DNA of 64,000 nt, taken from NCBI RefSeq assembly GCF_026616205.1, contig NZ_JANHGR010000001.1:434001-498000 (forward strand). Direction: 5' to 3'. The position numbers and the translations under genes are program-made. Under the pieces are notes generated by a model. That model was not told where the DNA came from, did not search any database, and worked only from the letters and a program-made list of their open reading frames with translations. Position 1 is the first letter of the stretch; each line of letters begins with the position of its first letter. Positions 1 to 64,000 of this stretch are shown here, piece by piece. This DNA is from Halolamina litorea (GTDB lineage: Archaea > Halobacteriota > Halobacteria > Halobacteriales > Haloferacaceae).

Positions 1-54
1 GCCGGCGACGCCGTCGATGTCTCTCCCGAGGCAATCGACCGCATCCTCGACTAG
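1..54 (+). CDS. C-terminal end of an unidentified protein (partial)
   Basis: The window opens inside an open frame that reads AGDAVDVSPEAIDRILD and then stops at TAG. Codons are GC-rich at the third position and the residues are acidic, as in the neighbouring genes, so this is probably the tail of a real gene cut by the window edge. Seventeen residues are too few to name a family. Confidence 0.5.
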   Translation, partial: AGDAVDVSPEAIDRILD

Positions 55-110
55 TAAGGGGCCCGTTCGCGAAGGCCGCTCTCCCTCCCCGTGACGACAG
101 CCGAACTCGG

Positions 111-1187
111 TTACGCCAGTCCCCGATCCAGCAGCCACTCACGGAGCGTCGCCGCCGACGCCGTCTCGCTCGTGGCGACGTAGTAGCTCGCACAGGCGTT
201 CCCACAGGCCAGCGCGACCGGCCAGTCCCAGCCGGCACCCAGCGCCACTGCCAGCCCCCCGCCGAAGCGGTCGCCGCCGCCCATCTGTCGGATGTCGTCG
301 ACGACGGGGTTCTCGACGCGGACGGTCGCCACGTCGGTCGCCGCGAGGGCGGACTGCTTGCCGTGTTTCACGACCGCGAAGGCGTCGAACGCCGCGCGTA
401 CCGCCTCGACCCTGTCCTCGTCGTCGACGGGCGGATCGGGCGGCGCCGGTAGCGCAGCCGAGAGCGCCCGAAGCTCCGTTTCGTTGACCGAGAGCACAAC
501 GTCGACTCGACGGGCGAGCGCCCGGACGGCCTCCCGAAGCTCCCGGTGGGCCGCCAAGTCGCTCCCGAGCACGTCGCCGGGGTCGAACACGAACGGCACC
601 CGTGGGATCGACGCCGTACCGAGTTCGTGGAACGCGTCGCCCATCCCGGGTGTGGATACCCAGTTCGAACAGAACACCGCGTGGCCGGGCTCGGAGCGGT
701 CCTCCGGGGCGGCCTCGTCGTCGCCGAAGACCGAAGAGAGCGGTGCCGCCTCGCGGAGGTCGGCCAACGTCCACTCGCGGAGGTCCGGCGACTCCTCGAC
801 GAGCAGGAGGTCGCCGTCGTCGAAGTCGAGGACGTTCACGACCGTCGCCCGCCCCATCGAGACGCAGTCGAATGGCAGGTCGGCGAACAGGTCGCGGTCG
901 GGTTCGGGGTCGTCGAGGTGGCCGTAGCAGGTCGCTTCGGCGCCGAGCGCGTGGGCCTGCTGGGCGGCGTTGACCGACTGGCCGCCCGCTTCGACCGCCC
1001 GGGGATCGAGAGTGAACCCCTTCCGGTGGCCGGCGGCGGCTTCGCGGGCGAACGTCGTTCGGGACTCGACGGGGTTCAGTCCACCAGCGGAGAGTCGACA
1101 GTAGCGGTCGACGCTCCCATCGGGGAGCGTGCTCACCGCCGGCGTGGGGCCGTCGGCCAGCCGGCGGGCGAGGCGCTCGTAAGGCAT
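111..1187 (-). CDS. PfkB-family carbohydrate/nucleoside kinase
   Basis: A 358-residue cytosolic sugar kinase of the ribokinase/PfkB superfamily, expected to phosphorylate a sugar or nucleoside hydroxyl with ATP. The N-terminal substrate motif is seen as GGQSVNAA (around residue 68) and the C-terminal PfkB signature as GGGDRFGGGLA (around residue 303), where the Asp is the expected catalytic base. The first residue of that signature is usually GAGD; here it is GGGD, which keeps the anion-hole glycines. Length is slightly above the 300-330 usual for the family because of acidic loops. It stands alone on its strand next to a regulator. The substrate cannot be deduced from sequence; ribokinase, fructokinase and adenosine-kinase-like activities are all possible. 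Confidence 0.8.
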   Translation of the reverse strand: MPYERLARRLADGPTPAVSTLPDGSVDRYCRLSAGGLNPVESRTTFAREAAAGHRKGFTLDPRAVEAGGQSVNAAQQAHALGAEATCYGHLDDPEPDRDLFADLPFDCVSMGRATVVNVLDFDDGDLLLVEESPDLREWTLADLREAAPLSSVFGDDEAAPEDRSEPGHAVFCSNWVSTPGMGDAFHELGTASIPRVPFVFDPGDVLGSDLAAHRELREAVRALARRVDVVLSVNETELRALSAALPAPPDPPVDDEDRVEAVRAAFDAFAVVKHGKQSALAATDVATVRVENPVVDDIRQMGGGDRFGGGLAVALGAGWDWPVALACGNACASYYVATSETASAATLREWLLDRGLA

Positions 1188-1238
1188 GCCCCGTCGTTCA
1201 CACCGGGGGGTGTTGGGCGCTGCGTTCGGCGGCGGGGA

Positions 1239-2000
1239 TCAGCTGTCGATCCGCTGGCCCGCTCGCTCCTCGGTCGGGGCCAGCATCGACTGATCGACGT
1301 AGCCCTTGACGAGCTTTTCCTCGGCCCGCCGGAGCCGGTAGGAGACGGTCGACTGCGGGACGGACAGCCGCTCGGCGAGGCCGCCGACGGTGATCTCCCG
1401 GGGCGTCTCGTAGTAGCCGTGTCGGATCGCCGCCCGGAGGGTGTCCCGTTCGACTCCCGAAAGCGAGACGGCCGCGACCGAGTCGAAGTTCCAGTGGTCG
1501 GCCTCCCCGAGCCGCCCGATATCGAGGCTAACCCCGCTATCGAGGTGCTCGTCGACGGCGTCGTAGAAGGTGCTGACGTTCGTCTCCGAGCACATCAGCA
1601 GCCGCCATTGCTGTCGGTTCTTTCCCCGGCGTGTCTGGAAGACGTGGCCCAGATCGAGGTGTCGGGCCGCCAGCGCGACGACGGAGTTGCTGGTGTGGAG
1701 CCGTTCGCCGAAGCTGTAGACGGCGAGCGTCGACGCCGACCGTTCGAGCCGTTCGTGGTGTCGTTCGGCGGCACACGTCGCGGCGGCCGTCGTCCCGTCC
1801 GGCGCGTCGTCGTCGAGTCGGCAGCGCTCGATGGCGTCGAGGGCCGCCCCCGGGCCGAGGAACTGTTCGACCCGCCAGAACCGGTCGCGGCGGATGGGGC
1901 TGGCGATGGCGTCGGACCGGAGTTCGGGGTGCTCCATGAACGTGTCCGCCACCGGGTCGACCCCGTGTTCGAACTCGAGCGTGAACGTCAACTCACGCAT
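1239..2000 (-). CDS. HTH-10 (bacterio-opsin activator-like) transcriptional regulator
   Basis: A 253-residue DNA-binding protein of the haloarchaeal Bat/HTH-10 family. The C-terminus carries the helix-turn-helix, with the typical sequence GLAERLSVPQSTVSYRLRRAE followed by a short tail; the preceding region holds the family's beta-rich sensing part (TLEFEHG at the start, later DIGRLGEADHWNF). I start at the ATG opening MRELTFTLEFE rather than at the longer open frame, because the extra 84 upstream residues are Arg/Gly-rich and unlike coding sequence. Such proteins usually control a nearby gene; the closest candidates are the kinase downstream and the divergent cupredoxin operon. The ligand is unknown. 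Confidence 0.8.
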   Translation of the reverse strand: MRELTFTLEFEHGVDPVADTFMEHPELRSDAIASPIRRDRFWRVEQFLGPGAALDAIERCRLDDDAPDGTTAAATCAAERHHERLERSASTLAVYSFGERLHTSNSVVALAARHLDLGHVFQTRRGKNRQQWRLLMCSETNVSTFYDAVDEHLDSGVSLDIGRLGEADHWNFDSVAAVSLSGVERDTLRAAIRHGYYETPREITVGGLAERLSVPQSTVSYRLRRAEEKLVKGYVDQSMLAPTEERAGQRIDS

Positions 2001-2290
2001 CGGCGCCCCCACGGCGGTGCCGCGTCCGGCGGCCGCTCGCCCGACGGCACGATCGAGGCGCTGCGCGTTGCCACACGACGGGTCGATCGGGTCCTTCGTG
2101 GCGCATGTCGAACCCTGTCCCACCCGACCGCCTTTGTTAGGTACGCCGATACCGCGAGTAGGCGTCGCCCCATGGCGATATTCCCCTGTATCCACGACGG
2201 CCGTGTGGCCGCGGTTCCGGCCGTCGAAACGGGCGACGTTGGCAGTCACCAATCGTGATTTCTTGCCCGTCGCCGCCTCCCGTATCGACC

Positions 2291-2782
2291 ATGGTCGAGC
2301 GCCGTAGCTTCCTCGGAGCCGCGAGCAGTGTCGTCGTGGGAACGTTCCTGGCCGGCTGTACCGGCGACGGCGGCGAGGGGTCGCCGACGGGGACGGCCAC
2401 GGACTCGCCCGAGCCGACCGAACCGGCGACGCCCACCCCGTCGCCGACGCCGACCGAACCCCCTGCCGTCGAGGTCGCGGTGGGGCCGGAGCGACGACTC
2501 CGGTTCGACCCCGAGGAGATCGAGATCGCCGTCGGGACGACCGTCGTGTGGACCTTCGAGAGCACCGGGCACAACGTGACGAGCCTCCCCGGCGCGTCCG
2601 AGAAGTGTGAGAACCCGGAGGGTGCCGAGCCGTTCGCCTCCTACGAGGGGGAGGACCACTTCTCGCTGAACGAGCCCGGAACGACGTTCGAACACCAGTT
2701 CACGGTTCCCGGCGAGTACGTCTACGTCTGTGCCCCCCACGAGGGTCAGGGAATGGTCGGCTACATCACGGTCACCGAGTAG
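2291..2782 (+). CDS. Halocyanin-like cupredoxin lipoprotein
   Basis: A 163-residue type 1 blue-copper protein likely anchored outside the membrane. It begins MVERRSFLGAAS, a twin-arginine signal, followed by the lipobox LAGC (Cys near residue 23) and a low-complexity Thr/Pro/Glu linker up to about residue 55. The single cupredoxin domain shows the copper ligands: His in STGHNVTS, then Cys, His and Met in YVCAPHEGQGM near the C-terminus. The ATG at 2291 is chosen because it starts the Tat signal; the open frame extends 12 codons upstream without signal features. It lies 62 nt ahead of a molybdopterin oxidoreductase gene and is a natural electron acceptor for it (inference). Confidence 0.88.
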   Translation: MVERRSFLGAASSVVVGTFLAGCTGDGGEGSPTGTATDSPEPTEPATPTPSPTPTEPPAVEVAVGPERRLRFDPEEIEIAVGTTVVWTFESTGHNVTSLPGASEKCENPEGAEPFASYEGEDHFSLNEPGTTFEHQFTVPGEYVYVCAPHEGQGMVGYITVTE

Positions 2783-2784
2783 CC

Positions 2785-2813
2785 CGTCCGCGGTTGGTTA
2801 GCACCAACGGACG
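2785..2813 (+). other. Bulged stem-loop between cupredoxin and sulfite-oxidase-like genes
   Basis: Inverted repeat: CGTCC, a three-base bulge, GTTGGT, loop TAGC, ACCAAC, GGACG. It begins two bases after the cupredoxin stop and ends about 30 bases before the next start. It could be a transcript-processing hairpin that sets different levels of the two mRNA halves, or an operator. No T-run follows, so a simple terminator is less likely. Confidence 0.45.
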
Positions 2814-2844
2814 ACTGATGCTCGTTTCAGCACACTATGTTCTC

Positions 2845-4356
2845 ATGGCACCCGACCAACAGCAGCGCGGTGAGGACGAGTCACGGGCCGAAACCGACGG
2901 TAGCTCGCTGCGCGACCGGTACGTCGAGCGCCGGCGATTCCTGATGGCGGCCGGCTCCCTCGCCGGGGTCGGCGTCCTCGCGGGCTGTGGCGGTGGCGGC
3001 GGCACGGACACCGACGGCTCGCCGACCGGGACGGACACGGACATGCCGCCGTCGACGCCGGAGCCGACCGAGGAGCCGACGGAGGAACCCACGGAGGAGC
3101 CGACGGAGGAACCCCCGGATGAGCCCGAGCAGCCCTCCCTGGAGGAGCGCTATCCCGGCTTGCGGATCCTCTCGCCTGAACCCGAGAACGCCGAGGCGGC
3201 CAGCCGCGAGACCTACACCGACTACATCAACCCCCGGGAGGAGCACTACATCCGGAACCACTACCCGACCCCGAGCATTGAGGAGGCGGAGTGGAGCGTC
3301 TCGCTGACCGGGCTGGACGAGGAGATCAGCCTCACGATGGAGCAGATCAAACACGACTTCGCCACCGACTCGGTCACCCACACGATGCAGTGTGCGGGCA
3401 ACGGGCGGTCGTACTTCGAGCCACAGGTCGGCGGGAACCAGTGGACGTTCGGCGCCGTCGGCAACACCGTCTGGACGGGGACGCCGCTCTCGGCGATCCT
3501 CGACGCCTACGACGTGGACACCTCCAGCGGCTTCCTGTCGGTGATGGGCGGCGAACACCCGGAGGGCGAGGACGTCTTCACCCGCTCGATCCCGATGGAG
3601 AAGGTGATGGAGGACACCATGCTCGCCTACGAGATGAACGGGTCGCCCGTCTCCCCGGACCACGGGTTCCCGGTCCGCCTGCTCGTGCCGGGCTGGTTCG
3701 GCTGTAACAACGTCAAGTGGGTCAACCGGATGCACGTCATGGACACGATGGTCATCGGCACCGACTGGGAGGAGGAGGGGGCCCCCGAGGACGGCCAGCG
3801 GACCTACACCCACTGGCAGCAGTACTCCTACCGGATCATCCCCGAGGAGGACGACCGCGCGACCCACTACGAGGACATCCCGGTGTACGACACCCGCGAG
3901 CAGATGGAGCGCACCGACGAGATCGACAACGCCTACATGTACGATCAGGTCGAGAAGTCCCTGATCGGCTACCCGGAGGAGGGGGCGACGGTGTCGCCGT
4001 CGCCGGCGGGCACCATCGAGGTCATCGGCGTCGCGTGGGCCGGCGACGACGCCGTCGAGACCGTCGAGGTCTCCGCGGACGGAGGTGAGAGTTGGAACGA
4101 GGCGGAGTTCTTCGGCCCCGTCGACAGCCCCAACGGCTGGCGGCTGTTCCGCTACGTCTGGGAGGACCCCGGGACCGGCGAGCAGACCCTGCACTCCCGG
4201 GCCACCGACGAACGGGGCTACACCCAGCCGGCGACTATCGCCGCACAGGAGGACCAACTCCGCGGCATCGAGAACGACCAGTACCCGTGGGATCAGGGCG
4301 GCTACGGCAACAACGCCTACGTTCCCCACGGGGTCACCTTCACGGTGGAGGAATGA
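2845..4356 (+). CDS. Tat-exported sulfite-oxidase-family molybdopterin oxidoreductase (lipoprotein)
   Basis: A 503-residue member of the sulfite oxidase/YedY-like family using a molybdopterin cofactor on the outer face of the membrane. Order: Tat motif RRRFLMAAG (about residues 30-38), lipobox LAGC, a Gly/Thr then EEPTEEP-repeat spacer to about residue 100, the oxidoreductase domain with the molybdenum-ligating Cys in TMQCAGNGRSYF, the cofactor-binding loop LLVPGWFGCNNVKWV, and the C-terminal Mo-Co dimerisation beta domain (VEVSADGGESWNEAEF). The ATG at 2845 is preferred; an in-frame ATG at 2818 would add nine residues. There is no b-type haem domain, so electrons must pass to a separate carrier, plausibly the upstream cupredoxin. 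The substrate (sulfite or another oxyanion/S-oxide) is not resolved. Confidence 0.87.
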   Translation: MAPDQQQRGEDESRAETDGSSLRDRYVERRRFLMAAGSLAGVGVLAGCGGGGGTDTDGSPTGTDTDMPPSTPEPTEEPTEEPTEEPTEEPPDEPEQPSLEERYPGLRILSPEPENAEAASRETYTDYINPREEHYIRNHYPTPSIEEAEWSVSLTGLDEEISLTMEQIKHDFATDSVTHTMQCAGNGRSYFEPQVGGNQWTFGAVGNTVWTGTPLSAILDAYDVDTSSGFLSVMGGEHPEGEDVFTRSIPMEKVMEDTMLAYEMNGSPVSPDHGFPVRLLVPGWFGCNNVKWVNRMHVMDTMVIGTDWEEEGAPEDGQRTYTHWQQYSYRIIPEEDDRATHYEDIPVYDTREQMERTDEIDNAYMYDQVEKSLIGYPEEGATVSPSPAGTIEVIGVAWAGDDAVETVEVSADGGESWNEAEFFGPVDSPNGWRLFRYVWEDPGTGEQTLHSRATDERGYTQPATIAAQEDQLRGIENDQYPWDQGGYGNNAYVPHGVTFTVEE

Positions 4357-4934
4357 CCGTGGCCGATCCAGGCACCATCGCCATTGTCCACCTCACCGGG
4401 CGACTCGTCGACGGTCGCAGGAGCGAAGCCCCCGCTGGCCGGGCGGAAACGAACGCTTCCGTCGACGGCGCCGACGCCGGCGAGGTATTCGAGACGACCG
4501 ACGTGGACGTGGCACTCGAGGAAGGGATCTACCACGACCACCGCGACTTCAAGCCCTTGGAGTTCCGGGTCGGCGAGGGGCACGTCCTCCCGGGCATCGA
4601 CCGTGCCGTTCAAGGGATGACGGAGGGCGAGACGCGGACGGTCGTGCTCGACCCCGCCGAGGCCTACGGGGAGCGCGACGAGCGGGAGGTCGTGACCGTC
4701 CCGCGCGAGGAGATCGAAGAACGGAGCGCCACGACGGCCGAGGTCGACGACCTCGTCCGGAGCGAGACCGGCGACGTGGGCTGGATCACCGAGGTGTCCC
4801 CGGAGACGGTGACCGTCGACTTCAACAACGAACTGGCCGGCGAGCGCGTCGAGTTCGAGATCAGGCTACTCGAAGTCCACGCGACCGAAACGGGCCACGG
4901 CGGGAGGGAGGCGGCCTCACGCGGCGGCGCCTGA
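4353..4934 (+). CDS. FKBP-type peptidyl-prolyl cis-trans isomerase (SlyD-like)
   Basis: A 193-residue prolyl isomerase of the archaeal long FKBP class. The FKBP half-domains are seen as LEFRVGEGHVLPGIDRAVQGMTEGE and VLDPAEAYGERDE, with a chaperone-like insert-in-flap between them and the closing strand VEFEIRLLEVH. The start ATG overlaps the stop of the oxidoreductase gene (ATGA), so the two are translationally coupled. There is no signal peptide, so it should act in the cytosol, perhaps assisting folding of the Tat substrates encoded before it, which must fold before export (inference). The N-terminal stretch with DGRRSEAPAGRAETN is longer than in most homologues. Confidence 0.85.
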   Translation: MTVADPGTIAIVHLTGRLVDGRRSEAPAGRAETNASVDGADAGEVFETTDVDVALEEGIYHDHRDFKPLEFRVGEGHVLPGIDRAVQGMTEGETRTVVLDPAEAYGERDEREVVTVPREEIEERSATTAEVDDLVRSETGDVGWITEVSPETVTVDFNNELAGERVEFEIRLLEVHATETGHGGREAASRGGA

Positions 4935-5010
4935 CCGTCGCCGTCCCGCTTCCGAGGCGGCGACGCCGCTGACGGACGAAGCGTCGAACCGCAGAAACGG
5001 GTGTCCGGAG

Positions 5011-5541
5011 TTACCGGACCAGCAGGTCCTCGCCGCGCTCGACGACGATGCGGCAGGGCGGCGACATCTTGTTGTAGGCGCGACGGAACGCCTCCTTCAC
5101 TTCCTCGGCCTGGTCGACTTCACAGTAGGCCGTGAAGATGTTCTCGCCGTGGCCGATCCGGGCGGCGGTGCCGACGGGCTTCCCGAACGCCTGTCGCATC
5201 CCGTCGGAGACACGGTCCGCGCCGGCGCCGGTCGCCTGCTTGTTCTCGCGGAGCACCTGGTGGGGGAACTTCCGGAGAACCATCTTGTAGTTACCCTCGC
5301 CGAGGGTCTTGATGAGGTGACGGTTGGCCGAGAGTCGCGCGGACTCGAGCGAACCGTGGCGGATCTGCAGGGTCTCCTCCGGTCGGAGCGAGATCTTGAC
5401 GGGGTAGTCCTCGGGGTCTGCCTGCAGGTCGCCCATGTTGTGCTGTGCGATCTTCGAACCGGGGATACCGGTGATGTACTCTCGCCGGGTGTACGACGGC
5501 TTGTCGATCTCCCGGTACATTGAGGCGGGCTTGTCAGACAT
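5011..5541 (-). CDS. rpl10e: Large ribosomal subunit protein uL16 (archaeal L10e)
   Basis: A 176-residue ribosomal protein of the archaeal/eukaryotic L10e type, equivalent to bacterial L16, sited near the peptidyl-transferase centre and the A-site tRNA. Diagnostic stretches are [18 protein letters not shown] at the start, [17 protein letters not shown] in the middle and the conserved [17 protein letters not shown] near the end. The ATG opening [10 protein letters not shown] is chosen; eight further upstream codons (MPQNRQVA) lie between it and a TATA-like box (minus-strand TTTAAT near 5573) and probably belong to the leader. It is monocistronic here, away from the ribosomal superoperons, as is usual for this gene in haloarchaea. 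Confidence 0.95.
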
Positions 5542-5601
5542 GGCTACTTGCCTGTTCTGAGGCACAGTCGGCGATTAAACCCTTCGATGCGTCCCCGCTT
5601 C

Positions 5602-6378
5602 CTACCCGTCCTCGCCCTCGCTGGCCGCCGACGCCTCCCCGTCCGGCCCGTTCGCCGTCGCGGCCGGGGGGTCCACGGCGACGAACGCCAGCCCCTTCTC
5701 GGCTAGTAGCTCCCGCGCGCGGTCGGTCACGGAGGGCGCGACGAGCACGCCGCGGGCCTCGACGCCGTCGGGGAACTCCCGTTCGAGCGCCTCCACGTAC
5801 CGGCCCAGTTGGCCCGCGGCGTCGGGCCCGACGCGGCGCCGTTTGAGTTCGACGACGACGGGCCGTCCCTCGCTGTCGTGGCCGAACACGTCGACGGGGC
5901 CTGCGGCCGTCTCCCGTTCGGTCGCCTCGGGCTGGAACCCCGGCTCAACGAGGTCGGGGTCGTCGAGGATTCGCTGTCTGAGGTCCTCCTCGCTGCCGTA
6001 CACGTCGACGGTCCGGCCGCCGGTGACCGGCAGTGCTGACACCTGGTGGACCTGCTCGAAGCGCACGTCCAGTCGTTCGTCGGGGTTCTCACGCTCGCTT
6101 CGCACGCGGAGGCGGCCGTCGCGAACGGCGGCGCGGTGCTCGGAGCCCGGCGGCTGCCAGTTCACCGGCGTGCGCTGCTCGTCGGTGTGGACCAGCGCCG
6201 TTCCGTCGGGTTTGAGGATCAGCAGTCGGTCGCCCCGGCCGAGCGAGGAGGCCGCGCGGCCGTCGTACTCGACGGTACAGCGGCCGAAGACGGTGACCAT
6301 ATCCCCGCGCTCGAACGCCGCCGACAGCGCCGACAGCGCGTCCCGGTGGGTCGGCCGGTGGAGAGTGGTCACGCTCAC
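5602..6378 (-). CDS. nucS: Endonuclease NucS (mismatch/flap DNA endonuclease)
   Basis: A 258-residue RecB-like nuclease of the NucS/EndoMS family, which in Archaea and Actinobacteria cuts branched or mismatched DNA and interacts with PCNA. N-terminal beta domain: VFGRCTVEYDGRAAS and GDRLLILKPDGTALVHT. Nuclease core: VDVFGHDSEGRPVVVELKRRRVGPDAAGQL (about residues 165-195), giving the Asp and the Glu-x-Lys metal-binding triad. Start is GTG; no better in-frame ATG is present. The C-terminal tail ends in EASAASEGEDG and lacks an obvious consensus PCNA-binding box. It stands alone on its strand, 60 nt downstream of the uL16 start region. Confidence 0.92.
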   Translation of the reverse strand: MSVTTLHRPTHRDALSALSAAFERGDMVTVFGRCTVEYDGRAASSLGRGDRLLILKPDGTALVHTDEQRTPVNWQPPGSEHRAAVRDGRLRVRSERENPDERLDVRFEQVHQVSALPVTGGRTVDVYGSEEDLRQRILDDPDLVEPGFQPEATERETAAGPVDVFGHDSEGRPVVVELKRRRVGPDAAGQLGRYVEALEREFPDGVEARGVLVAPSVTDRARELLAEKGLAFVAVDPPAATANGPDGEASAASEGEDG

Positions 6379-6501
6379 ACCAGCCGTTGGTCGTGGACGG
6401 ACAAATGGCCGACGGTCCGGGGGTCACCGCCGCCGACGTACCGGCGACACGGGCCGATCCAAGCCGTAGCACATACAGTCCCCCCCGAAAATAGGGGATG
6501 T

Positions 6502-6678
6502 ATGGTCGACCCCATATTCACCTACGTCGGCGGGATCGCGTTTCTCGTCCTCATCATCGTCCCGGTCGTCTACCTGATGTACGCCTCGGACCCGTCCGAG
6601 GACGAACTGGCCGGGCAGAGCGTCGTCGGTGGCGTCGGCGCGGCCGACGAGCGCGAGGAGAACGGCGAGGAAGCCTGA
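6502..6678 (+). CDS. Small single-pass membrane protein
   Basis: A 58-residue protein: a short outside segment (MVDPIFTYVGG), one hydrophobic helix (IAFLVLIIVPVVYLM, residues 12-28) and an acidic cytosolic tail (SDPSEDELAG to the end). Similar small proteins occur widely in haloarchaea without known function. The ATG at 6502 keeps the frame; an overlapping ATG at 6498 is in another frame. It sits alone between nucS and an enoyl-CoA hydratase gene, both on the other strand. Confidence 0.7.
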   Translation: MVDPIFTYVGGIAFLVLIIVPVVYLMYASDPSEDELAGQSVVGGVGAADEREENGEEA

Positions 6679-6680
6679 GG

Positions 6681-7451
6681 CTACTCTTCGAGGAACGACT
6701 CGACGCGGTCGCGGCGTTCGGGCCGCTCGAACTGTGCCCACCAGAGTGACGCTTCCCGCTCGCGTGCGATCCCCGGGTCCGGAGCGGCGACGGCCGCGTT
6801 GATCGATCGCTTCGCGCGCCCGAGCGCCTCGCTCCCCACCTCCGCCATCGACGCCACGAGGTCGTCGACGCGGTCGTCGAGATCCGCTGCTGGAACGGTC
6901 TCCGTCACCAATCCGACCTCCCGCGCCCGCGCGGCGTCGATACGCTCGGCGGTGAACACCAACTCTTTCGCCGTCGTCTCGCCGACGGCGTCGACCAACC
7001 GCCGGGTGGCGCCGCCGGTGGGGAGCATCCCGACCGCGGCCGTCGGCAGGCCGAACGTCGAGCGCCCGCTGGCGATCCGCAGGTCACAGTAGAGGGCAAG
7101 TACCAGCCCACCGCCGACGCAGTAGCCGTCGACCTTCGCGACCGTCGGCACCGAACAGTCGTGGGGCGCCCGGAAGCGCTCGTGTTGGCGCTCCTTGGCC
7201 GCGCGGTCGTGATCCGTCGTCTCGCCGGCGTACTCTTCGAGGTCCGCGCCCGCGGAGAACGCTTCCTCCCCAGCACCTTCGACCACGGCCGCTTCGACGG
7301 AGTCGTCGGTCTCGACCTCGGCGAACGCTCGGTCGAGGTCGCGGAGGGTCGCGGCGTTCAGGGCGTTGTGGCGCTCGGGGCGGTCCATGGTCAGCGTCGC
7401 GACGCCGTCCTCGACGGCGACGCGGAGGTGACGGAAGGGGCCGTACTCCAT
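6681..7451 (-). CDS. Enoyl-CoA hydratase/isomerase family protein
   Basis: A 256-residue crotonase-fold protein. The CoA-binding strand-turn is seen as TLMDRPERHNALN near residue 25, the oxyanion-hole elements as FSAGADLEEY (about residue 70) and KVDGYCVGGGLVLALYCDLRIA (about residue 105), with GLPTAAVGMLPTGGATRRL following. The ATG opening MEYGPFRHLRV is chosen because the 46 codons upstream look non-coding. Catalytic glutamates at the canonical hydratase positions are not both evident: the second position follows with GLPTAAVGM, where hydratases usually have PE. So isomerase, decarboxylase or thioesterase activity is also possible. It probably belongs to acyl-CoA metabolism in the cytosol. 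Confidence 0.85.
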   Translation of the reverse strand: MEYGPFRHLRVAVEDGVATLTMDRPERHNALNAATLRDLDRAFAEVETDDSVEAAVVEGAGEEAFSAGADLEEYAGETTDHDRAAKERQHERFRAPHDCSVPTVAKVDGYCVGGGLVLALYCDLRIASGRSTFGLPTAAVGMLPTGGATRRLVDAVGETTAKELVFTAERIDAARAREVGLVTETVPAADLDDRVDDLVASMAEVGSEALGRAKRSINAAVAAPDPGIAREREASLWWAQFERPERRDRVESFLEE

Positions 7452-7721
7452 GCCAGCCGGTCGTTCCGGGGCGTGCAAAGAGCTACCGAGGGCGGCGCGA
7501 GTGGAACGGTTTTTCCCTCGTGACGGGTACCGTCGCCCATGTTCACCCACACTCGACGGCACGACGTGGTTCGACCCTTCGCCGCCCACGGGGGGCGTGG
7601 TTGATGGCCGACGACAGTCGCTCCCGACCGCAGTCCGACTCGTCTCTTCTCGCCGGCATCCCCCGCTCGTTCACGAGCGCCGGCCACGACACAGCCGCGA
7701 CGGCTCGGGGCCGGTGACAGT
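7452..7721. other. Intergenic stretch with a chain of two mini-ORFs before the TSUP gene
   Basis: There is no convincing gene of normal size. On the + strand a T-run (GGTTTTTCC near 7508-7516) lies about 27 nt before an ATG at 7539, which opens a 21-codon frame ending at 7604. Its stop overlaps an ATG at 7604 that opens a 37-codon frame ending at 7717, five nt before the TSUP start. The peptides resemble no family. The arrangement resembles other leader mini-ORFs in this window, but chance is possible. Confidence 0.3.
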
Positions 7722-8819
7722 ATGACGGAGAGCACACCCCAGCGAGTGCAGAAGTCGTTCCTGCGCTACCAACACCTGTTCGTCTTCGCCGCGCCCGTGC
7801 TGTTCGTCGTCGGCGTCTACCTCGGTGCGCCGACGCCGGCCGACGTCGGCACCGGCTACTGGCTTGAGTACTGGTGGCTCTTCCCTTTCTTCCTGCTGGG
7901 GGCGACCATCGTCAACACCGTCGGCATCAGCGGCTCGGCGCTGTTCGTGCCGTTCCTGATCTTCCTGTTCCCGCCGTTAGCGGGCGAGACGCTGAGCCCC
8001 GAGACGCTCGTGAAGGTCGGCCTCATCAGCGAGTCGTTCGGCCTCTCTTCGTCCGCGGTCGCGTTCATCCAGTACGGGCTGGTCGACCGCCGACTGGCGG
8101 CGACGCTCGTCGCCGGGGGGCTCCCGTTCGTCGTGGGCGGGGCGCTGCTCTCCTTCGTCATCCCGGCGCCGCTGTTCCACGCGGCGCTGGGGCTGGCGCT
8201 CATCGCGGCCTCCGTGCTCATGCTCAAAGCCGACCTGAGCCACGAGGAACCAGACGGCGCCGGCGAATCGACCGACGACGCTGAGGCCGCCGCCGACGGC
8301 TCGGGCGAGCCTGAACTGCCCGACGACGCCGGCAAACCCGGCGAGGCCGGCGTCGCCATGGAGGAGGGCAACATCACGCGGGTCGACCGCGAGGGCGACA
8401 CCTACTACTACACGTGGTCGGGCTACCTCGAACGGTTCGCGAACTACAGCGTCGGCGGCGTGTTCCAGGGGCTCGCCGGCTTCGGCATCGGCGAACTGGG
8501 GATCATCTCCCAGCTCCGAACCGACGTGCCCGTCCGCGTCGCCATCGGGACGAACCATATCGTCGTCGCGGTCACGGCAGTCATCGCCTCGCTGGTCCAC
8601 GTCTTCGGCGGACAGTACGTCCCCGGCGGGCACACCCTCAGCCTCGCCTCGACGCCGTGGAACATGGTCGTCTTCACCGTCCCCGCGACGGTCACGGGCG
8701 GACAGATCGCGCCGTACGTCTCGAACGCCATCGACACGGAACTGATCCAGAAGGGTGTCGGTGCGCTCTTCGCGGTCATCGCGGTCGCGCTGTTCCTGAT
8801 GGCCACGGGCGCGTTCTGA
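7722..8819 (+). CDS. TSUP (TauE/SafE) family transporter
   Basis: A 365-residue integral membrane protein of the sulfite-exporter TauE/SafE family. The fold's two hydrophobic repeats are present: first half from about residue 20 (FVFAAPVLFVVGVYLGAP) through VGISGSALFVPFLIFLFPP, second half from about residue 245 with GVFQGLAGFGIGELGIISQL and ATNHIV-type sequence (IGTNHIVVAVTAVIASLVH). Between the halves is a long acidic cytosolic loop (about residues 170-240, EEPDGAGESTDDAEAAADG), typical of haloarchaeal salt adaptation. Likely exports a sulfur-containing anion or organic acid; substrate unresolved. It is followed 72 nt later by a universal stress gene. Confidence 0.87.
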   Translation: MTESTPQRVQKSFLRYQHLFVFAAPVLFVVGVYLGAPTPADVGTGYWLEYWWLFPFFLLGATIVNTVGISGSALFVPFLIFLFPPLAGETLSPETLVKVGLISESFGLSSSAVAFIQYGLVDRRLAATLVAGGLPFVVGGALLSFVIPAPLFHAALGLALIAASVLMLKADLSHEEPDGAGESTDDAEAAADGSGEPELPDDAGKPGEAGVAMEEGNITRVDREGDTYYYTWSGYLERFANYSVGGVFQGLAGFGIGELGIISQLRTDVPVRVAIGTNHIVVAVTAVIASLVHVFGGQYVPGGHTLSLASTPWNMVVFTVPATVTGGQIAPYVSNAIDTELIQKGVGALFAVIAVALFLMATGAF

Positions 8820-8891
8820 GGCGGGTCCCAGCTCCCGCGCCACTCGCCCTCGGGCACAACGTTTCTCCCTGTCCCGCCCCCAGAGGCGACT

Positions 8892-9329
8892 GTGTACGAC
8901 CACATCCTGCTCCCGACCGACGGCAGCGAGGGTGCCGCGGCGGTCGCCGACCACGTCGGCGCTCTCGCCGACCGCTTCGACGCGACGGTCCACGTCCTCG
9001 CGGTCGCCGACACGCGAAACCGGTTCGAGAGCCCCTCCAGTGGCATCGCGCCGGACGTCTGGGAGGAAAGCGAGAACGAACGCGCCGAGGCCGCCGTCGA
9101 GGAGACGGTCGCGACCCTCCCCGACTCCGCCGCGGTGGAGCGCGCCGTCGAGTCGGGCGTCCCCCACGAGGTCATCCTCGACTACGCCGAGGCGTCGGGA
9201 ATGGACGTGATCGTGATGGGCACCCACGGCCGGACGGGGCTGGACCACTACCTCATCGGCAGCGTCGCCGAACGGGTCGTACGGCGGTCGTCGGTGCCGG
9301 TGCTGACTGTGAGAATCGGGGAGGAGTGA
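8892..9329 (+). CDS. Universal stress protein (UspA family)
   Basis: A 145-residue cytosolic Usp domain. Starts YDHILLPTDGSEGA, with the nucleotide-binding loop VIVMGTHGRTGLDHYLIGSVAERVVRRSSVPV (about residues 103-135) that fits the ATP-binding G-2x-G-9x-G-S pattern. The start is GTG, placed at the usual Usp N-terminus. It follows the TSUP gene on the same strand, a frequent pairing of Usp domains with transporters. Its usual role is stress or nucleotide sensing; no partner is proven. Confidence 0.9.
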   Translation: MYDHILLPTDGSEGAAAVADHVGALADRFDATVHVLAVADTRNRFESPSSGIAPDVWEESENERAEAAVEETVATLPDSAAVERAVESGVPHEVILDYAEASGMDVIVMGTHGRTGLDHYLIGSVAERVVRRSSVPVLTVRIGEE

Positions 9330-9369
9330 AGACGCCTCTACAGACCCGGGAGGCCGGGTGAGCGACGGG

Positions 9370-9519
9370 CTACCGGTCCAACGCGTCGACGCGCATCTCC
9401 ACGTAGCGTCGGCCCCACCGCTCGAGGTGGCGGCGGGTCTTCGCGCTGACCCGCCCGAAGAGCGAAGCCCCTTCGGGCGGTGCGTCGGCGTCGGTGGGCG
9501 CGCGGTTCTGTAGGCTCAT
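9370..9519 (-). CDS. Small hypothetical basic protein
   Basis: A 49-residue reading frame from ATG to TAG, reading MSLQNRAPTDADAPPEG and then a basic, probably helical part (RVSAKTRRHLERWGRRYVEMRVDALDR). The basic helix with spaced Arg/Leu could form an amphipathic helix. Codon use is haloarchaeal. A minus-strand AT-rich site near 9550-9556 fits a promoter. No family is recognised. It could be spurious, but both the composition and a clean start favour a real small gene. Confidence 0.5.
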   Translation of the reverse strand: MSLQNRAPTDADAPPEGASLFGRVSAKTRRHLERWGRRYVEMRVDALDR

Positions 9520-9593
9520 TCTATCACGGTCGTTCACACGCTGCCGACATAATGGTGGTGATTACCATACCCGTGCCGTCGACGGCCGCCGCT

Positions 9594-10013
9594 TCACCTG
9601 TCGTTCCCGCTCGTCCGGGTGTACAGCCACGCCCAGCCGATCAGGACGGCCTGTATCGGGAGTCGGACCCACGCCGCGATTCGGGCGGCGTCGGCGAACC
9701 GGTCGGGAACGAGGTCGGGCGCCATGTCTTCGGTCACCATGTAGACGTTCGCTGGGAACACCGCGATCAGTAGCGCGATGATCCCCCACGCGGACACGCG
9801 GCGGGTCCGTTCGAACAGTACGCCGACGCCCAGCACGATCTCGGCGACGCCTGAGAGGTAGACCAGCGCCCGCGGTCGCGGGAGCTGTGGCGGGACGATC
9901 CGTTCGAACGCCCGTGGCGTGAGGAAGTGCGTGACGCCGGCGACGGCGTAGAACAGGCCCATGACCGCCCGGAGTGCGCCACTCCGGCGGGATCCGGTGT
10001 CGGTATCGCTCAT
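9594..10013 (-). CDS. DoxX family membrane protein
   Basis: A 139-residue four-helix membrane protein. Helices: AVMGLFYAVAGVTHFLTP (about 15-32), ALVYLSGVAEIVLGVGVLF (about 48-66), SAWGIIALLIAVFPANVYM (about 72-91) and LPIQAVLIGWAWLYT (about 117-131). The G-V-x-H-F and A-x-E-I-x-L-G motifs are typical of DoxX/DoxD-like proteins. The ATG two codons inside a GTG is preferred. Function in haloarchaea is unproven; DoxX relatives serve in quinone-linked oxidoreductase complexes. It is 43 nt downstream of an alpha/beta hydrolase gene and may share its transcript. Confidence 0.82.
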   Translation of the reverse strand: MSDTDTGSRRSGALRAVMGLFYAVAGVTHFLTPRAFERIVPPQLPRPRALVYLSGVAEIVLGVGVLFERTRRVSAWGIIALLIAVFPANVYMVTEDMAPDLVPDRFADAARIAAWVRLPIQAVLIGWAWLYTRTSGNDR

Positions 10014-10056
10014 CGTCACCGACTCGGCGGGGTCGGGGAAGAAGCTTCCCCGATCC

Positions 10057-10908
10057 TCACTCGGTCTGTGCCGCCAGCGCCTCCGGTGCCGCCCGGAGCA
10101 GCGTCCCCAGGTGGTCGGCGCCGTCGAGGGCGTTGAACGCCGCCGTCGGGAGCCGTTCGCTCAGCCGTCGTGCACCGGCTATCGGGACGTTCGTGTCCGC
10201 CTCGCCGTGCCAGAAGCGCACGTCGGCGTCGACGGCGTCGAAGGGGACGTCCCACGGCGCGGCGGTGTTCCGGAACTCGGTGACGGCGCCCGACCGCGAG
10301 TTCTTGAACGCTTCGAGGAAGTCCGACCGGACGGTTTCCTGAGTCTCCGCCGGCACCGACTCGGGGTCGTCGGTGTACTGTGCGAGCACGAACGAGGGAT
10401 CGAGGCGGCCCGCCAGCCACGCTTGCCCGCGGAACAGCCCACGGAGCAGCGTCGGCGTCGTGTTCGCCAGTCCCGAGAGCACGCGCTGTGGCGTCGGCGT
10501 CTCCTCGGTGACGCTCGGCGGGGTGGTGCCGGCGATGACGTCGACCGACTCGACGCGCTCGGGGTTCGTCGCCGCGAGCGCGAGCGCGTGAGCACCCCCG
10601 CCGGAGAAACCGATCACGCCCGCCGACCCGGCGCCGGCGTCGTCGAGCAGCGCCGTGAGGTACGCCCCGGCGTCGTCAACTGAGCGCTGTGGCCACGGGT
10701 CCGAACCGCCGTAGCCGGGGCGGTCCGGCGCGAGGAGTCGCACGCCGCGTTCGCGCGCATCCCCGTGGAGCAGTTCCCCGAGTACCCGGGAGCCGGGAGT
10801 TCCGTGGAGGAAGAGGACGGGGGTGCCGTCAGCGTCGCCGTACTCGGCGTAGGCGAGTTGTCGGTTTCCGTCGGCGTCGAGCGCCGTGGTGTGGACGGGC
10901 CCCGTCAC
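10057..10908 (-). CDS. Alpha/beta-fold hydrolase
   Basis: A 283-residue hydrolase with a complete catalytic triad. Oxyanion strand: VLFLHGTPGSR (about residue 31); nucleophile elbow GFSGGGAH (Ser about residue 101); acid in WHGEADTNVP (about residue 238); His in LDGADHLG (about residue 267). Cap region is helical (residues 130-220). GTG start, overlapping by GTGA with a possible 36-codon ORF upstream. No signal peptide, so it acts in the cytosol. The family covers esterases, epoxide hydrolases and lactonases; the substrate cannot be chosen. Confidence 0.87.
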   Translation of the reverse strand: MTGPVHTTALDADGNRQLAYAEYGDADGTPVLFLHGTPGSRVLGELLHGDARERGVRLLAPDRPGYGGSDPWPQRSVDDAGAYLTALLDDAGAGSAGVIGFSGGGAHALALAATNPERVESVDVIAGTTPPSVTEETPTPQRVLSGLANTTPTLLRGLFRGQAWLAGRLDPSFVLAQYTDDPESVPAETQETVRSDFLEAFKNSRSGAVTEFRNTAAPWDVPFDAVDADVRFWHGEADTNVPIAGARRLSERLPTAAFNALDGADHLGTLLRAAPEALAAQTE

Positions 10909-11015
10909 TGTTCGAGCCTCCGGCGTTCGTTCGACAGGTCTCGGGCGTCGATCACGGTACGACCGTCGCTACGGACGAACTGCTCGCCGTCGGGACCGAA
11001 TCGGTCGGAGGGCAT
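10905..11015 (-). CDS. Possible 36-residue protein coupled to the alpha/beta hydrolase
   Basis: Short frame from ATG reading MPSDRFGPDGEQFVRSDGRT followed by VIDARDLSNERRRLEQ. Its TGA overlaps the GTG start of the hydrolase gene. Charge and codon use look like a haloarchaeal protein, and an AT-rich stretch (GGTTTTCTCA on the minus strand, near 11035-11048) sits about 25-30 nt upstream. No family recognised; could be a leader peptide controlling the hydrolase. Confidence 0.4.
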   Translation of the reverse strand: MPSDRFGPDGEQFVRSDGRTVIDARDLSNERRRLEQ

Positions 11016-11105
11016 CGACTTCCCAGTTCGGGCGTTTGTGAGAAAACCCACACGATCTCTCGACACGGCCGCGACGCACTCGATACGCTCGTCTGCGGTG
11101 TCTGA

Positions 11106-12128
11106 TCACGGGAGTTCCAGTTCCGCCATCACGCCCGCGTGATCGGAGGGCCAGCGCTCCCCGACGCGGGCGTCCGGATCGTGTCCGACCCGTTCGGCTT
11201 TCCGCGCATCGATGTCCCCATGCGTGAACACGTGGTCGATCCGTCGCCCAAGCGCCAACGTTTCGTTGGTGAGCGTGGGGTGCTGACAACACGTCTCCCC
11301 CTCCTCATCCGGGTTCACAGCGGCGTAGGCGTCGCTGTAGCGTCGCGTCAGGATGTCGTACGCCCGGGTCTTTCCGGTGCTCGGCCCGCTGTTGAAGTCG
11401 CCGACGAGAACGGTCGGGGGATCGCGAAAGCGGATCAGTAGCTCCGACGCCTGTGCGAGTTGGAGAAGCGGGGTACGTCGCGTGGACAGGTGCGTGTTGA
11501 CGAACGTGAACGTGTCCTCGACAGTAGCCGAGCAGTACCCCCGCCCGATGCCGAACTCCCTCCCTCCGGTGTAGTAGGTGCTCGCGTCGTCGGCGCTCGT
11601 TTTCACACCCTCACGAGCCAGGATGACGTCGCTGTTCAGAAACCGAACGCGACCGGGCGCCGACCCACTGCTGACCGGGACCTCGGCGTCGAACGTGTCG
11701 ACGGACGCGACCTCGGTGTACGAGAGCCCCTCCCCTTCGAGCTTCTCGAGGAGTGTCTCGAGGTAATCCCGGGTCGTCGACTCGTCTCCCTGCTCCACGA
11801 AGCGGGCCGCTTCCTGCAGCCCGATCACGTCCGGCTCGACGTCGGCGATCTCGCCCGCCAACCCCTCGGCTCGCTGCTCGAACCGGCTTTCGAGAACGTT
11901 CTGATAGATGCGATCGACCGTCTCCTCGAACTCGCTTTCCGTCTCTGCCTGCAGCACAGGCGCCAGCGCCGATCCGAGGTAGAGGTTCTGAGTCAGGACG
12001 GTCACCCTGTCGGAGGCAGTCGCAGCGACACTGCCGATCCCGTAGAGGCTCGCGCTGGCGAGGGCTGCGCCCGATCTCAGCATCGATCGGCGGGACATCG
12101 AGCGGGACGCGTCAGTTCGTCGGGCCAT
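11106..12128 (-). CDS. Tat-exported endonuclease/exonuclease/phosphatase-family protein
   Basis: A 340-residue EEP-fold phosphodiesterase. The Tat signal reads SRRSMLRSGAALASASLYG (about residues 12-30), with no lipobox Cys, so it is probably released. Metal and catalytic motifs: TQNLYLG (Asn near residue 48), GLQEAARF (Glu near residue 103), FVNTHLS (His near residue 213), VGDFNSGPS (Asp-x-Asn near residue 243), and the terminal SDHAGV (Asp-His near residue 329). All catalytic residues are present. Substrate may be DNA, phospholipid or inositol phosphates; the LYLG start resembles secreted EEP enzymes. Outside the cell it could liberate phosphate (inference). A TATA-like box lies 27-33 nt upstream. 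Confidence 0.88.
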   Translation of the reverse strand: MARRTDASRSMSRRSMLRSGAALASASLYGIGSVAATASDRVTVLTQNLYLGSALAPVLQAETESEFEETVDRIYQNVLESRFEQRAEGLAGEIADVEPDVIGLQEAARFVEQGDESTTRDYLETLLEKLEGEGLSYTEVASVDTFDAEVPVSSGSAPGRVRFLNSDVILAREGVKTSADDASTYYTGGREFGIGRGYCSATVEDTFTFVNTHLSTRRTPLLQLAQASELLIRFRDPPTVLVGDFNSGPSTGKTRAYDILTRRYSDAYAAVNPDEEGETCCQHPTLTNETLALGRRIDHVFTHGDIDARKAERVGHDPDARVGERWPSDHAGVMAELELP

Positions 12129-12152
12129 ATTGGTTATTTGTGAAGTAACACG

Positions 12153-12179
12153 GTCCTAAAGCTATGAACGGCCTAGGAC
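12153..12179 (-). promoter_or_regulatory. Promoter region of the exported EEP gene with inverted repeat
   Basis: The minus-strand TATA-like CTTTAGG (12155-12161) is 27-33 nt upstream of the ATG at 12128, fitting a leaderless transcript. It is framed by the inverted repeat GTCCTA (12153-12158) and TAGGAC (12174-12179), a possible operator overlapping the TATA box. Confidence 0.5.
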
Positions 12180-12338
12180 GCCGAAACCGGGACGTAACTC
12201 GTGAGTCCCCACGCGCACGCTCCCGGTAATCCCGGTCTACTGGCTCCGCTCGCCGGAGTAGCACGCGTAGAATCGTGGGGGTAGCCACGGCCGACGGCCC
12301 ACTCGCTACGGTCGCTCGCGGTGTCGGCCGGTCAAGTA
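12180..12338. other. Non-coding stretch between EEP promoter and tRNA-Phe repeat array
   Basis: No gene is visible. The end (12300-12322, CTCGCTACGGTCGCTCGCGG) contains the same TCGCTACG-type motif that recurs in the repeat array to the right, suggesting that the array's influence extends to here. Confidence 0.4.
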
Positions 12339-12387
12339 TGCTGGCTCCCCGATTTGAACTCCGGAAGACGTGCTCGCTTCGCTGCGC

Positions 12388-12492
12388 GCGACTTCCGTGC
12401 TCGAATCGGCTCGGGGGCGTTTTCACTGCTCACCGCTCGGTCGCTACGCTCCCTCACGAGTTCGTAGGAAAATGCCGCCTCCCCGATTTGAA
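12388..12492. repeat. 105-nt near-perfect direct repeat, copy 1
   Basis: Identical to 12674-12778 except for one base (T versus C in the ...TTCGTAGG... context). It runs from GCGACTTCCGTGCTCGAATC through to the tRNA-Phe 3'-end 20-mer. The match continues leftward to 12345 with an indel in a hairpin region. Confidence 0.9.
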
Positions 12493-12575
12493 ACGCGTGA
12501 GACTCCCTTCGGTCGTCTCACTGTACCCCGCTCGCTACGCTCGCGGGGACGGGGGACAGCTCGATCTTCAGTCGA
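12473..12575 (-). pseudogene. Split, truncated tRNA-Phe pseudogene
   Basis: On the minus strand, 12549-12575 matches 27 nt of the real tRNA-Phe anticodon arm through variable loop exactly (12778-12804), and 12473-12492 matches its last 20 nt. A 56-nt segment (12493-12548) with two hairpins separates them, at the position of the T-loop. The 5' third of the tRNA (acceptor 5' strand and D-arm) is missing. It cannot fold as tRNA. Confidence 0.8.
12497..12548. repeat. Twin hairpins with 11-nt loops inside the tRNA-Phe pseudogene
   Basis: Hairpin 1: GTGAGAC (12497-12503), loop TCCCTTCGGTC, GTCTCAC (12515-12521). Hairpin 2: CCCCGC (12526-12531), loop TCGCTACGCTC, GCGGGG (12543-12548). Both loops are 11 nt and fit TCNCTNCGNTC while the stems differ, so the loop rather than the stem is conserved. 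Confidence 0.75.
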
Positions 12576-12673
12576 AGCTCCCGAATGCGATCCGTGCGGA
12601 AAAGGTATGCCGCCTCCCCGATTTGAACTCCGGAAGACGGTCCGGGATGCTCGCTTCGCTGCGCTCCCGGGCT

Positions 12674-12778
12674 GCGACTTCCGTGCTCGAATCGGCTCGG
12701 GGGCGTTTTCACTGCTCACCGCTCGGTCGCTACGCTCCCTCACGAGTTCGCAGGAAAATGCCGCCTCCCCGATTTGAA
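12674..12778. repeat. 105-nt near-perfect direct repeat, copy 2
   Basis: Second copy of the 12388-12492 repeat; its last 20 nt are the functional 3' end of the tRNA-Phe gene. To its left is the hairpin CCGGGA (12642-12647) / TCCCGG (12665-12670) around a TCGCTTCGCTG core, enclosed by CGGAAG (12631-12636) / CTTCCG (12678-12683). Confidence 0.9.
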
Positions 12779-12832
12779 CGGGGGACAGCTCGATCTTCAG
12801 TCGAGTGCTCTCCCAGTCTGAGCTAAGGCGGC
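12759..12832 (-). tRNA. tRNA-Phe (anticodon GAA)
   Basis: On the minus strand the sequence begins GCCGCCTTAGCTCAGACTGG and ends in AGGCGGC plus discriminator A. The acceptor stem GCCGCCT/AGGCGGC is fully paired; the anticodon stem CTCGA/TCGAG encloses loop CTGAAGA, giving anticodon GAA; the T-arm reads CCCCG-TTCAAAT-CGGGG. No intron and no encoded CCA. A minus-strand TATA-like CCTTAAT at 12861-12867 lies 29-35 nt upstream. It is the only intact copy of the four 3'-end copies in this locus. Confidence 0.95.
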
Positions 12833-12860
12833 GCGCACTCTGAGCGATGGCCGATCCGGC

Positions 12861-12867
12861 ATTAAGG
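12861..12867 (-). promoter_or_regulatory. TATA-like box of tRNA-Phe
   Basis: CCTTAAT on the minus strand, 29-35 nt upstream of the tRNA 5' end, in a locally AT-rich stretch that stands out from the GC-rich background. Confidence 0.5.
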
Positions 12868-12896
12868 ATTTCGAAAAAACCGCGACCCGACGCCGA

Positions 12897-13517
12897 TCAG
12901 TTGACGTTCCGGGTGTCCGTGAACACGTACGTCGCCTCGGCGGTCTCGACGTACGTCTTGATCGTGATCTCGCCGTCGTTCTGCTGGACCTTGTACGCCT
13001 CGCCGTAGCTGAGTTCGACGCGCTTGGTGTCGGTGTAGCGCTCGCCCGACTCCAGGACGCCCACGTCTGAGCTCCCCTGCCAGATCTTGTCGCCACCGGT
13101 GTAGATCTCCGACCGGACGGTGACCTCCTCGGCCGCCGTCGACTGCTGATTGACGATGCTGGCGTTCACGACCCGGCAGGTGTTACCACACTCGGAGATG
13201 TTCTGAATCACGAAGGCGAACGGATCGGGCTGCGGCGTCGCGGTCGCCGTCGTCGAGCCGTCGCCGCTCCCGCCGTCGTCGCTCCCGCCGTCGCCGCCGT
13301 TGTCCGCACCGCCGTCGCCGCCGCCTCCGCCGCTCTCGGTCCCCCCGACGACGACGGTGTTCTCGTACGGCGTGGCCGTCTCGGTACTCTCCCCGCCGAG
13401 CACGCCGCCGTCGTCGCCGCCCGGTGCTGGGCCGAACCCGGTCACCATCGCGCCGGCGATCGCGCCCAGTGCCACCACGACGACGAGCGCCGCGATAGCG
13501 ATGTGTTTCCCCTTCAT
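12897..13517 (-). CDS. Membrane-anchored secreted hypothetical protein
   Basis: A 206-residue protein with an N-terminal uncleaved-signal/anchor helix (HIAIAALVVVVALGAIAGAMVTGF, residues 4-27), a long low-complexity Gly/Asp/Ser/Thr spacer (about residues 30-100) and a C-terminal beta domain with a Cys pair (ISECGNTCRVVNASIVNQ, about 111-128) that could form a disulfide outside. The remainder (EVTVRSEIYTGGDKIWQG, later ITIKTYVETAEATYVF) resembles the immunoglobulin-like or FxLYD-type beta domains found in haloarchaeal surface proteins. No enzyme motif. It is located between the two tRNA genes. Confidence 0.75.
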   Translation of the reverse strand: MKGKHIAIAALVVVVALGAIAGAMVTGFGPAPGGDDGGVLGGESTETATPYENTVVVGGTESGGGGGDGGADNGGDGGSDDGGSGDGSTTATATPQPDPFAFVIQNISECGNTCRVVNASIVNQQSTAAEEVTVRSEIYTGGDKIWQGSSDVGVLESGERYTDTKRVELSYGEAYKVQQNDGEITIKTYVETAEATYVFTDTRNVN

Positions 13518-13755
13518 GTTCCTGCCCGTCGAGACTGCCCCCCGCCCAAAAGGTCTGTTGGCGGTTCGCTCGGATGGTTGACCGTTCCGGCGGCGTCGAC
13601 GCTGTTCGGGCGGGTTCGGACCACCGAGACTGTCGCTCGCTCAGGGGTAGTAGCCTCGGGCGGATTTTTAACCGCGGTCGCTCCCGTTCGCTCCCTGCTT
13701 CAGAATCCGCCCTCGCTGTCACTGCGTCGTGCTCACTTCGTTCGCACAGAAGTAG
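13518..13755. other. Non-coding stretch with a degenerate tRNA-Val 3'-end copy and hairpins
   Basis: At 13655-13667 the 13-mer CTCGGGCGGATTT repeats the tRNA-Val 3' region (13760-13772) at 105-nt spacing, and the following bases (AACCGCGGTC versus AACCACCGGTC) are related. An inverted part, AATCCGCCC, lies at 13704-13712 and can pair with GGGCGGATT. At 13729-13747 GTGC and GCAC enclose the 11-nt loop TCACTTCGTTC, the same loop type as beside tRNA-Phe. No open frame here looks coding. Confidence 0.65.
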
Positions 13756-13829
13756 TGGGCTCGGGCGGATTTGAACCACCGGTCTTCTCCATGTAAAGGA
13801 GACGTCATAGCCAACTAGACCACGAGCCC
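13756..13829 (-). tRNA. tRNA-Val (anticodon UAC)
   Basis: On the minus strand: GGGCTCGTGGTCTAGTTGGC at the 5' end and CGAGCCC plus discriminator A at the 3' end. The acceptor stem GGGCTCG/CGAGCCC pairs completely; the anticodon stem TCTCC/GGAGA encloses TTTACAT, giving anticodon TAC (UAC); the T-arm contains GGTTCAAATCC. No intron is visible. A TATA-like TTATTCG (minus strand, 13854-13860) lies 25-31 nt upstream. Confidence 0.95.
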
Positions 13830-13853
13830 GTAGGCCGAATTCTGCGGGCCGGG

Positions 13854-13860
13854 CGAATAA
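13854..13860 (-). promoter_or_regulatory. TATA-like box of tRNA-Val
   Basis: TTATTCG on the minus strand, 25-31 nt before the tRNA 5' end, the only AT-rich patch in this gap. Confidence 0.5.
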
Positions 13861-13912
13861 CCATTACGCTCTCGTCGCAACGCTTAGCACGCCGGAACCC
13901 CTCCCCCGACGC

Positions 13913-14905
13913 GTGCGTACCCGATCCCTGCTCACGGTCGTCCTCGTCCTCGCCGTCGCCGGCGGCGCCGTCGCGTTCCTTACGCTCGACGGCGCCGACC
14001 GAAGCACCGTCACCTTCGTCGACGGCGAGGACGGCAGCACGCTGGCGACCGTCTCGGTTAGCGTCTCCGACAACTGGTACGAACGCTACGTCGGGCTGAG
14101 CGACACCGACTCGCTGGCCGAGAACGAGGGGATGCTGTTCGTCCACCCGACCGAGGGCGAACACGGCTACGTCATGCGGGACATGGCGTTCCCCATCGAC
14201 ATGGTGTTCGTCGCCGAGAACGGGACCATCACGACGATCCACCACGCCGAACTGCCGCCGGAGGGCGAAGACAGCCCGATCTACGAGGGCTACGGGAAGT
14301 ACGTCGTCGAACTGCCCTACGAGTACACCCTCGACCACGGCATCGAGGTCGGCGACCGAATCGAGGGGCCGGACATCGCCGCCACCGCCACCGACCTCGA
14401 CGAGGGAGCGACGGCGACCGGAAGCGCCACGGACTCCAGTACGGGGACCACCGTCACTTCGACCGAAGCGACCTCCCGCGAACGGGCGACCGTCGGCTTC
14501 ACCGACGCCAGTTCCGAGGGGACGCTCGCGACGGTCTCGGCCGTCGTTTCGGACACCTACGACGAGCGCTACACCGGCTTGAGCGACACCGACTCGCTGG
14601 CCGAGAATGAGGGGATGCTGTTCGTCCACCCGACCGAGGCCGAACACGGCTACGTGATGCGGGAGATGGACTTCCCCATCGACATGGTGTTCGTCGCCGA
14701 GAACGGGACCATCACGACGATCCACCACGCCGAGTTACCCCCTGAAGGCGAGAGCAGCCCCACGTACGAGGGCTACGGGAAGTACGTCGTCGAACTCCCC
14801 TACGAGTACACGCTCGACCACGACATCGAGGTCGGCGACCGCGTCGAAATCCCGCCCGAACACCGAAAGGTGGAGACGGCCACGCCCGCAACCACCGACC
14901 CGTGA
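13913..14905 (+). CDS. Exported protein with two tandem DUF192 domains
   Basis: A 330-residue protein with an N-terminal signal/anchor (LLTVVLVLAVAGGAVAFLTL, residues 6-25) and two DUF192 domains (about residues 40-150 and 200-310) joined by a Thr/Ser-rich acidic linker (ATGSATDSSTGTTVTSTEA). The two domains share long identical runs such as TDSLAENEGMLFVHPTE, FPIDMVFVAENGTITTIHH and YEGYGKYVVELPYEYTLDH, offset by 480 nt, so the duplication is recent or kept uniform by gene conversion. DUF192 function is unknown; relatives are small secreted domains. Start GTG. Its stop overlaps the next gene (GTGA), indicating coupling. Confidence 0.88.
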   Translation: MRTRSLLTVVLVLAVAGGAVAFLTLDGADRSTVTFVDGEDGSTLATVSVSVSDNWYERYVGLSDTDSLAENEGMLFVHPTEGEHGYVMRDMAFPIDMVFVAENGTITTIHHAELPPEGEDSPIYEGYGKYVVELPYEYTLDHGIEVGDRIEGPDIAATATDLDEGATATGSATDSSTGTTVTSTEATSRERATVGFTDASSEGTLATVSAVVSDTYDERYTGLSDTDSLAENEGMLFVHPTEAEHGYVMREMDFPIDMVFVAENGTITTIHHAELPPEGESSPTYEGYGKYVVELPYEYTLDHDIEVGDRVEIPPEHRKVETATPATTDP

Positions 14906-15177
14906 GCGACCACGACGCCGTCGGTTCCCTCGCCGAACAGGAGGGCTGGACCGCCGAGGGGTTCGCCGCCCGCGCCCACTACCGCGGCGACGGCGACCGC
15001 TACAGCATCGAGTACTACGCGCCCAGCCACTGCGTCCTCTACTGGAAGGTCAAGGGCGACGGCGAGACGGCGGTTCCGGTCGGCCGCGACACGGTTCCGG
15101 AACCCCTGCGCGCGAGGATCCGTGCGGACCTCGACGCCGCCGGCGTCGACCCGGCCGTCGAGGACCGACCCCTGTGA
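14902..15177 (+). CDS. Conserved haloarchaeal hypothetical protein
   Basis: A 91-residue soluble acidic protein beginning SDHDAVGSLAEQEGWTAEGF with a central beta-rich part (YSIEYYAPSHCVLYWKVKGDG) and a helical C-terminus (EPLRARIRADLDAAGVDP). No catalytic motif is evident. GTG start overlapping the stop of the DUF192 gene by four bases, so it is probably co-translated with it; a functional link is possible but unproven. Confidence 0.7.
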   Translation: MSDHDAVGSLAEQEGWTAEGFAARAHYRGDGDRYSIEYYAPSHCVLYWKVKGDGETAVPVGRDTVPEPLRARIRADLDAAGVDPAVEDRPL

Positions 15178-15321
15178 GCGACGGTGGGTGAACCCACCAC
15201 CCGAACGCGGTTTTTACCCCCCGGGGTGATCGACCGATACCGGCGATTTCGGCCGGCTCGACGCTCGACTGAGTGTTTCGATTCGTAAAGCCTTTTGAGG
15301 GTGGTGGCGTCGCCGTGGATA

Positions 15322-17256
15322 ATGTCACATCCCTCCGACGAGGACGACCCGTTCGAGGATATCCGTCAGAAGACGGATAACCCGATGCGGCGTCTCTTCG
15401 CCGAGTACGGCGCCCGACACAAGGGCTACTTCGCGCTCGGCTTCTTCGGTAGCGTGATCGCTCGGATCCTCGACTTGCTCCCGCCGCTGCTGCTCGGGAT
15501 CGCCGTCGACGCCATCTTCCGAAACGACGCGGCCTACGACCTCCCGCTCGTGCCCCAGTCGTGGCTGCCAGGGACGACGGAGGGGCAGTTCTGGTTCACC
15601 ATCGGCGCCATCGCCTTCGCCTTCTTCGGCGGGTCGGTGTTCCACTGGATCCGGAACTACGGCTGGAACTCCTTCGCCCAGAACATCCAGCACAGCGTCC
15701 GTACCGACACGTACGACAAGATGCAGCGGCTGAACATGGACTTCTTCGCCGAGAAGCAGACCGGGGAGATGATGTCCATCCTCTCGAACGACGTGAACCG
15801 CCTCGAACGGTTCCTCAACGACGGGATGAACTCCGCGTTCCGGCTCTCGGTGATGGTTATCGGCATCGCGGGGATCCTGCTCTGGCTGAACCCCCGCCTC
15901 GCGGTCGTCACGCTGCTGCCGATCCCGATCATCGCCGCGGTCACCTACAAGTTCATCGACATTATCCAGCCGAAGTACGCCGACGTGCGACAGACCGTCG
16001 GCCACCTCAACAGCCGCCTCGAGAACAACCTCGGCGGCATCAAGGTCATCAAGACGTTCAACACGGAGGGCTTCGAGTCCGACCGCGTCGACGACGTCTC
16101 GATGGAGTACTACGACGCCAACTGGGACGCCATCAGCACGCGAATCCTCTTCTTCCCGGCGCTTCGGGTCATCGCCGGCATCGGGTTCGTCATCACGTTC
16201 GCCGTCGGTGGGCTGTGGGTGCTCGGCGAGGCGCCGACGTGGATCACCGGCGGGCAGGAAACACTCAGCGCCGGTGTGTTCGTCTCGTTCATCCTCTACA
16301 CCCAGCGGTTCATCTGGCCGATGGCGCAGTTCGGCTCGATCATCAACATGTACCAGCGCGCTCGCGCCTCCAGCGCCCGGATGTTCGGCCTGATGGACAC
16401 GCCCTCGCGCATCGTCGAGGACCCCGACGCCGACGACCTCGAAGTCACCGCAGGCGACGTCGAGTACGACGACGTCTCCTTCGGCTACGACGAGGAGACC
16501 ATCGTGGAGGACATCTCCTTCGAGGTCGAGGGCGGCAACACCCTCGCGCTCGTCGGCCCGACCGGCGCCGGCAAGTCGACGGTGCTGAAGCTCCTCCTCC
16601 GCATGTACGACGTGGACGAGGGCGCCATCCGCATCGACCACCAAGACATCCGTGACGTGACCATCCCGTCGCTCCGGAAGAAACTGGGCTACGTCTCACA
16701 GGACACGTTCATGTTCTACGGGACGGTCTCGGACAACATCGAGTACGGCACCTTCGGCGCCGACCACGAGGAGGTCGTCGAGGCCGCGAAAGCCGCCGAG
16801 GCCCACGACTTCATCATGAACCTCCCCGAGGGGTACGAGACCGAGATCGGCGAGCGCGGGGTCAAGCTCTCGGGTGGCCAGCGCCAGCGCCTCTCCATCG
16901 CCCGCGCGATGCTGAAGGACCCCGAGATCCTGATCCTCGACGAGGCGACCTCCGACGTGGACACGGAGACGGAGATGCTGATCCAGCGCTCCATCGACCG
17001 GCTCACCGAGGACCGCACGACCTTCGCCATCGCCCACCGGCTCTCGACGATCAAGGACGCCGACCAGATCCTCGTGCTGGAGGACGGCCAGATCGCCGAG
17101 CGTGGCACCCACGACGACCTGCTCTCCCAGGACGGCCTCTACGCGCACCTCTGGGGTGTGCAGGCCGGTGAGATCGACGAACTGCCCCAGGAGTTCATCG
17201 AGCGCGCCCAGCGGCGGAACGCGCAGGCCGACGTGGACGCCAGCGACGACGACTGA
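15322..17256 (+). CDS. ABC transporter, fused permease and ATPase (exporter type)
   Basis: A 644-residue half-transporter expected to work as a homodimer exporter of lipids, drugs or peptides. N-terminal membrane domain with six helices (about residues 35-340, including GYFALGFFGSVIARILDLLPPLLLG near the start). C-terminal ATPase (about 375-620): Walker A VGPTGAGKST, Q-loop GYVSQDTFMFYG, signature LSGGQRQRLSIARAML, Walker B ILILDEATSDVD and H-loop FAIAHRLST, all intact. The ATG at 15322 (MSHPSDEDDP) is chosen over the longer frame because its acidic cytosolic N-terminus is typical. An AT-rich site (near 15283-15298) lies about 30 nt upstream. Confidence 0.92.
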   Translation: MSHPSDEDDPFEDIRQKTDNPMRRLFAEYGARHKGYFALGFFGSVIARILDLLPPLLLGIAVDAIFRNDAAYDLPLVPQSWLPGTTEGQFWFTIGAIAFAFFGGSVFHWIRNYGWNSFAQNIQHSVRTDTYDKMQRLNMDFFAEKQTGEMMSILSNDVNRLERFLNDGMNSAFRLSVMVIGIAGILLWLNPRLAVVTLLPIPIIAAVTYKFIDIIQPKYADVRQTVGHLNSRLENNLGGIKVIKTFNTEGFESDRVDDVSMEYYDANWDAISTRILFFPALRVIAGIGFVITFAVGGLWVLGEAPTWITGGQETLSAGVFVSFILYTQRFIWPMAQFGSIINMYQRARASSARMFGLMDTPSRIVEDPDADDLEVTAGDVEYDDVSFGYDEETIVEDISFEVEGGNTLALVGPTGAGKSTVLKLLLRMYDVDEGAIRIDHQDIRDVTIPSLRKKLGYVSQDTFMFYGTVSDNIEYGTFGADHEEVVEAAKAAEAHDFIMNLPEGYETEIGERGVKLSGGQRQRLSIARAMLKDPEILILDEATSDVDTETEMLIQRSIDRLTEDRTTFAIAHRLSTIKDADQILVLEDGQIAERGTHDDLLSQDGLYAHLWGVQAGEIDELPQEFIERAQRRNAQADVDASDDD

Positions 17257-17285
17257 TCGTCGGGGCGATCTTCGCGCGCGGCAGG

Positions 17286-17291
17286 TTTATT
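17286..17291 (+). promoter_or_regulatory. TATA box placing the transcript start at the ATA codon at 17316
   Basis: TTTATT, 25-30 nt upstream of the codon ATA at 17316. If archaeal spacing holds, the transcript starts at or next to that codon, which would then be a leaderless, non-canonical start. Confidence 0.5.
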
Positions 17292-17315
17292 GTTGCTACT
17301 CGATGAGGTCCGGCT

Positions 17316-17768
17316 ATACCCTCCCTCTCACGCCGCGACGTGCTGCGGGCCGGCGGCGGCGTCGCCGCTGGCGTCGGTCTCGCGGGCTGTTCGTCGGGCC
17401 CCAAACCGGTCGAGTTCCGAATCCTCGATGTCGAACTGCTGAACACCCACGAGGAACCCCACTCCGGGACGCTACTGGTGGTCGAGGACGGCGAGCCCAT
17501 CTATCGGTCGACCATCGACGCCGACGGCGCCGAGGACCCCCAAGCCGGCGGCGGCCTCTTCGAGGGTCTGCCGACCGAGCCCGGTCGCTACGAACTGTAC
17601 GGCTGGCACCAGAACGCGGCGAGCGACGAGTGGGCTCACCTTTCGTTCGACGCCGGGTCACTCCCGGCCGACGGCGTCCCCTGCGTCGACGTGATCCTCA
17701 TGATCGAACCCGGCCGCGAGGCCGGTGTCCGGTCCTTCTTCCTCAGAAGTCTGGGCTGTGACGAGTGA
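17316..17768 (+). CDS. Tat-exported small lipoprotein with apparent ATA start
   Basis: A 150-residue protein with Tat signal SRRDVLRAGGGVAAGVG and lipobox LAGC, then a soluble beta-rich domain (VEFRILDVELLNTHEEPHSG, later YELYGWHQNAASDEW) and two further Cys residues. The conventional start is GTG at 17340, but that codon lies inside the twin-arginine motif and would remove both arginines. The frame upstream is open only to a TGA at 17304 and contains no ATG, GTG or TTG before the Arg pair. The codon 17316 is ATA where sister lipoproteins would have ATG. Either ATA is used, the base is an error, or the gene has lost its start. Function unknown. Confidence 0.65.
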   Translation: MPSLSRRDVLRAGGGVAAGVGLAGCSSGPKPVEFRILDVELLNTHEEPHSGTLLVVEDGEPIYRSTIDADGAEDPQAGGGLFEGLPTEPGRYELYGWHQNAASDEWAHLSFDAGSLPADGVPCVDVILMIEPGREAGVRSFFLRSLGCDE

Positions 17769-17785
17769 GCGGTTGGCTCGACCGC

Positions 17786-18667
17786 TCAGTCCTCGAGGTA
17801 GTCGCCGACGAACAGGTCGACGCGCTCGCGGGTCTCCTCCGGGATCGCGTCGGTCGGCGTGTTGATCGTCCCCTCCAGCGAGCTGTGGCAGTCACACTCG
17901 TGGTCCTCGGGGAACGTGCGGATCGCCTCCTGGATCGCGGCCTTGATGGCGTCTTCGTTGGCCGCGGCGTTCTCGAGCACCTCGTTCAGCGTCACCTCGT
18001 GGTCGTCTTTCCACACGTCGTAGTCCGTGACGCCGGCCAGCGTCGCGTAGCACATCTCGGCCTCGCGGGCGAGCTTGGCTTCCGGGATGGCCGTCATGCC
18101 CACCACGTCCCAGCCCTGCTCGCGGTAGAACTCCGACTCGGCCTTCGTGGAGTACTGGGGCCCCTCGATGCAGACGTAGGTGCCGCCCTCGCTCACGTCG
18201 GCGTCGGCGCCGGTGTCGTCGACGCTGCTCGCCTCGGCGGCGCTACTGAGGTGGTCGACCATCTCCGGGCAGTACGGCTGGGCGAACGGCTGGTGGACGA
18301 CGATGCCGTCGCCGAAAAAGGAGAGGTCGCGGTGCTTCGTTCGGTCGTAGATCTGATCGGGGACGACCAGCGTGCGCGGGGGGAGTTCCTCGCGCAGGCT
18401 GCCGACCGCGTTGGTCGCGAGCACGTGGGTCACGCCGACCTGCTTCAGCGCGTAGATGTTCGCGCGGTAGGGGAGGTTCGTCGGTGAGTGCTGGTGGTCC
18501 GGCCCGTGTCGAGGGAGGAACGCGACCTCCCGACCCGTCTCGCCGAACTCGCCGATGGTGACCGGCGCCGACGGCGAGCCGTACGGCGTCTGGATCGTCA
18601 CTTCGCGGGTGTTGCTGAGCGGCAGCGACTCGTAGATGCCCGAGCCACCGATGAAGCCGATGGTCAT
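17786..18667 (-). CDS. mtnP: S-methyl-5'-thioadenosine phosphorylase
   Basis: A 293-residue purine nucleoside phosphorylase of the MTAP type, which splits methylthioadenosine with phosphate during methionine salvage. Diagnostic parts: MTIGFIGGSGIYE at the start, FLPRHGPDHQHSPTNLPYRANI (phosphate-binding region), NAVGSLREELPPRTLVVPDQ, and the purine/MTA pocket EGPQYSTKAESEFYR and MTAIPEAKLAREAEMCYATLAGVTDYD. The ATG at 18667 is chosen because the family begins there; a TATA-like TTTATT (minus strand, 18691-18696) is 24-29 nt upstream. A Cys pair (CDCH) near residue 254 could be structural. Cytosolic. Confidence 0.93.
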   Translation of the reverse strand: MTIGFIGGSGIYESLPLSNTREVTIQTPYGSPSAPVTIGEFGETGREVAFLPRHGPDHQHSPTNLPYRANIYALKQVGVTHVLATNAVGSLREELPPRTLVVPDQIYDRTKHRDLSFFGDGIVVHQPFAQPYCPEMVDHLSSAAEASSVDDTGADADVSEGGTYVCIEGPQYSTKAESEFYREQGWDVVGMTAIPEAKLAREAEMCYATLAGVTDYDVWKDDHEVTLNEVLENAAANEDAIKAAIQEAIRTFPEDHECDCHSSLEGTINTPTDAIPEETRERVDLFVGDYLED

Positions 18668-18690
18668 GTCCGCCTTTCTCCCTCCACCGG

Positions 18691-18696
18691 AATAAA
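18691..18696 (-). promoter_or_regulatory. TATA box of mtnP
   Basis: TTTATT on the minus strand, 24-29 nt before the mtnP ATG; implies a leaderless transcript. Confidence 0.5.
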
Positions 18697-18793
18697 CGGC
18701 GGCGGTTCGGGGCGGTTCCGGCAAGCTGTGCTGGGTGTGACGTGTTACCGTCTGTTGCTCGCCTTCAAGACCCCCCACGACTTTCGATACGTA

Positions 18794-20230
18794 ATGACCT
18801 CCACTCGCTCCGAACGCTCCTCGCTCACCCGGGGACCGCTGTTACGCCCGCTGATACGGCTCGCCTGGCCGCTGGTGGCGATCCAGCTCCTCCAGGTCGC
18901 GTACAACCTCGTCGACACCGTCTGGCTGGGTCGCCTCTCGGCCGACGCCGTCGGCGCGCTGAGCCTGGCGTTCCCGCTCGTCTTCCTCGTCATCTCCATC
19001 GGTGGCGGCTTCACCGCCGCGGGCGCGATCCTCGTCGCCCAGCACACCGGCGCCGGCGGCGACCGGGCGGCGGGCCGTATCGCGGGCCAGACGCTCGGTT
19101 TCGTCGGAATCGTCTCCGTCGTCGTCGGCGCGGTCGGCTTTCTCGCCACGGGGCCGCTCCTGTCGATGCTGCCGGCCGATCCCGCGACGACCGAGCGGGT
19201 GATCCCGCTGTCGGCGGAGTACATGCGAGTGTTCTTCCTCGGCTCGCCGGCGCTCTTTGGCTTCTTCGTGTTCTCCTCGCTGATGCGCGGCGTCGGCGAC
19301 ACGCGGACGCCGCTCGTGGTGATGTTCGTCTCGGTGCTGGTCAACGTCGCCCTCGATCCGTTCCTCATCTTCGGCTGGTGGGTGTTCCCCGCGATGGGCG
19401 TCGAGGGCGCCGCGATCGCCACAGTCACCTCGCGCGTCGTCGCGACCGTCGCCGGGATGTACGTCCTGTTCGGCACGGACCTCGGGCTGACGATCGAGCC
19501 CCGCGACCTGATCCCCAAGCCGGGACCGGTCCGGGAGATCGTCGAGTTGGGCGTCCCGACGGCGTTGGAGCAGTCCGGGACCGCGCTGGCGATGGTCGTC
19601 GCCACCGCGATGGTCGCCACCTTCCCGCCCGCCGTCGTCGCCGCCTACGGGCTGGGTAACCGCCTGATGTCGCTGGTCACGCTGCCGGCGATGGGGCTCT
19701 CACAGGCGATGGACACCGCGGTCGGCCAGAACCTCGGCGCCGACGAACCCGAGCGCGCGACCAAGGCCGTCAAACTCGGTATGGGTCTCGTCGTCGCCGT
19801 ACTCGCGGTCGTGGCCGTCGTCGTCGCCACGTTCCCCGAACCGATCGTGACGGCGTTCCTGCCCGAGCAGAGTGCGACCGCCGCCGCCACCATCGGCCAC
19901 GCCTCGACGTACCTCCGGATCATGAGCATCGCGTTCGTGTTCTTCGGGACGTTCCAGGTAGCGATGGGCACCTTCCGGGGCGCGGGCAACACCACGACCG
20001 CGCTGGCGCTCTCGCTGATCGCCCTCTGGGTGGTTCGGCTCCCGGCGACCTACCTGCTCGCGTTCCCGCTGGGCTGGGGGCCGACCGGCGTCTGGACCGC
20101 CGTCGCGCTGGGCGACGTGGTCGGGTCGCTTTCGGCGCTGTTCTGGCTCTCCCGCGGGACGTGGAAGTCCGCGGTCGTCGAAGTCGAGCCAAAGGAGACG
20201 ACGAGCGACGTGGTCCCGGCACACGATTAG
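18794..20230 (+). CDS. MATE family efflux transporter
   Basis: A 478-residue 12-helix multidrug/cation antiporter. Two related six-helix halves: the first begins RLAWPLVAIQLLQVAYNLVDTVWLG, the second ELGVPTALEQSGTALAMVVATAMVA. Typical motifs include the Asn-Asp-Trp run YNLVDTVWLGRLS and SLMRGVGDTRTP ending helix 6, mirrored by GTFRGAGNTTTAL. The ATG at 18794 is the start matching family length; the longer upstream frame is Arg-rich shadow sequence. It probably exports cationic compounds with Na+ or H+. It is divergent from mtnP. Confidence 0.9.
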   Translation: MTSTRSERSSLTRGPLLRPLIRLAWPLVAIQLLQVAYNLVDTVWLGRLSADAVGALSLAFPLVFLVISIGGGFTAAGAILVAQHTGAGGDRAAGRIAGQTLGFVGIVSVVVGAVGFLATGPLLSMLPADPATTERVIPLSAEYMRVFFLGSPALFGFFVFSSLMRGVGDTRTPLVVMFVSVLVNVALDPFLIFGWWVFPAMGVEGAAIATVTSRVVATVAGMYVLFGTDLGLTIEPRDLIPKPGPVREIVELGVPTALEQSGTALAMVVATAMVATFPPAVVAAYGLGNRLMSLVTLPAMGLSQAMDTAVGQNLGADEPERATKAVKLGMGLVVAVLAVVAVVVATFPEPIVTAFLPEQSATAAATIGHASTYLRIMSIAFVFFGTFQVAMGTFRGAGNTTTALALSLIALWVVRLPATYLLAFPLGWGPTGVWTAVALGDVVGSLSALFWLSRGTWKSAVVEVEPKETTSDVVPAHD

Positions 20231-20243
20231 GGCCGGGACTCGG

Positions 20244-21200
20244 TTAGACCAGCGCGCCCGACTGCAGCACCGAGATAAGCAGCGTCAGTAGCGGCACCGA
20301 CAGCAGCGTCGTGACCGCGACGACCGTCGAGACGAACTCCGGCGCGCTCACCCCACCGACCTCCACGTCGTCGGCGAACTCGATCAGCAACACCAGCGGC
20401 GTCACCGCCGCGGGCATCGACGACTCGAGCACGTAGGTCCGGGCGACTTCGGGCTGGTCGAAGCCGACCAGCAGCGCGATTCCGATGGCGAGTGCGGGCG
20501 CGAGGACCATCTTCCCGGCCGCCGCGACGCCGATCTCCGGCAGGGCGGCGCCGAAGTTGGTGTTCGCCAACTGGATCCCGAGGATCAGCAGCATCACCGG
20601 GATCGAGGCGTCGCCGACCAGCGAGAGCGTCTCCATCGCCGTCGAGTCGAGCGGGGGGACGATGTCGAGGGTCCTGGCGAGCAGGCCGGCGGCGACCGCG
20701 TAGATCAGCGGGATCCGGAACACGCGCCGCAGCGCGCCCAGTCCCGCGCTCCCGCCGCCCCGGGAGGCGACGTAGACGCCGATGGTGAACATCAACACCG
20801 ACTGGACCGCGACGTACAGCACGGCCACGCTGCGGCCCGTCTCGCCGAACGCGAAGTCGCTCACCGGGATGCCGTAGTTGCCGGCGTTGGGGAACGTCGA
20901 GACCAGCACCAGCGCCGAGAGCGTCGACGTGCCCACGCCGATCAGCCGGCCGGCGATCTCGACGATCGCGGCCATCCCGATCGTGAACGCGGCGATGGCC
21001 GCCGCCAGTTTCAGCAGCGTCCCGCCCGAGAGCGTCGAGGCCATCAGGCTGTGCAGCACGAGCGATGGCGCGAGCACGTAGACGACGGCGGTGTTCAACG
21101 GGCCGGGCTCTACGTCCTTGAGTCGCCCGAGCACGACGCCGACGGTCGCGATGAGGACGATGGGGAGGATCGCCGAAGCGAAGATCGAGAACAGCGACAC
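20244..21200 (-). CDS. AEC (auxin efflux carrier) family transporter
   Basis: A 318-residue membrane protein with about ten helices. It begins SIFASAILPIVLIATVGVVLGR, contains the family's fourth-helix motif STFPNAGNYGIPV (about residues 101-113) and ends with the inverted repeat half (GKMVLAPALAIGIALLVGF, SSMPAAVTPLVLLIEF). Relatives export carboxylates such as malate. GTG start. It is convergent with the MATE gene (13 nt between stops) and does not appear coupled to corA. Confidence 0.87.
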   Translation of the reverse strand: MSLFSIFASAILPIVLIATVGVVLGRLKDVEPGPLNTAVVYVLAPSLVLHSLMASTLSGGTLLKLAAAIAAFTIGMAAIVEIAGRLIGVGTSTLSALVLVSTFPNAGNYGIPVSDFAFGETGRSVAVLYVAVQSVLMFTIGVYVASRGGGSAGLGALRRVFRIPLIYAVAAGLLARTLDIVPPLDSTAMETLSLVGDASIPVMLLILGIQLANTNFGAALPEIGVAAAGKMVLAPALAIGIALLVGFDQPEVARTYVLESSMPAAVTPLVLLIEFADDVEVGGVSAPEFVSTVVAVTTLLSVPLLTLLISVLQSGALV

Positions 21201-21260
21201 TACCGGTGCGTCGTCGGTGAGTCGGCAAGAACGGTTCGGTTTCGGCGGTTCCGGCCGGTC

Positions 21261-22247
21261 TCAGAGCCAGCCCTGCCGACGGAAGTGGGCGATCATCAGC
21301 GCCGCCACCAGCGTCATCCCGAGCATCGTCGCCGGGTAGGCGTACCTCCAGCCGAGTTCGGGCATCGACAGCTCCGTCCCCGCGAAGTTCATCCCGTAGA
21401 CGCCGACGACGAACGTCAGCGGGATGAAGATGGTCGCGACCACCGTCAGCGTCTTCATCACGTCGTTTGTCGACTGCGAGACGGCGTTGAGGTAGATGTC
21501 CCGCGAGCCACCCGTCAGGTCGCGGTAGGTCTCGATCAGGTCGACGACCTGCACGAGGTGGTCGTACACGTCCCGGAAGTACTTCTCGTTGGCCTCGGCG
21601 ACCTGTGGGATGTCGCCCCGGGAGAGCGCGCCGACGGCCTCGCGGGCCGGCCACGTCACCTTCCGGAACGCCAGTAGGTCCCGACGAACGCCGTTGAGTT
21701 CCTCGAGGATCTCCGGTTGGGGGTGGCCGAGCACCCGCTCCTCGACGGACTCGATGTCGTCCTCGATCTCGTCGAGCACGTCGAAGTAGTCGTCGACGAT
21801 CGCGTCGAGGACGCGGTAGGCAAGGAAGTCCGCGCCCCGGTTGGCGATCCGGCCGCTGTTGCGGACCCACGCCGGCGCCGTCGGGTCCACCAGTTCGAGC
21901 TCCGGCGGCGCGAGAGTCACGAGCCAGCCGTCGCCGATGAACAGTCCCACCGACCGGGTGTGGACCTCCTTGCCGAACGCCACGTCGTCGCGCTGGCTGA
22001 GTCGCGTGGTCTTCAACAGGACGAACGTGTGGTCCTCGTACTCCTCGACCTTTGGGCGGGTGTGCTCGTCGAGTACGTCCTCGATCGCCAGCGGGTGAAC
22101 CCCGAACCGCCCCTCGATGGTCTCCAAGTCCGCACCCTCGTCGACGGTCGCGTGGACCCACGTCTCCCCGGGGGCGTCGATGGCCGCGCCCACGTCGTCG
22201 TACTCTTCGACGCCGTCGGTCGTGTAGGCGACCGCCTGCAGGGTCAT
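21261..22247 (-). CDS. corA: CorA-family magnesium/divalent cation channel
   Basis: A 328-residue Mg2+ channel. Large acidic cytosolic domain (residues 1-265) with IEDVLDEHTRPKVEEYEDHTF and long coiled stalk (DVLDEIEDDIESVEERVL), then two C-terminal helices: the first ends with the selectivity motif YGMNF (about residue 291), the second is YPATMLGMTLVAALMIAHF. All hallmarks are intact. Start ATG at 22247 overlaps the stop of the small membrane gene upstream (ATGA), so the two are coupled. Confidence 0.93.
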   Translation of the reverse strand: MTLQAVAYTTDGVEEYDDVGAAIDAPGETWVHATVDEGADLETIEGRFGVHPLAIEDVLDEHTRPKVEEYEDHTFVLLKTTRLSQRDDVAFGKEVHTRSVGLFIGDGWLVTLAPPELELVDPTAPAWVRNSGRIANRGADFLAYRVLDAIVDDYFDVLDEIEDDIESVEERVLGHPQPEILEELNGVRRDLLAFRKVTWPAREAVGALSRGDIPQVAEANEKYFRDVYDHLVQVVDLIETYRDLTGGSRDIYLNAVSQSTNDVMKTLTVVATIFIPLTFVVGVYGMNFAGTELSMPELGWRYAYPATMLGMTLVAALMIAHFRRQGWL

Positions 22248-22414
22248 CGTTCGACCCCCGACCCTGGCACGCCCCCGATGACGACCAGCACGATGCCGAC
22301 CATCAGCGCCGTCAGCGAGAACGCGCGGCCGGGGTAGGGGACGTACACCCCGACGAGGTAGCCGAGCAGGCCGGCGACGAGCAGCCCCCAACCGGCGAGT
22401 ACGCGTCGTTGCAT
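22244..22414 (-). CDS. Small two-helix membrane protein coupled to corA
   Basis: A 56-residue protein with two predicted helices: LAGWGLLVAGLLGYLVGVYV (about 6-25) and FSLTALMVGIVLVVIGGV (about 32-49), and short polar ends (MQRR, PGSGVER). Its TGA overlaps the corA ATG. It could assist or regulate the channel (inference from coupling only). No family is recognised. Confidence 0.72.
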   Translation of the reverse strand: MQRRVLAGWGLLVAGLLGYLVGVYVPYPGRAFSLTALMVGIVLVVIGGVPGSGVER

Positions 22415-22457
22415 GCGCTGGCGTTCGGGGCTGGGGTAGTTAAAAGCGCCCGGGCTC

Positions 22458-23225
22458 TCAGACCGTATCCAGGAACGCCCGGATCTGATCGTTCACGACC
22501 TTCGACGCCTCGACGTGCGCGAGGTGCCCCGCGCCCTCGACCTCGAACAGCTCCGCCCGCGGGAGGTCGTCGGCCAGTTCCCGGCCGCGGGCGATCGGAC
22601 AGAGGCGGTCCTCGGTGCCGTGGACCACCAGCGCCGGCTCTGTGATCTCGTAGGGCTTCTCGACGGCAAACCCCTCGAGCGCCGCGGCCTGCTTCTCCCA
22701 CGAGTCGGGATCGGCGTCCTCGGCGGCGCGCCACTCGACGAACTGGGTGAGTGCATCGGCCTGTTCGTCGACGAACTCCCGGGAGAGCGCGGCTTCGAGG
22801 CCCTGTCGCAGCCCCTCGGCGTCGCTCGGTGCCGCGAACATCGGCTCGGGGTCGTAGCCGCCGCCGTTGAGTGCGCTCCCGATCAGCGTCAGTGACTTCA
22901 CCCGGCCGGTGGTGCGAGCCAGTTCGAGCGCGACCATGCCGCCGAGGCCGGCGCCGACGACGTGGGCCGACCGGACGCCGTGGTCGCGGAGCACTTCGAC
23001 CGCGTCGTCGGCGAGTGTCTCGACGGTGCAGTCCTCGGGCGGGTCGTCCGAGCGGCCACAGCCGCGGGTGTCGGCGACGACGACCTCGTAGGGGCCGGCG
23101 AGGGCGGCGTGCTGCCAGCCCCACTGCCACGCGCCCAGTCCGATGTCGCCACAGCACAGCACCGCCTCGCCGTCGCCGTCGGCCTCGTAGTACAGCGAGA
23201 CGCCGTCGGTGTTCACGTAAGGCAC
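22458..23225 (-). CDS. Alpha/beta hydrolase-fold protein lacking the nucleophile serine
   Basis: A 255-residue protein close to 3-oxoadipate enol-lactonase-type hydrolases: substrate strand VLCCGDIGLGAWQWGWQ in place of the HG oxyanion motif, VVADTRGCGRSDDP, elbow VVGAGLGGMVALELA, acid HGTEDRLCP and His GAGHLAHVE. The elbow normally reads G-x-S-x-G; here it is G-A-G-L-G, so Gly93 (codon GGC) replaces Ser (AGC would be one base away). The acid and His remain. It may be catalytically inactive, use another mechanism or be a pseudo-enzyme. GTG start at the family's usual N-terminus (PYVNTDGVSLYYEADG). A run of Cys (CC) beside the active site is unusual in haloarchaea. Confidence 0.82.
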   Translation of the reverse strand: MPYVNTDGVSLYYEADGDGEAVLCCGDIGLGAWQWGWQHAALAGPYEVVVADTRGCGRSDDPPEDCTVETLADDAVEVLRDHGVRSAHVVGAGLGGMVALELARTTGRVKSLTLIGSALNGGGYDPEPMFAAPSDAEGLRQGLEAALSREFVDEQADALTQFVEWRAAEDADPDSWEKQAAALEGFAVEKPYEITEPALVVHGTEDRLCPIARGRELADDLPRAELFEVEGAGHLAHVEASKVVNDQIRAFLDTV

Positions 23226-23306
23226 ATCGGGCGTTCGGTCGGGTCGGTGTTGACCGTTCCGGGAGCCATGCACAGTTTGAAACCCGCCCACCGAGTGGAT
23301 ACGCCA

Positions 23307-23516
23307 ATGCCCGAGTGCGAACGTTGTGGCACCCATCTCGATGCGGTTTCCGGCGGTCTGAAGGACGCGCTTGGTCTCGCGAGCTACGACGGCTACGAGT
23401 GTGATCGCTGTGGCACGCTGCTCTGTTCGGACTGTTACAACAAGCGGACGGTGGAGTTGGCCGGCGCGGCCCCCGATAGCTGCCCGCAGTGTGACGGGCG
23501 ACTGGAGAAGCGATAG
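23307..23516 (+). CDS. Small zinc-ribbon protein
   Basis: A 69-residue protein with four Cys pairs: CERCGTH (residues 4-7), CDRCG (about 34-37), CSDC (about 42-45) and CPQC (about 60-63), enough for two zinc ribbons. Charged, no membrane segment. Haloarchaea carry many such small zinc-finger proteins, some affecting biofilm or stress responses; nothing specific can be said of this one. It is convergent with alaS, 28 nt from its stop. Confidence 0.78.
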   Translation: MPECERCGTHLDAVSGGLKDALGLASYDGYECDRCGTLLCSDCYNKRTVELAGAAPDSCPQCDGRLEKR

Positions 23517-23544
23517 TCGGCTCCGCCCGGAAAACGACCGGTCC

Positions 23545-26313
23545 TTACGCCGCCTGTGCCTGCTGGCGGAGCACCTCGACGGCGTCCTCCAGCGCCTCGT
23601 CCAGCGCCTCCACGTCGGGGCCGCCGCCCTGTGCGAAGTCCGGGGGGCCGCCGCCGCCGCCGCCGACCTTGCGGGCGAGTTCGCCGATCACTTGGCCGGC
23701 GTCGATGCCGACGCCGTCGGGGACGCCGACGACGATCTGGGCCGAGTCGTCGGCGCCGGAGCCGACGACCGCCACCTTCCCGTCGGCGACCAGCGCGTTC
23801 GCGGTCGCCTGTAGCTCGTCGGCGTCGGCGTCGATCCGCTGGATCACCGCCGTCACGCCGTCGATCTCGACCTCCTGGGCGTCCTCGCCGCCGCCGGCGC
23901 GGGCCTCCGCCAGCTGACCCTTGAGGTCCTCGATGGTCTTGCCGCGCTGTTTCCACTCGGTGAAGAAGCGCTCGGCGGCGTCGGGAACCTCCTCGGGGTT
24001 CACGTCGAACGTTTCGGCGGCGCCGTAGAGGGCGTCCTCGGTGCGCTGGGTCGCCTCGATGGCCGCGGGGCCGGCGGCGAAGACGAAGCGCTCGACGCCG
24101 TCCTGTACCGGCTCGGTGTTCAGGATCTTGATCGTCCCGACCTCGCCGGTCCGGCTGACGTGGGTCCCGCCACAGGCCTGCACGTCGTCGCCGACGTGGA
24201 TCAGGCGGATGTTCTCTCCCGGCGGGATGCCGCCCTGATAGAGGTCGAAGCCGTGTTCGGCCTCGGCCTCGTGGCGACCGGGCCACTCCTGTCGGACCGG
24301 GCGGTTGTCGGTCACCATCTCGTTTGCGACCTGTTCGATCTCCTTGACCTCCTGGCGGCTCACGCGGTCGTAGTGGTTCACGTCCAGCCGGGAGCTATCG
24401 ACGCCCTTCTGAGCGCCGGCCTGCCGGACGTGCTCGCCGAGCACCGTCCGCGCCGCGGCGCCGATGATGTGGGTCGCGGTGTGGTGCTGCATCAGGCGTC
24501 GACGCCGCTCGGGGTCGATCTTGCCCGTGACGAACTCGCCCTTGCCGGGGCTCTCGTCGGTGCGGTGGAGGACGACGCCGTTCCGGATCTGCACGTCGGT
24601 CACCTCGACGCTGCCGTCCTCCGAGACGAGCGTCCCGTGGTCGGCGGGCTGACCGCCGCCCTCGGGGTAGAACATCGTCTGGTCGAGCACCACGTCGTAC
24701 CCCTCCTCGCGCTCGATCACGTCGAGGACGACCGCCTCGAACTCCATGCGGTCCTGGTCCTCGTAGTAGAGCTGGTCGGTGTCGGGCAGTTCGTCGGCGC
24801 GGTCGGCGCGCCGTTCCTCCTCCTCGAAGGCCTCCTCGGAGTCGTGCCGGGCGGCGACGAGCGAGTAGAAGTCGTCGGGCTCGTCGACGGTCGCGCCGCG
24901 CTCCTCGGCGATGTCGGCGACCATCGACGGCTGGATCCCGTGGGAGTCGTACAGTTCGAGCAGTTCCTCGGTCGGTATGGGCGTGCCGGCCTCGGCGTGC
25001 TCGTCGGCCAACTGCCGGACTTTCCGGCCGCCGCGTTCGAGCGTCTCCTCGTACTTGCGCTCCTCGGTGCGGACGATGTCGCGGATGGTGTCGCGGTTCT
25101 CGTAGTTCAGGCGCTCGGCCTCGCGGTCGACGAGGTCCTCGAGGGGCACGTCGATGCCCACGTCGTCGACGAGGCGCTTGGTGCGGCGCAGCACCATCCG
25201 GGCGAGGTAGCCCGTGCCGACGTTCGAGGGGACGATCTCGTCGCCGAACATGTAGGCGAGACAGCGCGCGTGGTCGGCGATGGCGTAGATCGCCTCCAGG
25301 GGCTCCATCAGCGCTTCGAGCCGTTCGACGGACACGTCCAGCCGGTCGGCGATGTTGTCCCGGGCGGCCTCCATGTCCTCGGCCTCGTCGATGTCCATGT
25401 GGCCGGCCAGCTTCGAGGCGCGGTGGACCAGTTCCTGCTCCTCGTCGGTCATGTCGATCCCGGCCTCACCCTTCAGGAACTCGATGGCCTCGGGGTAGAT
25501 GGCCTCGTACACCGTCGGAGTGCCCTGACTCATCCACGTCCAGCGCTCGATGCCGTAGCCGGTGTCGACGACCCGCCGGTCCATCTTCGAGTACGTGTTG
25601 CCGTCCTTCATCTCGTACTCGCCGTCGGGGTCCTTCTCGAGCATCATGAACACGAGCGTGGCCAGTTCGAGCCCCTCGTAGATGACCTCGAAGGCGGGCC
25701 CGGCGTTGCCGCCGCCGACCCACGGGTCCTCGATGAAGGTGACCTCCTCCTTGGGCACGCCCATCGAGGCGAAAAAGTCCTCGCAGTACTCGACACACTC
25801 GTCCTTCCAGTAGACCTCGCCCTCGTAGGCGTAGTCGGTGCCTTCGTCGGCGTTGAACGCGTGGTGGCCGCCCATCTCGAAGGCCATCGTGTGCCGGCCC
25901 GTCTTCCCGACGTTGTCGATGTCCTGCATCCGGATGCAGGGCTGGGAGACGACGAGGGGGTTGGCCGGCGGCGGCGACTCGCCGCTGGTGACGTGGGGCT
26001 GGAAGTCGTAGATGGAGGCCTGGGTCAGCAGCACGTCGTCGCGCCAGCGGTTGGCGGCGACGGGTGCGGGGTCGACGCGTTCGTGGTCGTGGTCCTCGAA
26101 GAAAGAGAGGAACTGCTCGCGCATCTCCGCCAGCGAGTACGCGTCATCGAACCCGGGGTCGTCGATGAAACCGTAGTCCTCACAGGGGGGCTCGCCGCAG
26201 GTCTCGCGCTCCGCGCGGCTCCAGAAGTGGGCGCCACAGGACGAACAGGTCTGACGTTCGAACCCGTTCTCCGCGAAGTAGTCGAGACGGTACTCGCTCT
26301 CGAGCTCGCTCAT
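23545..26313 (-). CDS. alaS: Alanyl-tRNA synthetase
   Basis: A 922-residue archaeal-type AlaRS. N-terminal zinc extension with [10 protein letters not shown] (about residue 20) ahead of the catalytic core (class II motifs around [35 protein letters not shown], later [11 protein letters not shown]). Editing domain: HHTATH (about residues 605-612) and CGGTH (about residue 713) supply the zinc ligands that remove mis-acylated Ser and Gly. C-terminal oligomerisation part contains a Gly run ([19 protein letters not shown]) before the final helix. ATG at 26313 ([13 protein letters not shown]) is chosen over a start nine codons earlier. TATA-like CCTTTTG lies about 28 nt upstream. Confidence 0.97.
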
Positions 26314-26427
26314 TACCGGGTGTGGTCCACCGTCGGGCAAAAGGATTCCGGGGTCAGAGCGTGCCGGTCCAGTCTACCGAAACACATATGCGACTATCTT
26401 CCAAGGTATGGGTAACTGATTCGTCGC

Positions 26428-29148
26428 GTGACACACGCAACCGAACTCCTCGTCGTCGGCGACAACCCGTGTACGACGGCCGGTTCCCTCCTCGACCGGG
26501 GTGGGTTCGTCGGACGCATCCGAGCCGCCGGCTCGGCCCTCGCCGCCTTCGAGGAGTCCAGACCGGACTGTCTGGTCGCCTGTGGGGACTCGATCCCGGC
26601 GTCACTGGCCGCGGCGGCTTCCGAGGCCGGCTGTCCGATCGTCGACTGTTCGGGGGCGCCCGTCCCCTCCCGGAGCGCCGCGGCATCGGCGTCCGACACC
26701 GGCACCGACGCCGACGCCGGTGCCGACAGGCTGGCGAGGCGGGTTCACGGGGCCGTCGACGGCACCCCGAACCGCGAGCGGGTCGCCCGTCTCCACGAGG
26801 GGTCGGCGACGCTCGTCGGAACCGAGAACCGGGAGGAACTCCACCGCCGGATCGTCGAGATCGGATCCGAGGTGCTCGGCTTCGGGATCGCGGCGCTCTA
26901 CCTCTACGACGGCGAGGGGTTCCGGCTCGCGGCGTCGACGGACCCGGACACGCCCGAGCGCGCCGACCCGGAGTTCGGCATCCTCGGACAGGTCCGCCGG
27001 ACCGGCGAGCCGGCGATCATCGACGACATCGAGGAACACGCGGTCGCCGAGCAGCGAACGCCGGAACTCAACTCGGGGATCGCGGTCCCGTTCGGGGACG
27101 TTGGGGTGTTCGGCGGCCTCTCGTCCGAGCCGGGGAGCTACGACGCGGTCGACTTGGAGTTCGCCCAACTGCTCGCCAACCACGGGGCGCAGGTCGACGC
27201 CCGCATCCGCGCGGAGTCAGATCTCCGGCGGCGACAGGCCCGTATCACGAGGCTCCACGAGGCGGCCCCGTCGCTGATCGACGCCGAGACCGAGTCGACC
27301 CTCTACGAGCGCGTGGTCGACATCGCCGAGGACGTCCTCGACCTCGACCAGTCGGTGCTGGTGATGGAACGCGACGGCGAGCTCACGCCGGTTGCGGGGC
27401 GGACCGGCCGGATCTCGGACATCTCCACCTCCGCGGGGATCCTCGGCCGGACGTACAACGAGGGGCGCTCGTTCCTCGTCGACGACGCCGACGAGAACGC
27501 CGACGCCGAGCCGGCAAACGAGACGATCAAGTCCGCCATCTCGGTCCCGGTCGGCGAGACGGGCGTGTTCCAGGTTTTCTCCGACGCGACCGACACGTTC
27601 GACGAGGCGGACCTCGAACTCGCGGAGCTGCTGGTTGGCTACGCCGAGACGACGCTCGACCGCATCCGTTCTGAGCGGGCGCTGCGGGAGTCCCGCCGGG
27701 TGATCGAGCGACTCCACAGCACCGCCATGGAACTCGCCGGCGCAGAGACCGAGTGCGACCTGCTCGAGCGTGCGGTCGCGGCCGCCGAGGACGTCCTCGA
27801 ACTCGACATGTGCAAGCTCGACCTCCGCGAGGGGGACATGCTCGTCCCCGTCGCCGAGTCCGGCGGCGTCCCCGCCGACGCCGGCCGGCCGATGCACGTC
27901 TCGGAGGGGCTCGCGGGCAAGACCGCTCGGACGGGCGAGTCGTTCCGGGTGGACGACCTCGGGGGCGACCCGGACTCCGCGCCGACCAACCCCGAGTTCC
28001 GCTCGGCGATTTCGGTCCCCGTTGGCGACCTCGGGGTGTTCCAAGCCGTCTCGACCGACCATGGGACGTTCGACCAGGAGGACCTCGAACTCGCGGAGCT
28101 GCTGATGGCCCACGTCGCCGTCTCGCTCCGCCGGGTGCGCGCCGAGGGGGACCTCCGCCGGGAGCGTGACAGCCTCGAAGCGCTGTTCGAGAACATCCCC
28201 GGGGCGGCCGTCTCCTACGAGATGACCGACGGAGAGCCGGTCGTTCGCCGCGTCAACGGCGCCTTCGAGCAGACGTTCGGTTACGACGCCGCGACCATCG
28301 TCGGCGAGTCCCTCGACGACTTCATCGTCCCGCCGGAGGACGAGCCGACGGCGGCGGAGTACAACGACCGACTCAGCGACGGCGAGCGGGTCCAGACCGA
28401 GGTCGAACGCGAGACGGTCGACGGCACCAAACACTTCCTGTTGCAGGTCACCCCGCTCGAAGTCGGTGAGGAGAGCGCGGCCGGCTACGCCATCTACTCC
28501 GACGTGACCGAACAGCGCGAACGCGAGGCCGAACTCCGGCGACAGAACGAGCGCCTCGACCAGTTCGCGAGCGTCGTCAGCCACGACCTCCGGAACCCGC
28601 TCAACGTCGCCACGGGCTACCTCGAACTCGCACGGGAGAGCGACGACCCCGAACACCTCGACCGGATCGAGGACGCCCTCGAACGGATGGACGGCCTCGT
28701 CACCGACCTGCTCCGACTGGCCCGCGAGGGACAGGACCTCGGCGAGCTAACCACCGTTCCACTCGAGGAGGTTGCCCGGGAGGCGTGGAGCCACGTCGCC
28801 ACCGAGGACGCCTCGCTCTCGGTGCCGACCGACCTGACGGTCGAGGCCGACCGCGAGCGGCTGGTGGGGCTGCTGGAGAACCTCTACCGGAACACCGCCG
28901 AACACGGCGGCGACGCGCCGACGGTCACCGTCGGCGACCTCCCGGACCGTCATGGCTTCTTCGTCGAGGACGACGGTCCCGGCATCGACCCCGACATCGA
29001 GCCGTTCGACACGGGTTCGACCACCAGCGAGAACGGGACCGGCTTCGGGCTCCCCATCGTCAAGAGCATCGCCGAGCCCCACGGCTGGTCGGTACTGGTG
29101 ACCGAGAGCGAGGAGGGCGGCGCGCGCTTCGAGTTCGTGTTCGATTAG
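26428..29148 (+). CDS. Multi-domain sensor histidine kinase (receiver-like, three GAF, PAS)
   Basis: A 906-residue soluble kinase. Order: receiver-like N-terminus (1-85) in which the usual phospho-acceptor strand reads RPDCLVACGDS, so the Asp is not at its normal place; three GAF domains (about 112-265, 272-420, 424-575) that resemble each other (SAISVPVGETGVFQVFS versus SAISVPVGDLGVFQAVS); PAS (about 580-700); HisKA with the phosphorylated His in SVVSHDLRNPLN (about residue 719); ATPase with N-box ENLYRNTAEHG (about 817), EDDGPGID and GTGFGLPIV. It has no membrane segment, so it senses a cytosolic signal. GTG start. No response regulator is nearby. The last bases overlap the stop of a convergent gene. 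Confidence 0.88.
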   Translation: MTHATELLVVGDNPCTTAGSLLDRGGFVGRIRAAGSALAAFEESRPDCLVACGDSIPASLAAAASEAGCPIVDCSGAPVPSRSAAASASDTGTDADAGADRLARRVHGAVDGTPNRERVARLHEGSATLVGTENREELHRRIVEIGSEVLGFGIAALYLYDGEGFRLAASTDPDTPERADPEFGILGQVRRTGEPAIIDDIEEHAVAEQRTPELNSGIAVPFGDVGVFGGLSSEPGSYDAVDLEFAQLLANHGAQVDARIRAESDLRRRQARITRLHEAAPSLIDAETESTLYERVVDIAEDVLDLDQSVLVMERDGELTPVAGRTGRISDISTSAGILGRTYNEGRSFLVDDADENADAEPANETIKSAISVPVGETGVFQVFSDATDTFDEADLELAELLVGYAETTLDRIRSERALRESRRVIERLHSTAMELAGAETECDLLERAVAAAEDVLELDMCKLDLREGDMLVPVAESGGVPADAGRPMHVSEGLAGKTARTGESFRVDDLGGDPDSAPTNPEFRSAISVPVGDLGVFQAVSTDHGTFDQEDLELAELLMAHVAVSLRRVRAEGDLRRERDSLEALFENIPGAAVSYEMTDGEPVVRRVNGAFEQTFGYDAATIVGESLDDFIVPPEDEPTAAEYNDRLSDGERVQTEVERETVDGTKHFLLQVTPLEVGEESAAGYAIYSDVTEQREREAELRRQNERLDQFASVVSHDLRNPLNVATGYLELARESDDPEHLDRIEDALERMDGLVTDLLRLAREGQDLGELTTVPLEEVAREAWSHVATEDASLSVPTDLTVEADRERLVGLLENLYRNTAEHGGDAPTVTVGDLPDRHGFFVEDDGPGIDPDIEPFDTGSTTSENGTGFGLPIVKSIAEPHGWSVLVTESEEGGARFEFVFD

Positions 29149-30170
29149 TCCTGCATCGCGGTCCGAACCGAATCGATCGCGTTCGCCACGTCGGCGTCAC
29201 CCACGTCCCAGTTGGTGGTGAAGCGGACGGTCGTCTCGCTGAACGCCACCGCGAGCACGCCGTGCTGTTCGATCTGCCCGACGAACTCGTCGGCGGTCAG
29301 GCCCGTGCCCGCCACGTCGGCGACGACGATGTTCGTGTCCGGTGCGGTCGTCTCGATCCCGTCGATCCCGGCCAGCCCGTCGGCGATCTCGGCGGCGCGC
29401 CGGTGGTCGGCGTCGAGGTGTTCGCGGTTCTCCAGTGCCAGCAGCGCCGGCGCGGCGATGATGCCGGCCTGTCGCATGCCGCCGCCGAACAGCTTCCGGG
29501 TGCGCCGGGCGCGGTCGATGAACTCCTGTTCTCCGACGAGCACCGAGCCGACGGGGGCACCCAGCCCCTTCGAGAGGCAGAACATCACGCTGTCGGCGTT
29601 CTCCGCGAGCGCGGCGGGGTCGGTGTCCAGCGACGCGGCGGCGTTGAACAGCCGTGCGCCGTCGAGGTGGACCGGCACGTCGTGTTCGTGGGCTGCCTCG
29701 GCCGCCGCGTCGATGTCGGCCTTCGGGACGGCGACGCCGCCGCGGTAGTTGTGAGTGTTCTCCAGACAGAACAGCCCCGTGCCGGCCTCGTGGAGGCCCT
29801 CCTCGACGATCCCCTCACGCACTTCCTCCGGGGTGGGGACCCCGTCGTCGCCGAAGTCGAGCAGGCGCGTCTGCAGGCCGCTGAGTTGGGCGACCGCGCC
29901 GAGTTCCCACTTGAGGACGTGGGCGTGTTCGTCGGCGAGCAGTTCCTGCCCGCGGTCGGTGTGGGTCCGGATGGCGATCTGGTTGCCCATCGTGCCGCTA
30001 GGGACGAACAGGCCAGCCTCCTTGCCGAGCACCTCGGCGGCGCGGTGTTCGAGTTCGTTGACGCTCGGGTCGTCCCGGTAGACGTCGTCGCCGACCTCGG
30101 CGTTCTTGGCTGCCTCCCGCATCGCGTCGGAGGGTCTGGTGACGGTGTCGGAGCGTAGATCTACGACCAT
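29145..30170 (-). CDS. Low-specificity L-threonine aldolase (PLP enzyme)
   Basis: A 341-residue fold-type I PLP enzyme that cleaves threonine or allo-threonine to glycine and acetaldehyde. It begins VDLRSDTVTRPSDAMREAA, the family signature, then VGDDVYRDDPSVNELE, FVPSGTMGNQIA (phosphate-binding region), HLDGARLFNAAA (Asp contacting the pyridine N) and SKGLGAPVGS with the PLP Lys (about residue 197). All key residues are in place. The stop codon overlaps the stop of the convergent kinase gene by three bases. Cytosolic; could supply glycine. Confidence 0.9.
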   Translation of the reverse strand: MVVDLRSDTVTRPSDAMREAAKNAEVGDDVYRDDPSVNELEHRAAEVLGKEAGLFVPSGTMGNQIAIRTHTDRGQELLADEHAHVLKWELGAVAQLSGLQTRLLDFGDDGVPTPEEVREGIVEEGLHEAGTGLFCLENTHNYRGGVAVPKADIDAAAEAAHEHDVPVHLDGARLFNAAASLDTDPAALAENADSVMFCLSKGLGAPVGSVLVGEQEFIDRARRTRKLFGGGMRQAGIIAAPALLALENREHLDADHRRAAEIADGLAGIDGIETTAPDTNIVVADVAGTGLTADEFVGQIEQHGVLAVAFSETTVRFTTNWDVGDADVANAIDSVRTAMQD

Positions 30171-30246
30171 GCCGTCGCTCGGAGTGGCTGGGGAATAAGG
30201 AATGCGGTGCCGTGGGGGACCTTCCGGTTCCGGCGCGTTCGCCGCC

Positions 30247-31248
30247 TCAGAGGTTGGCGTACGGGCCGCCCTTCGCCTCGGTCAGCCGGTCGACCTGCTC
30301 GTCGCTCAGGTCGATCGCGGCGGAGGCGAGGTTCTCCTCCAACTGCTCGACGGTGCGGGCGCCGACGATGGGCGCGGTGACGCCCTCACGGTGCTGGAGC
30401 CACGCGAGCGCGACCTGTGCGGGCGAGGCGTCGACCTCGTCGGCGACCTCGTCGAGCACGTCGTGGACGTCGAAGTTCGTCTCGGTGAGGTAGGCGCTCT
30501 CGAAGCGACTCGACTCGGCGGCGCGGGACTCGCCGGTCAGGCCCTCCTCGCGGTCGTACTTCCCGGTCAGGAACCCCTGACCGAGCGGGCTCCACGGGCA
30601 GACCGCCAGCCCCTCCTCGCGGGCCATCTGGAGGTAGTCCCCCTCAACCTCGCGGTCGACGAGGTTGTATCGGGGCTGGAGCACGGTGAACGGCTCCCAG
30701 CCCTCCGCGCGGGCCAGTTCGTTGGCCTTCGACACCCGCCAGGCGTTGGGGCGGAGCGTCGAGGCGCCGAGGTAGTGGACCTTCCCCTCCTCGACCAGCG
30801 CGTTCAGGGTCTTCATCGTCTCGCGGGTCGGCGTCTCGCCATCCCAGCGGTGGAGGTAGAGTACGTCCACGTAGTCGGTGTTCAGTCGGTCGAGGATGGC
30901 CTCGACGCGGTGGCGGATGTTCTTCCGGTTGGTCCCTCGGCTGTTGGGGTCGCCCTCGCGGATCTGCCAGTAGATCTTGGAGGCGACCGTGTAGCGCTCG
31001 CGGTCGCGCTCGGCCAGCCAGTCGCCGATCCACTCCTCTGCCTTCCCGCCGCCGTACACGTCGGCGGCGTCGATGTAGCGCCCGCCGGCGTTCGCGTAGG
31101 CGTCGAGCAGGGTCTTTGCCTGCTCCTCGTCGATCTCCACGTTCCCCGCCTCGGTCTCGCGGCCGAAGCGCCACGTGCCGAACTGGAGTTCGCTCGTTTG
31201 GAGGCCGCTCTCGCCGAACCGGACGAAGCCGAGGTCGGTGTCGCTCAT
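30247..31248 (-). CDS. Aldo/keto reductase
   Basis: A 333-residue NADPH-dependent reductase of the Kv-beta/YdhF-like branch. TIM-barrel tetrad: Asp and Tyr in YIDAADVYGGGKAEEW (about residues 48-63), Lys in YTVASKIYW (about 85), His in LYLHRWD (about 124). Nucleotide-binding end: CPWSPLGQGFLTGKY and the C-terminal PIVGARTVEQLEENL. ATG at 31248 opens MSDTDLGFVRFG. It is divergent from the acetamidase-like gene with about 100 nt between starts. The natural substrate is unknown. Confidence 0.9.
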   Translation of the reverse strand: MSDTDLGFVRFGESGLQTSELQFGTWRFGRETEAGNVEIDEEQAKTLLDAYANAGGRYIDAADVYGGGKAEEWIGDWLAERDRERYTVASKIYWQIREGDPNSRGTNRKNIRHRVEAILDRLNTDYVDVLYLHRWDGETPTRETMKTLNALVEEGKVHYLGASTLRPNAWRVSKANELARAEGWEPFTVLQPRYNLVDREVEGDYLQMAREEGLAVCPWSPLGQGFLTGKYDREEGLTGESRAAESSRFESAYLTETNFDVHDVLDEVADEVDASPAQVALAWLQHREGVTAPIVGARTVEQLEENLASAAIDLSDEQVDRLTEAKGGPYANL

Positions 31249-31321
31249 GATCGTGTCCCCCTGTTGGGCCGAACGTGGCAAAAGCGTTCAGCTATCGGCG
31301 GCCGCCGGGACCGCGGGGCAA

Positions 31322-31329
31322 CGTTATCC
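31322..31329 (+). promoter_or_regulatory. TATA-like site of the acetamidase-like gene
   Basis: CGTTATCC, 23-30 nt upstream of the ATG at 31352, in the divergent interval between an aldo/keto reductase and this gene. Confidence 0.4.
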
Positions 31330-31351
31330 GCCTCCGGGTGTCAGATCCGCC

Positions 31352-32362
31352 ATGACCGAGCGCCGCTTCGCCGTCGCCGACGCCCCCGAACCGGACCACC
31401 GACTCGCCGACGACCCGGCGAACCGCCACTACGCCTGGGACGCCGACCTCGACCCGGCGCTCACCGTTGCCCCCGGTTCAGTCGTCCAGTTCGACTGTCG
31501 GGACGCCTACGACCGGCAGCTTCCCAGGGAGCCGACCGTCGACGACGTGGCCGCCGTCGACGCCGACGGTCACCCGCTCGTGGGGCCGGTGGCGGTGGAG
31601 GGTGTCGAACCGGGCGACACGCTGCGGGTGGACCTACTCGCGTTCGAACACGAGGGCTGGGGCGTCTCGACGGTTCCGGCCGGCGAGAGCGGCGGCGGCC
31701 TGTTACCCGAGGAGTTCCCCGAACCACACGTCCGTGCGTGGGACCTCGACGGCACCGCGACCGTCGGCGGCGAGGAGCGCCGGGTGGCCCGCTTCGCCGC
31801 GGACGACGCCCCCGACGTGACGGTGCCGCTCGCGCCGTTCCCGGGCAACCTCGGTGTCGCCCCGGCCGCCGACGAGCCACAGAGCACGATGCCCCCGCGG
31901 GCCGTCGGCGGCAACATGGACGTGAAACACCTCACCGCGGGCGCGACGCTCTACCTGCCCGTCGAGGCCGCGGGCGGGCTGTTCTCCGTCGGCGATTGCC
32001 ACGGCGCACAGGGCGACGGCGAGGTCTGCATCACCGGGATCGAGGCACCGATGCGCGTCACCGCCCGCCTCGACGTGACCGACCGGGCGATCGACCAGCC
32101 CCAGTTCGAGACGGGCGGGCCGTTCACCCCGACCGGCCGCGACGAGCCGATGTACGCCACCACCGGGATCGCGCCGGACCTGATGGACGCCACCAAGCGC
32201 GCGACCCGGGCGATGATCGACCACCTCCACGAGCGCCGTGGGTTCTCCCGGCCCGACGCCTACGTCCTCTGCTCGGCCGCCGTCGACCTCAAGATCAGCG
32301 AGGTCGTCGACGCCCCCAACTGGACGGTGACGGCGTACCTCCCCGAGTCGGTGCTGGCCTGA
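31352..32362 (+). CDS. Acetamidase/formamidase family protein
   Basis: A 336-residue FmdA-type amidase, expected to hydrolyse short amides such as formamide or acetamide to ammonia and the acid. Visible family stretches: VVQFDCRDAYDRQ, PVAVEGVEPGDTLRV, PFPGNLGVAPA, GGNMDVKHLTAGATLYLPV, FSVGDCHGAQGDGEVC and SAAVDLKISEVVD. The GDCH and GDGE residues form the metal/active-site cluster of the family and are intact. Cytosolic. The ATG at 31352 is the first after the TATA-like site and removes an upstream shadow extension of 59 codons. Confidence 0.9.
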   Translation: MTERRFAVADAPEPDHRLADDPANRHYAWDADLDPALTVAPGSVVQFDCRDAYDRQLPREPTVDDVAAVDADGHPLVGPVAVEGVEPGDTLRVDLLAFEHEGWGVSTVPAGESGGGLLPEEFPEPHVRAWDLDGTATVGGEERRVARFAADDAPDVTVPLAPFPGNLGVAPAADEPQSTMPPRAVGGNMDVKHLTAGATLYLPVEAAGGLFSVGDCHGAQGDGEVCITGIEAPMRVTARLDVTDRAIDQPQFETGGPFTPTGRDEPMYATTGIAPDLMDATKRATRAMIDHLHERRGFSRPDAYVLCSAAVDLKISEVVDAPNWTVTAYLPESVLA

Positions 32363-32404
32363 ACACGCCGCGGGATTGATTCCGGGCCCGACCGACCGGC
32401 GAGC

Positions 32405-32701
32405 ATGGACTGGAGCCCGCGCGTGATCCGCGCCTACGTCGACCACTTCCTGCCCCGCGACGTGGTGGGGCCGGTGATCATCGTCTTCTCGCTGGAGGGG
32501 GTGATCGACGGCGTCTTCTCGGAGTACGTCCCTCCCGGCTACGAGACGCTCGGCTGGGGGTTCGTCTTCCTCCTCTCGCTGTTCGTCGTCGCCTACTGGG
32601 GCGCCGTCGACGAGGAGGACCTCGACGACCTCCACGAGCAGATCGACGAGATCGAGGCCGAGGAGACGGCTGCGGCGGCCGAAGCGGAGCGAAGCCCGTA
32701 A
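32405..32701 (+). CDS. Small membrane protein (hypothetical)
   Basis: A 98-residue protein: amphipathic N-terminus (MDWSPRVIRAYVDHFLPRD), two hydrophobic stretches (VVGPVIIVFSLEGVIDGVF and GWGFVFLLSLFVVAYW, about residues 20-38 and 50-65) and an acidic helical tail (DEEDLDDLHEQIDEIEAEE) that may form a coiled coil. It is 42 nt downstream of the amidase-like gene and 27 nt upstream of rlmE on the same strand, so all three may be one transcript. No family is recognised. Confidence 0.7.
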   Translation: MDWSPRVIRAYVDHFLPRDVVGPVIIVFSLEGVIDGVFSEYVPPGYETLGWGFVFLLSLFVVAYWGAVDEEDLDDLHEQIDEIEAEETAAAAEAERSP

Positions 32702-32728
32702 ACGGCCGGACCGCCCAGTACCGCCAAG

Positions 32729-33511
32729 ATGGCCCGGAAGGACGACTACTACAACAGAGCCAAACAGCAGGGCTACCGCGCGCGGTCGGCCTACAAGCTG
32801 AAACAGCTCGACGACAGCGCGAACCTCTTTACCGAGGGTGACACCGTCGTCGACCTCGGGGCCGCCCCCGGCGGGTGGCTTCAGGTCGCCGCCGAGAAAG
32901 TCGGCCCGCGGGGGAAGGTCGTCGGCGTCGACCTCCAGCGCATCGACGACCTCGAACCCCACCAGGTGACGACGATGCGTGGGGACATGACCGAGGAGCG
33001 GACCCGTGACCGCCTCCGACGAGAACTCAACGCCGAGGAGGGCGAGGGAATCGTCGACACCGTCATCTCGGACATGGCGCCGAACATGACCGGCGAGTAC
33101 GAACTGGACCACGCCCGCTCGGTCCACCTCGCCCGGATCGCCTTCGAGACGGCCCAACAGTACCTCAAGCCCGGCGGCGACTTCGTCGCCAAGGTGTTCC
33201 AGGGCCGGGACCTCGACGACCTGCGCGAGGAGATGGGCGAGTCGTTCCAGTACGTCCGGACGATCACCCCGCCCGCCTCGCGTGACGCGTCGAGCGAGGT
33301 CTATCTGGTCGGGAAGGGGTACACCACCGCTCCCGTCTCGGAGGGAGAGACGCTCACCGTGGATATCGTCGACACCGGCGACGAGGGCGACGGGATCGCC
33401 AAAGTCGATGAGTTCACGGTCTTCGTCGGCGGCGCCGACGAGGGCGAGACGGTCGAGGTCTCGATCACCGACGTGAAGCCGAACTTCGCGTTCGCCGAGC
33501 GCCTCGACTAA
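32729..33511 (+). CDS. rlmE: 23S rRNA (uridine-2'-O)-methyltransferase RlmE/FtsJ with TRAM domain
   Basis: A 260-residue AdoMet-dependent methyltransferase. N-terminal substrate loop ARKDDYYNRAKQQGYRARSAYKLKQL; AdoMet-binding motif VVDLGAAPGGWLQVA (about residues 35-49); catalytic K-D-K-E set seen in RSAYKL, VISDMAPN (Asp about 116), DFVAKVFQG (Lys about 155) and the later Glu in ASSEVYLVGKG. A C-terminal TRAM domain (EGETLTVDIVDTGDEGDGIAKVDEFTVFV), about 55 residues, is an archaeal addition that binds RNA. Acts on the A-loop of 23S rRNA. The stop overlaps the stop of a convergent small gene. Confidence 0.94.
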   Translation: MARKDDYYNRAKQQGYRARSAYKLKQLDDSANLFTEGDTVVDLGAAPGGWLQVAAEKVGPRGKVVGVDLQRIDDLEPHQVTTMRGDMTEERTRDRLRRELNAEEGEGIVDTVISDMAPNMTGEYELDHARSVHLARIAFETAQQYLKPGGDFVAKVFQGRDLDDLREEMGESFQYVRTITPPASRDASSEVYLVGKGYTTAPVSEGETLTVDIVDTGDEGDGIAKVDEFTVFVGGADEGETVEVSITDVKPNFAFAERLD

Positions 33512-33717
33512 CTCGATATCCAGGCGTAGGTCTGGAGCGAGCCGAACAGCAGGGCCAACACGCCGTTCTGCACCAACAAGACGTTCTCGGCGTTCGCCGG
33601 GGGCGCCGTTCGGACCCACACCGCCAGCAGGCCGAACAGCGTCGTGAGGACGAGGTTGTACTTCGCCAGCACCGTCCACGTGTCCTGATCGAGGTCGATC
33701 AAGCCGTCGCTGCCCAT
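33508..33717 (-). CDS. Small membrane protein, likely two helices
   Basis: A 69-residue protein starting MGSDGLIDLDQDTWTVLAKY, with helices LVLTTLFGLLAVWV (about 21-35) and NVLLVQNGVLALLFGSLQTYAW (about 43-65). Aspartates near the start place the N-terminus in the cytosol or outside ambiguously. The upstream part of the longer frame is Ser/Arg-rich shadow. Its stop overlaps the rlmE stop; 40 nt upstream on its strand is another small membrane gene. Confidence 0.65.
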   Translation of the reverse strand: MGSDGLIDLDQDTWTVLAKYNLVLTTLFGLLAVWVRTAPPANAENVLLVQNGVLALLFGSLQTYAWISS

Positions 33718-33757
33718 ACGTCGTTGACGCGCCCCAGCGGGAGGAAGCTGGCGGCTG

Positions 33758-34096
33758 CTACAGCCGCAGGTACGTCGTCCCGGCGCGCCAGTTGTACAGT
33801 TCGACGAGCGTGCCGATAGTGCTAAAAACGACGAGAATCCCGACGAACAGCACGCCGCTCCGGAGGTAGGCGACGACACAGACGCCCGTCGCCGTCGCGG
33901 CGCCGAGGGCGTTGTAGGCGTCGTGCTCCCGCACTCGCGGTGACGAACTCAGCCCGAGGAAGACGATCCCGAGCGCCACGAGCGCGTATGCCCACGGCGC
34001 GGGCCCGCCCGGGCGGACGGCGAAGACGACGCCGACGATCGCGAGTAGGGCCGCGGCGCCGGCGTAGAGGAGCGTGCCGACTCGCTGTTCGTCCAT
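33758..34096 (-). CDS. Four-helix membrane protein (hypothetical)
   Basis: A 112-residue protein with four predicted helices: GTLLYAGAAALLAIVGVVFAV, APWAYALVALGIVFLGLSS, ALGAATATGVCVVAYLRSG and VLFVGILVVFSTIGTLVEL. It ends WRAGTTYLRL. No motif of known transporters. It is probably expressed with the small membrane gene that follows after 40 nt. Confidence 0.7.
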   Translation of the reverse strand: MDEQRVGTLLYAGAAALLAIVGVVFAVRPGGPAPWAYALVALGIVFLGLSSSPRVREHDAYNALGAATATGVCVVAYLRSGVLFVGILVVFSTIGTLVELYNWRAGTTYLRL

Positions 34097-34142
34097 CGGC
34101 GCCGACTCGGGGCGCCGGCGAGAAAAAGCCGCGGTCAGCCGA

Positions 34143-34874
34143 TTACGCCGTGAACAGCCGCCGGTCGCCCTCGCGGTTCCGGACCGCCCGGACCACCGCG
34201 TAGACGAAGGGCGTGTCGATCAGCGCGATGGCCAGCTTCAGCACGTACTGGCCGACGATCAGCGCGGCGACGCTGGGGACGGGCCCACCACCCACGAGGG
34301 GGAGCTCCATCCCGGCGCCGATGCCGAGGTTCGGCAGCACCCAGAACGCGACGCCGACGAAGATCACGGTGTCGATCAGCTGGCTGCTGGCGGTCGAGCC
34401 GATGTTGCGCAGCCAGAGCTTCTCGCCGTCGGTGTACTCCTTCAGTCGGTGGAACGCGATCACGTCCCAGTTCTGGCTGGCGACGTAGGCCAGCAGGCTG
34501 GCGGCGACGATGTTCGTCGCCGAACCCAGCACCGACGAGAACGTGCTCGCGAACTCGGGGTCCGCCGCGGGGGCGGCGATGGTGCTCCAGACGAGCGCCA
34601 GCACGACGAAGTTCATCAGGAACGCGACGTTCACCAGTTCGCGGGCGGCCTGCTTGCCGTACAGTTCGGCGTAGCAGTCGGAGGCGAAGTAGGTCACTGC
34701 GTACGCGAGCGCGGCGCCGGGAAGCGTGAGCGCGCTGCCGGCGATCGGGATCGAGAACGGCAGCGAGAAGCTGAGCAGTTTCGCGGCGGTCAACTGGGCG
34801 GTCACCAGCGCCGTGACGAACAGCGCGACGAGTAGCAGGCGGTCGACGGGAAGCGCGCGGCGCTCGGCGCTCAC
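34143..34874 (-). CDS. Queuosine-precursor transporter family protein (VUT/YhhQ type)
   Basis: A 243-residue membrane protein with six helices of the VUT/YhhQ (DUF165) family, whose bacterial members import queuosine precursors preQ0/preQ1. Conserved landmarks: AQLTAAKLLSF near the start, LPGAALAYAVTYFASDCYAELYGKQAARELV (about residues 45-75), SLLAYVASQNWDVIAFHRLKE (about 125-145) and RNIGSTASSQLIDTVIFVGVAF (about 155-176). Archaea do not make queuosine but use preQ0 for archaeosine, so preQ0 salvage is the likely role. The GTG start overlaps the stop of a ribbon-helix-helix gene. arcS lies 15 kb away in this window. Confidence 0.85.
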   Translation of the reverse strand: MSAERRALPVDRLLLVALFVTALVTAQLTAAKLLSFSLPFSIPIAGSALTLPGAALAYAVTYFASDCYAELYGKQAARELVNVAFLMNFVVLALVWSTIAAPAADPEFASTFSSVLGSATNIVAASLLAYVASQNWDVIAFHRLKEYTDGEKLWLRNIGSTASSQLIDTVIFVGVAFWVLPNLGIGAGMELPLVGGGPVPSVAALIVGQYVLKLAIALIDTPFVYAVVRAVRNREGDRRLFTA

Positions 34875-35047
34875 GCGTCCTCCTCGAGTCGCCCCTGTCG
34901 CTCGTCGATCTCGTCGAGTTGGTCGAGCGTCTTGCGGATCGACGCCCGGATGGCGTCGCTGCGGTTCACGAACTTCGCGTCGTCGCCGACGTGCTCGTCC
35001 AGGTCCGCGAGCAGTTCGTCGGGGATTTCGACGGATACCTTGCTCAT
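34871..35047 (-). CDS. Ribbon-helix-helix (CopG-like) DNA-binding protein
   Basis: A 58-residue RHH protein: beta strand MSKVSVEIPDELLADLDE, then NRSDAIRASIRKTLDQLDEID forming the two helices, and an acidic tail. RHH proteins bind operator DNA as dimers. Its stop overlaps the start of the transporter gene (GTGA), so it may regulate its own operon including precursor uptake (inference). Start ATG at 35047 overlaps the stop of a 25-codon upstream frame. Confidence 0.82.
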   Translation of the reverse strand: MSKVSVEIPDELLADLDEHVGDDAKFVNRSDAIRASIRKTLDQLDEIDERQGRLEEDA

Positions 35048-35121
35048 CGCTGCTCCCCCGCCCGTGTCGCTGGCTGATCGCCGGCACGGGGTGCCGGCCG
35101 ATTCGGTGTTCGCGTAGTCAT
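35044..35121 (-). CDS. Possible 25-codon leader ORF before the RHH gene
   Basis: ATG to TGA frame reading MTTRTPNRPAPRAGDQPATR and then AGEQR. The TGA overlaps the RHH start (ATGA). A TATA-like CTTTTG (minus strand, 35147-35152) lies about 26-31 nt upstream, so the transcript may begin at this ATG. Either a leader peptide or a chance frame. Confidence 0.3.
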   Translation of the reverse strand: MTTRTPNRPAPRAGDQPATRAGEQR

Positions 35122-35190
35122 CGCTGGGGAGTACCTGAAGCACACCCAAAAGCGCACCGTTCGGCAGTGTGGTGGGGTCGAACAGCCCGG

Positions 35191-37923
35191 CTACTGCTTC
35201 TCGAGGCCCTTGGGACCGATCGTGGGCTTCCGGAGGTTCCGCCGCCCGCCGAGCGTCAGCACGTAGAGCACGCCGATCCCGACGCCGTAGGCCGCCATCA
35301 GCGGGATCGTGACCATGAACATCGTGAGGATGTCCGCCGGCGTGAGCAGCGAGGCGGCGAGCAGCATCCCGATCATCACCTCGCGCCAGCGGCTCCGCAT
35401 CGCCGTGTAGGAGACGCCGGCCGTGTTCAACAGCACCATCAACACCGGCACGTCGGCGAGCAGGCCGATCCCGGCCGTGGTGAAGAAGATCAGCCAGAAG
35501 AAGTCGGTGATCCGGTAGCTGATGGTCATGTTCGCGTCCAGCGCGTCGGTCACGAGGAAGGAGATCACGCGCGGCGCGACCTCGAAGTAGCCGAACACCA
35601 TCCCGCCGAGCAGGCCGGCGGTCAGCAGACCGACCCAGCCGAAGATGACCTGTCGGCGACCGCGGACGAACCCGAGGTCACGCAGTGCTGGCCACGCGAA
35701 GTACGCGATCAGCGGCAGCGTGGCAGCGACACCCAACAGCGCCGAGAACTTCACCTCGAACACCAGCGCCTCGACGGGGTGGAGCGCGATGACCTTCGAC
35801 GCCTCCGCGGCGGTCTGGCCCGGCTGCAGCACCTCCCCCGGCACGCGGGAGAGGAAGTCGGCGTAGACGTCCTTGATCCCGCCGGTGTAGAGCCAGAAGA
35901 ACGACCCCGCCATCACGACCATGAACGTGCCGACGATGTAGAACAGCCCCGAGGTCAGCGAGCCGAGGATGAACTGGATGTCCTTGTAGTAGCCGCCGAT
36001 GTCGTCCTCGTCGGTGTCCTCGGCGAACTCGCTGAGGAACGTGCTGCCGGCGCGCTGGGTCCGGTCACCCATGCTTCCGGGCTCGCGCTTCTCCTCGCTC
36101 TCGGCTTCGGCCTGCTCGACGGCGTCGTCGTAGCGCTCGAAGATCAGCCGCGCCCGGGCGTCGTCGCCGGCTTCGAGCGCACGGTTGGCGTAGAAGTTCG
36201 CCGCGGGCTCCTCCAGCGCCGCGAACGTCGCCGGCGGCGCGCGTTCGAGCTCCTCGGTCGTGAGCTCGCCGACGTTGACCGCGGTCGGGTCAGTCCCCGC
36301 GAAGTAGCTCGCGAGCAGCGCGTAGATCGTAACGAGGACGGCGACGAGGCCGAGCGCGATCCCGGCGGCGGCGCCGGCGGCGACGGCCGAGGAGAGCCCG
36401 TAATCGGGCACGGCGACGCTGAAGCCGACCTGCGAGAGGAGGCTGTTGACCTCCCCCGGGTAGCCGAAGACGGCGTAGCTCACGGCGAGGACGAGCACGC
36501 CGAGCGCCGCGAGCGGGCCGCCCTGTTCGCGGACGCGCTGGCCCCAGTCGATCCAGCCCCGGCCGCGGCTGATCGCGGCGACAGGGTTGACGGGCGTGAA
36601 CAGCGGGTCGGACTCGTACGTCGGTGGTTCGGGGGCGTCGGGGTCTGGTTCGTGAGCCTCGTCGTGCCGGTCGAGGATCGCTTGGGCCTTCGCGTGGTGG
36701 CCCTCGTCGATGGCGTTCTGTGCGGCTTCGAGCGCCTCGGGTTCGCTCATGGCCTCGAACGCCTGGATCGGCGCCGCACGAACGCCGGCCTCGTCGAGTT
36801 CGTCGAGGTCGATCCCGGTCGGGTCGCCCGTCTCGGCGTCGGGGGCGACCGACTCGTCGAGTTCGCGGTAGGCGAACGTCAGCAGGCCGACGACGGCGAA
36901 CAGCAGGCCGATCACGAGTCCCGCGAGAACCACGTTCGCGGTCGCTGAGAGCGAGGTCAGCTCCGAGAGGACCGGCGCGCGGTAGCTGCTGCCGATCGCT
37001 TCCAGCGCGGCGTCGGCGCCGCTTCGCCCGCCGGCGTTCTCGAACAGCCACGCGACGGCGACGCCGGCGACGACGAGCGCGGCGAGGGTGTTCCAGTTGC
37101 CGCCGACGAGGCCGCCGAGCGTCAGGCGTTCGCTGCCGCGCTTCATCGTGACCGCGAACTTCGCGAGGTAGAGGCTGAACGCGTAGAGCACCAGCAGCGG
37201 CACCGCCCACATGATCTGGGTGAACGGGTCCGGCGGCGAGAAGACGGCGCCGAAGACGAAGATGGCGACGACGGCGTAGCGCCACTTGTCACGGAACTGT
37301 TCGTAGGGGACGACCCCGGTGTAGGAGAGCCCGGTGATCGCTAGCGGCATCTGGGCCGCCAGTCCGAAGGAGACCGTCAGCAGGACGACGAACTGGGTCC
37401 AGAGGACGATCGACCAGTACGGCGCGAACCCCGCCGCCAGCGCGTTGCCGGCGAGGAAGTTGAACATGATCGGGAAGAAGAGGAGATAGCCGTAGGCCAT
37501 CCCGCCCATGAACAGGAGAAACGAGAGGAAGACGATGGGAACGACCTTCCACATCGGGATCGGGACCTCCGGCCAGCGCCCGCGCTCCTTGAGCGCGTCA
37601 CGGGAGAAGTACAGCAACACGGGCGCGGCGACGACGATCCCGACGACGAGCGAGATCTTCGCCTGTAGCAGGATCACGTCGAAGGGCGTCTGGGCGATGA
37701 TGTCGAACTGTGAGGCCAGCTCGTCGGGCATCCGCGCGGTGGTGACGCCCTTGAGCCAATCCCAGATCCCGCCACGGAGGGCGTAGAAAGCACCCAGGAA
37801 GCCGATCAAGAAGACGATGAAGACCTTCTGGAGGTCCTTCTGTGCGGAGCGGAGCATCGCCCCGGCCGTCTCCCGGCCCTCGGCGATGGCGCGCTGGGTA
37901 TCGTCGTCGAGCGCGCTGGACAT
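35191..37923 (-). CDS. tatC2: Fused double TatC translocase subunit TatCt
   Basis: A 910-residue subunit of the twin-arginine translocase, made of two TatC domains: domain 1 about residues 20-265 (AMLRSAQKDLQKVFIVFLIGFLGAF; VFGAVFSPPDPFTQIMW) and domain 2 about 640-890 (LTPADILTMFMVTIPLMAAYGVG). The linker (265-640) has additional helices and acidic segments with EPEALEAAQNAIDEGHHAKAQAILDR and a related EEPAANFYANRALEAGDDARARLIFER, which look like helical repeats. Fused TatCt is a haloarchaeal hallmark, needed because most secretion goes by Tat. Start ATG at 37923; the frame extends upstream only as shadow of the divergent tatCo gene. A TATA-like box lies 22-29 nt upstream. Confidence 0.93.
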   Translation of the reverse strand: MSSALDDDTQRAIAEGRETAGAMLRSAQKDLQKVFIVFLIGFLGAFYALRGGIWDWLKGVTTARMPDELASQFDIIAQTPFDVILLQAKISLVVGIVVAAPVLLYFSRDALKERGRWPEVPIPMWKVVPIVFLSFLLFMGGMAYGYLLFFPIMFNFLAGNALAAGFAPYWSIVLWTQFVVLLTVSFGLAAQMPLAITGLSYTGVVPYEQFRDKWRYAVVAIFVFGAVFSPPDPFTQIMWAVPLLVLYAFSLYLAKFAVTMKRGSERLTLGGLVGGNWNTLAALVVAGVAVAWLFENAGGRSGADAALEAIGSSYRAPVLSELTSLSATANVVLAGLVIGLLFAVVGLLTFAYRELDESVAPDAETGDPTGIDLDELDEAGVRAAPIQAFEAMSEPEALEAAQNAIDEGHHAKAQAILDRHDEAHEPDPDAPEPPTYESDPLFTPVNPVAAISRGRGWIDWGQRVREQGGPLAALGVLVLAVSYAVFGYPGEVNSLLSQVGFSVAVPDYGLSSAVAAGAAAGIALGLVAVLVTIYALLASYFAGTDPTAVNVGELTTEELERAPPATFAALEEPAANFYANRALEAGDDARARLIFERYDDAVEQAEAESEEKREPGSMGDRTQRAGSTFLSEFAEDTDEDDIGGYYKDIQFILGSLTSGLFYIVGTFMVVMAGSFFWLYTGGIKDVYADFLSRVPGEVLQPGQTAAEASKVIALHPVEALVFEVKFSALLGVAATLPLIAYFAWPALRDLGFVRGRRQVIFGWVGLLTAGLLGGMVFGYFEVAPRVISFLVTDALDANMTISYRITDFFWLIFFTTAGIGLLADVPVLMVLLNTAGVSYTAMRSRWREVMIGMLLAASLLTPADILTMFMVTIPLMAAYGVGIGVLYVLTLGGRRNLRKPTIGPKGLEKQ

Positions 37924-37944
37924 GGGACGAAGGAGCCGCCTCGG

Positions 37945-37952
37945 AGTTATCA
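37945..37952 (-). promoter_or_regulatory. TATA-like box of tatC2
   Basis: TGATAACT on the minus strand, 22-29 nt upstream of the tatC2 ATG; part of the 94-nt divergent interval between the two tatC genes. Confidence 0.5.
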
Positions 37953-37988
37953 ACCTTTCCACCTCGCGTGCGAGCGATCCGAAAAGGC

Positions 37989-37995
37989 CTATAAG
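37989..37995 (+). promoter_or_regulatory. TATA box of tatC1
   Basis: CTATAAG, 23-29 nt upstream of the tatC1 ATG at 38018. Together with the opposite box at 37945-37952 it forms a divergent promoter, so both translocase genes can be controlled from one interval. Confidence 0.55.
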
Positions 37996-38017
37996 ACCGC
38001 GCCGGCGATAGCGAGCC

Positions 38018-39241
38018 ATGGCCGAGGAACCGGAGGACGATGGGGGCCGTGAGCCGTCCGGCTCGCCGCCGACCGGTTCCGACGAGGAACGAACCGAGTC
38101 AGAGTCGGACGCCGAACCAGAACTGACTGACCCGGAAGGTCCGGGACCACACGACAACGACCCGGAAAGCGACGGGTCGACCGACGGACCCGACCCGAGC
38201 GAGAACGGCGACGCCCCCGACGAGGACATCGACAGCGACGACATCATCGACGACGATGCCGATCAGCCGCCCGCGTCCACGGACGTCGAGGGGCTGGGTA
38301 ACGATACTGACGCTGACGACGACGCGTCGACGACGGATGTGGATGGGGACGAAGACGACGAGGGGTACATGTTCGAGGACTACGACCCCAACGCCGCCCC
38401 GGACGGCGACATCGCCACGACAGATCCCTCGGCAAACGGCGCGTCGGACGACGACGACCTCAGCGAGGGACTGCTCGGTAGTGGCCCCGATTCGGACCAA
38501 GAGATGCCGCTGGCGGCCCACATCGAGGAGATGATGACCCGCCTCGCGGTCGTCTTCGCCGTCGGCGGCGCCGTCGCGCTGACGCTGCTGGGGTTGGGCC
38601 AACTGTTCGAACCCGTTCCGACCTCCGTGGAGCTGATCGACATCCTCTGGAACAACGCGATCCCGGGCGCCCCCGAGATCGCGGGGCGCCGCCCGCGGCT
38701 CTACAGCCCGCTCGAACTCATCCTGACCGAACTCAAGGTGACCGCACTGGCTGGGCTGCTTGTCGCGCTCCCGGTGTTCGTCTACGAGACGTACCTGTTC
38801 ATGCGGCCGGGGCTCTACCCCCAGGAACGCCGCTACTACCTCTCGGCGATCCCGACGAGCCTGATCCTCGGCACCGTCGGGATGGCGTTCTCGCACTTCG
38901 TGATCATCCCGGCGATCATGCGGTACTTCACCCTCTACACCGACGAGAACGTCGCCACCGTGGCGTACGGGCTCTCGGACACCTTCTCACTGATCCTCGT
39001 CCTGATGGGCTACATGGCGGTGATCTTCCAGATCCCGCTGTTCATCATGCTCGCGATCATGATGGGGATCGTCACCCGGACGTGGCTGGAGGACAAGCGC
39101 CTGCTCTTCTGGGGTGGCTTCCTCACCATCGCGTTCCTCGTCAACCCGGACCCGACTGGGATGACCCCCTTCATCATCGCGGCGACGATGATCGTCCTCT
39201 ACGAGGGGACGCTGGCGTTGCTGCGCTGGACGGGGAACTGA
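38018..39241 (+). CDS. tatC1: Sec-independent translocase subunit TatC (TatCo)
   Basis: A 407-residue TatC. The first 155 residues are a very acidic, low-complexity cytosolic extension (DPEGPGPHDNDPESDGS, DEDDEGYMFEDYDPN). The TatC core follows from EMPLAAHIEEMMTRLAVVF (about residue 162), with helices ALTLLGLGQLF, LKVTALAGLLVALPVFVYETYLFM, the conserved LYPQERRYY cytosolic loop, and the C-terminal VNPDPTGMTPFIIAATM. TatC recognises the twin-arginine signal; many such substrates are encoded around. Divergent from tatC2. Confidence 0.94.
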   Translation: MAEEPEDDGGREPSGSPPTGSDEERTESESDAEPELTDPEGPGPHDNDPESDGSTDGPDPSENGDAPDEDIDSDDIIDDDADQPPASTDVEGLGNDTDADDDASTTDVDGDEDDEGYMFEDYDPNAAPDGDIATTDPSANGASDDDDLSEGLLGSGPDSDQEMPLAAHIEEMMTRLAVVFAVGGAVALTLLGLGQLFEPVPTSVELIDILWNNAIPGAPEIAGRRPRLYSPLELILTELKVTALAGLLVALPVFVYETYLFMRPGLYPQERRYYLSAIPTSLILGTVGMAFSHFVIIPAIMRYFTLYTDENVATVAYGLSDTFSLILVLMGYMAVIFQIPLFIMLAIMMGIVTRTWLEDKRLLFWGGFLTIAFLVNPDPTGMTPFIIAATMIVLYEGTLALLRWTGN

Positions 39242-39814
39242 CCGTCGGGCTGGCCTCGGACTGATTCTTCGCACTTCCTCGATGCCCCTGCCCATCGGTG
39301 TCGCTTTTCTACCGTTGCCGCCAACCCCGCGTGGCTCGCTCCCGGGCTGACTGTGCTGCGCGATCGAGCCACCGAGTGCGATGCTGTGGTCGCTGTTCGT
39401 CGTCACCCTGCTGCTGGGTCGCCCCGAACCCGGCATCCACGGCAGGAGTGGCTCCCGCTCTAGGCTGGCTGTGAGTTTCGCGTCCGTCTTGGGCCACACG
39501 AACCGTCCCCGTCTCGGGACCGCTCGGCTCTGTGCTCGCTACTTCGTTCGCCTCGGTCGGTCGTCGTGGCGGTTCCACCGCGTCCAGGGGAGGCCGTCGT
39601 CCGGCCGACGCCTCGGCCAGTCCACCGGGCTGCGAGCGTGTCGGCGCTTGGAGGGCCAGTGTCCCTCTCTTCCCGCGTGCATCGCTGCGGGCAGCGCCGT
39701 TGCTGGTGGATCCGTGGTGTCGAACAGCTAGGGCTGGGCCACTCGTCGTGAACCTTCCTGTCGCAGTCGCTCAGTACCGAGAAAGAACGCAAAAAAGAAC
39801 GCCCGACAGAACGC
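39242..39814. other. 573-nt stretch without a recognisable gene
   Basis: Between the stops of the convergent tatC1 and lonB genes. Frames up to 116 codons exist, but their codon use and composition (Arg, Ser, Pro-rich) are shadow-like. The start of one plus-strand frame (39381, MLWSLFVVTLLLGRPEPG) is hydrophobic and could be a remnant. A motif like the tRNA-linked hairpins (CTCGCTACTTCGTTCGCCTC) occurs near 39535-39555. RNase P and SRP RNA signatures were sought without success. May hold a decayed gene or an unknown RNA. Confidence 0.4.
39786..39800 (-). terminator. Probable lonB terminator (oligo-T)
   Basis: On the minus strand a T6 run (39791-39796) flanked by GTTC repeats lies about 20 nt after the lonB stop, typical of archaeal intrinsic termination at T-runs. 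Confidence 0.45.
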
Positions 39815-41935
39815 TTACTGCGGCGTCGGGTCCGAGCCGCCCGTCGGGGTGGTGACCTCCGAACTCTCCTTGAGCGCGGAGCCGGTGATGGTCTTGAGGC
39901 GGCTGACGAGCGAGTCCTTCCCGCCCTCGCCCTCCAGGGCCACCTCGAGCACTTCCGAGATGTGTGAGACCGGAATGATCTCGATCATCTCCTCGTACTC
40001 CTCCTCGATCATCACGTCCTGCTCGTTGGCCTGCGGGATGATCACGCGGTCACAGCCCGACTTCGCGGCCGCCTCGATCTTGTGGGTAACCCCTCCCACG
40101 GGGAGCACGTCGCCCCGCACCGAGAGCGACCCCGTCATCGCCAGGCTCTGGTCGACGCCGATGTCCTCCAGCGCGGAGATCACCGCCGTCGCCACCGTGA
40201 TCGACGCCGAGTCGCCGTCGACGCCCTGCTGGCCGGCCTGGACGAACTGGATGTGGATGTCCTTGTCCGATATCTTCTGGTCGGTGTACTTCTTGATGAT
40301 CGCCGAGACGTTCTGTACGGACTCCTCGGCCATCTCCTTGAGCTGTCCGGTGGCGATCACCTGCCCGCCCATCCCTTGGGAGGGGGTGATCTCGGCCATG
40401 ACCGGGAGCATGATCCCCGAGTCCTGACCCATGACGGCGAGCCCGTTGACCCGGCCGACCTGGAACCCTTCCGAGACCTGCAGTTCGTAGTCCTTGCGGC
40501 GCTCGATGTAGTCGTCGGCGAGCTGCTGCTCGATCGAGCGGCTGCGGCCCTTGGCCTCCATCACGTGTTCGCGCGTGGTGGCCTCGGCGCCCTGCCCGCG
40601 GGCGACGTCGCCCGCGACGCGGACGAGTCCACCCAGCGAACGGAGTTCGAGCGTGAGGTGGTCCTTCCGGCCGGCACGGCGCCGGGCTTCGAGGATGACC
40701 TCCTCGACTGCCTCCTCCGTGAAGTGGGGGAGGCGACCGTCGTTCTCGACCTCCTGGGCCACGAAGCGCGCGTACTTGCGGCGCATCTCGGGCGTGTCGC
40801 GGATGGTGTCGTCCATGTACACCTCGTACCCGTAGCCGCGGATACGGTTCCGGAGCGCGGGGTGCATGTTCTCCATCGCGTCCATGTTCCCGGCCGCGAC
40901 CATGACGAAGTCGGTGGGGACCGGTTCGGTCTGGACCATCGCACCCGAGGAGCGCTCGGACTGGCCCGTGATCCCGAACTCGCCCTCCTGAATCGCGGTC
41001 ATGAGGTGCTGCTGGGAGCGAACGTCGAGCGTGTTGATCTCGTCGATGAACAGCACGCCCTTGTTGGCTTTGTGGATGGCGCCGGCCTCGACACGGTCGT
41101 GGCTCGGCGTCTCCATCCCGCCGGACTGGAACGGGTCGTGGCGGACGTCGCCCAGCAGGGCACCGGCGTGGGCGCCCGTGGCGTCCTCGAACGGCGCCGT
41201 CTTGGTGTCGGCGTTGTTGACCAGCAGGTTCGGGATCATCGCGTCGCTGCCACGCGAGATGTACTGGAACCCGATGTAGATCAGCACCGCCGCGATGACG
41301 GCGATGATGGGGTTCCCCATCGCGAGGATCGCGTAGCCGGCGACGACGGCGATGACGATCCACATGAGGAGGCTGCGAAGCTGATCGCGCTTCTGGGCCT
41401 CCTCCTTGTGGGCGTCGATGATCTGTTCGCCCTTGCCCGCAGGCACCGTCCGGACCTTCGGCTCGTTGCCGTCGTCCGGGTTGTGGTAAACCAGTACGTC
41501 TTGGAGGTCCTCCTGAGGGAGGAGTTCGGCCATCGCCTTCGCGAGCATCGACTTCCCCGTCCCGGGGGAGCCGATCATCATCACGTGTCGGCGCTGCTTG
41601 GCCGCCTTCATTACCACGTCACGGGCGTGTTCCTGCCCGATCACTTGGTCGACCAGCCGCTCGGGCACCTCGATCTCGGAGGTGGAGTCGATGCGGAGCC
41701 CGCCGAGGAGGTCGTCCTGATCGATCTCCTCGTCGTCGGCGATCTCGGCGTCGAACTCGACGTCGCTCCCGAGGTCGTCGATGCTGGGGGCCTCCTCCTC
41801 CTCCTCGCGGTGCCGTTGCTCCGCGGGCCGGTCGGGCTGTTCTCCGGGGTCGCCCTGGGGGGTATCACCGTTCAACGGGAAGGGATCTTCCTCCCCCTCG
41901 TCGGGCACGTCGGTATCGTCCGTTTCGTTGCTCAT
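39815..41935 (-). CDS. lonB: Membrane-bound ATP-dependent protease LonB
   Basis: A 706-residue archaeal Lon. Acidic N-terminus (1-75), AAA+ module with Walker A GSPGTGKSM (about residue 122), two membrane helices inserted after it (MWIVIAVVAGYAILAM and PIIAVIAAVLIYIGF, about 190-222), Walker B LFIDEIN (about 292), sensor and arginine elements, then the C-terminal protease with Ser in DGDSASITVA (about 575) and Lys in GGVTHKIEAA (about 617), the catalytic dyad. In Haloferax this enzyme is essential and controls carotenoid synthesis by degrading phytoene synthase. It faces the cytosol. Confidence 0.96.
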   Translation of the reverse strand: MSNETDDTDVPDEGEEDPFPLNGDTPQGDPGEQPDRPAEQRHREEEEEAPSIDDLGSDVEFDAEIADDEEIDQDDLLGGLRIDSTSEIEVPERLVDQVIGQEHARDVVMKAAKQRRHVMMIGSPGTGKSMLAKAMAELLPQEDLQDVLVYHNPDDGNEPKVRTVPAGKGEQIIDAHKEEAQKRDQLRSLLMWIVIAVVAGYAILAMGNPIIAVIAAVLIYIGFQYISRGSDAMIPNLLVNNADTKTAPFEDATGAHAGALLGDVRHDPFQSGGMETPSHDRVEAGAIHKANKGVLFIDEINTLDVRSQQHLMTAIQEGEFGITGQSERSSGAMVQTEPVPTDFVMVAAGNMDAMENMHPALRNRIRGYGYEVYMDDTIRDTPEMRRKYARFVAQEVENDGRLPHFTEEAVEEVILEARRRAGRKDHLTLELRSLGGLVRVAGDVARGQGAEATTREHVMEAKGRSRSIEQQLADDYIERRKDYELQVSEGFQVGRVNGLAVMGQDSGIMLPVMAEITPSQGMGGQVIATGQLKEMAEESVQNVSAIIKKYTDQKISDKDIHIQFVQAGQQGVDGDSASITVATAVISALEDIGVDQSLAMTGSLSVRGDVLPVGGVTHKIEAAAKSGCDRVIIPQANEQDVMIEEEYEEMIEIIPVSHISEVLEVALEGEGGKDSLVSRLKTITGSALKESSEVTTPTGGSDPTPQ

Positions 41936-42002
41936 AGAACGCTGTCGCTACGTCAAAGGTGGCTCGCGCGCCTGATATACTTTCCCCCATCTGAGGTTCC
42001 CG

Positions 42003-42015
42003 TTCGACTGTCGAA
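42003..42015. promoter_or_regulatory. Perfect palindrome TTCGAC-T-GTCGAA in the lonB/nadM interval
   Basis: A 13-base inverted repeat with a one-base centre, about 70 nt upstream of lonB and 120 nt upstream of nadM, in an unusually AT-rich 200-nt divergent region. It has the form of an operator for a dimeric repressor. There is no evidence for which gene it serves. Confidence 0.4.
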
Positions 42016-42106
42016 AATGGTCTTTTCAACGCCTACATCGGGCGATTACTCGACACAGCCGACGCACGGTCTCTTATAAATGAATGCCCCCTTCCGACTC
42101 GCCGAT

Positions 42107-42112
42107 TTTATC
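42107..42112 (+). promoter_or_regulatory. TATA box of nadM
   Basis: TTTTAT, 25-30 nt upstream of the ATG at 42137, supporting that start over an in-frame ATG at 42080. A second AT-rich site, CTTATAAA (42072-42079), precedes the 42080 ATG too closely to drive it leaderlessly. Confidence 0.5.
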
Positions 42113-42136
42113 CCCCCCGGGTGTGAAGCCGCGGTT

Positions 42137-42652
42137 ATGCGGGGGTTCTACATCGGACGCTTCCAGCCGTACCACGACGGCCACCACCGAATGGTGACTG
42201 AAATCGCCGAGGAAGTCGACGAACTCGTGGTCGGTATCGGCTCGGCCGGCGACTCACACACAACCCGGAACCCCTTCACCGCCGGCGAGCGGGTGATGAT
42301 GGTCACGAAGGCGCTGAAGACCCTCGACATCCCCACCTACGTCGTCCCGATTGAGGACCTCGAACGCAACGCCGTCTGGGTCGGGCACGTCCAGTCGATG
42401 ACGCCCCACTTCGACGTCGCCTACTCCAACAACCCTCTCGTCGTCCGGCTGTTCCGGGAGGCCGGCGTCGACGTCCGGCAGTCGCCGATGTTCCAGCGCG
42501 ACGTACTCGAGGGGACCGAGATCCGTGACCGACTCGTCAACGGCGGCGACTGGGCGTCGCTGGTCCCCGACCCCGTCGCCGACACCATCCGCGAGGTCGA
42601 CGGCGTTGACCGGATCCGGCAGGTCTCCGAGACCGACTCGAACTCGAACTGA
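42137..42652 (+). CDS. nadM: Nicotinamide-nucleotide adenylyltransferase
   Basis: A 171-residue nucleotidyltransferase that makes NAD from NMN and ATP. It starts MRGFYIGRFQPYHDGHHRMV with the (H/T)xGH motif seen as HDGHH, and has GIGSAGDSHTTRNPFTAGERVMM (residues about 36-58), WVGHVQSMTP and SNNPLVVRLFREAG. The C-terminal ATP motif is TEIRDRLVNGGDW, the archaeal form of ISSTxxR. The start at 42137 is fixed by the family N-terminus and the TATA distance. Overlaps by one base with the channel gene that follows. Confidence 0.94.
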   Translation: MRGFYIGRFQPYHDGHHRMVTEIAEEVDELVVGIGSAGDSHTTRNPFTAGERVMMVTKALKTLDIPTYVVPIEDLERNAVWVGHVQSMTPHFDVAYSNNPLVVRLFREAGVDVRQSPMFQRDVLEGTEIRDRLVNGGDWASLVPDPVADTIREVDGVDRIRQVSETDSNSN

Positions 42653-43269
42653 TGGTCGAAGCCGGCGCCGCCTTCGCTGTCATGAACGCGGTCGGTCTCG
42701 TCGCGTTCGCCGCCGTCGGCGCGCTGAAGGGTAGCGACGCCGGCCTCGACCTCTTCGGCGTCGCCGTGCTCGGCTTCCTCACGGCGCTCGGCGGCGGCAC
42801 CGTCCGGGACCTCCTCGTCGGGCGCGTCCCGACCTCGCTCCAGTCGAACGTCGAGGTGCTGTTCGCCGCCGCCGGGATCGTGCTCGCGGTCGTGCTTGCT
42901 CAGCGCGTCCAGGGCGACCTGATGGAGAGCCCCGCGGTGCTCCTGCCGGACGCCATCGGACTCGCGGCGTTCGCTGCCACCGGCGCCGCGGTCGGGACCG
43001 AGGCGGGCCTCTCGCCGTTCGGAATCGTCGTCACGGCGACGCTCACGGGCGTCGGCGGCGGCAGTCTCTCGGACCTGCTGCTCGCCCGCGTGCCGGCAGT
43101 TCTGCGCGAGGACTTCTACGCGACGCCGGCCGTCGCCGGCGGCGCCGTCGCCCCCCCGGCCACCGCCGTTGGACTCCCGCTGGGGGCGACGACGCTCCTC
43201 GCCGCCGGGGTCGTGCTCGCGCTCCGCCTCGGCGCGCTGCGCTACGGCTGGCGGCTGCCGACAGTCTGA
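42652..43269 (+). CDS. TRIC-type cation channel family protein (UPF0126)
   Basis: A 205-residue membrane protein with two repeats of three helices: repeat 1 VMNAVGLVAFAAVGALKG ... FLTALGGGTVRDLLVGRVP (residues 10-60), repeat 2 AIGLAAFAATGAAVGTEAGLSP ... TLTGVGGGSLSDLLLARVPAVL (about 100-145). The GGG-T-x-RD motif, doubled here as GGGSLSD, is the family signature. Prokaryotic TRIC homologues form trimeric K+/Na+ channels. Its ATG overlaps the nadM stop, so the two are coupled. Confidence 0.88.
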   Translation: MVEAGAAFAVMNAVGLVAFAAVGALKGSDAGLDLFGVAVLGFLTALGGGTVRDLLVGRVPTSLQSNVEVLFAAAGIVLAVVLAQRVQGDLMESPAVLLPDAIGLAAFAATGAAVGTEAGLSPFGIVVTATLTGVGGGSLSDLLLARVPAVLREDFYATPAVAGGAVAPPATAVGLPLGATTLLAAGVVLALRLGALRYGWRLPTV

Positions 43270-43272
43270 GCC

Positions 43273-44610
43273 TCAGCGAGTCAGGCTTTCCCGAACGCGT
43301 TTGTACAGCCCCGGCCGTCGGAAGTAGAGCACCTCCACGCCGACGACGAGGGCGGCGACGATCACCACCGTTCGGAACGTCGCCGGCTCCTCCCTGAACA
43401 GTCGGAGGAAGACCAGCGGGAGGAAGGCGCTACAGCCTACCAGCCCCACGGCCGGCGGGAGCCGCGACCGGTCGAGTTCGTCGGCGTGGCCCAGCGCGAG
43501 CGCGCAGGCCCCGCCGAAGACGACGATGAACGAGAGCGACGCGAAGGCGGTGATCCCCTGTAAGCTCCCGAGCACGGCGAAGGCGCCCGTGATCCCTCCC
43601 AGCGCGAGAACGGCCGAGGTCGGCGGCGCGCCGTCGACGCCACCGTCGGGTGCGCCGATTCGGGGCGGCAGGAGGTCGTCCGTCACGAGCCGCTGGGTCA
43701 GCAGCGACGACGAGAACAGCGTGGCGTTGATCGCCGACGCGGTCGAGACCAGCGCCGAGGCGCCGATCACCGCCCGCCCCAGCGGGCCGAGGAACTCCCC
43801 GGCGGCGACGGTCAGCGCCGTTTCGGGGTGTTGCTTCACTAACTCGGGAACGAGCGCCACCGTCACCAGCGCGACGGCGATGTAGATCACGACGGCGACC
43901 GGGACCGCGACGTAGACCGCTCGGGGGAGCGTCTTCCGAGGGTTCTCCATCGAGTCCTGATCGTAGAACAGCAGCTGCCAGCCCTGAAACGCGACGAACG
44001 ACGACGCGGCGGCCGTCACCGCACCCATGCCGGCCACGCCGCCCAGCCCGAGCGTCAGGCTCTCCTGCTGCCAGCCGTAGCGCAGTCCGACGAGCGCGAA
44101 CACGCCGAGTACCCCGATCTTCGCGGCGACCAGCAGGTCCTCGACGAACCCCGTCTCGCGGACGCCGACGACGTTCAGCGCGACGAACGCGCCGACGATG
44201 GCCAGCGAGGCCACGGGGCGAGCTATCGACACCGACCCGACGACCGGGAGCGCCGCCGCCAGCCCGAGCCCGGTCAGATCGACGAAGTAGCTCCCGAACG
44301 CGAAGGCGTACATCGCCATCGAGCCGAGGTAGCCGACCAGCAGCGTCCAGCCCACCATCCCGGCGACCGTCGACGAGTCGAGGTACTCCTGCACGAAGAC
44401 GACGGCGCCGCCGGGGTGGCCGACGCGGCGGTTCAGCCCCACGTAGGCGTAGCCCGCACAGAGCGCGACGACGCCGGCGAGGAGGAACGCGAGCCACGCC
44501 GCCGGGCCGGCCGCGCTCACGACGATGCCGAGCACGGCGTAGATGCCGCCGCCGATCATCCCGCCCAGCGCCATCGAGACGGCACTCCGGAGACCGAGCG
44601 TTTCACCCAT
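43273..44610 (-). CDS. APC-family amino acid permease
   Basis: A 445-residue, 12-helix transporter. The N-terminus SAVSMALGGMIGGGIYAVLGIVVSAAGPAAW is the classic APC helix 1 with the GGMIGGGIY substrate loop. Other landmarks: YAYVGLNRRVGHPGGAVVFVQEY (helix 2-3), VALNVVGVRETGFVEDLLVAAKIGVLG (helix 5 region) and FVAFQGWQLLFYDQDSMENPRKTLPRAV (helix 6, conserved EN-P). Probably imports an amino acid with a cation. It is convergent with the TRIC gene (3 nt gap) and divergent from the deaminase gene. Confidence 0.9.
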   Translation of the reverse strand: MGETLGLRSAVSMALGGMIGGGIYAVLGIVVSAAGPAAWLAFLLAGVVALCAGYAYVGLNRRVGHPGGAVVFVQEYLDSSTVAGMVGWTLLVGYLGSMAMYAFAFGSYFVDLTGLGLAAALPVVGSVSIARPVASLAIVGAFVALNVVGVRETGFVEDLLVAAKIGVLGVFALVGLRYGWQQESLTLGLGGVAGMGAVTAAASSFVAFQGWQLLFYDQDSMENPRKTLPRAVYVAVPVAVVIYIAVALVTVALVPELVKQHPETALTVAAGEFLGPLGRAVIGASALVSTASAINATLFSSSLLTQRLVTDDLLPPRIGAPDGGVDGAPPTSAVLALGGITGAFAVLGSLQGITAFASLSFIVVFGGACALALGHADELDRSRLPPAVGLVGCSAFLPLVFLRLFREEPATFRTVVIVAALVVGVEVLYFRRPGLYKRVRESLTR

Positions 44611-44685
44611 TCATCGGGAGCAGGGCGTCGACCCACTTCAGGCGAGTGGCCGAACCGCTATGGCACCGCGGCCCCACTCGACCCC

Positions 44686-45138
44686 ATGGACTCCCACGAT
44701 TTCGACCACGAGGCACACATGGAGCAAGCGATCGATTGCGCCCGCGAGGCCGCTGCCCGCGGCGACGAGCCCTACGGCTCCGTCCTCGTCAGGGACGACG
44801 AGGTGGTGATGCACGCCCGGAACGCCGTCGTCACCGAGAACGACCTCCGGGCCCACCCAGAACTCACGCTGGCCAAACGGGCCGCCGCCGAGCGCGACGA
44901 CGCGTCGGAACTGGTGATGTACACCTCGACTGAACCCTGCCCGATGTGTTCGGGCGGGATCGCCATCGCCGGCCTCGATGCGGTCGTCTACAGCGTCTCG
45001 GGCGAGCGCGCCGCCGAACTCCGCGGCGGCAGCCCGCTGCTCCCCTCGACGGAGGTGTTCGCGCGCGGCAGCGACGTGGAGGTGGTCCCGGACGTGCTAC
45101 AGGAGGAAGGCGAGATGGTCCACCGCGAGCACTGGTAG
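44686..45138 (+). CDS. Nucleoside/nucleobase deaminase (CMP/dCMP-type zinc enzyme)
   Basis: A 150-residue cytidine-deaminase-fold enzyme. Zinc and catalytic motif: RAHPELTLA (about residue 55; the usual HAE is HPE, His and Glu kept) and STEPCPMCSGGIAIAGLD (about 84-101). Of this family, guanine deaminases and tRNA-adenosine deaminases share the EPCPMC form; Archaea lack TadA in most cases, so a free base or nucleoside deaminase is more likely. The ATG at 44686 gives family length. Stop abuts the hemD stop (convergent). Confidence 0.82.
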   Translation: MDSHDFDHEAHMEQAIDCAREAAARGDEPYGSVLVRDDEVVMHARNAVVTENDLRAHPELTLAKRAAAERDDASELVMYTSTEPCPMCSGGIAIAGLDAVVYSVSGERAAELRGGSPLLPSTEVFARGSDVEVVPDVLQEEGEMVHREHW

Positions 45139-45888
45139 CTACGGCGATCGTTCACTCGCTCGCCCGCCCGCTCGCTCGACCACCGCTCGCGCCAGCGCCT
45201 CGAAGTCGGCCTCGTCGGGGACCACGTCGACCTCGATACCGGCGTCACGGGCCGTCGCCGCCGGCCCGTCGGCGATGGCGCCGACGACGGCGTCGTTCAG
45301 TCCCTCGATGGCTTCCTCGCGGATGCCGCGCTCCTCGGCGGCGGCGAGGAACCCCTCGACCGTCGAGGAGGAGGTAAAGGCCGCCCCGTCGAGTTCGCCG
45401 GCCGCGGCCAGTTCGGCCGACCGTCCGGCATCCTCGGGCCGTTCGAGCCGGTAGAGCGTCGTCTCGCTCACGTCGGCGCCCGCATCGCGCAGCCCCTCGG
45501 GCATGGTCGCACTGGCCCGGTCCGAGCGTGCGAGCGCGACGGTCTGTCCCGCCACGTCCTCGCGCAGTTCGGCGACCATCCCCGCGGAGTCGTACTCGTC
45601 GGGCACGCGCTCCACGGTCCAGCCGGCAGCCTCGGCGGCCTCGGCGGTCGAGTCGCCGATACAGCACAGCGTCGCGTCGCCCGGCGCCCAGCCCGCGTCG
45701 TCGAGCACGGCGACGCCCGTCGCGGACGTGAGCACGACGAAGTCGGCCCGGGGTGGGCTCTCCCCGGTCGGCTCGATGGTCAGCATCGGGTCCGGAACCG
45801 GCTCGGCGCCCAGCGAGTCGAGTAGGGCGGCGGCCTCGTCGATCCGACCGTCGTCCGGACGGAACGCGGCGATGCGGGGTGGGGTCAT
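45139..45888 (-). CDS. hemD: Uroporphyrinogen-III synthase
   Basis: A 249-residue HemD that closes hydroxymethylbilane to uroporphyrinogen III. Recognisable from the two-lobe pattern: AAFRPDDGRIDEAAALLDSLG at the start, DFVVLTSATGVAVLDDAG, CCIGDSTAEAAEAAGW, and GAAFTSSSTVEGFLAAAEE with VGAIADGPAATARDAG in the second half. Sequence is weakly conserved as is normal for HemD, but its position directly after hemC (stop and start adjoin) settles the call. Confidence 0.9.
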   Translation of the reverse strand: MTPPRIAAFRPDDGRIDEAAALLDSLGAEPVPDPMLTIEPTGESPPRADFVVLTSATGVAVLDDAGWAPGDATLCCIGDSTAEAAEAAGWTVERVPDEYDSAGMVAELREDVAGQTVALARSDRASATMPEGLRDAGADVSETTLYRLERPEDAGRSAELAAAGELDGAAFTSSSTVEGFLAAAEERGIREEAIEGLNDAVVGAIADGPAATARDAGIEVDVVPDEADFEALARAVVERAGGRASERSP

Positions 45889-47052
45889 CTACTCGTTCTC
45901 GGCCGCCGCTCGGGCGACCAGGTCGTCGGCGCCACGCCCGGCCAACTCCGCGGCGAACTCCGCGGCGGCTTCGGCGTGGTTCTCGATGGGGAGATCGCGC
46001 GTCCCCTCGACGACCTCGGTGCCGTCGGTCGAGAGCACCTGTGCCCGGACAGCGACGGTGTTGCCCTTCACGGTCGCGTGGACGCCGAGCGGGGCGACAC
46101 AGCCGCCGCCGAGTTCCGCGAGCACCGTCCGCTCGACGGTGACGGCGACCCGCGTGGGCGCGTGGTCGAGCCGCGACTGGAGCCGACTGACCGTCTCCTC
46201 GTCCTTGGCGGTGACGGCGACGGCCCCCTGTGCGGGCGCGGGGACGAACTCCGTCTTGGGGAGTCGGCTGGTGCCGATGTGGTGGATCAGGCCGCTGCGC
46301 TCGAGGCCGGCCTCCGCGAGCACGAGGGCGTCGTACTCGTGGTCGTACTCCCGCCCCAGCGCGCCGCGTTCGAGTTCGCCGAGGCTCTCGAACCACTCGT
46401 CGACGCTCTGGTCGAACTCGTCGTCGTCCTCGGTGTCGCTCAGGTCCTCGTTCTCGTCGTCGAGGACGCCCTCGGGGTCGAGGTTGTACTTCCGCATCTC
46501 CTGGCTGCTCTCCTTTTTCTGCTCCTCCTCGACGGTGCCCATCCGGCGCTCGTGTTCGCGCTGGAGTTCGGGCGCGAGCAGTTTCTCGATCCGGGTGTCG
46601 ACGTTCCCGCGGAGCGGGCGCACGTCGAGGTCCGGTCGCGCGTGAAGCAGTTGGGCGGTGCGGCGCAGCGACGAGGTGCCGACGACGGCCCCCTCGCGCA
46701 GGTCGTCGAGTTCCTTCCCGTCTTTCGTCACCAGCACGTCGCCGGCCGGCGCCCGCTCGGGCACGGCGGCGACGACGATGCCGTCGGCGAACTCCGTCGG
46801 CATGTCCTTCATCGAGTGGACCGCGGCGTCGCAGTCACCGTCGACGACCTCCTGATCCAGCGCGTGGACGAACGCGCCGATGCGGCCGAGGTCGGCGATC
46901 AGTTCGTCCTGGATGCGGTCGCCCTCGGTCTCGACTTCGACGAGTTCCACCGGACGGCGGCGGGTTCCCACCCGGTCTTTCACGTACGCGGCCTGTCGCA
47001 TGGCGAGGTCGGACCCGCGCGTGGCGAGGCGGAGGGTCCTGTCGGTGCTCAT
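45889..47052 (-). CDS. hemC: Porphobilinogen deaminase (hydroxymethylbilane synthase) with acidic insertion
   Basis: A 387-residue HemC, longer than the usual 300-330. Catalytic parts: LATRGSDLAMRQA, DAAVHSMKDMPTE (with the catalytic Asp region), GTSSLRRTAQLLHARPDLDVRPLRGNVDTRIEKL. An inserted, highly charged segment at about residues 155-235 (QREHERRMGTVEEEQKKESS, later DLSDTEDDDEFDQSVDEWF) precedes YDALVLAEAGLERSGL. The dipyrromethane-cofactor Cys is in LGGGCVAPLGVHA (about 316). The insertion lies between domains 1 and 2 and is probably a salt-adapted loop or interaction arm. Followed directly by hemD. Confidence 0.94.
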   Translation of the reverse strand: MSTDRTLRLATRGSDLAMRQAAYVKDRVGTRRRPVELVEVETEGDRIQDELIADLGRIGAFVHALDQEVVDGDCDAAVHSMKDMPTEFADGIVVAAVPERAPAGDVLVTKDGKELDDLREGAVVGTSSLRRTAQLLHARPDLDVRPLRGNVDTRIEKLLAPELQREHERRMGTVEEEQKKESSQEMRKYNLDPEGVLDDENEDLSDTEDDDEFDQSVDEWFESLGELERGALGREYDHEYDALVLAEAGLERSGLIHHIGTSRLPKTEFVPAPAQGAVAVTAKDEETVSRLQSRLDHAPTRVAVTVERTVLAELGGGCVAPLGVHATVKGNTVAVRAQVLSTDGTEVVEGTRDLPIENHAEAAAEFAAELAGRGADDLVARAAAENE

Positions 47053-47163
47053 GGGCGGGAATGAGCGACCGGTGGGGAAAAGGGGTACGTTCGCGCCTCG
47101 GTGCGGCCGTCGTCGGTCCTTCGGCAGCCCGGCGGCGACGGCCGTCGACGCCCGACAGCCGGC

Positions 47164-48504
47164 CTACAGCGCCTCGCGGTAGGCGTCGAGGGTCTTCTCC
47201 ACGTCCTCTTCGGTGTGGCCGTAGGAGACGAACTGGGACTCGAACTGGTTCTGGGAGAGGAACACGCCCTGTTCCTTCATCTCCGTCCAGAACAGCCGGC
47301 GCCAGCGGTCGGTCTCGGCGGCGCCCACGTCGGCGCCGGTCTTCGGGCAGTACTCGAAGCGTGCACAGTCCTCGTTCTGCCGGCAGCCGCCCGAACAGGT
47401 GTCGGAGACGTCCTCGGGCCCGTCCCGCGTGAAGATCACCTTGAACAGCGAGTCGGTGCCGACGACGGTGTACTCCGGCGCCCGCTCACGCAGGATCTCG
47501 GTGAGGCCGGTCCGGAGCTTCTCGCCGAGCCCGTTGACGTGGTCGTACACGTCGTTCTCGGCGGCGAAGCGGAGCGTTTCGAGTCCGGCCGCCATCGTCA
47601 CCGGGTGGCCCGAGAACGTGCCGGCTTGGAACACGTCGCCGGAGGGGCTGAACTGGCCGATGATCTCCGACTTCCCGCCGATGGCGCCGACGGGGAAGCC
47701 CCCGCCGATGATCTTCCCGAACGTGGTCACGTCGGGTTCGATGCCGAACTTCGACTGGGCACAGCCGAGGCCGCCGACGCGGAAGCCGGTGATGACCTCG
47801 TCCCAGATGAGCAGCGAGCCGTAGTCGTCACAGAGGTCCCGCAGGGTCTCGTGGTAGCCGTCGACGGGGTGGACGATCCCCTTGTTCGCGAGGATCGGTT
47901 CGACCATCACCGCCGCGATGTCGTCGCCGTGTTCCGCGAAGACCTCGGTGACGGCCTCGGGGTCGTTGAACGGCACCGGGATGGTGTGCTCGGCGAACTC
48001 GGCGGGAACTCCGGCCGAGGAGGGCCCGCGCTCTTCCACGTCGCCCTCGACGAGCGTCGAGTCGTTGGCACCGTGGTAGGAGCCCTGCATGACGACGATC
48101 TTGTTCCGACCCGTGTAGCCCCGGGCGAGTCGCGTCGCCGACACCGTCGCCTCGGTGCCGGAGTTGACGAAGCGGATCATCTCGACGCTCGGCACGTGAC
48201 GCGCGACGAACTCGGCGTGCTCGACCTCGATCTCGGTCGGCATGCCGTACATCGGCCCGGCGCTGGCGTGGCGCTGGATCTCGGCCTGCACCGGCTCGGG
48301 GGTGTCGTGGCCGAGCAGTAGCGGACCCAGTCCCATCACCCAGTCGACGTAGCGGTTGCCGTCGGCGTCGATCAGGTGGCCGGCTTCGCCGCGCTCGGCG
48401 AACGGGGGGAACGGCTCGATCGCCGCCCGAACCGAGGAGTTGACGCCGCCGGGCATCACCGACAGCGCGCGGTCGTAGAGTTCGCCCGATCGTTCGTGGT
48501 TCAT
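47164..48504 (-). CDS. hemL: Glutamate-1-semialdehyde 2,1-aminomutase
   Basis: A 446-residue PLP enzyme that turns glutamate-1-semialdehyde into 5-aminolevulinate. Markers: [19 protein letters not shown] at the start, [39 protein letters not shown] (Asp pairing with PLP) and [17 protein letters not shown] with the PLP Lys (about residue 265). A C-terminal Cys cluster ([20 protein letters not shown], about residues 384-403) is an unusual addition, able to hold a metal. ATG at 48504 matches family start. It is 111 nt upstream of hemC on the same strand. Confidence 0.95.
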
Positions 48505-48572
48505 GCGCGGAGAATGGTTCCGGCGCGCGAAAGAAGCTAACGGGTTCGGCACGGCGGGCCGCTTTTTCCGGG

Positions 48573-49721
48573 TCAGGCCGGCGGCAGTCGCAACGTCACC
48601 ACGGTCCCGCCCTCGTCGGGGACGCCGAAGTCCAGTCGGCCGTCGACGGCGTCGACGACGGCTTGTACGACCCAGAGCCCCAGCCCGGAGCCGTGGGTGA
48701 GTTGGGTGATCTCGCTCTCGCCGGTGACGACCTGGTACTCCTCTTCGGGGATCCCGGGCCCGTTGTCTCGGACCTCGATGGCGATCCAGTCGCCCTCGTC
48801 GACGGCCGTCACCTCGACTGCCGGCTCGTCGGCGCCGTGGACGACGCCGTTCTCGACCAGTTCCTCGATAGCCTCCGAGAGCGCCGGGTCAGACCGCGCC
48901 CGTAGCCCCCCGGGTACGTCGATGGAGAAGTCGGCCTCCGGGTACGCCTCGCTGACGCGGCCGACGGCCTCCTCGGCGTCGGACCGGACCGGCCGGTCTT
49001 CGAGCCCGCGCCCCTCACGGTCGTAGACGCTCATCACCGTGTCGGCCTCCTCGGCCAGTTCGCCGACGATCTCGACGTGGTTCTTGAGCGTCGCGGCGGA
49101 GTCGACGACGCCCTCGTCGTCGGCGGTGGCGGCGATGTGTTCGGCGTGGCCCAGCATCACCGTCGCCTCGTTCCGGAGGTTGTGTCGGAGCACGCGGTTC
49201 AGCACCGCCAGCTTCCGGCGTTCGGCGGCGAGTTCCTCGGCCCGGACACGCCGGGCGTCGTAGACGCCGATGATGACGTGGGCGGCGGCACCGATGGCGA
49301 GCAGGTTCGCGATGGTGAACACCCGGTCGACCGGCTCGGCACCGGCGTTTGACTGGTAGGCGAACAGCCCGACCATCACCAGCCCGAGGACGACGAGCCC
49401 GAGCACGTTCCAGATGGCGATCCGGATGGCGTTCCGGTCGCTGAAGTTGCTGTGATAGAGGCTGTAGCCCGCCGCGATCAGCCCGGTCGAGACGACCGAC
49501 CCGAGCAGCGACAGCACCGTCCCGACGGCGTCGTTCGGCGGCGTCAGCAGCACGGTGATGTTCGGCACCAGCAACACCATCCCCGTCAGGACGATGATCA
49601 CGCTCGACACCAGCCGGGTGGCCCCCCGCTCGGGCTCTCTGTCGGACTCGACTTCGGGGTTGAACCCGATCTCCCGGAGAATCGCGTCGACGACCCCCTG
49701 CATACCCCCGCTCGTAGACAT
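48573..49721 (-). CDS. Membrane-bound sensor histidine kinase
   Basis: A 382-residue kinase. The N-terminal part carries about five or six membrane helices ([84 protein letters not shown]), then a dimerisation helix with phospho-His in [16 protein letters not shown] (about residue 178), and an ATPase domain: [43 protein letters not shown]. The signal would be sensed within the membrane. The start [11 protein letters not shown] at 49721 is chosen because further upstream the frame is shadow of arcS. No regulator gene next to it. Confidence 0.87.
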
Positions 49722-49817
49722 AGTTCTGGCCGTACTGATGCCCACCCTACCAATCAAGCTACCGGCAGCCCGCGCCACAACGAACCCGATAAGGCCCTCC
49801 CCGCGCCAGTTCCGGCC

Positions 49818-51575
49818 ATGACCGAGTACTTCGAGGTACACGGGCGCGACGGCGCCGCCCGCCTCGGCGAACTCCGCCTCGCCGACCCCGTCACGACGCC
49901 GGCCGCCGTCGACAGCGTCGTCGACGACGCCGGCTCCCTCTGGGCCCAGGAGCGCGAACTCCCCGAGGGCGCCGACGACCGCCTGACGATCCTCCCCCAC
50001 CGCGCGTTCCCGCCGGGCACCCGCGAGCCCGTCCGGGAGTCGTTCCGCGTCGACCACCCGGAGATCGACGCCCCGACCGCCGCCGTGATGTCGAGCGAGG
50101 AGGCCCGAAACGTCGGGTCGGACGCCTACCTGCTTTCCGACGCCAACGGCTTCGTCGGCCACGCCTCGGCGTTCAGAGACGCGGTCGTCCGGACCCGCGA
50201 GGCCATCCCCGCCGACACCGCACTCTACCTCTCGGGGGTCGCCACACCCCTGAACGTCGCCACGCTCGTCTACGCCGGCGTCGACCTCGTCGACGCGAAG
50301 AAGGCGAAGATCCGTGGCGCCGAGGGGTTCTACCTCACCAGCGAGGGCGAGCGCTTCCTCGAGGACCTCCGGGAGCTACCCTGCTCCTGTTCGGCCTGCC
50401 AGCAGCCCATCGAGGAGTTCGACCGCCGGGACTGCGCCGAACACAACGCCAACGCCCTCCGCACCGAACTCCGGGTCGTCCGCGAGCGGATCCGCGAGGG
50501 GCGCCTGCGTGACTACATCGAGGGGCAAGCCCGCCACGACCAGTGGCTCACCGCGGCGTTCCGGGAGTTCGACCAGCAGTACGGCTACGTCGAGGAGCGG
50601 GCGCCGGTCGTCCGGGACAACGAACTGGCCGCCGCCAGCGGCGACAGCATCCGCCGGGCGGAGATCCAGCGCTTCGCCCACCGCGTGACCAACCGCTACG
50701 AGACCGAGTTCGACGGCCCGCTCGTGCTCGTCCCCTGTTCGGCGACGAAACCCTACAGCGAGTCCCAGAGCCACCGGCAGTTCCACGACGCGATCCAGTG
50801 GCGCGGCCACCACGCGTCGATGACGTCGCCCATCGGCGTCGTCCCGCAGGAACTCGAACTCACCTACCCCGCCCAGCACTACGATACCGTCGTCACGGGA
50901 CGCTGGAGCGCCGACGAGCGGGAGTTCGTCGCCGAAGTCCTGCGTCGGTACCTCGAACGGAACGACTACGACCGCGTGATCGCCCACGTCCCGCCGGGCG
51001 GCTACACCGACATCTGTGAGAGCGTCGAGCCGAGCGTCGACGCCGACTTCGAGTACACCGTCGCCGACCACCCGACGACCGACGAGTCCCTCGCGGCGCT
51101 TTCGGATGCGCTGGCCGGCGTCGAGACCTACCAGAAGCGAACCCGGGAACACCGGATCGTCCGCGCGATGGCCGACTACCAACTCGGCGAGGGTGCCGGC
51201 GCCGAACTGTTCCCTAGCGACGAGATCCAGACCACGAGTCGCTACCCGAAGATCCAAGTCCGCGACGACGACGGCGAGCAGTTGGCGACGATGGTGCCCA
51301 ACTACGGCGTGCTCTCCTTTACCACCGCGGGCGCCCGGAAGTGGGAGCAAAGCGACGCCCCGAGCAAGGTCGTCGAGATCGACGGCTTCGTGCCGCGGGG
51401 CAGCGTGCTCGCGCCGGGCGTCGTCGACGCCGACGAGTCGATCCGGACCGGCGACGAAGTGATCGTCTCCGGCCCGAAGGCGTTCGGCGTCGGCCGCGCG
51501 GCGATGTTCGGCGACGAGATGACTGACTCGACGCGCGGGATCGCCGTCGAGACCCGCCACGTCGACGAGATATAG
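49818..51575 (+). CDS. arcS: Archaeosine synthase ArcS (TGT paralogue with PUA domain)
   Basis: A 585-residue tRNA-modification enzyme that converts preQ0 at position 15 of tRNA into the archaeosine precursor. N-terminal TGT-like half without the TGT catalytic Asps (LSGVATPLNVATLVYAGVDLVDAKKAKIRGAEGFY), a zinc cluster (PCSCSACQQPIEEFDRRDCAEHN), the ArcS core motif VPCSATKPYSESQSHRQF (about residue 310) and a C-terminal PUA domain (SKVVEIDGFVPRGSVLAPGVVDADESIRTGDEVIV). The ATG at 49818 gives family N-terminus. Works with arcTGT, which is not in the window. Confidence 0.93.
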   Translation: MTEYFEVHGRDGAARLGELRLADPVTTPAAVDSVVDDAGSLWAQERELPEGADDRLTILPHRAFPPGTREPVRESFRVDHPEIDAPTAAVMSSEEARNVGSDAYLLSDANGFVGHASAFRDAVVRTREAIPADTALYLSGVATPLNVATLVYAGVDLVDAKKAKIRGAEGFYLTSEGERFLEDLRELPCSCSACQQPIEEFDRRDCAEHNANALRTELRVVRERIREGRLRDYIEGQARHDQWLTAAFREFDQQYGYVEERAPVVRDNELAAASGDSIRRAEIQRFAHRVTNRYETEFDGPLVLVPCSATKPYSESQSHRQFHDAIQWRGHHASMTSPIGVVPQELELTYPAQHYDTVVTGRWSADEREFVAEVLRRYLERNDYDRVIAHVPPGGYTDICESVEPSVDADFEYTVADHPTTDESLAALSDALAGVETYQKRTREHRIVRAMADYQLGEGAGAELFPSDEIQTTSRYPKIQVRDDDGEQLATMVPNYGVLSFTTAGARKWEQSDAPSKVVEIDGFVPRGSVLAPGVVDADESIRTGDEVIVSGPKAFGVGRAAMFGDEMTDSTRGIAVETRHVDEI

Positions 51576-51611
51576 GGTCGGCGACGGCCGGGAACGGTCC
51601 GGCGTGTGGTG

Positions 51612-51866
51612 TTAGTTCTCGGCTTCGGGAGACCCGGAGCGTTCACGCTGTGGGCCGAAGTCCCGGTCGGCGGTGTCGTTTCCGACTTTACACGCCACCG
51701 TCGAGAACAGCGCGTTGGCGCGCTTCTCCTCGGTGTCCTCGATGCCGTCCGGTGCGAGCACGAACCCGTCGTCGGTCCACGTCATCTCGACGCTCTCGCG
51801 GTCGACGTGGGGTGGGTTGGCTCCGGCCTCCTCCCAGTCGTCGGCGGCGTCGTCGGTCCACTGCAT
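51612..51866 (-). CDS. Conserved haloarchaeal hypothetical protein
   Basis: An 84-residue acidic soluble protein reading MQWTDDAADDWEEAGANPPH at the start, with a central beta hairpin (SVEMTWTDDGFVLAP) and KRANALFSTVACKVGNDTADRDFG towards the end. No catalytic motif. Trp-rich acidic small proteins of this style are common and uncharacterised in the class. It is convergent with arcS (36 nt). Confidence 0.65.
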   Translation of the reverse strand: MQWTDDAADDWEEAGANPPHVDRESVEMTWTDDGFVLAPDGIEDTEEKRANALFSTVACKVGNDTADRDFGPQRERSGSPEAEN

Positions 51867-52016
51867 ACCCCGTTATACGGGTGGGGTTCATGAATAGGCG
51901 AGCGATCCGAGTACCCACATCGGCTCCCGGGTGGCGTCCGTACGGAACCCGAGGGTTCAAGTGACTGATCGGGAACACGGCAACCCTTTTTACGCCCGGC
52001 AGCCCCTCGAAGTGGC

Positions 52017-52853
52017 ATGGAGCGGCTACCGCTCGGCGTCGCGCGAATCGACAGTATCTTGCAGGGCGGGGCGCCGCCGGGGAGCACGCTGCTCGTCGCC
52101 GGGGAGTCCGGCGCGGGCGCCCGTGAGTTCGCCCACACCGCGGCGGTGATGAACGCCCTCTCGGAGGCCGATCCGGAGCTGTTCGACCTCTACTACGGCG
52201 ACCTGCCCAGCCGATCGATGGTCCCCCCGGAGATCCACTACGTCTCCTTTACCGCCGATGGCGACGAGATCGCCCGCGAGATGGGCCACACGATGGACGA
52301 AGACATCGTCGAGGCGGCCGTCGAGGAGATCCAGTTCCGGGACCTCTCCCCGGAGTACTTCCAACTCTCGCCGATCCCCCGGGAGTGGTACATGGGCGAG
52401 GCTCGGACCATCGAGGACCTCGGGAAGGCCGAGGGGACCGACGACGTTCTCGGGGCGCTCGGGGACTACCTCAACGAGAACGCGGCGGGGAACCTGGTGG
52501 TTCTCGACTCCATCACCGACCTCGTCGGCGCGATGGGCGACGACGTGGAGTGGAACGACATCACCACCCTGATCCGCGGGCTGACGAAGGCCTCCCACAA
52601 CTGGGACGGGCTGATAATCCTGCTCGTCAACCGCGACACGCTCTCGCGCACGGAGTTCGGCCAACTGATGGACGCCGCGGAGGGCACCTTCGAGTTCTCG
52701 TGGGAGTCCGGCGGCTCCCAGCGCGCCCGGACGATGATCGTTCGGCAGTTCCGCGGCGTGCTCTCACAGTTGGAAGCCGAGAACATCGTCCGCTTCGAGA
52801 CCGAGATCCACGAGGGCGGCTTCGACGTAAGCGACGTGCGGAAGATCCGCTGA
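52017..52853 (+). CDS. RAD55/KaiC-like ATPase-family protein with degenerate P-loop
   Basis: A 278-residue RecA-fold protein related to RAD55 and HTR-like (archaeal KaiC) proteins. It starts MERLPLGVARIDSILQGGAPPGSTLLVAGESGAGAREFAHT, the usual layout with gate loop and P-loop. However, the Walker A, normally G-x-x-x-x-G-K-T/S, reads GESGAGAR (residues about 30-37): the Lys and Ser/Thr are replaced. The Walker B strand LVVLDSITDLVG (about residue 165) is intact. It may bind but not hydrolyse ATP, or act as a regulatory partner of a normal RAD55. No DNA-binding domain is attached. Confidence 0.82.
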   Translation: MERLPLGVARIDSILQGGAPPGSTLLVAGESGAGAREFAHTAAVMNALSEADPELFDLYYGDLPSRSMVPPEIHYVSFTADGDEIAREMGHTMDEDIVEAAVEEIQFRDLSPEYFQLSPIPREWYMGEARTIEDLGKAEGTDDVLGALGDYLNENAAGNLVVLDSITDLVGAMGDDVEWNDITTLIRGLTKASHNWDGLIILLVNRDTLSRTEFGQLMDAAEGTFEFSWESGGSQRARTMIVRQFRGVLSQLEAENIVRFETEIHEGGFDVSDVRKIR

Positions 52854-52930
52854 TCGGCCCCGCTGCCGAGCGCTGTCCCGCTGACATGTGAAGCTGCGCG
52901 TATATCACCTCGGGTGACGTACTGTGGGGT

Positions 52931-53350
52931 ATGTCCAACGTCACATCCACAGAACCGACCGTCCGCCAACCCTCGCTTCCGGTCCGCGGCGCCGTTGCCG
53001 TCACGCTCTCCGTCCTGCTGAACGCGGCGCTGGTCCTCCTCGTGAGCACCCTGGGGGTCGCGCCCGGCTTCCAGCCGCTCACCATCCCGCCAGTCGTCTT
53101 CCTCTCGGCCGTCGGCGCCGCCGGTGCGACCGGGGTCTACTGGCTGCTCCGGCGCCGCGTCGACGACGCCGACCGGACGTTCGTCCGCGTCGCGGCGGTG
53201 GTGCTGGCGCTGTCCTACCTCCCCGACGTGGGCCTCCTGTTCGCCGATCCGGCCGCCACCGTCGTCGGCGTCGGCGTGCTGATGGTCATGCACGTCGTCG
53301 TCGCTGCCGCCTCGGTCGGTACCCTCGTCTTCTGGACCGGCACTCGATGA
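52931..53350 (+). CDS. DUF6069-like four-helix membrane protein
   Basis: A 139-residue protein with four hydrophobic helices: GAVAVTLSVLLNAALVLLVSTLGV, LTIPPVVFLSAVGAAGATGVYWLL, TFVRVAAVVLALSYLPDVGLL and TVVGVGVLMVMHVVVAAASVGTLVFW. The D-V-G-L-L motif in helix 3 and M-H-V-V in helix 4 are typical of DUF6069. Function unknown. Its stop overlaps the start of the NmrA-type reductase (ATGA), so they are coupled; it might feed a membrane-associated redox reaction (inference). Confidence 0.78.
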   Translation: MSNVTSTEPTVRQPSLPVRGAVAVTLSVLLNAALVLLVSTLGVAPGFQPLTIPPVVFLSAVGAAGATGVYWLLRRRVDDADRTFVRVAAVVLALSYLPDVGLLFADPAATVVGVGVLMVMHVVVAAASVGTLVFWTGTR

Positions 53351-54213
53351 CCGACACCGTTCTCGTCACCGGCGCGACCGGGACCGTCGGTCGGCACGTC
53401 TCGAACGAACTCGCCGAGCGGGACTACTCGCCCCGAGTCGGACTCCGTGACCCGGGCGTCGTCCCCGAGTCCCTCCCAGATGTCGCCGATGTCGTCGAGT
53501 TCGATTTCGTTCGCCCCGAGACGTGGGGCGCGGCGCTCAGGGGCGTCGACGGCCTGTTCCTGATGCGACCGCCGACAGTCGACGCCGACACTGTCTCCGC
53601 GTTCGCGGAAGCGGCCGCCCGGGTCGGCGTCGCCCGGATCGCCTACCTCTCCACCCTCGGCGCCGAACGGAACCCCCTCATTCCTCATCATCGGATCGAG
53701 CAGCGCGTCGTCGCCACCGACGCCGACCACACGCTGCTCCGGGCCTCGTTCTTCATGCAGAACCTCGCCGAGGTCCACCGCGAGGACATCGTCGAACACG
53801 ACGAGATTTTCGTCCCCGCCGGCACGGGCGAGACCAGTTTCGTCGACGCTCGCGACATCGCCGCCGTCGCGGCGACGGTGCTCACCGAACCCGGCCACGA
53901 GAACCGTTCGTACGACATCACCGGGCCCGAGGCGCTCAGCTACGCCGACGTTGCCGCCGTGTTCTCGGACGTCCTCGGTCGTCGGATTACCTACCCCGAG
54001 CCGTCGCTGGTGGCGTTCGTCCGTCGAAGCCGCGGCCGTGGGTACCCCCTCCCTTTCATCGCGGTGATGTGTGCCATCTACACCACGGCTCGGCTGGGGT
54101 TGGCCGACCGCGTCACCGACGACACCCGGGAGCTACTCGGGCGCGAGCCACGCCGAATACGGGCGTTCGTCGAGGACTACGCGGCGGAGTTCCGGCCCGA
54201 AACGGCTCAGTAG
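53347..54213 (+). CDS. NmrA-type NAD(P)-binding protein / atypical SDR
   Basis: A 288-residue atypical short-chain dehydrogenase: VLVTGATGTVGRHVSNEL (glycine-rich nucleotide loop, residues 5-22), GLFLMRPPTVD, ARIAYLSTLGAE, LLRASFFMQNLAEVHREDI, SFVDARDIAAVAATVL and the closing YDITGPEALSYADVAAVFSDVLG. This pattern matches NmrA/HSCARG and NAD(P)H:quinone reductase-2-like proteins. There is no canonical Tyr-x-x-x-Lys, so it may sense the NADP ratio or reduce quinones. The last seven bases overlap the convergent trmY stop. Confidence 0.87.
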   Translation: MTDTVLVTGATGTVGRHVSNELAERDYSPRVGLRDPGVVPESLPDVADVVEFDFVRPETWGAALRGVDGLFLMRPPTVDADTVSAFAEAAARVGVARIAYLSTLGAERNPLIPHHRIEQRVVATDADHTLLRASFFMQNLAEVHREDIVEHDEIFVPAGTGETSFVDARDIAAVAATVLTEPGHENRSYDITGPEALSYADVAAVFSDVLGRRITYPEPSLVAFVRRSRGRGYPLPFIAVMCAIYTTARLGLADRVTDDTRELLGREPRRIRAFVEDYAAEFRPETAQ

Positions 54214-54803
54214 CGTTCGTAGCCGTCGGTGTCGAGGTAGTTGTGCGCCACCGTGATCGTGTGGTCTGCGTGGAGCAGTTCCGGCCCGACACGGACCCGT
54301 CGCTCGGCCTTCTCCGCCAGTAGCTCCGCCTCGGCGTCGGCGAAGTCGTGGTGGTCAGAGAGCACGAACAGCGGTTCCTCGGGCGGTTCGGCGTCGACCA
54401 GCGGCTCGCCGTCCTCGTGGAGTTGGACGACCGTCGCGTCCCGGGCGACGCGCTCGAACGTGGCCTCGAAGCCCATCCGGTAGAGCGAGACGCCGGGGCT
54501 GGTCTCGACGGGCTGGTGGCCGATTGCCTCCCGCTTCTCTTCGAGCGCGCCCTTGACCAGCGCGGCCGTCGAGCGCTCGTCGGGGTTGAGGCGACGCAGC
54601 GTGGCGCCGTCGAAGCTGACGGTGTACTCGTTGCCCAACACGAGGTGGACTTTCACGTCCTCGCGCAGGTCGTGTGAGAGGAAGAAGGCGGAGTTGACAC
54701 AGCGACACAGCACGTCCAGCCGGCCCGCGCCGCCGGCGATGTCGTCGAGCGAGAAGTCGGCGTCCGTCGGCGCGTCGTGGCCGACGACGAGGAACTGGCG
54801 CAT
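54207..54803 (-). CDS. trmY: tRNA (pseudouridine54-N1)-methyltransferase TrmY
   Basis: A 198-residue SPOUT enzyme making N1-methylpseudouridine at position 54 of archaeal tRNAs. It starts MRQFLVVGHDAPTDADFSLDDIAG, with GRLDVLCRCVNSAFFLSHDLRED (about residues 27-49, Arg/Asp of the active site), YTVSFDGATLRRLNPDERSTAALV (about 60-83) and PLFVLSDHHDF (AdoMet knot, about 143-153). All SPOUT-knot landmarks are kept. Monocistronic. Its modification lies in the T-loop of tRNA, the very part repeated at the tRNA-Phe locus. Confidence 0.94.
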   Translation of the reverse strand: MRQFLVVGHDAPTDADFSLDDIAGGAGRLDVLCRCVNSAFFLSHDLREDVKVHLVLGNEYTVSFDGATLRRLNPDERSTAALVKGALEEKREAIGHQPVETSPGVSLYRMGFEATFERVARDATVVQLHEDGEPLVDAEPPEEPLFVLSDHHDFADAEAELLAEKAERRVRVGPELLHADHTITVAHNYLDTDGYERY

Positions 54804-54848
54804 ACCGGCCGTCGGCGGGCCGTCCGGGAAGCCGTTGCGCTTTCCCGC

Positions 54849-56498
54849 TCAGTACCCCTGTGCGTTCCCGTCCTTCCGGGGCTCGGTCGCCCCCGAGAGC
54901 ACGCCGTCCTCGTTCCGGACGATCTGGGCACCGCCGAACAGGCCGGGGTAGAGAACGCGCACGTCGTGGCCCTTCCGGGTCAGCTTCGTCAGCAGTTCGT
55001 CGTCGGCGTCCATGCGCTCCTCGACGGCCAGCGTGCCGTCCTCGCGGTAGCGCCAGCGCGGTAGGTCCAGCGCGGCCTGCAGCGGCAGGTCGTAGTCGAC
55101 GATGTTGGCGATCACCTGCAGGTGCCCCTGTGGCTGCATGAACCCGCCCATGACGCCGAAGGCCGCCCAGTCCTCCTTGTCGGGGTCGTCGGCGGCGAAG
55201 TCGGCGATAGCCGGGACCAGCGTGTGGAACGGTCGCTTGCCGGGTTCGATGCGGTTCGGGTGCTCCTCGTCGAGCGAGAAGGAGGCGCCGCGGTTCTGCA
55301 GGGCGATCCCCGTGTCGCCGGCGACGACGCCGGAGCCGAAGCCGGCGAAGCGGGAGTTGATGAACGAGACGACGTTCCCCTCGCCGTCGGCGACACAGAG
55401 GAGGACGGTGTCGGCGTCCTCGGCGTTGCTGTCCTCGACGCCGAAGGTCACGTCGTGGTTCGCCTCCTCGCCGATCAGTTCGGCGCGCTCTTTCGCCCAG
55501 TCCTTGGAGGCCAGCGGCGGGTGGCTCTCGTACTCGGGGTCAGTGATGTAGTGATGGCCGTCCTCGAAGGCGACCTTCATCGCCTCCGCGAAGTAGTGGA
55601 CGCGTTCGGGCGAGTCGAGGTCGTACTCGCCGGCGCCGATCTCCTCGGCGACGTTCAGGGCTTCCAGCGCGATCAGGCCCTGGTTGTTCGGCGGCAGTTC
55701 GTACACCTCGGCGCCGTTGTACGTCGTCGACACCGGGTCCAGCAGTTCCGGCTCGAAGTCGGCGAGGTCCTCCGTCGTCATGAAGCCGCCTTTCGACTGG
55801 ATCTCGTCGGCGATCTGCTCGGCGATGTCGCCCTCGTAGAAGGCGTCGGCACCCTTCTCGGCGATCGTTTGGAGCGACGCGCCGAGTTTGGGGAGCGTGA
55901 CCTGCTGGCCCGTGCTCGGGGCCTCGTCGTCGAACAGGAACGCCTCGCGGGCGTGGTCGTCCTGGAACAGTTCCTCGGCGTGCTGCCACTGCGCGGAGAC
56001 GACCTCCGAGACGGGGTAGCCCTCGGTCGCGTAGCGGATCGCCGGCTGGAGCAGCTCCCCGAGGTCCTTCCGACCGAACTCCTCGGCGGTGAGCTCCCAG
56101 CCGCGGGCGGTCCCGGGAACTGTCACCGCCTGCGCGCCGGTCTGGGGCATCTCGGCGTCCTCGGGGTCGATGTCGTCGTCGGACTCCTCGGCAACGGCCT
56201 CGCGGACGTTCTCGAGGGTCGCGTCGGCGGGGGCGCCACCGCAGGAGCGCATCGCACCCACGTCGCCGTCGGCGGTCTTGTAGAGCGCAAAGACGTCGCC
56301 ACCCAGCCCGGTGGAGGTGGGTTCGACGACGTTCAACGCGGCGGCGGTGGCGACGGCGGCGTCGAAGGCGTTGCCCCCGTCCTGTAGCACGGAGATCCCC
56401 GCCTGCGAGGCGAGGGGCTGGCTGGTGGCCACGACGCCGTCGGCGCCGTAGACCGTCGAGCGTCGCGAGGTGAATCGGTCGAGGTTCGGTTCGGACAT
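54849..56498 (-). CDS. ggt: Gamma-glutamyltransferase (Ntn hydrolase)
   Basis: A 549-residue GGT homologue that should self-cleave. N-terminal: VATSQPLASQAGISVLQDGGNAFDAAVATAAALNVVEPTSTGLGGDVFALY. The nucleophile Thr is in EDADTVLLCVADGEG (about residue 364), in the archaeal form where the residue after Thr is Val. Further: SFINSRFAGFGSGVVAGDTGIALQNRG and the C-terminal GGFMQPQGHLQVIANIVD. No signal peptide, so unlike most bacterial GGTs it is probably cytosolic. Haloarchaea contain gamma-glutamylcysteine, a likely substrate. ATG at 56498 (MSEPNLDRF) chosen. It leads a peptidase cluster. Confidence 0.92.
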   Translation of the reverse strand: MSEPNLDRFTSRRSTVYGADGVVATSQPLASQAGISVLQDGGNAFDAAVATAAALNVVEPTSTGLGGDVFALYKTADGDVGAMRSCGGAPADATLENVREAVAEESDDDIDPEDAEMPQTGAQAVTVPGTARGWELTAEEFGRKDLGELLQPAIRYATEGYPVSEVVSAQWQHAEELFQDDHAREAFLFDDEAPSTGQQVTLPKLGASLQTIAEKGADAFYEGDIAEQIADEIQSKGGFMTTEDLADFEPELLDPVSTTYNGAEVYELPPNNQGLIALEALNVAEEIGAGEYDLDSPERVHYFAEAMKVAFEDGHHYITDPEYESHPPLASKDWAKERAELIGEEANHDVTFGVEDSNAEDADTVLLCVADGEGNVVSFINSRFAGFGSGVVAGDTGIALQNRGASFSLDEEHPNRIEPGKRPFHTLVPAIADFAADDPDKEDWAAFGVMGGFMQPQGHLQVIANIVDYDLPLQAALDLPRWRYREDGTLAVEERMDADDELLTKLTRKGHDVRVLYPGLFGGAQIVRNEDGVLSGATEPRKDGNAQGY

Positions 56499-56607
56499 TG
56501 CCGACGCTTGGGGCAGGTAGGGCAAAAAGGAACAGGACATGGCGGGCTCTGCCGGGGTCTCCAGCCGCGGATCGCCGACGGCCCGCGTGAGGGCGGGGTA
56601 CTCGAAC

Positions 56608-56739
56608 TTACTCGCCGACCCGCCCGAACTCCGTGCCGCCACAGTCCGGGCAGGCGTCCCAGTGTTTCGGGTCTCGGCTGGGGGAATCGGCCGCGGCGAG
56701 CACGAACCCGCAGTCTCGACACTCGACGTAGTCGTTCAT
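56608..56739 (-). CDS. Tiny zinc-ribbon protein
   Basis: A 43-residue protein with one CxxC near the start (VECRDCGFV) and one near the end (ACPDCGGTEF), i.e. a single zinc ribbon. It is preceded by a longer shadow frame; the ATG at 56739 gives MNDYVECRDCG, the natural start. Similar zinc micro-proteins are frequent in haloarchaea and mostly uncharacterised. It lies 109 nt upstream of ggt. Confidence 0.65.
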   Translation of the reverse strand: MNDYVECRDCGFVLAAADSPSRDPKHWDACPDCGGTEFGRVGE

Positions 56740-56864
56740 CCCCCGTCCGTAGGTAGCCGGCAGGCGGGGGTATTCGTTGTGGCCGTGAGCGGCGCTGGCG
56801 GCGCGAACGACGGCGGTTGCTCCGGGCACTCAGGAGAATCGACGAACGTCGATCCGACGAGGGG

Positions 56865-57299
56865 TTATCGGACGACCGTCACCGGACACGGCGCCCGGCG
56901 GACCACCGTTTCGGCGACGCTGCCGAGCAGGATGCGCGTGACGCCGGTCCGGCCGTGGCTCCCGATGACGATCTGGTCGATCCCCTCCTCCTCGGCGTAG
57001 TCGACGACGGCGCGGGCCGGTCGGTCGGTGACGCGGACGGTCTCGATCTCGCGGTCGTGCTCCGCGGCCTGCTCGACGGCGTCGTCGAGGATACCGTCGG
57101 CACGCTCGTGTGCCTGCTCGATCCACTCGCCGGGGTAGCCCGCGGTATCCGGTCCCGGGGCCGCCGCGTAGCCTGCGGCGACGGGGTCGACCGCAGTCAG
57201 CGCGACGATGTCGGCGTCGGGGAACTTCGTCAGCGCGTGTTCGAGCGCGGCGTCTGACTGTGGGGAGCCGTCGACGGGCACGAGTACGGTTTCGGACAT
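56865..57299 (-). CDS. Universal stress protein (UspA family)
   Basis: A 144-residue single-domain Usp: SETVLVPVDGSPQSDAALEHAL at the start and IDQIVIGSHGRTGVTRILLGSVAETVVRRAPCPVTVV at the end, with the complete G-2x-G-9x-G-S nucleotide motif. It resembles the Usp protein at 8892 in domain plan but clearly differs in sequence, so the two are not a local duplication. Role in stress is general; the neighbouring peptidase genes give no clear link. Confidence 0.9.
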   Translation of the reverse strand: MSETVLVPVDGSPQSDAALEHALTKFPDADIVALTAVDPVAAGYAAAPGPDTAGYPGEWIEQAHERADGILDDAVEQAAEHDREIETVRVTDRPARAVVDYAEEEGIDQIVIGSHGRTGVTRILLGSVAETVVRRAPCPVTVVR

Positions 57300-57377
57300 G
57301 CTCCCGAGAACGGAGTCCCGCGGCGAAAAACTACCGGACGGTGCGGTTCCGTGTCGCGATCGGGCGTTGTCGGTGCC

Positions 57378-58754
57378 TCAGGCGTCCAGATCGTTGTACG
57401 GCCAGCGCCCACCCATCTTGAGTTCCTGCACGTAGCCCTCGTCGATGGCGTTTCGCGTCTCCTTGCGCGTGCGCCCCTCGACTTCGAAGCCGTCCCGGGC
57501 GGCGCGGTAGGCGGCCTCGGTCACCAGCGTCGCCACGTCCCGGAGGTCCCGCGAGTCCAGCTTATCGAGCGTGTCGGCGTGGGTGTGGCCCCACCCCCGG
57601 CCCGACTGATCCGACGTGGTCGCCGTCATCGTCGCCGGCACGCCCTCCTGGACGAACGCCCACTGGTCGCCGTGGGGCGAGATGGTCGACCCGGTCGAGA
57701 TGGGGGCGTCGAAGTCCTCGGCGACCGAGCGGAACAGCTCCCCGAGCGCGCCGAAGCCGTTGGTGCCGACCCGGAGGTTCCGGGAGCTACAGGCGCCGTC
57801 GAGGTTGATCACGCACTTCACGTTCCCGAGGTTGATCGAGTCTGCACAGTGGTAGGCCCCACGCAGGCCGATCTCCTCGGAGCCGAACGTCACCAGCCGG
57901 ACCCGGCTGTCGAGGTCCGCTTCGACCTGTGAGAGGAGGCGGCCGACCTCCGCGACCAGCACCGAGCCGGCGCCGTTGTCGTTGGCGCCGTCGGCGATGT
58001 CGTGGGCGTCGACGTGGGCGGTCACGAGTACCTCGTCGGCGTTCCCGCCCTCGTCGGGGCCGGCGGGGCCGACGAACGCCTCGACGTTCCGCGAGGTCGC
58101 GGGTTCGTTCCGGCAGTCCACGTCCACGGTCACCTCACACCCGCCGTCGGCGGCGTAGCGTTCGAGTCGGGCGCCGACCTCCTTGCTGACGCCGACGGCC
58201 GGGATCGGGCCGGGGCGGTTGTTGTAGCCGACCTCGCCGGTCGGCGGGAGCGCGCCCTCGATGTGGTTCCGGAAGACGAACGCGGCGGCGCCGTGGTCGG
58301 CGGCGTTGACGTACTTCTCCATCCGGTGGAGCCAGCGGTCGGCGGTGTCGGGCGTGTCGCTGGAGGCCATGGCGACGGCGCCCTCCAGTTCGGCGCTCTT
58401 TGCTTCGAACTCCTCGTAGGTGCCGTCGCCGACGTCGACGACCGGCGCAGTCGCCGTACCCGCGGGCGTGCCCGGAAGGGCGATGACCTGATGGCTGCCC
58501 TCGTGAACGCGCTCGGCCGGCGACTCGACGGTCAGCGAGGACTCGCCGCGCCACCAGCCGGGGATCTCGAACTCCTCGATGCCCACGCCGCGGAGTCCGG
58601 CGTCCTCGAAGGCGTCGCGGATGATCTCGGCGCCCTCGGCCTCGCCCTGTTGGCCGGCCATGCGGTTGCCGACGTCGACGAGTTCTTCGAGGCGCTCCCA
58701 CGCGAACGCGCTCGTCTGTGCGTCGCCGACGACGGCGTCGGGTAAGTGAACCAT
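57378..58754 (-). CDS. M28-family zinc metallopeptidase
   Basis: A 458-residue aminopeptidase-like enzyme with a PA insert. Order: N-terminal helices (AFAWERLEELVDVGNRMAGQQGEAEGAEII), a protease-associated domain in the middle, then the M28 core with zinc ligands: VTAHVDAHDIADGANDNGAG (His-Asp and Asp, about residues 240-260), FGSEEIGLRGAY (Glu-Glu, about 290), INLDGACSS (Asp, about 318) and SPHGDQWAF (His, about 360). All five ligands present. No signal peptide, so intracellular, which is common for haloarchaeal M28. It is 98 nt downstream of pcp on the same strand. Confidence 0.9.
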   Translation of the reverse strand: MVHLPDAVVGDAQTSAFAWERLEELVDVGNRMAGQQGEAEGAEIIRDAFEDAGLRGVGIEEFEIPGWWRGESSLTVESPAERVHEGSHQVIALPGTPAGTATAPVVDVGDGTYEEFEAKSAELEGAVAMASSDTPDTADRWLHRMEKYVNAADHGAAAFVFRNHIEGALPPTGEVGYNNRPGPIPAVGVSKEVGARLERYAADGGCEVTVDVDCRNEPATSRNVEAFVGPAGPDEGGNADEVLVTAHVDAHDIADGANDNGAGSVLVAEVGRLLSQVEADLDSRVRLVTFGSEEIGLRGAYHCADSINLGNVKCVINLDGACSSRNLRVGTNGFGALGELFRSVAEDFDAPISTGSTISPHGDQWAFVQEGVPATMTATTSDQSGRGWGHTHADTLDKLDSRDLRDVATLVTEAAYRAARDGFEVEGRTRKETRNAIDEGYVQELKMGGRWPYNDLDA

Positions 58755-58851
58755 ATCCGGCCCTGTTCCGGGCACGCGGTAAATGTGTGGATGGAGGCGA
58801 ATCGGGCGACGTGGGAAACCGCACAACCCGGGCCGAGGCCACCCCTCGCCG

Positions 58852-59469
58852 CTACTCGGCGGCCGTTTCGAGTACCGTCCGCACTCCCTCGACCTGCAGC
58901 GCGAGCGGGAGCGACGCCGGCACGCCCCCGCCGCGCTCGGGCGCTTGGGCTTCGGCGACGGCCCCCTCGGGCGTGTGTGGCAGGTGGACGAACCCGGCGG
59001 ACACGTCGTGGTTTTCGAGCAGCGAGTAGAGCGCGTGGTTGCAGCAGTGCGTGCCCGCGGAGTTCGACACACGGGCCGGGATGCCGGCGTCGAGGAGCGC
59101 CTCGACGCTCTCGACCACCGGTATCGTGGCAAGGTGGGCGTCGGCGCCGGCGGCGTCGATGGGCGCCGCGTGAGGCGAGTCGTCGGCGTTGTCCGGCACC
59201 GTCACGGCGTCGTCGACGTTGATGGCGACGCGCTCGACGCTGACCGTGGTTCGGCCGCCGGCCAGCCCCGTCGCGACGACGGCCGCTGGGTCGTGTTCGT
59301 CGATCAGTGCCGCCAGTTCGTCGGCGACGCGGTCGAACTCCACCGGGAGGACGGCGCCGACGACTTCGTGGCCGGCGACGGTCCTGCCGTCGAGTTCGCG
59401 GGCGACGCGCTCGCTGGGGTTGGTCTCGTGGTCGCCGAACGGCTCGTAGCCCGTACAGAGGAGCGTCAT
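58852..59469 (-). CDS. pcp: Pyroglutamyl peptidase I
   Basis: A 205-residue C15 cysteine peptidase that removes N-terminal pyroglutamate. It begins TLLCTGYEPFGDHETNPSERVAREL; catalytic Glu in GLAGGRTTVSVERVAIN (about residue 82), Cys in SNSAGTHCCNHALYSLL (about 147), His in FVHLPHTPEGAV (about 170). All three are intact; the Cys is followed by a second Cys. Together with ggt it could recycle gamma-glutamyl-derived pyroglutamate (inference). ATG at 59469 is family start. Confidence 0.92.
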   Translation of the reverse strand: MTLLCTGYEPFGDHETNPSERVARELDGRTVAGHEVVGAVLPVEFDRVADELAALIDEHDPAAVVATGLAGGRTTVSVERVAINVDDAVTVPDNADDSPHAAPIDAAGADAHLATIPVVESVEALLDAGIPARVSNSAGTHCCNHALYSLLENHDVSAGFVHLPHTPEGAVAEAQAPERGGGVPASLPLALQVEGVRTVLETAAE

Positions 59470-59641
59470 ACCGGCCCGCGGGCGCCCGGCCGCTTCGCCG
59501 TTTCGGTCGCCACCCGTGGCCTTTCTTCGCGCTCCGGAGCGCTCGAGCGGCGTGGCCTCCCAGCGACGGCGACCGAAGGGTCTCCCGTCGAGGTCGCGCA
59601 GTTCTCGGCGGGGAATACCCGTACTCTGCTGCACAGCCCCG

Positions 59642-61639
59642 TTAGCGTCGGAACTCGCCGTCGACGACGACCGGCCGCTCCGTCGCTTCACACAGCGCCT
59701 CGAAGCTGTCGGCGTCGAGGGTCTCCGGTCGGCGTCGGGCGGCCGTGAGCGCCCACCGGCCGTCGAGAGGTGATCGGACCCGGCTCCCGAGCCCCGCGGT
59801 ATCCGTCGCGTAGCCCCGATACTGAACCGCGTAGCCCGAGGAGAGCGACTCCGCGACCAGCGCGACCGGCGGCCGGCTGCCGGTCCCCGCGAGCGTCGAC
59901 GCCCCGTCGCCGGCGACGAGGAACCCCTCCTCCTCGAAGCCGGCCGCGGCGGCCAGGTCGACGCTCCCGGCGAGCGGGAAGCCGTCGGCGAGCAGGCGGG
60001 CGAGGGCTACGCCCACGTCGGTCCGCTCACCCGGGGACTCGTGGAACGCGGCGACGCCACCCAGTGCGCCGTTCTCGACCAGCGCGGTCGCCTGTCCGTG
60101 GGCCGAGCAGCTGTCCATCACGAACAGGTCACAGCCGACGGTCCCGTCGAACCCCTGCAGGTCGAGCCAGCCGTCTGCGCAGGCGACGCCGTCGGCCCCC
60201 ACGTCGCCGACGAGGTGGAGCAGCGCGGCGTCCCCGCGAAGTCGCTGCCGGAGTTCGTGTCGGGGGAGGCCGGCAACGACGGTCGGATCGTCGTACGCCG
60301 CGCCGATGTCCCGTGCCGCGTCGACCTCCTCGGGGTCGGGTGCGAGCACCGTGACGCCTGCGTCTGCCCGGTCGGCCGACCCGTCGAAGCGGTTGCGGTA
60401 GCTCTGGGCCATCCCTTTGGTCGCGTTCAGGGGCGTCCCCTCGCCGAACCACGCGTCTTCGACGGCGCCGGAGCGTTCCGGTCGGACCTGCTCGTCGGGG
60501 CCGTCGGCGTCGGCCCACGGCGTCGGCCCGGGCCGTCGGCTGGAGACGAGCGGCGGCGAGCGGATCGTCGCCAGATCGCCCGCGAGCGTCGGTATCGCGT
60601 CGAGGCTCTCGGGCGTCGGCTCGACGTGAGCACACGTCGGCCACTTCGGGATCGCCGGCTCGATCTCGCCGTAGGGCATCGAGAGGTAGGCGTCGAGGCG
60701 CTCGACGGGATCGGCGTCGTAGAGGCGCTCCCAGTCCAGATCGACCGCTTCGACCGCCCGCGCTTCGTGGCTCTCCCCCGGATACGGGCCGGCGCCCCGA
60801 CAGATCGAGTCGAGCGTGAGGGTTCGCTTGAGCACGCGGGCGAGGGCGTCCTCGACGCCGCCGCGCCCCGAGAGCGCGTAGCTCACGTCGCCGGCGACGA
60901 GGTGGGCCCGCTCGGCGGGTTCGACTGTCGCGCCGAGGTACGTCGCCAACGGCGCGGCCGCGTAGGCGTACGCCCGTTCGGGCGGGAGTTCGATCGTCGG
61001 TCCCGTCTCCGGCGGTTCGAGGCCGTCGGGGATCCGGAGTTCGTCGCCGCGAGCGAGCGCCGGCGGGTGGCGGCGGAACGCGGGGAGGGACCGTTCCGGT
61101 CCGCGCGTGGTCGCGGCGCTCCCGAACGTCGAGATCGCGGCCATCAGGTCTTCTGGACCGTCCGTCGTCGTCACCGTCGCCGTCGGTCTCGGCTGTGCCG
61201 AGCGGGCGCCGACGCGGACCGTCGTCGGTTCCTCGAACGAGATCCCCCGCTCGTCCGGTGCGAGGGTGAACCCACCCTCGAACGCGAGTACGCACGGAAC
61301 CGCGCCGTGGAGTTCGAGCAGGTAGCGACCGCGGGGGAACGTCCGGAAGGCCACGTCGGCGATCCGGGCGACGTGCCCCCCGTCGCGGTCACGGACCGTC
61401 GCGGGGGCGTCGGGGAGCGTGAGGCCGTCGGCTCGGAGTTCGACGGCGGTCTCGACCGGGACGGGGAACGCTCGGGCGACGATCGACCCCTCGACCGAGC
61501 GCAGCCCCTCGACGCCGTCGACACCGAGGTGGCAGCGCTCGCGGGCGTTCCGATCGAGGAGGCGAAGCCCCGACGCCGTCGGCGCCACGTCGACGGCCGG
61601 AGCAGTCGCCGTCCCCAGATCGACCGCGCTGCGATGCAT
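59642..61639 (-). CDS. CHAT/caspase-like protein, uncharacterised
   Basis: A 665-residue soluble protein. The N-terminal two thirds form beta-rich and helical segments without a known domain. The last third looks like a caspase-HetF/TPR-type (CHAT) peptidase: PLNATKGMAQSYRNRF, ALLHLVGDVGADG (His about residue 475), then LFVMDSCSAHGQATALVENGALGGVAAFHE with a Cys at about 511, spaced like the CHAT His-Cys dyad. In classic CHAT domains the strand ends in a second, catalytic His before Gly (HxxxHG), while here that place is Asp (GDVG). Activity is therefore uncertain. ATG at 61639 is preferred over GTG at 61654 because a TATA-like ACATTTCC lies about 30 nt upstream. Confidence 0.6.
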   Translation of the reverse strand: MHRSAVDLGTATAPAVDVAPTASGLRLLDRNARERCHLGVDGVEGLRSVEGSIVARAFPVPVETAVELRADGLTLPDAPATVRDRDGGHVARIADVAFRTFPRGRYLLELHGAVPCVLAFEGGFTLAPDERGISFEEPTTVRVGARSAQPRPTATVTTTDGPEDLMAAISTFGSAATTRGPERSLPAFRRHPPALARGDELRIPDGLEPPETGPTIELPPERAYAYAAAPLATYLGATVEPAERAHLVAGDVSYALSGRGGVEDALARVLKRTLTLDSICRGAGPYPGESHEARAVEAVDLDWERLYDADPVERLDAYLSMPYGEIEPAIPKWPTCAHVEPTPESLDAIPTLAGDLATIRSPPLVSSRRPGPTPWADADGPDEQVRPERSGAVEDAWFGEGTPLNATKGMAQSYRNRFDGSADRADAGVTVLAPDPEEVDAARDIGAAYDDPTVVAGLPRHELRQRLRGDAALLHLVGDVGADGVACADGWLDLQGFDGTVGCDLFVMDSCSAHGQATALVENGALGGVAAFHESPGERTDVGVALARLLADGFPLAGSVDLAAAAGFEEEGFLVAGDGASTLAGTGSRPPVALVAESLSSGYAVQYRGYATDTAGLGSRVRSPLDGRWALTAARRRPETLDADSFEALCEATERPVVVDGEFRR

Positions 61640-61737
61640 TTGCCGACTGAACACAAGGCTGACGGAAATGTGTGTTCCCGGCGCTGATCGCCGAAACCCG
61701 GAAACGGAACGGGGGTCGGATGCGCCCGGCCGCCTAC

Positions 61738-61744
61738 CTTTAAG
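61738..61744 (+). promoter_or_regulatory. TATA box aimed at the mini-ORF at 61769
   Basis: TTTAAGT, 25-31 nt upstream of the ATG at 61769. This predicts a transcript that begins at the mini-ORF and leaves a leader of about 46 nt before the main gene. Confidence 0.5.
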
Positions 61745-61768
61745 TGAATACGGCCGCCAGCATCGAAC

Positions 61769-61822
61769 ATGAACTATCGAACGATCGTTCAGTCAGACCC
61801 GGCGGTGATGCGCGATGAGTAG
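61769..61822 (+). CDS. Possible 17-codon leader ORF overlapping the next start
   Basis: ATG to TAG frame reading MNYRTIVQSDPAVMRDE. Its stop is inside the start region of the main gene (ATG 61815 to TAG 61822 overlap by eight bases). The ATG sits exactly where the leaderless transcript should start. A perfect 12-base palindrome GAACGATCGTTC occupies 61777-61788. Could be a leader peptide; chance cannot be excluded. Confidence 0.35.
   Translation: MNYRTIVQSDPAVMRDE
61801..61809 (+). promoter_or_regulatory. Strong Shine-Dalgarno site deciding the 61815 start
   Basis: GGCGGTGAT, eight of nine bases of the archaeal anti-16S consensus GGAGGTGAT, five bases before the ATG at 61815. Such sites are uncommon in this mostly leaderless window, and this one supports both the 61815 start and a leadered mRNA. 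Confidence 0.6.
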
Positions 61823-62390
61823 CCCGATGGGGGGCGCCACGACCGAGCCCGGACTCGTCCAGCGCTTCGAGGCGGCGGCGACGCGGCGTAACACCCTCGT
61901 CGCCTTCGGGGCGTTCATCCTCGCGACGGTCCTGATCCAGACGGTCGGCTTCCGGCCCGAAGTGACCGAGATGGCGAGCGGTCCGCTGCCCGAGACGGCG
62001 TTCCTCTACTCGACCGAGGACGTTTCGACCGTGCTGGACAGCCTCGGTTCCGAGGGCCGGAGCCTCTACGTCAACGCGCTGCTGATCGACTTCGGGTTCG
62101 TCGTGACGTTCGCGTTCGGGCTGGGGCTCCCGCTCGCGAACCTCTTGCCGCGGCTCACCGACAACATGGCCGTGCGCTCGTTCGCGCTCGCCCCGGCGGT
62201 CGCCGGCGCCCTCGACGCCGTCGAGAACGTCGTGCTGCTCTACGCCATCAACACGTTCCCCGACATGCCCGGCGCGGCGATCAGCGTGGCCAGCATCTTC
62301 ACGACGGTGAAGCTGGTGCTCCTGTTCGGTTCGCTGCTGGTGCTGGTCGTCGCGGCGCTGGCCGTCGGCGTCCGCTCGGTGATGAACTGA
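61815..62390 (+). CDS. Four-helix membrane protein (hypothetical)
   Basis: A 191-residue membrane protein: helices NTLVAFGAFILATVLIQTVGF (about 26-46), YVNALLIDFGFVVTFAFGLGLPLA (about 90-113), ALAPAVAGALDAVENVVLLYAI (about 125-146) and SIFTTVKLVLLFGSLLVLVVAALAVG (about 160-185). An outside loop (PEVTEMASGPLPETAFLYS) joins helices 1 and 2. The D-A-x-E-N motif in helix 3 is a feature seen in an uncharacterised integral-membrane family. No upstream in-frame start is possible because of a TGA at 61806. It precedes the aldolase gene by 78 nt. Confidence 0.75.
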   Translation: MSSPMGGATTEPGLVQRFEAAATRRNTLVAFGAFILATVLIQTVGFRPEVTEMASGPLPETAFLYSTEDVSTVLDSLGSEGRSLYVNALLIDFGFVVTFAFGLGLPLANLLPRLTDNMAVRSFALAPAVAGALDAVENVVLLYAINTFPDMPGAAISVASIFTTVKLVLLFGSLLVLVVAALAVGVRSVMN

Positions 62391-62437
62391 ACGCCGGCCC
62401 GGCGGCTCCGGGCGGGTCGGTTACCGGAGGAAGATAG

Positions 62438-62446
62438 CTTTTTGTG
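62438..62446 (+). promoter_or_regulatory. TATA-like box of the aldolase/FBPase operon
   Basis: CTTTTTGTG, 23-31 nt upstream of the ATG at 62469, giving a leaderless transcript for the two gluconeogenesis genes. Confidence 0.5.
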
Positions 62447-62468
62447 CTGACTCGCCCGAACCTCGGGC

Positions 62469-63290
62469 ATGATCCCCGGCGCAACCGACCCAATCTCCCG
62501 TGACGGTAAGATGCTGATCCTGGCGTACGACCACGGCCTCGAACACGGTCCCGTCGACTTCGAGGCGGTGCCGGAGTCGATGGACCCCAAGCACGTCTTC
62601 GACATCGCGACCCACGACGCGGTCACCGCACTCGCTGTCGGCAAGGGCGTCGCAGAGGCCCACTACCCCGACTACGAGGACGAGGTCAACCTGCTGGCGA
62701 AGATCAACGGCACCTCCAACCTCTGGATGGGCGAGCACGACTCGGCGGTCAACTGGAGCGTCGACTACGCGAAGGAACTCGGCGCCGACGCCATCGGCTT
62801 CACGCTTTACGGCGGCTCGAACCACGAGGTCGAGATGGCCGAGGAGTTCCGCGACGCACAGGAGGCCGCCCGCCACCGCGACATGGGCGTCGTCATGTGG
62901 TCCTACCCGCGCGGGCAGGGCGTCAAGAACGACACCAAGCCAGGAACGATCTCCTACGCGGCCCGACTCGGCCTCGAACTCGGCGCCGACGTGGCGAAGA
63001 TCAAGTACCCCGGCGACCCCGACGCGATGGCCCACGCCTGCGAGGCGGCGGCGTCGACGGACGTGGTCATGTCCGGCGGCTCGAAGGCCTCCGACGAGGC
63101 GTTCCTCACCAACGTGAAGGAGGCGATGGACGCCGGCGCGAAGGGGCTCGCGGTCGGCCGGAACGTCTTCCAGCGCGAGAACCCCGAGGCGCTGCTCGAC
63201 GGCCTGGAGAAAGTCATCTTCCAGGAGGCGTCCGTCGAGGAGGCGCTCGCGGCCGTCGAGAGCCACGGCGCACAGGCCACGCTCGACTGA
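62469..63290 (+). CDS. Class I fructose-bisphosphate aldolase (archaeal DeoC/FbaB type)
   Basis: A 273-residue Schiff-base aldolase that joins the triose phosphates to fructose-1,6-bisphosphate. Seen: [15 protein letters not shown] (Asp near residue 20), [14 protein letters not shown], the Schiff-base Lys in [11 protein letters not shown] (about residue 178-180), [14 protein letters not shown] and the phosphate-binding [16 protein letters not shown]. Related ADTH synthases (AroA') share the fold, but the adjacent FBPase gene favours aldolase. Stop overlaps the next ATG by one base. Confidence 0.9.
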
Positions 63291-64000
63291 TGGCCGACTA
63301 CGAGGCCGTCGACGACGTGATCGAGACGGTCGCCGCCGTCGCGCCCGACGTGCGCGCGGGACTCCCCGGCCGCCGACTGACCGAGGCCGGCGTCGAGAAC
63401 CCCTCCGGCGAGACCGTCACGGCCGCCGACGTCCACGCCGACGAGCTGTTCTTCGAGGCGCTCGGCGCCATCGACGGCGTCGTCGAGTTCGCCAGCGAGG
63501 AGCGCGAAGCGGCCGTCGACGTCGCCGACGGTACCGCGGGCGAGGACGGCCTCGCCGTGGCCATCGACCCACTCGACGGCTCCTCGAACCTCGCGTCGAA
63601 CAACGCGATGGGGACCATCGTCGGCGTCGCCGACGCCCCCCTGCCGGCTGCAGGAACGGACCTCGTCGCCGCGGCCTACGTGCTCTACGGCCCGATCACG
63701 ACGATGACCGTCGCCCGCGAGGGGACGGTGACGACGTACGTGATCGACGGCGGCGAGATGACCGCGGTCGAGGAGGACGTGGAACTGCCCGACGAGCCGG
63801 TCGTCTACGGCTTCGGCGGGCGAGTGCCCGACTGGCCCGACGCGTTCCACGACTACGCCCGCGAGGTCGAGTCGGAGCTCAAGCTCCGCTACGGCGGCGC
63901 GATGGTCGGCGACGTGAACCAGGTGCTCTCCTACGGCGGGATCTTCGCCTACCCCGCACTCGACTCGGCGCCGAACGGCAAACTCCGCCTGCAGTTCGAG
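63290..64000 (+). CDS. fbp: Class I-type fructose-1,6-bisphosphatase (partial, cut by window end)
   Basis: The first 237 residues of an FBPase that removes the C1 phosphate from fructose-1,6-bisphosphate, the committed step of gluconeogenesis. Metal-binding motifs are complete: [10 protein letters not shown] (Glu-Glu, about residue 65), the lithium-sensitive phosphatase signature [23 protein letters not shown] (about 84-106) and, later, [18 protein letters not shown] (about 197-215). The remaining C-terminus lies beyond the window. Starts on the last base of the aldolase stop codon, so it is coupled to it. Confidence 0.92.

Follow-up and report, generated by a model that had tools for sequence, protein, structure and literature searches.

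The tRNA-Phe gene of Halolamina litorea is followed by three short units, each of which ends in a copy of the gene's own 3' end. The locus lies within a window of 64,000 nucleotides, the whole stretch of DNA analysed here (contig 1, 434001-498000; genome G000, order Halobacteriales), and its features are collected in Table 1. The 21-nt 3' end of tRNA-Phe, GTTCAAATCGGGGAGGCGGCA, recurs downstream at start-to-start spacings of 134, 135 and 151 nt. The initial annotation had described the same repeats, with the last 20 nt exact at 12473 and 12608 and a degenerate version at 12339, and we confirm both the copies and their spacing. They exceed chance expectation, the 26-nt matches scoring 23, 22 and 21 compared with a best score of 17 in 20 Markov-randomised flanks. 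Units 1 and 3 are near-identical save for the length of the core hairpin, so the array consists of two kinds of unit in the order 1-2-1. The trailer hairpin of unit 1 likely serves as a new 3' trailer or terminator. Convincing coding is absent from all three units, in line with the earlier remark that they code for nothing; the listed open reading frames cross the repeats, the longest running through the tRNA itself. A second tRNA of the window, tRNA-Val (TAC), is likewise followed by a unit, built around a core hairpin termed beta and closed by a decayed copy. Rfam searches of the units matched nothing beyond the tRNAs themselves. A strongly folding RNA across the whole stretch was considered and ruled out (folding energy z -0.57), and the 60 nt preceding each copy are slightly more stable than shuffled sequences (mean z -0.70; 8/33 below -2).

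Table 1. Features of the tRNA-Phe and tRNA-Val loci, with positions counted from the first letter of the window.
Feature	Position	Strand	Basis or remark
tRNA-Phe (GAA), target gene	12759-12832	minus	ARAGORN; Rfam, 61.3 bits
Duplicated block in tRNA-Phe, positions G53-N73	12759-12779	minus	boundary profile
Unit 1 (type 1), 151 nt, tRNA-proximal	12608-12758	minus	terminates in a 21/21 copy
Unit 1 trailer hairpin, T-rich, TTTTCCTGCGAAC...GTGAGCAGTGAAAAC	12705-12758	minus	sequence; comparable trailers at other tRNAs
Unit 1 inverted arm AGCCGATTCGAGC, complementary to T-loop/T-stem of copy 1	12685-12697	minus	
Unit 1 core hairpin alpha, ACGGAAGTCGCAGCCCGG...CCGGACCGTCTTCCGGA, abutting GTTC	12629-12684	minus	
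Copy 1 of the tRNA-Phe 3' end, 21/21, putative att core	12608-12628	minus	
Unit 2 (type 2), 135 nt	12473-12607	minus	terminates in a 20/21 copy
27-nt exact copy of the tRNA-Phe anticodon-arm/variable region, within unit 2	12549-12575	minus	repeat D4
Unit 2 hairpin H1, CCCCGCGAGCGTAGCGAGCGGGG	12526-12548	minus	module recurs at integrase-gene attR in L330, L333, L334
Unit 2 hairpin H2, GTGAGACGACCGAAGGGAGTCTCAC	12497-12521	minus	sequence; fold
Copy 2 of the tRNA-Phe 3' end, 20/21, last 20 nt exact	12473-12493	minus	
Unit 3 (type 1), 134 nt, core hairpin shorter	12339-12472	minus	repeats D1, D2; terminates in a 19/21 copy
Copy 3 of the tRNA-Phe 3' end, 19/21, outermost and most decayed	12339-12359	minus	
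tRNA-Val (TAC), second target within the window	13756-13829	minus	ARAGORN, Rfam
tRNA-Val unit, 105 nt, core beta GAAGCAGGGAGCG...CGACCGCGG	13651-13755	minus	
Copy closing the tRNA-Val unit, 16/21, decayed	13651-13671	minus	

Comparable units are found downstream of many haloarchaeal tRNAs. We surveyed the tRNA flanks of Halolamina litorea, its congener G003, the haloarchaeon G059 from another family and genomes of other classes of the phylum, counting as a copy any same-strand match to the tRNA's own 21-nt end of at least 16/21 within 600 nt downstream. Downstream copies follow 9/40, 15/40 and 5/19 tRNAs in the three haloarchaea, respectively (29/99 in total), so that roughly a quarter to a third of their tRNAs carry units. 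By comparison, upstream copies are present at 1/99 and opposite-strand downstream copies at 5/99 of these tRNAs, while the 3' end of another tRNA used as query gave 21 matches in 477 trials (4.4%). In the other classes of the phylum 1/45 tRNAs has a copy; this one case, at a tRNA-Ala-cgc (L318 in genome G061), is a plain tandem duplication of the 3' part and trailer, without the hairpin module. Unit lengths cluster between 75 and 178 nt with a median of about 119 (34 units from unselected tRNA sets, with distances up to 700 nt searched). Core hairpin alpha was detected in 19 of 53 searched Halobacteriales genomes compared with 0 of 242 in other orders of the phylum, and the reversed pattern in none. 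IMG/VR contains no matches to hairpin patterns alpha and beta, and more distant phage and plasmid searches returned only short matches to the tRNA part of the query; a viral origin was ruled out on these grounds. Another haloarchaeal genome (G038:C1, 2635124-2637763) holds a cluster of at least 12 tRNA matches, of weak to medium strength and all on one strand, over 2.6 kb, possibly a mobile tRNA array.

The duplicated block has sharp boundaries, and the inverted arm that precedes it is fitted to the host tRNA. For the analysis of unit anatomy we assembled 151 units from 109 loci and 31 anticodon classes (ARAGORN calls). Some of these were picked via the alpha pattern, and rates and body sharing are therefore quoted from unselected sets where possible. 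Across the 115 best units, positions between G53 and N73 match the tRNA with an identity of 0.91-1.00. No more than two bases beyond either limit, identity has reached background, and such a drop outside the windows could not be created by choosing them for identity. The copies track the local tRNA allele, carrying CGGGG or CCGGG at tRNA-Phe and AAATC or AATTC at tRNA-Tyr according to the gene. Type 1 units follow this order: a T-rich trailer hairpin, the inverted arm (T-loop and T-stem), the core hairpin and then GTTC to N73. The inverted arm fits the T-stem of its own host tRNA, the observed match being reached in 0/2000 permutations over all units and in 0/5000 with one unit per isotype. 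Of 150 core alpha hairpins, 97% form the outermost two pairs, compared with 59% and 46% with shuffled partners, and these pairs are made up of three and four Watson-Crick types.

Comparison of congeners reveals presence or absence of single units at precise positions. At tRNA-Val-tac, positions 1-99 of the Halolamina litorea flank align to positions 125-220 in G003, and the extra unit in G003 is 124 nt long, identical to the offset of 124. At tRNA-Leu-tag, positions 1-32 align to 115-146, with both unit and offset at 114 nt. The flank of tRNA-Tyr in G001 is empty, and G005 and G006 are offset from it by 122 and 147 nt, their exact unit lengths. Since offsets equal unit lengths, insertion occurs immediately behind the tRNA and older units are shifted outward. 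Unit order also varies: at tRNA-Phe seven species of the genus display 1-2-1, 1-2, 2-1-2, 2 or only a remnant, and the two kinds of Val unit are found in both orders. In addition, unit bodies are shared between tRNAs of different isotype. Among 34 units from unselected loci, with the tRNA copy removed, 45 cross-isotype pairs were detected at E<=1e-4 compared with 0 in the reversed-sequence control. One such core, GAAGCAGGGAGCGGGAGGTGAGCGAGCG...GAACGGGAGCGACCGTG, is common to Leu-taa of G003 and to an intron-containing tRNA of Halolamina litorea (L031) that ARAGORN labelled Pyl and that is probably tRNA-Arg. The initial annotation had named beforehand, as tests of a mobile element, the same spacers at unrelated tRNAs and empty sites in relatives, and both were found. 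It had also named two contrary outcomes, an arrangement fixed at this locus in all relatives and present nowhere else, and copies explained by one local slippage. The former does not agree with the varying number and order of units at tRNA-Phe, nor the latter with unit bodies that recur at other tRNAs.

Larger elements encoding a tyrosine recombinase occupy the same tRNAs and share the copied block. At tRNA-Tyr of genome G056, 4.75 kb encoding a PF00589/PF02899 tyrosine recombinase separate the array from the tRNA, and the recombinase gene directly adjoins a type-2 hairpin and a 21/21 copy. This recombinase family is present in 89/118 Halobacteriales genomes. An integrase with a matching att site, which the first reading had suggested looking for in the same genome, exists at the same tRNA in relatives; in Halolamina litorea three homologues are encoded elsewhere in the genome, and the window itself contains no integrase (best tblastn E 0.05). 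Among 30 fetched integrase loci, 25 have a tRNA 3' end (>=12/13) that reads on the outward strand and is no more than 300 nt 5' of the integrase gene, compared with 1, 0 and 2 for the three control placements. Several integrase loci bear the hairpin module right before GTTC, and one of them, L330, reads CTGTCCCC-GTCCCCGCGAGCGTAGCGAGCGGGGGCTCGGAAGACGAGCGCAGCGAAGTCTTCCGGCG-GTTCAAATCCGGGAGGCGGCA, which is nearly the type-2 unit of tRNA-Phe. Five complete integrase elements were delimited at tRNA-Phe or tRNA-Tyr (4.77, 8.50, 9.67, 2.71 and 2.62 kb). All five possess a 21/21 copy at the far end (attR), four have miniature units further outward, and three (L091, L356, L359) carry a hairpin before GTTC. 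The remaining two (L357, L365) and several integrase loci show a plain attR, and the hairpin is thus not obligatory for that integrase. At tRNA-Val-cac of an uncultured haloarchaeal MAG (L147), a 741-nt unit includes an open reading frame of about 81 codons, judged by eye, together with an alpha hairpin and a 21/21 copy. It is an intermediate between the miniature units and the integrase elements, and may be a miniature element that carries a gene. Some members of the integrase family adjoin just the final 13 nt (CCTGCAGCGCCCA) of tRNA-Arg-tcg (L339, L340, L343, L344, L348, L349, L354), which suggests a subfamily with a shorter att core.

We consider it probable that the units at tRNA-Phe represent integrative elements in miniature, about 115-150 bp long and devoid of genes, and that they belong with the haloarchaeal elements inserted at tRNAs by a PF00589 tyrosine recombinase. 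The att core would correspond to tRNA positions G53-N73, from GTTC to the discriminator base, and each element would comprise its own core copy together with a trailer hairpin rich in T and, immediately ahead of the core, a right-end hairpin. Recombination at the core would restore a complete tRNA, now followed by the trailer of the element, and shift the former 3' end one unit further out. Units would thus stack up through successive insertions at one tRNA, with the oldest outermost; displaced copies, free of selection, would decay, and units could also be lost via recombination between repeats. The very small, non-autonomous, repeatedly inserted tRNA-targeting element that the initial annotation proposed is largely borne out, and we infer its further suggestion, mobilisation in trans, by an integrase encoded elsewhere. 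Mobilisation may proceed through a circular intermediate, and the hairpin would act either as a recombinase site or as a structure re-forming that site. Counting against miniature elements, the window contains no integrase, and neither a circle nor an excision event was observed. Further weak points are the plain attR of several integrase elements, the many alpha hairpins located away from tRNA 3' ends, and the left ends of the large elements, which, L091 aside, do not resemble the miniature trailers. The presence of one body at different tRNA types also sits awkwardly with an integrase that needs each core to match, and moving a body from one core sequence to another would require either recombination among units or some form of copying.

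A more specific and, in our judgement, rather unlikely version treats the units as an archaeal counterpart of integron attC sites. By analogy, a single strand would fold such that the inverted arm and the copied T-loop/T-stem re-form a double-stranded recombinase site, and tiny single-stranded DNA elements would be captured serially at tRNAs, occasionally with a gene as in the 741-nt unit. A folded hairpin of this kind would account for the inverted arm. The units resemble attC sites and cassettes in having a folded hairpin beside the recombination point and in forming a head-to-tail array that grows at one end, and differ from them in lacking an integron integrase, the attC consensus and, mostly, a cassette gene. 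One of the integrase relatives scores 19.3 bits against the integron integrase model TIGR02249, for which the cut-off is 265, and the other relatives do not match it.

The main rival to miniature elements, which we likewise regard as unlikely for the units as a whole, is that large integrase elements inserted serially at tRNA-Phe and later lost their cargo by internal deletion, leaving their two ends as stacked scars. Type-2 units retain the tRNA anticodon arm, as expected of a displaced 3' half; the left end and right-end hairpin of L091 (tRNA-Tyr, 4.77 kb) match the neighbouring type-2 miniature units, and repeat-mediated deletions have been reported in Haloquadratum (PMC3119063). Some type-2 units are likely to be such scars. 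Several observations speak against this origin for the units in general. Independent deletions would not yield such uniform sizes, nearly the same body is found at different tRNAs and in different species, congeners differ by precisely one unit length, and, L091 excepted, the miniature trailers bear no resemblance to the left ends of the large elements. The stacked excision scars that the initial annotation offered as its alternative may explain part of the units, and miniature elements are preferred overall.

An independent origin of the hairpin is less probable still. The hairpin would in that case be a PATE/SMR-like module that inserts 5' of the T-loop of displaced tRNA ends, while the copies themselves come from integrases. 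Its position directly before GTTC is constant, and 80/126 alpha hairpins are located away from tRNA 3' ends, so the alpha hairpin is not exclusive to the tRNA units; the same two-hairpin module is also found in dispersed Halorubrum repeats. An independently inserting hairpin is at odds with the exact one-unit insertions, which carry hairpin, trailer and copy as one, and leaves the fit of the inverted arm to the host tRNA unexplained. The dispersed hairpins (L100, L104, L110, L124, L127, L155, L168, L172 and about 70 more) occur off tRNAs in Halorubrum, Halorussus, Haloparvum and other genera. They are part of longer structured repeats holding GGGACTSAAAGGGGC and GGGGCTTT(C), and at some loci the GGGGCTTT end recurs at a distance of about 55-70 nt. 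Rfam searches of these loci returned nothing.

It appears very improbable that the arrays arose without a mobile element, through local tandem duplication or template switching at the 3' end of the tRNA. The trailer is doubled along with the 3' end at a few loci (Asp in G003, Ile in G046), and the non-haloarchaeal tRNA-Ala case resembles plain duplication. The unit bodies, however, are not derived from the local flank and are common to different tRNAs, which the controls are not; core alpha is confined to Halobacteriales, and the block boundaries are too sharp. A selected RNA function of the downstream hairpins in tRNA 3' maturation, termination or regulation is hardly credible. In its favour, both the copies and the inverted arms follow the sequence of the host tRNA, and covariation is seen in the hairpin pairs. 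Against it, many tRNAs differ between congeners in whether they have units, distal copies decay, and the stretch as a whole folds with unremarkable energy.

The units share features with several described systems and coincide with none of them. CIMEs are kilobases long and carry genes. Like CIMEs and tandem accretions at bacterial integration sites, the units are att-flanked, integrase-free and arranged in tandem at one site; they lack a recombinase and are bounded by the att sites of an autonomous relative with the same core block, and type-2 units also match the right-end hairpin module of integrase elements at tRNA-Phe and tRNA-Tyr. In contrast to CIMEs, the units retain only ends, and a given small body is found at more than one tRNA. 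Haloarchaeal MITEs, PATEs and SMRs, described in Haloquadratum (PMC3119063), are similarly short, non-coding and palindromic and, as proposed for the units, mobile in trans. PATEs and SMRs do not duplicate their target, whereas the units duplicate a fixed 21-nt tRNA block and are located specifically at tRNAs, and this fixed duplication sets them apart from the group as defined by transposon-related ends or the lack of target duplication. Transposon ends were not among the features recognised in the units. With respect to casposons, the units are non-coding, and the recombinase carried by the relatives identified is of the tyrosine type. Simple tandem duplication would derive a whole unit from local sequence, which is not the case here.

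Among the closest known systems are archaeal elements that integrate at tRNAs. It is established that archaeal elements use tRNA 3' ends for integration and prefer various 5' limits (PMC8371274). Archaeal tyrosine-recombinase elements (PMC8371274), including the IGEs of Haloferax gibbonsii (PMC7921747), resemble the units in that they insert at a tRNA, rebuild it and have a copy of its 3' portion as their far end, and integrase-bearing relatives of the units are found at the same tRNA. The intact tRNA-Phe with its direct 3' repeats (21/21, 20/21 and 19/21) conforms to this pattern, while an own integrase is present only in the large relatives. Unlike these elements, the units are 75-240 nt long, non-coding and stacked, and between about one quarter and one third of tRNAs have them. 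In Haloferax gibbonsii LR2-5, 11 partial tRNAs were reported, several directly adjoining the full copy (PMC7921747), and these are probably the same objects as our units, noticed as remnants. The main text of that report describes no recurrent element with a hairpin, a unit size or insertion polymorphism. In the openly accessible literature we found, beyond this remark on partial tRNAs, no miniature or non-autonomous tRNA-targeted archaeal elements, and no account of the hairpin unit, its size, polymorphism or spread.

If this interpretation is correct, the partial tRNAs of haloarchaea would be members of a defined and abundant class of miniature integrative elements instead of unexplained remnants. 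They would rank with the smallest such elements known and would combine a precisely defined att core with a structured end, candidate recombinases being encoded in the same genomes. In genome annotation, a copy can be misread as a tRNA pseudogene or taken for the distal end of a genomic island. The units also offer a means of testing the limit of tyrosine-recombinase mobilisation on a 115-150 bp substrate, and of addressing why tRNA genes gather insertions.
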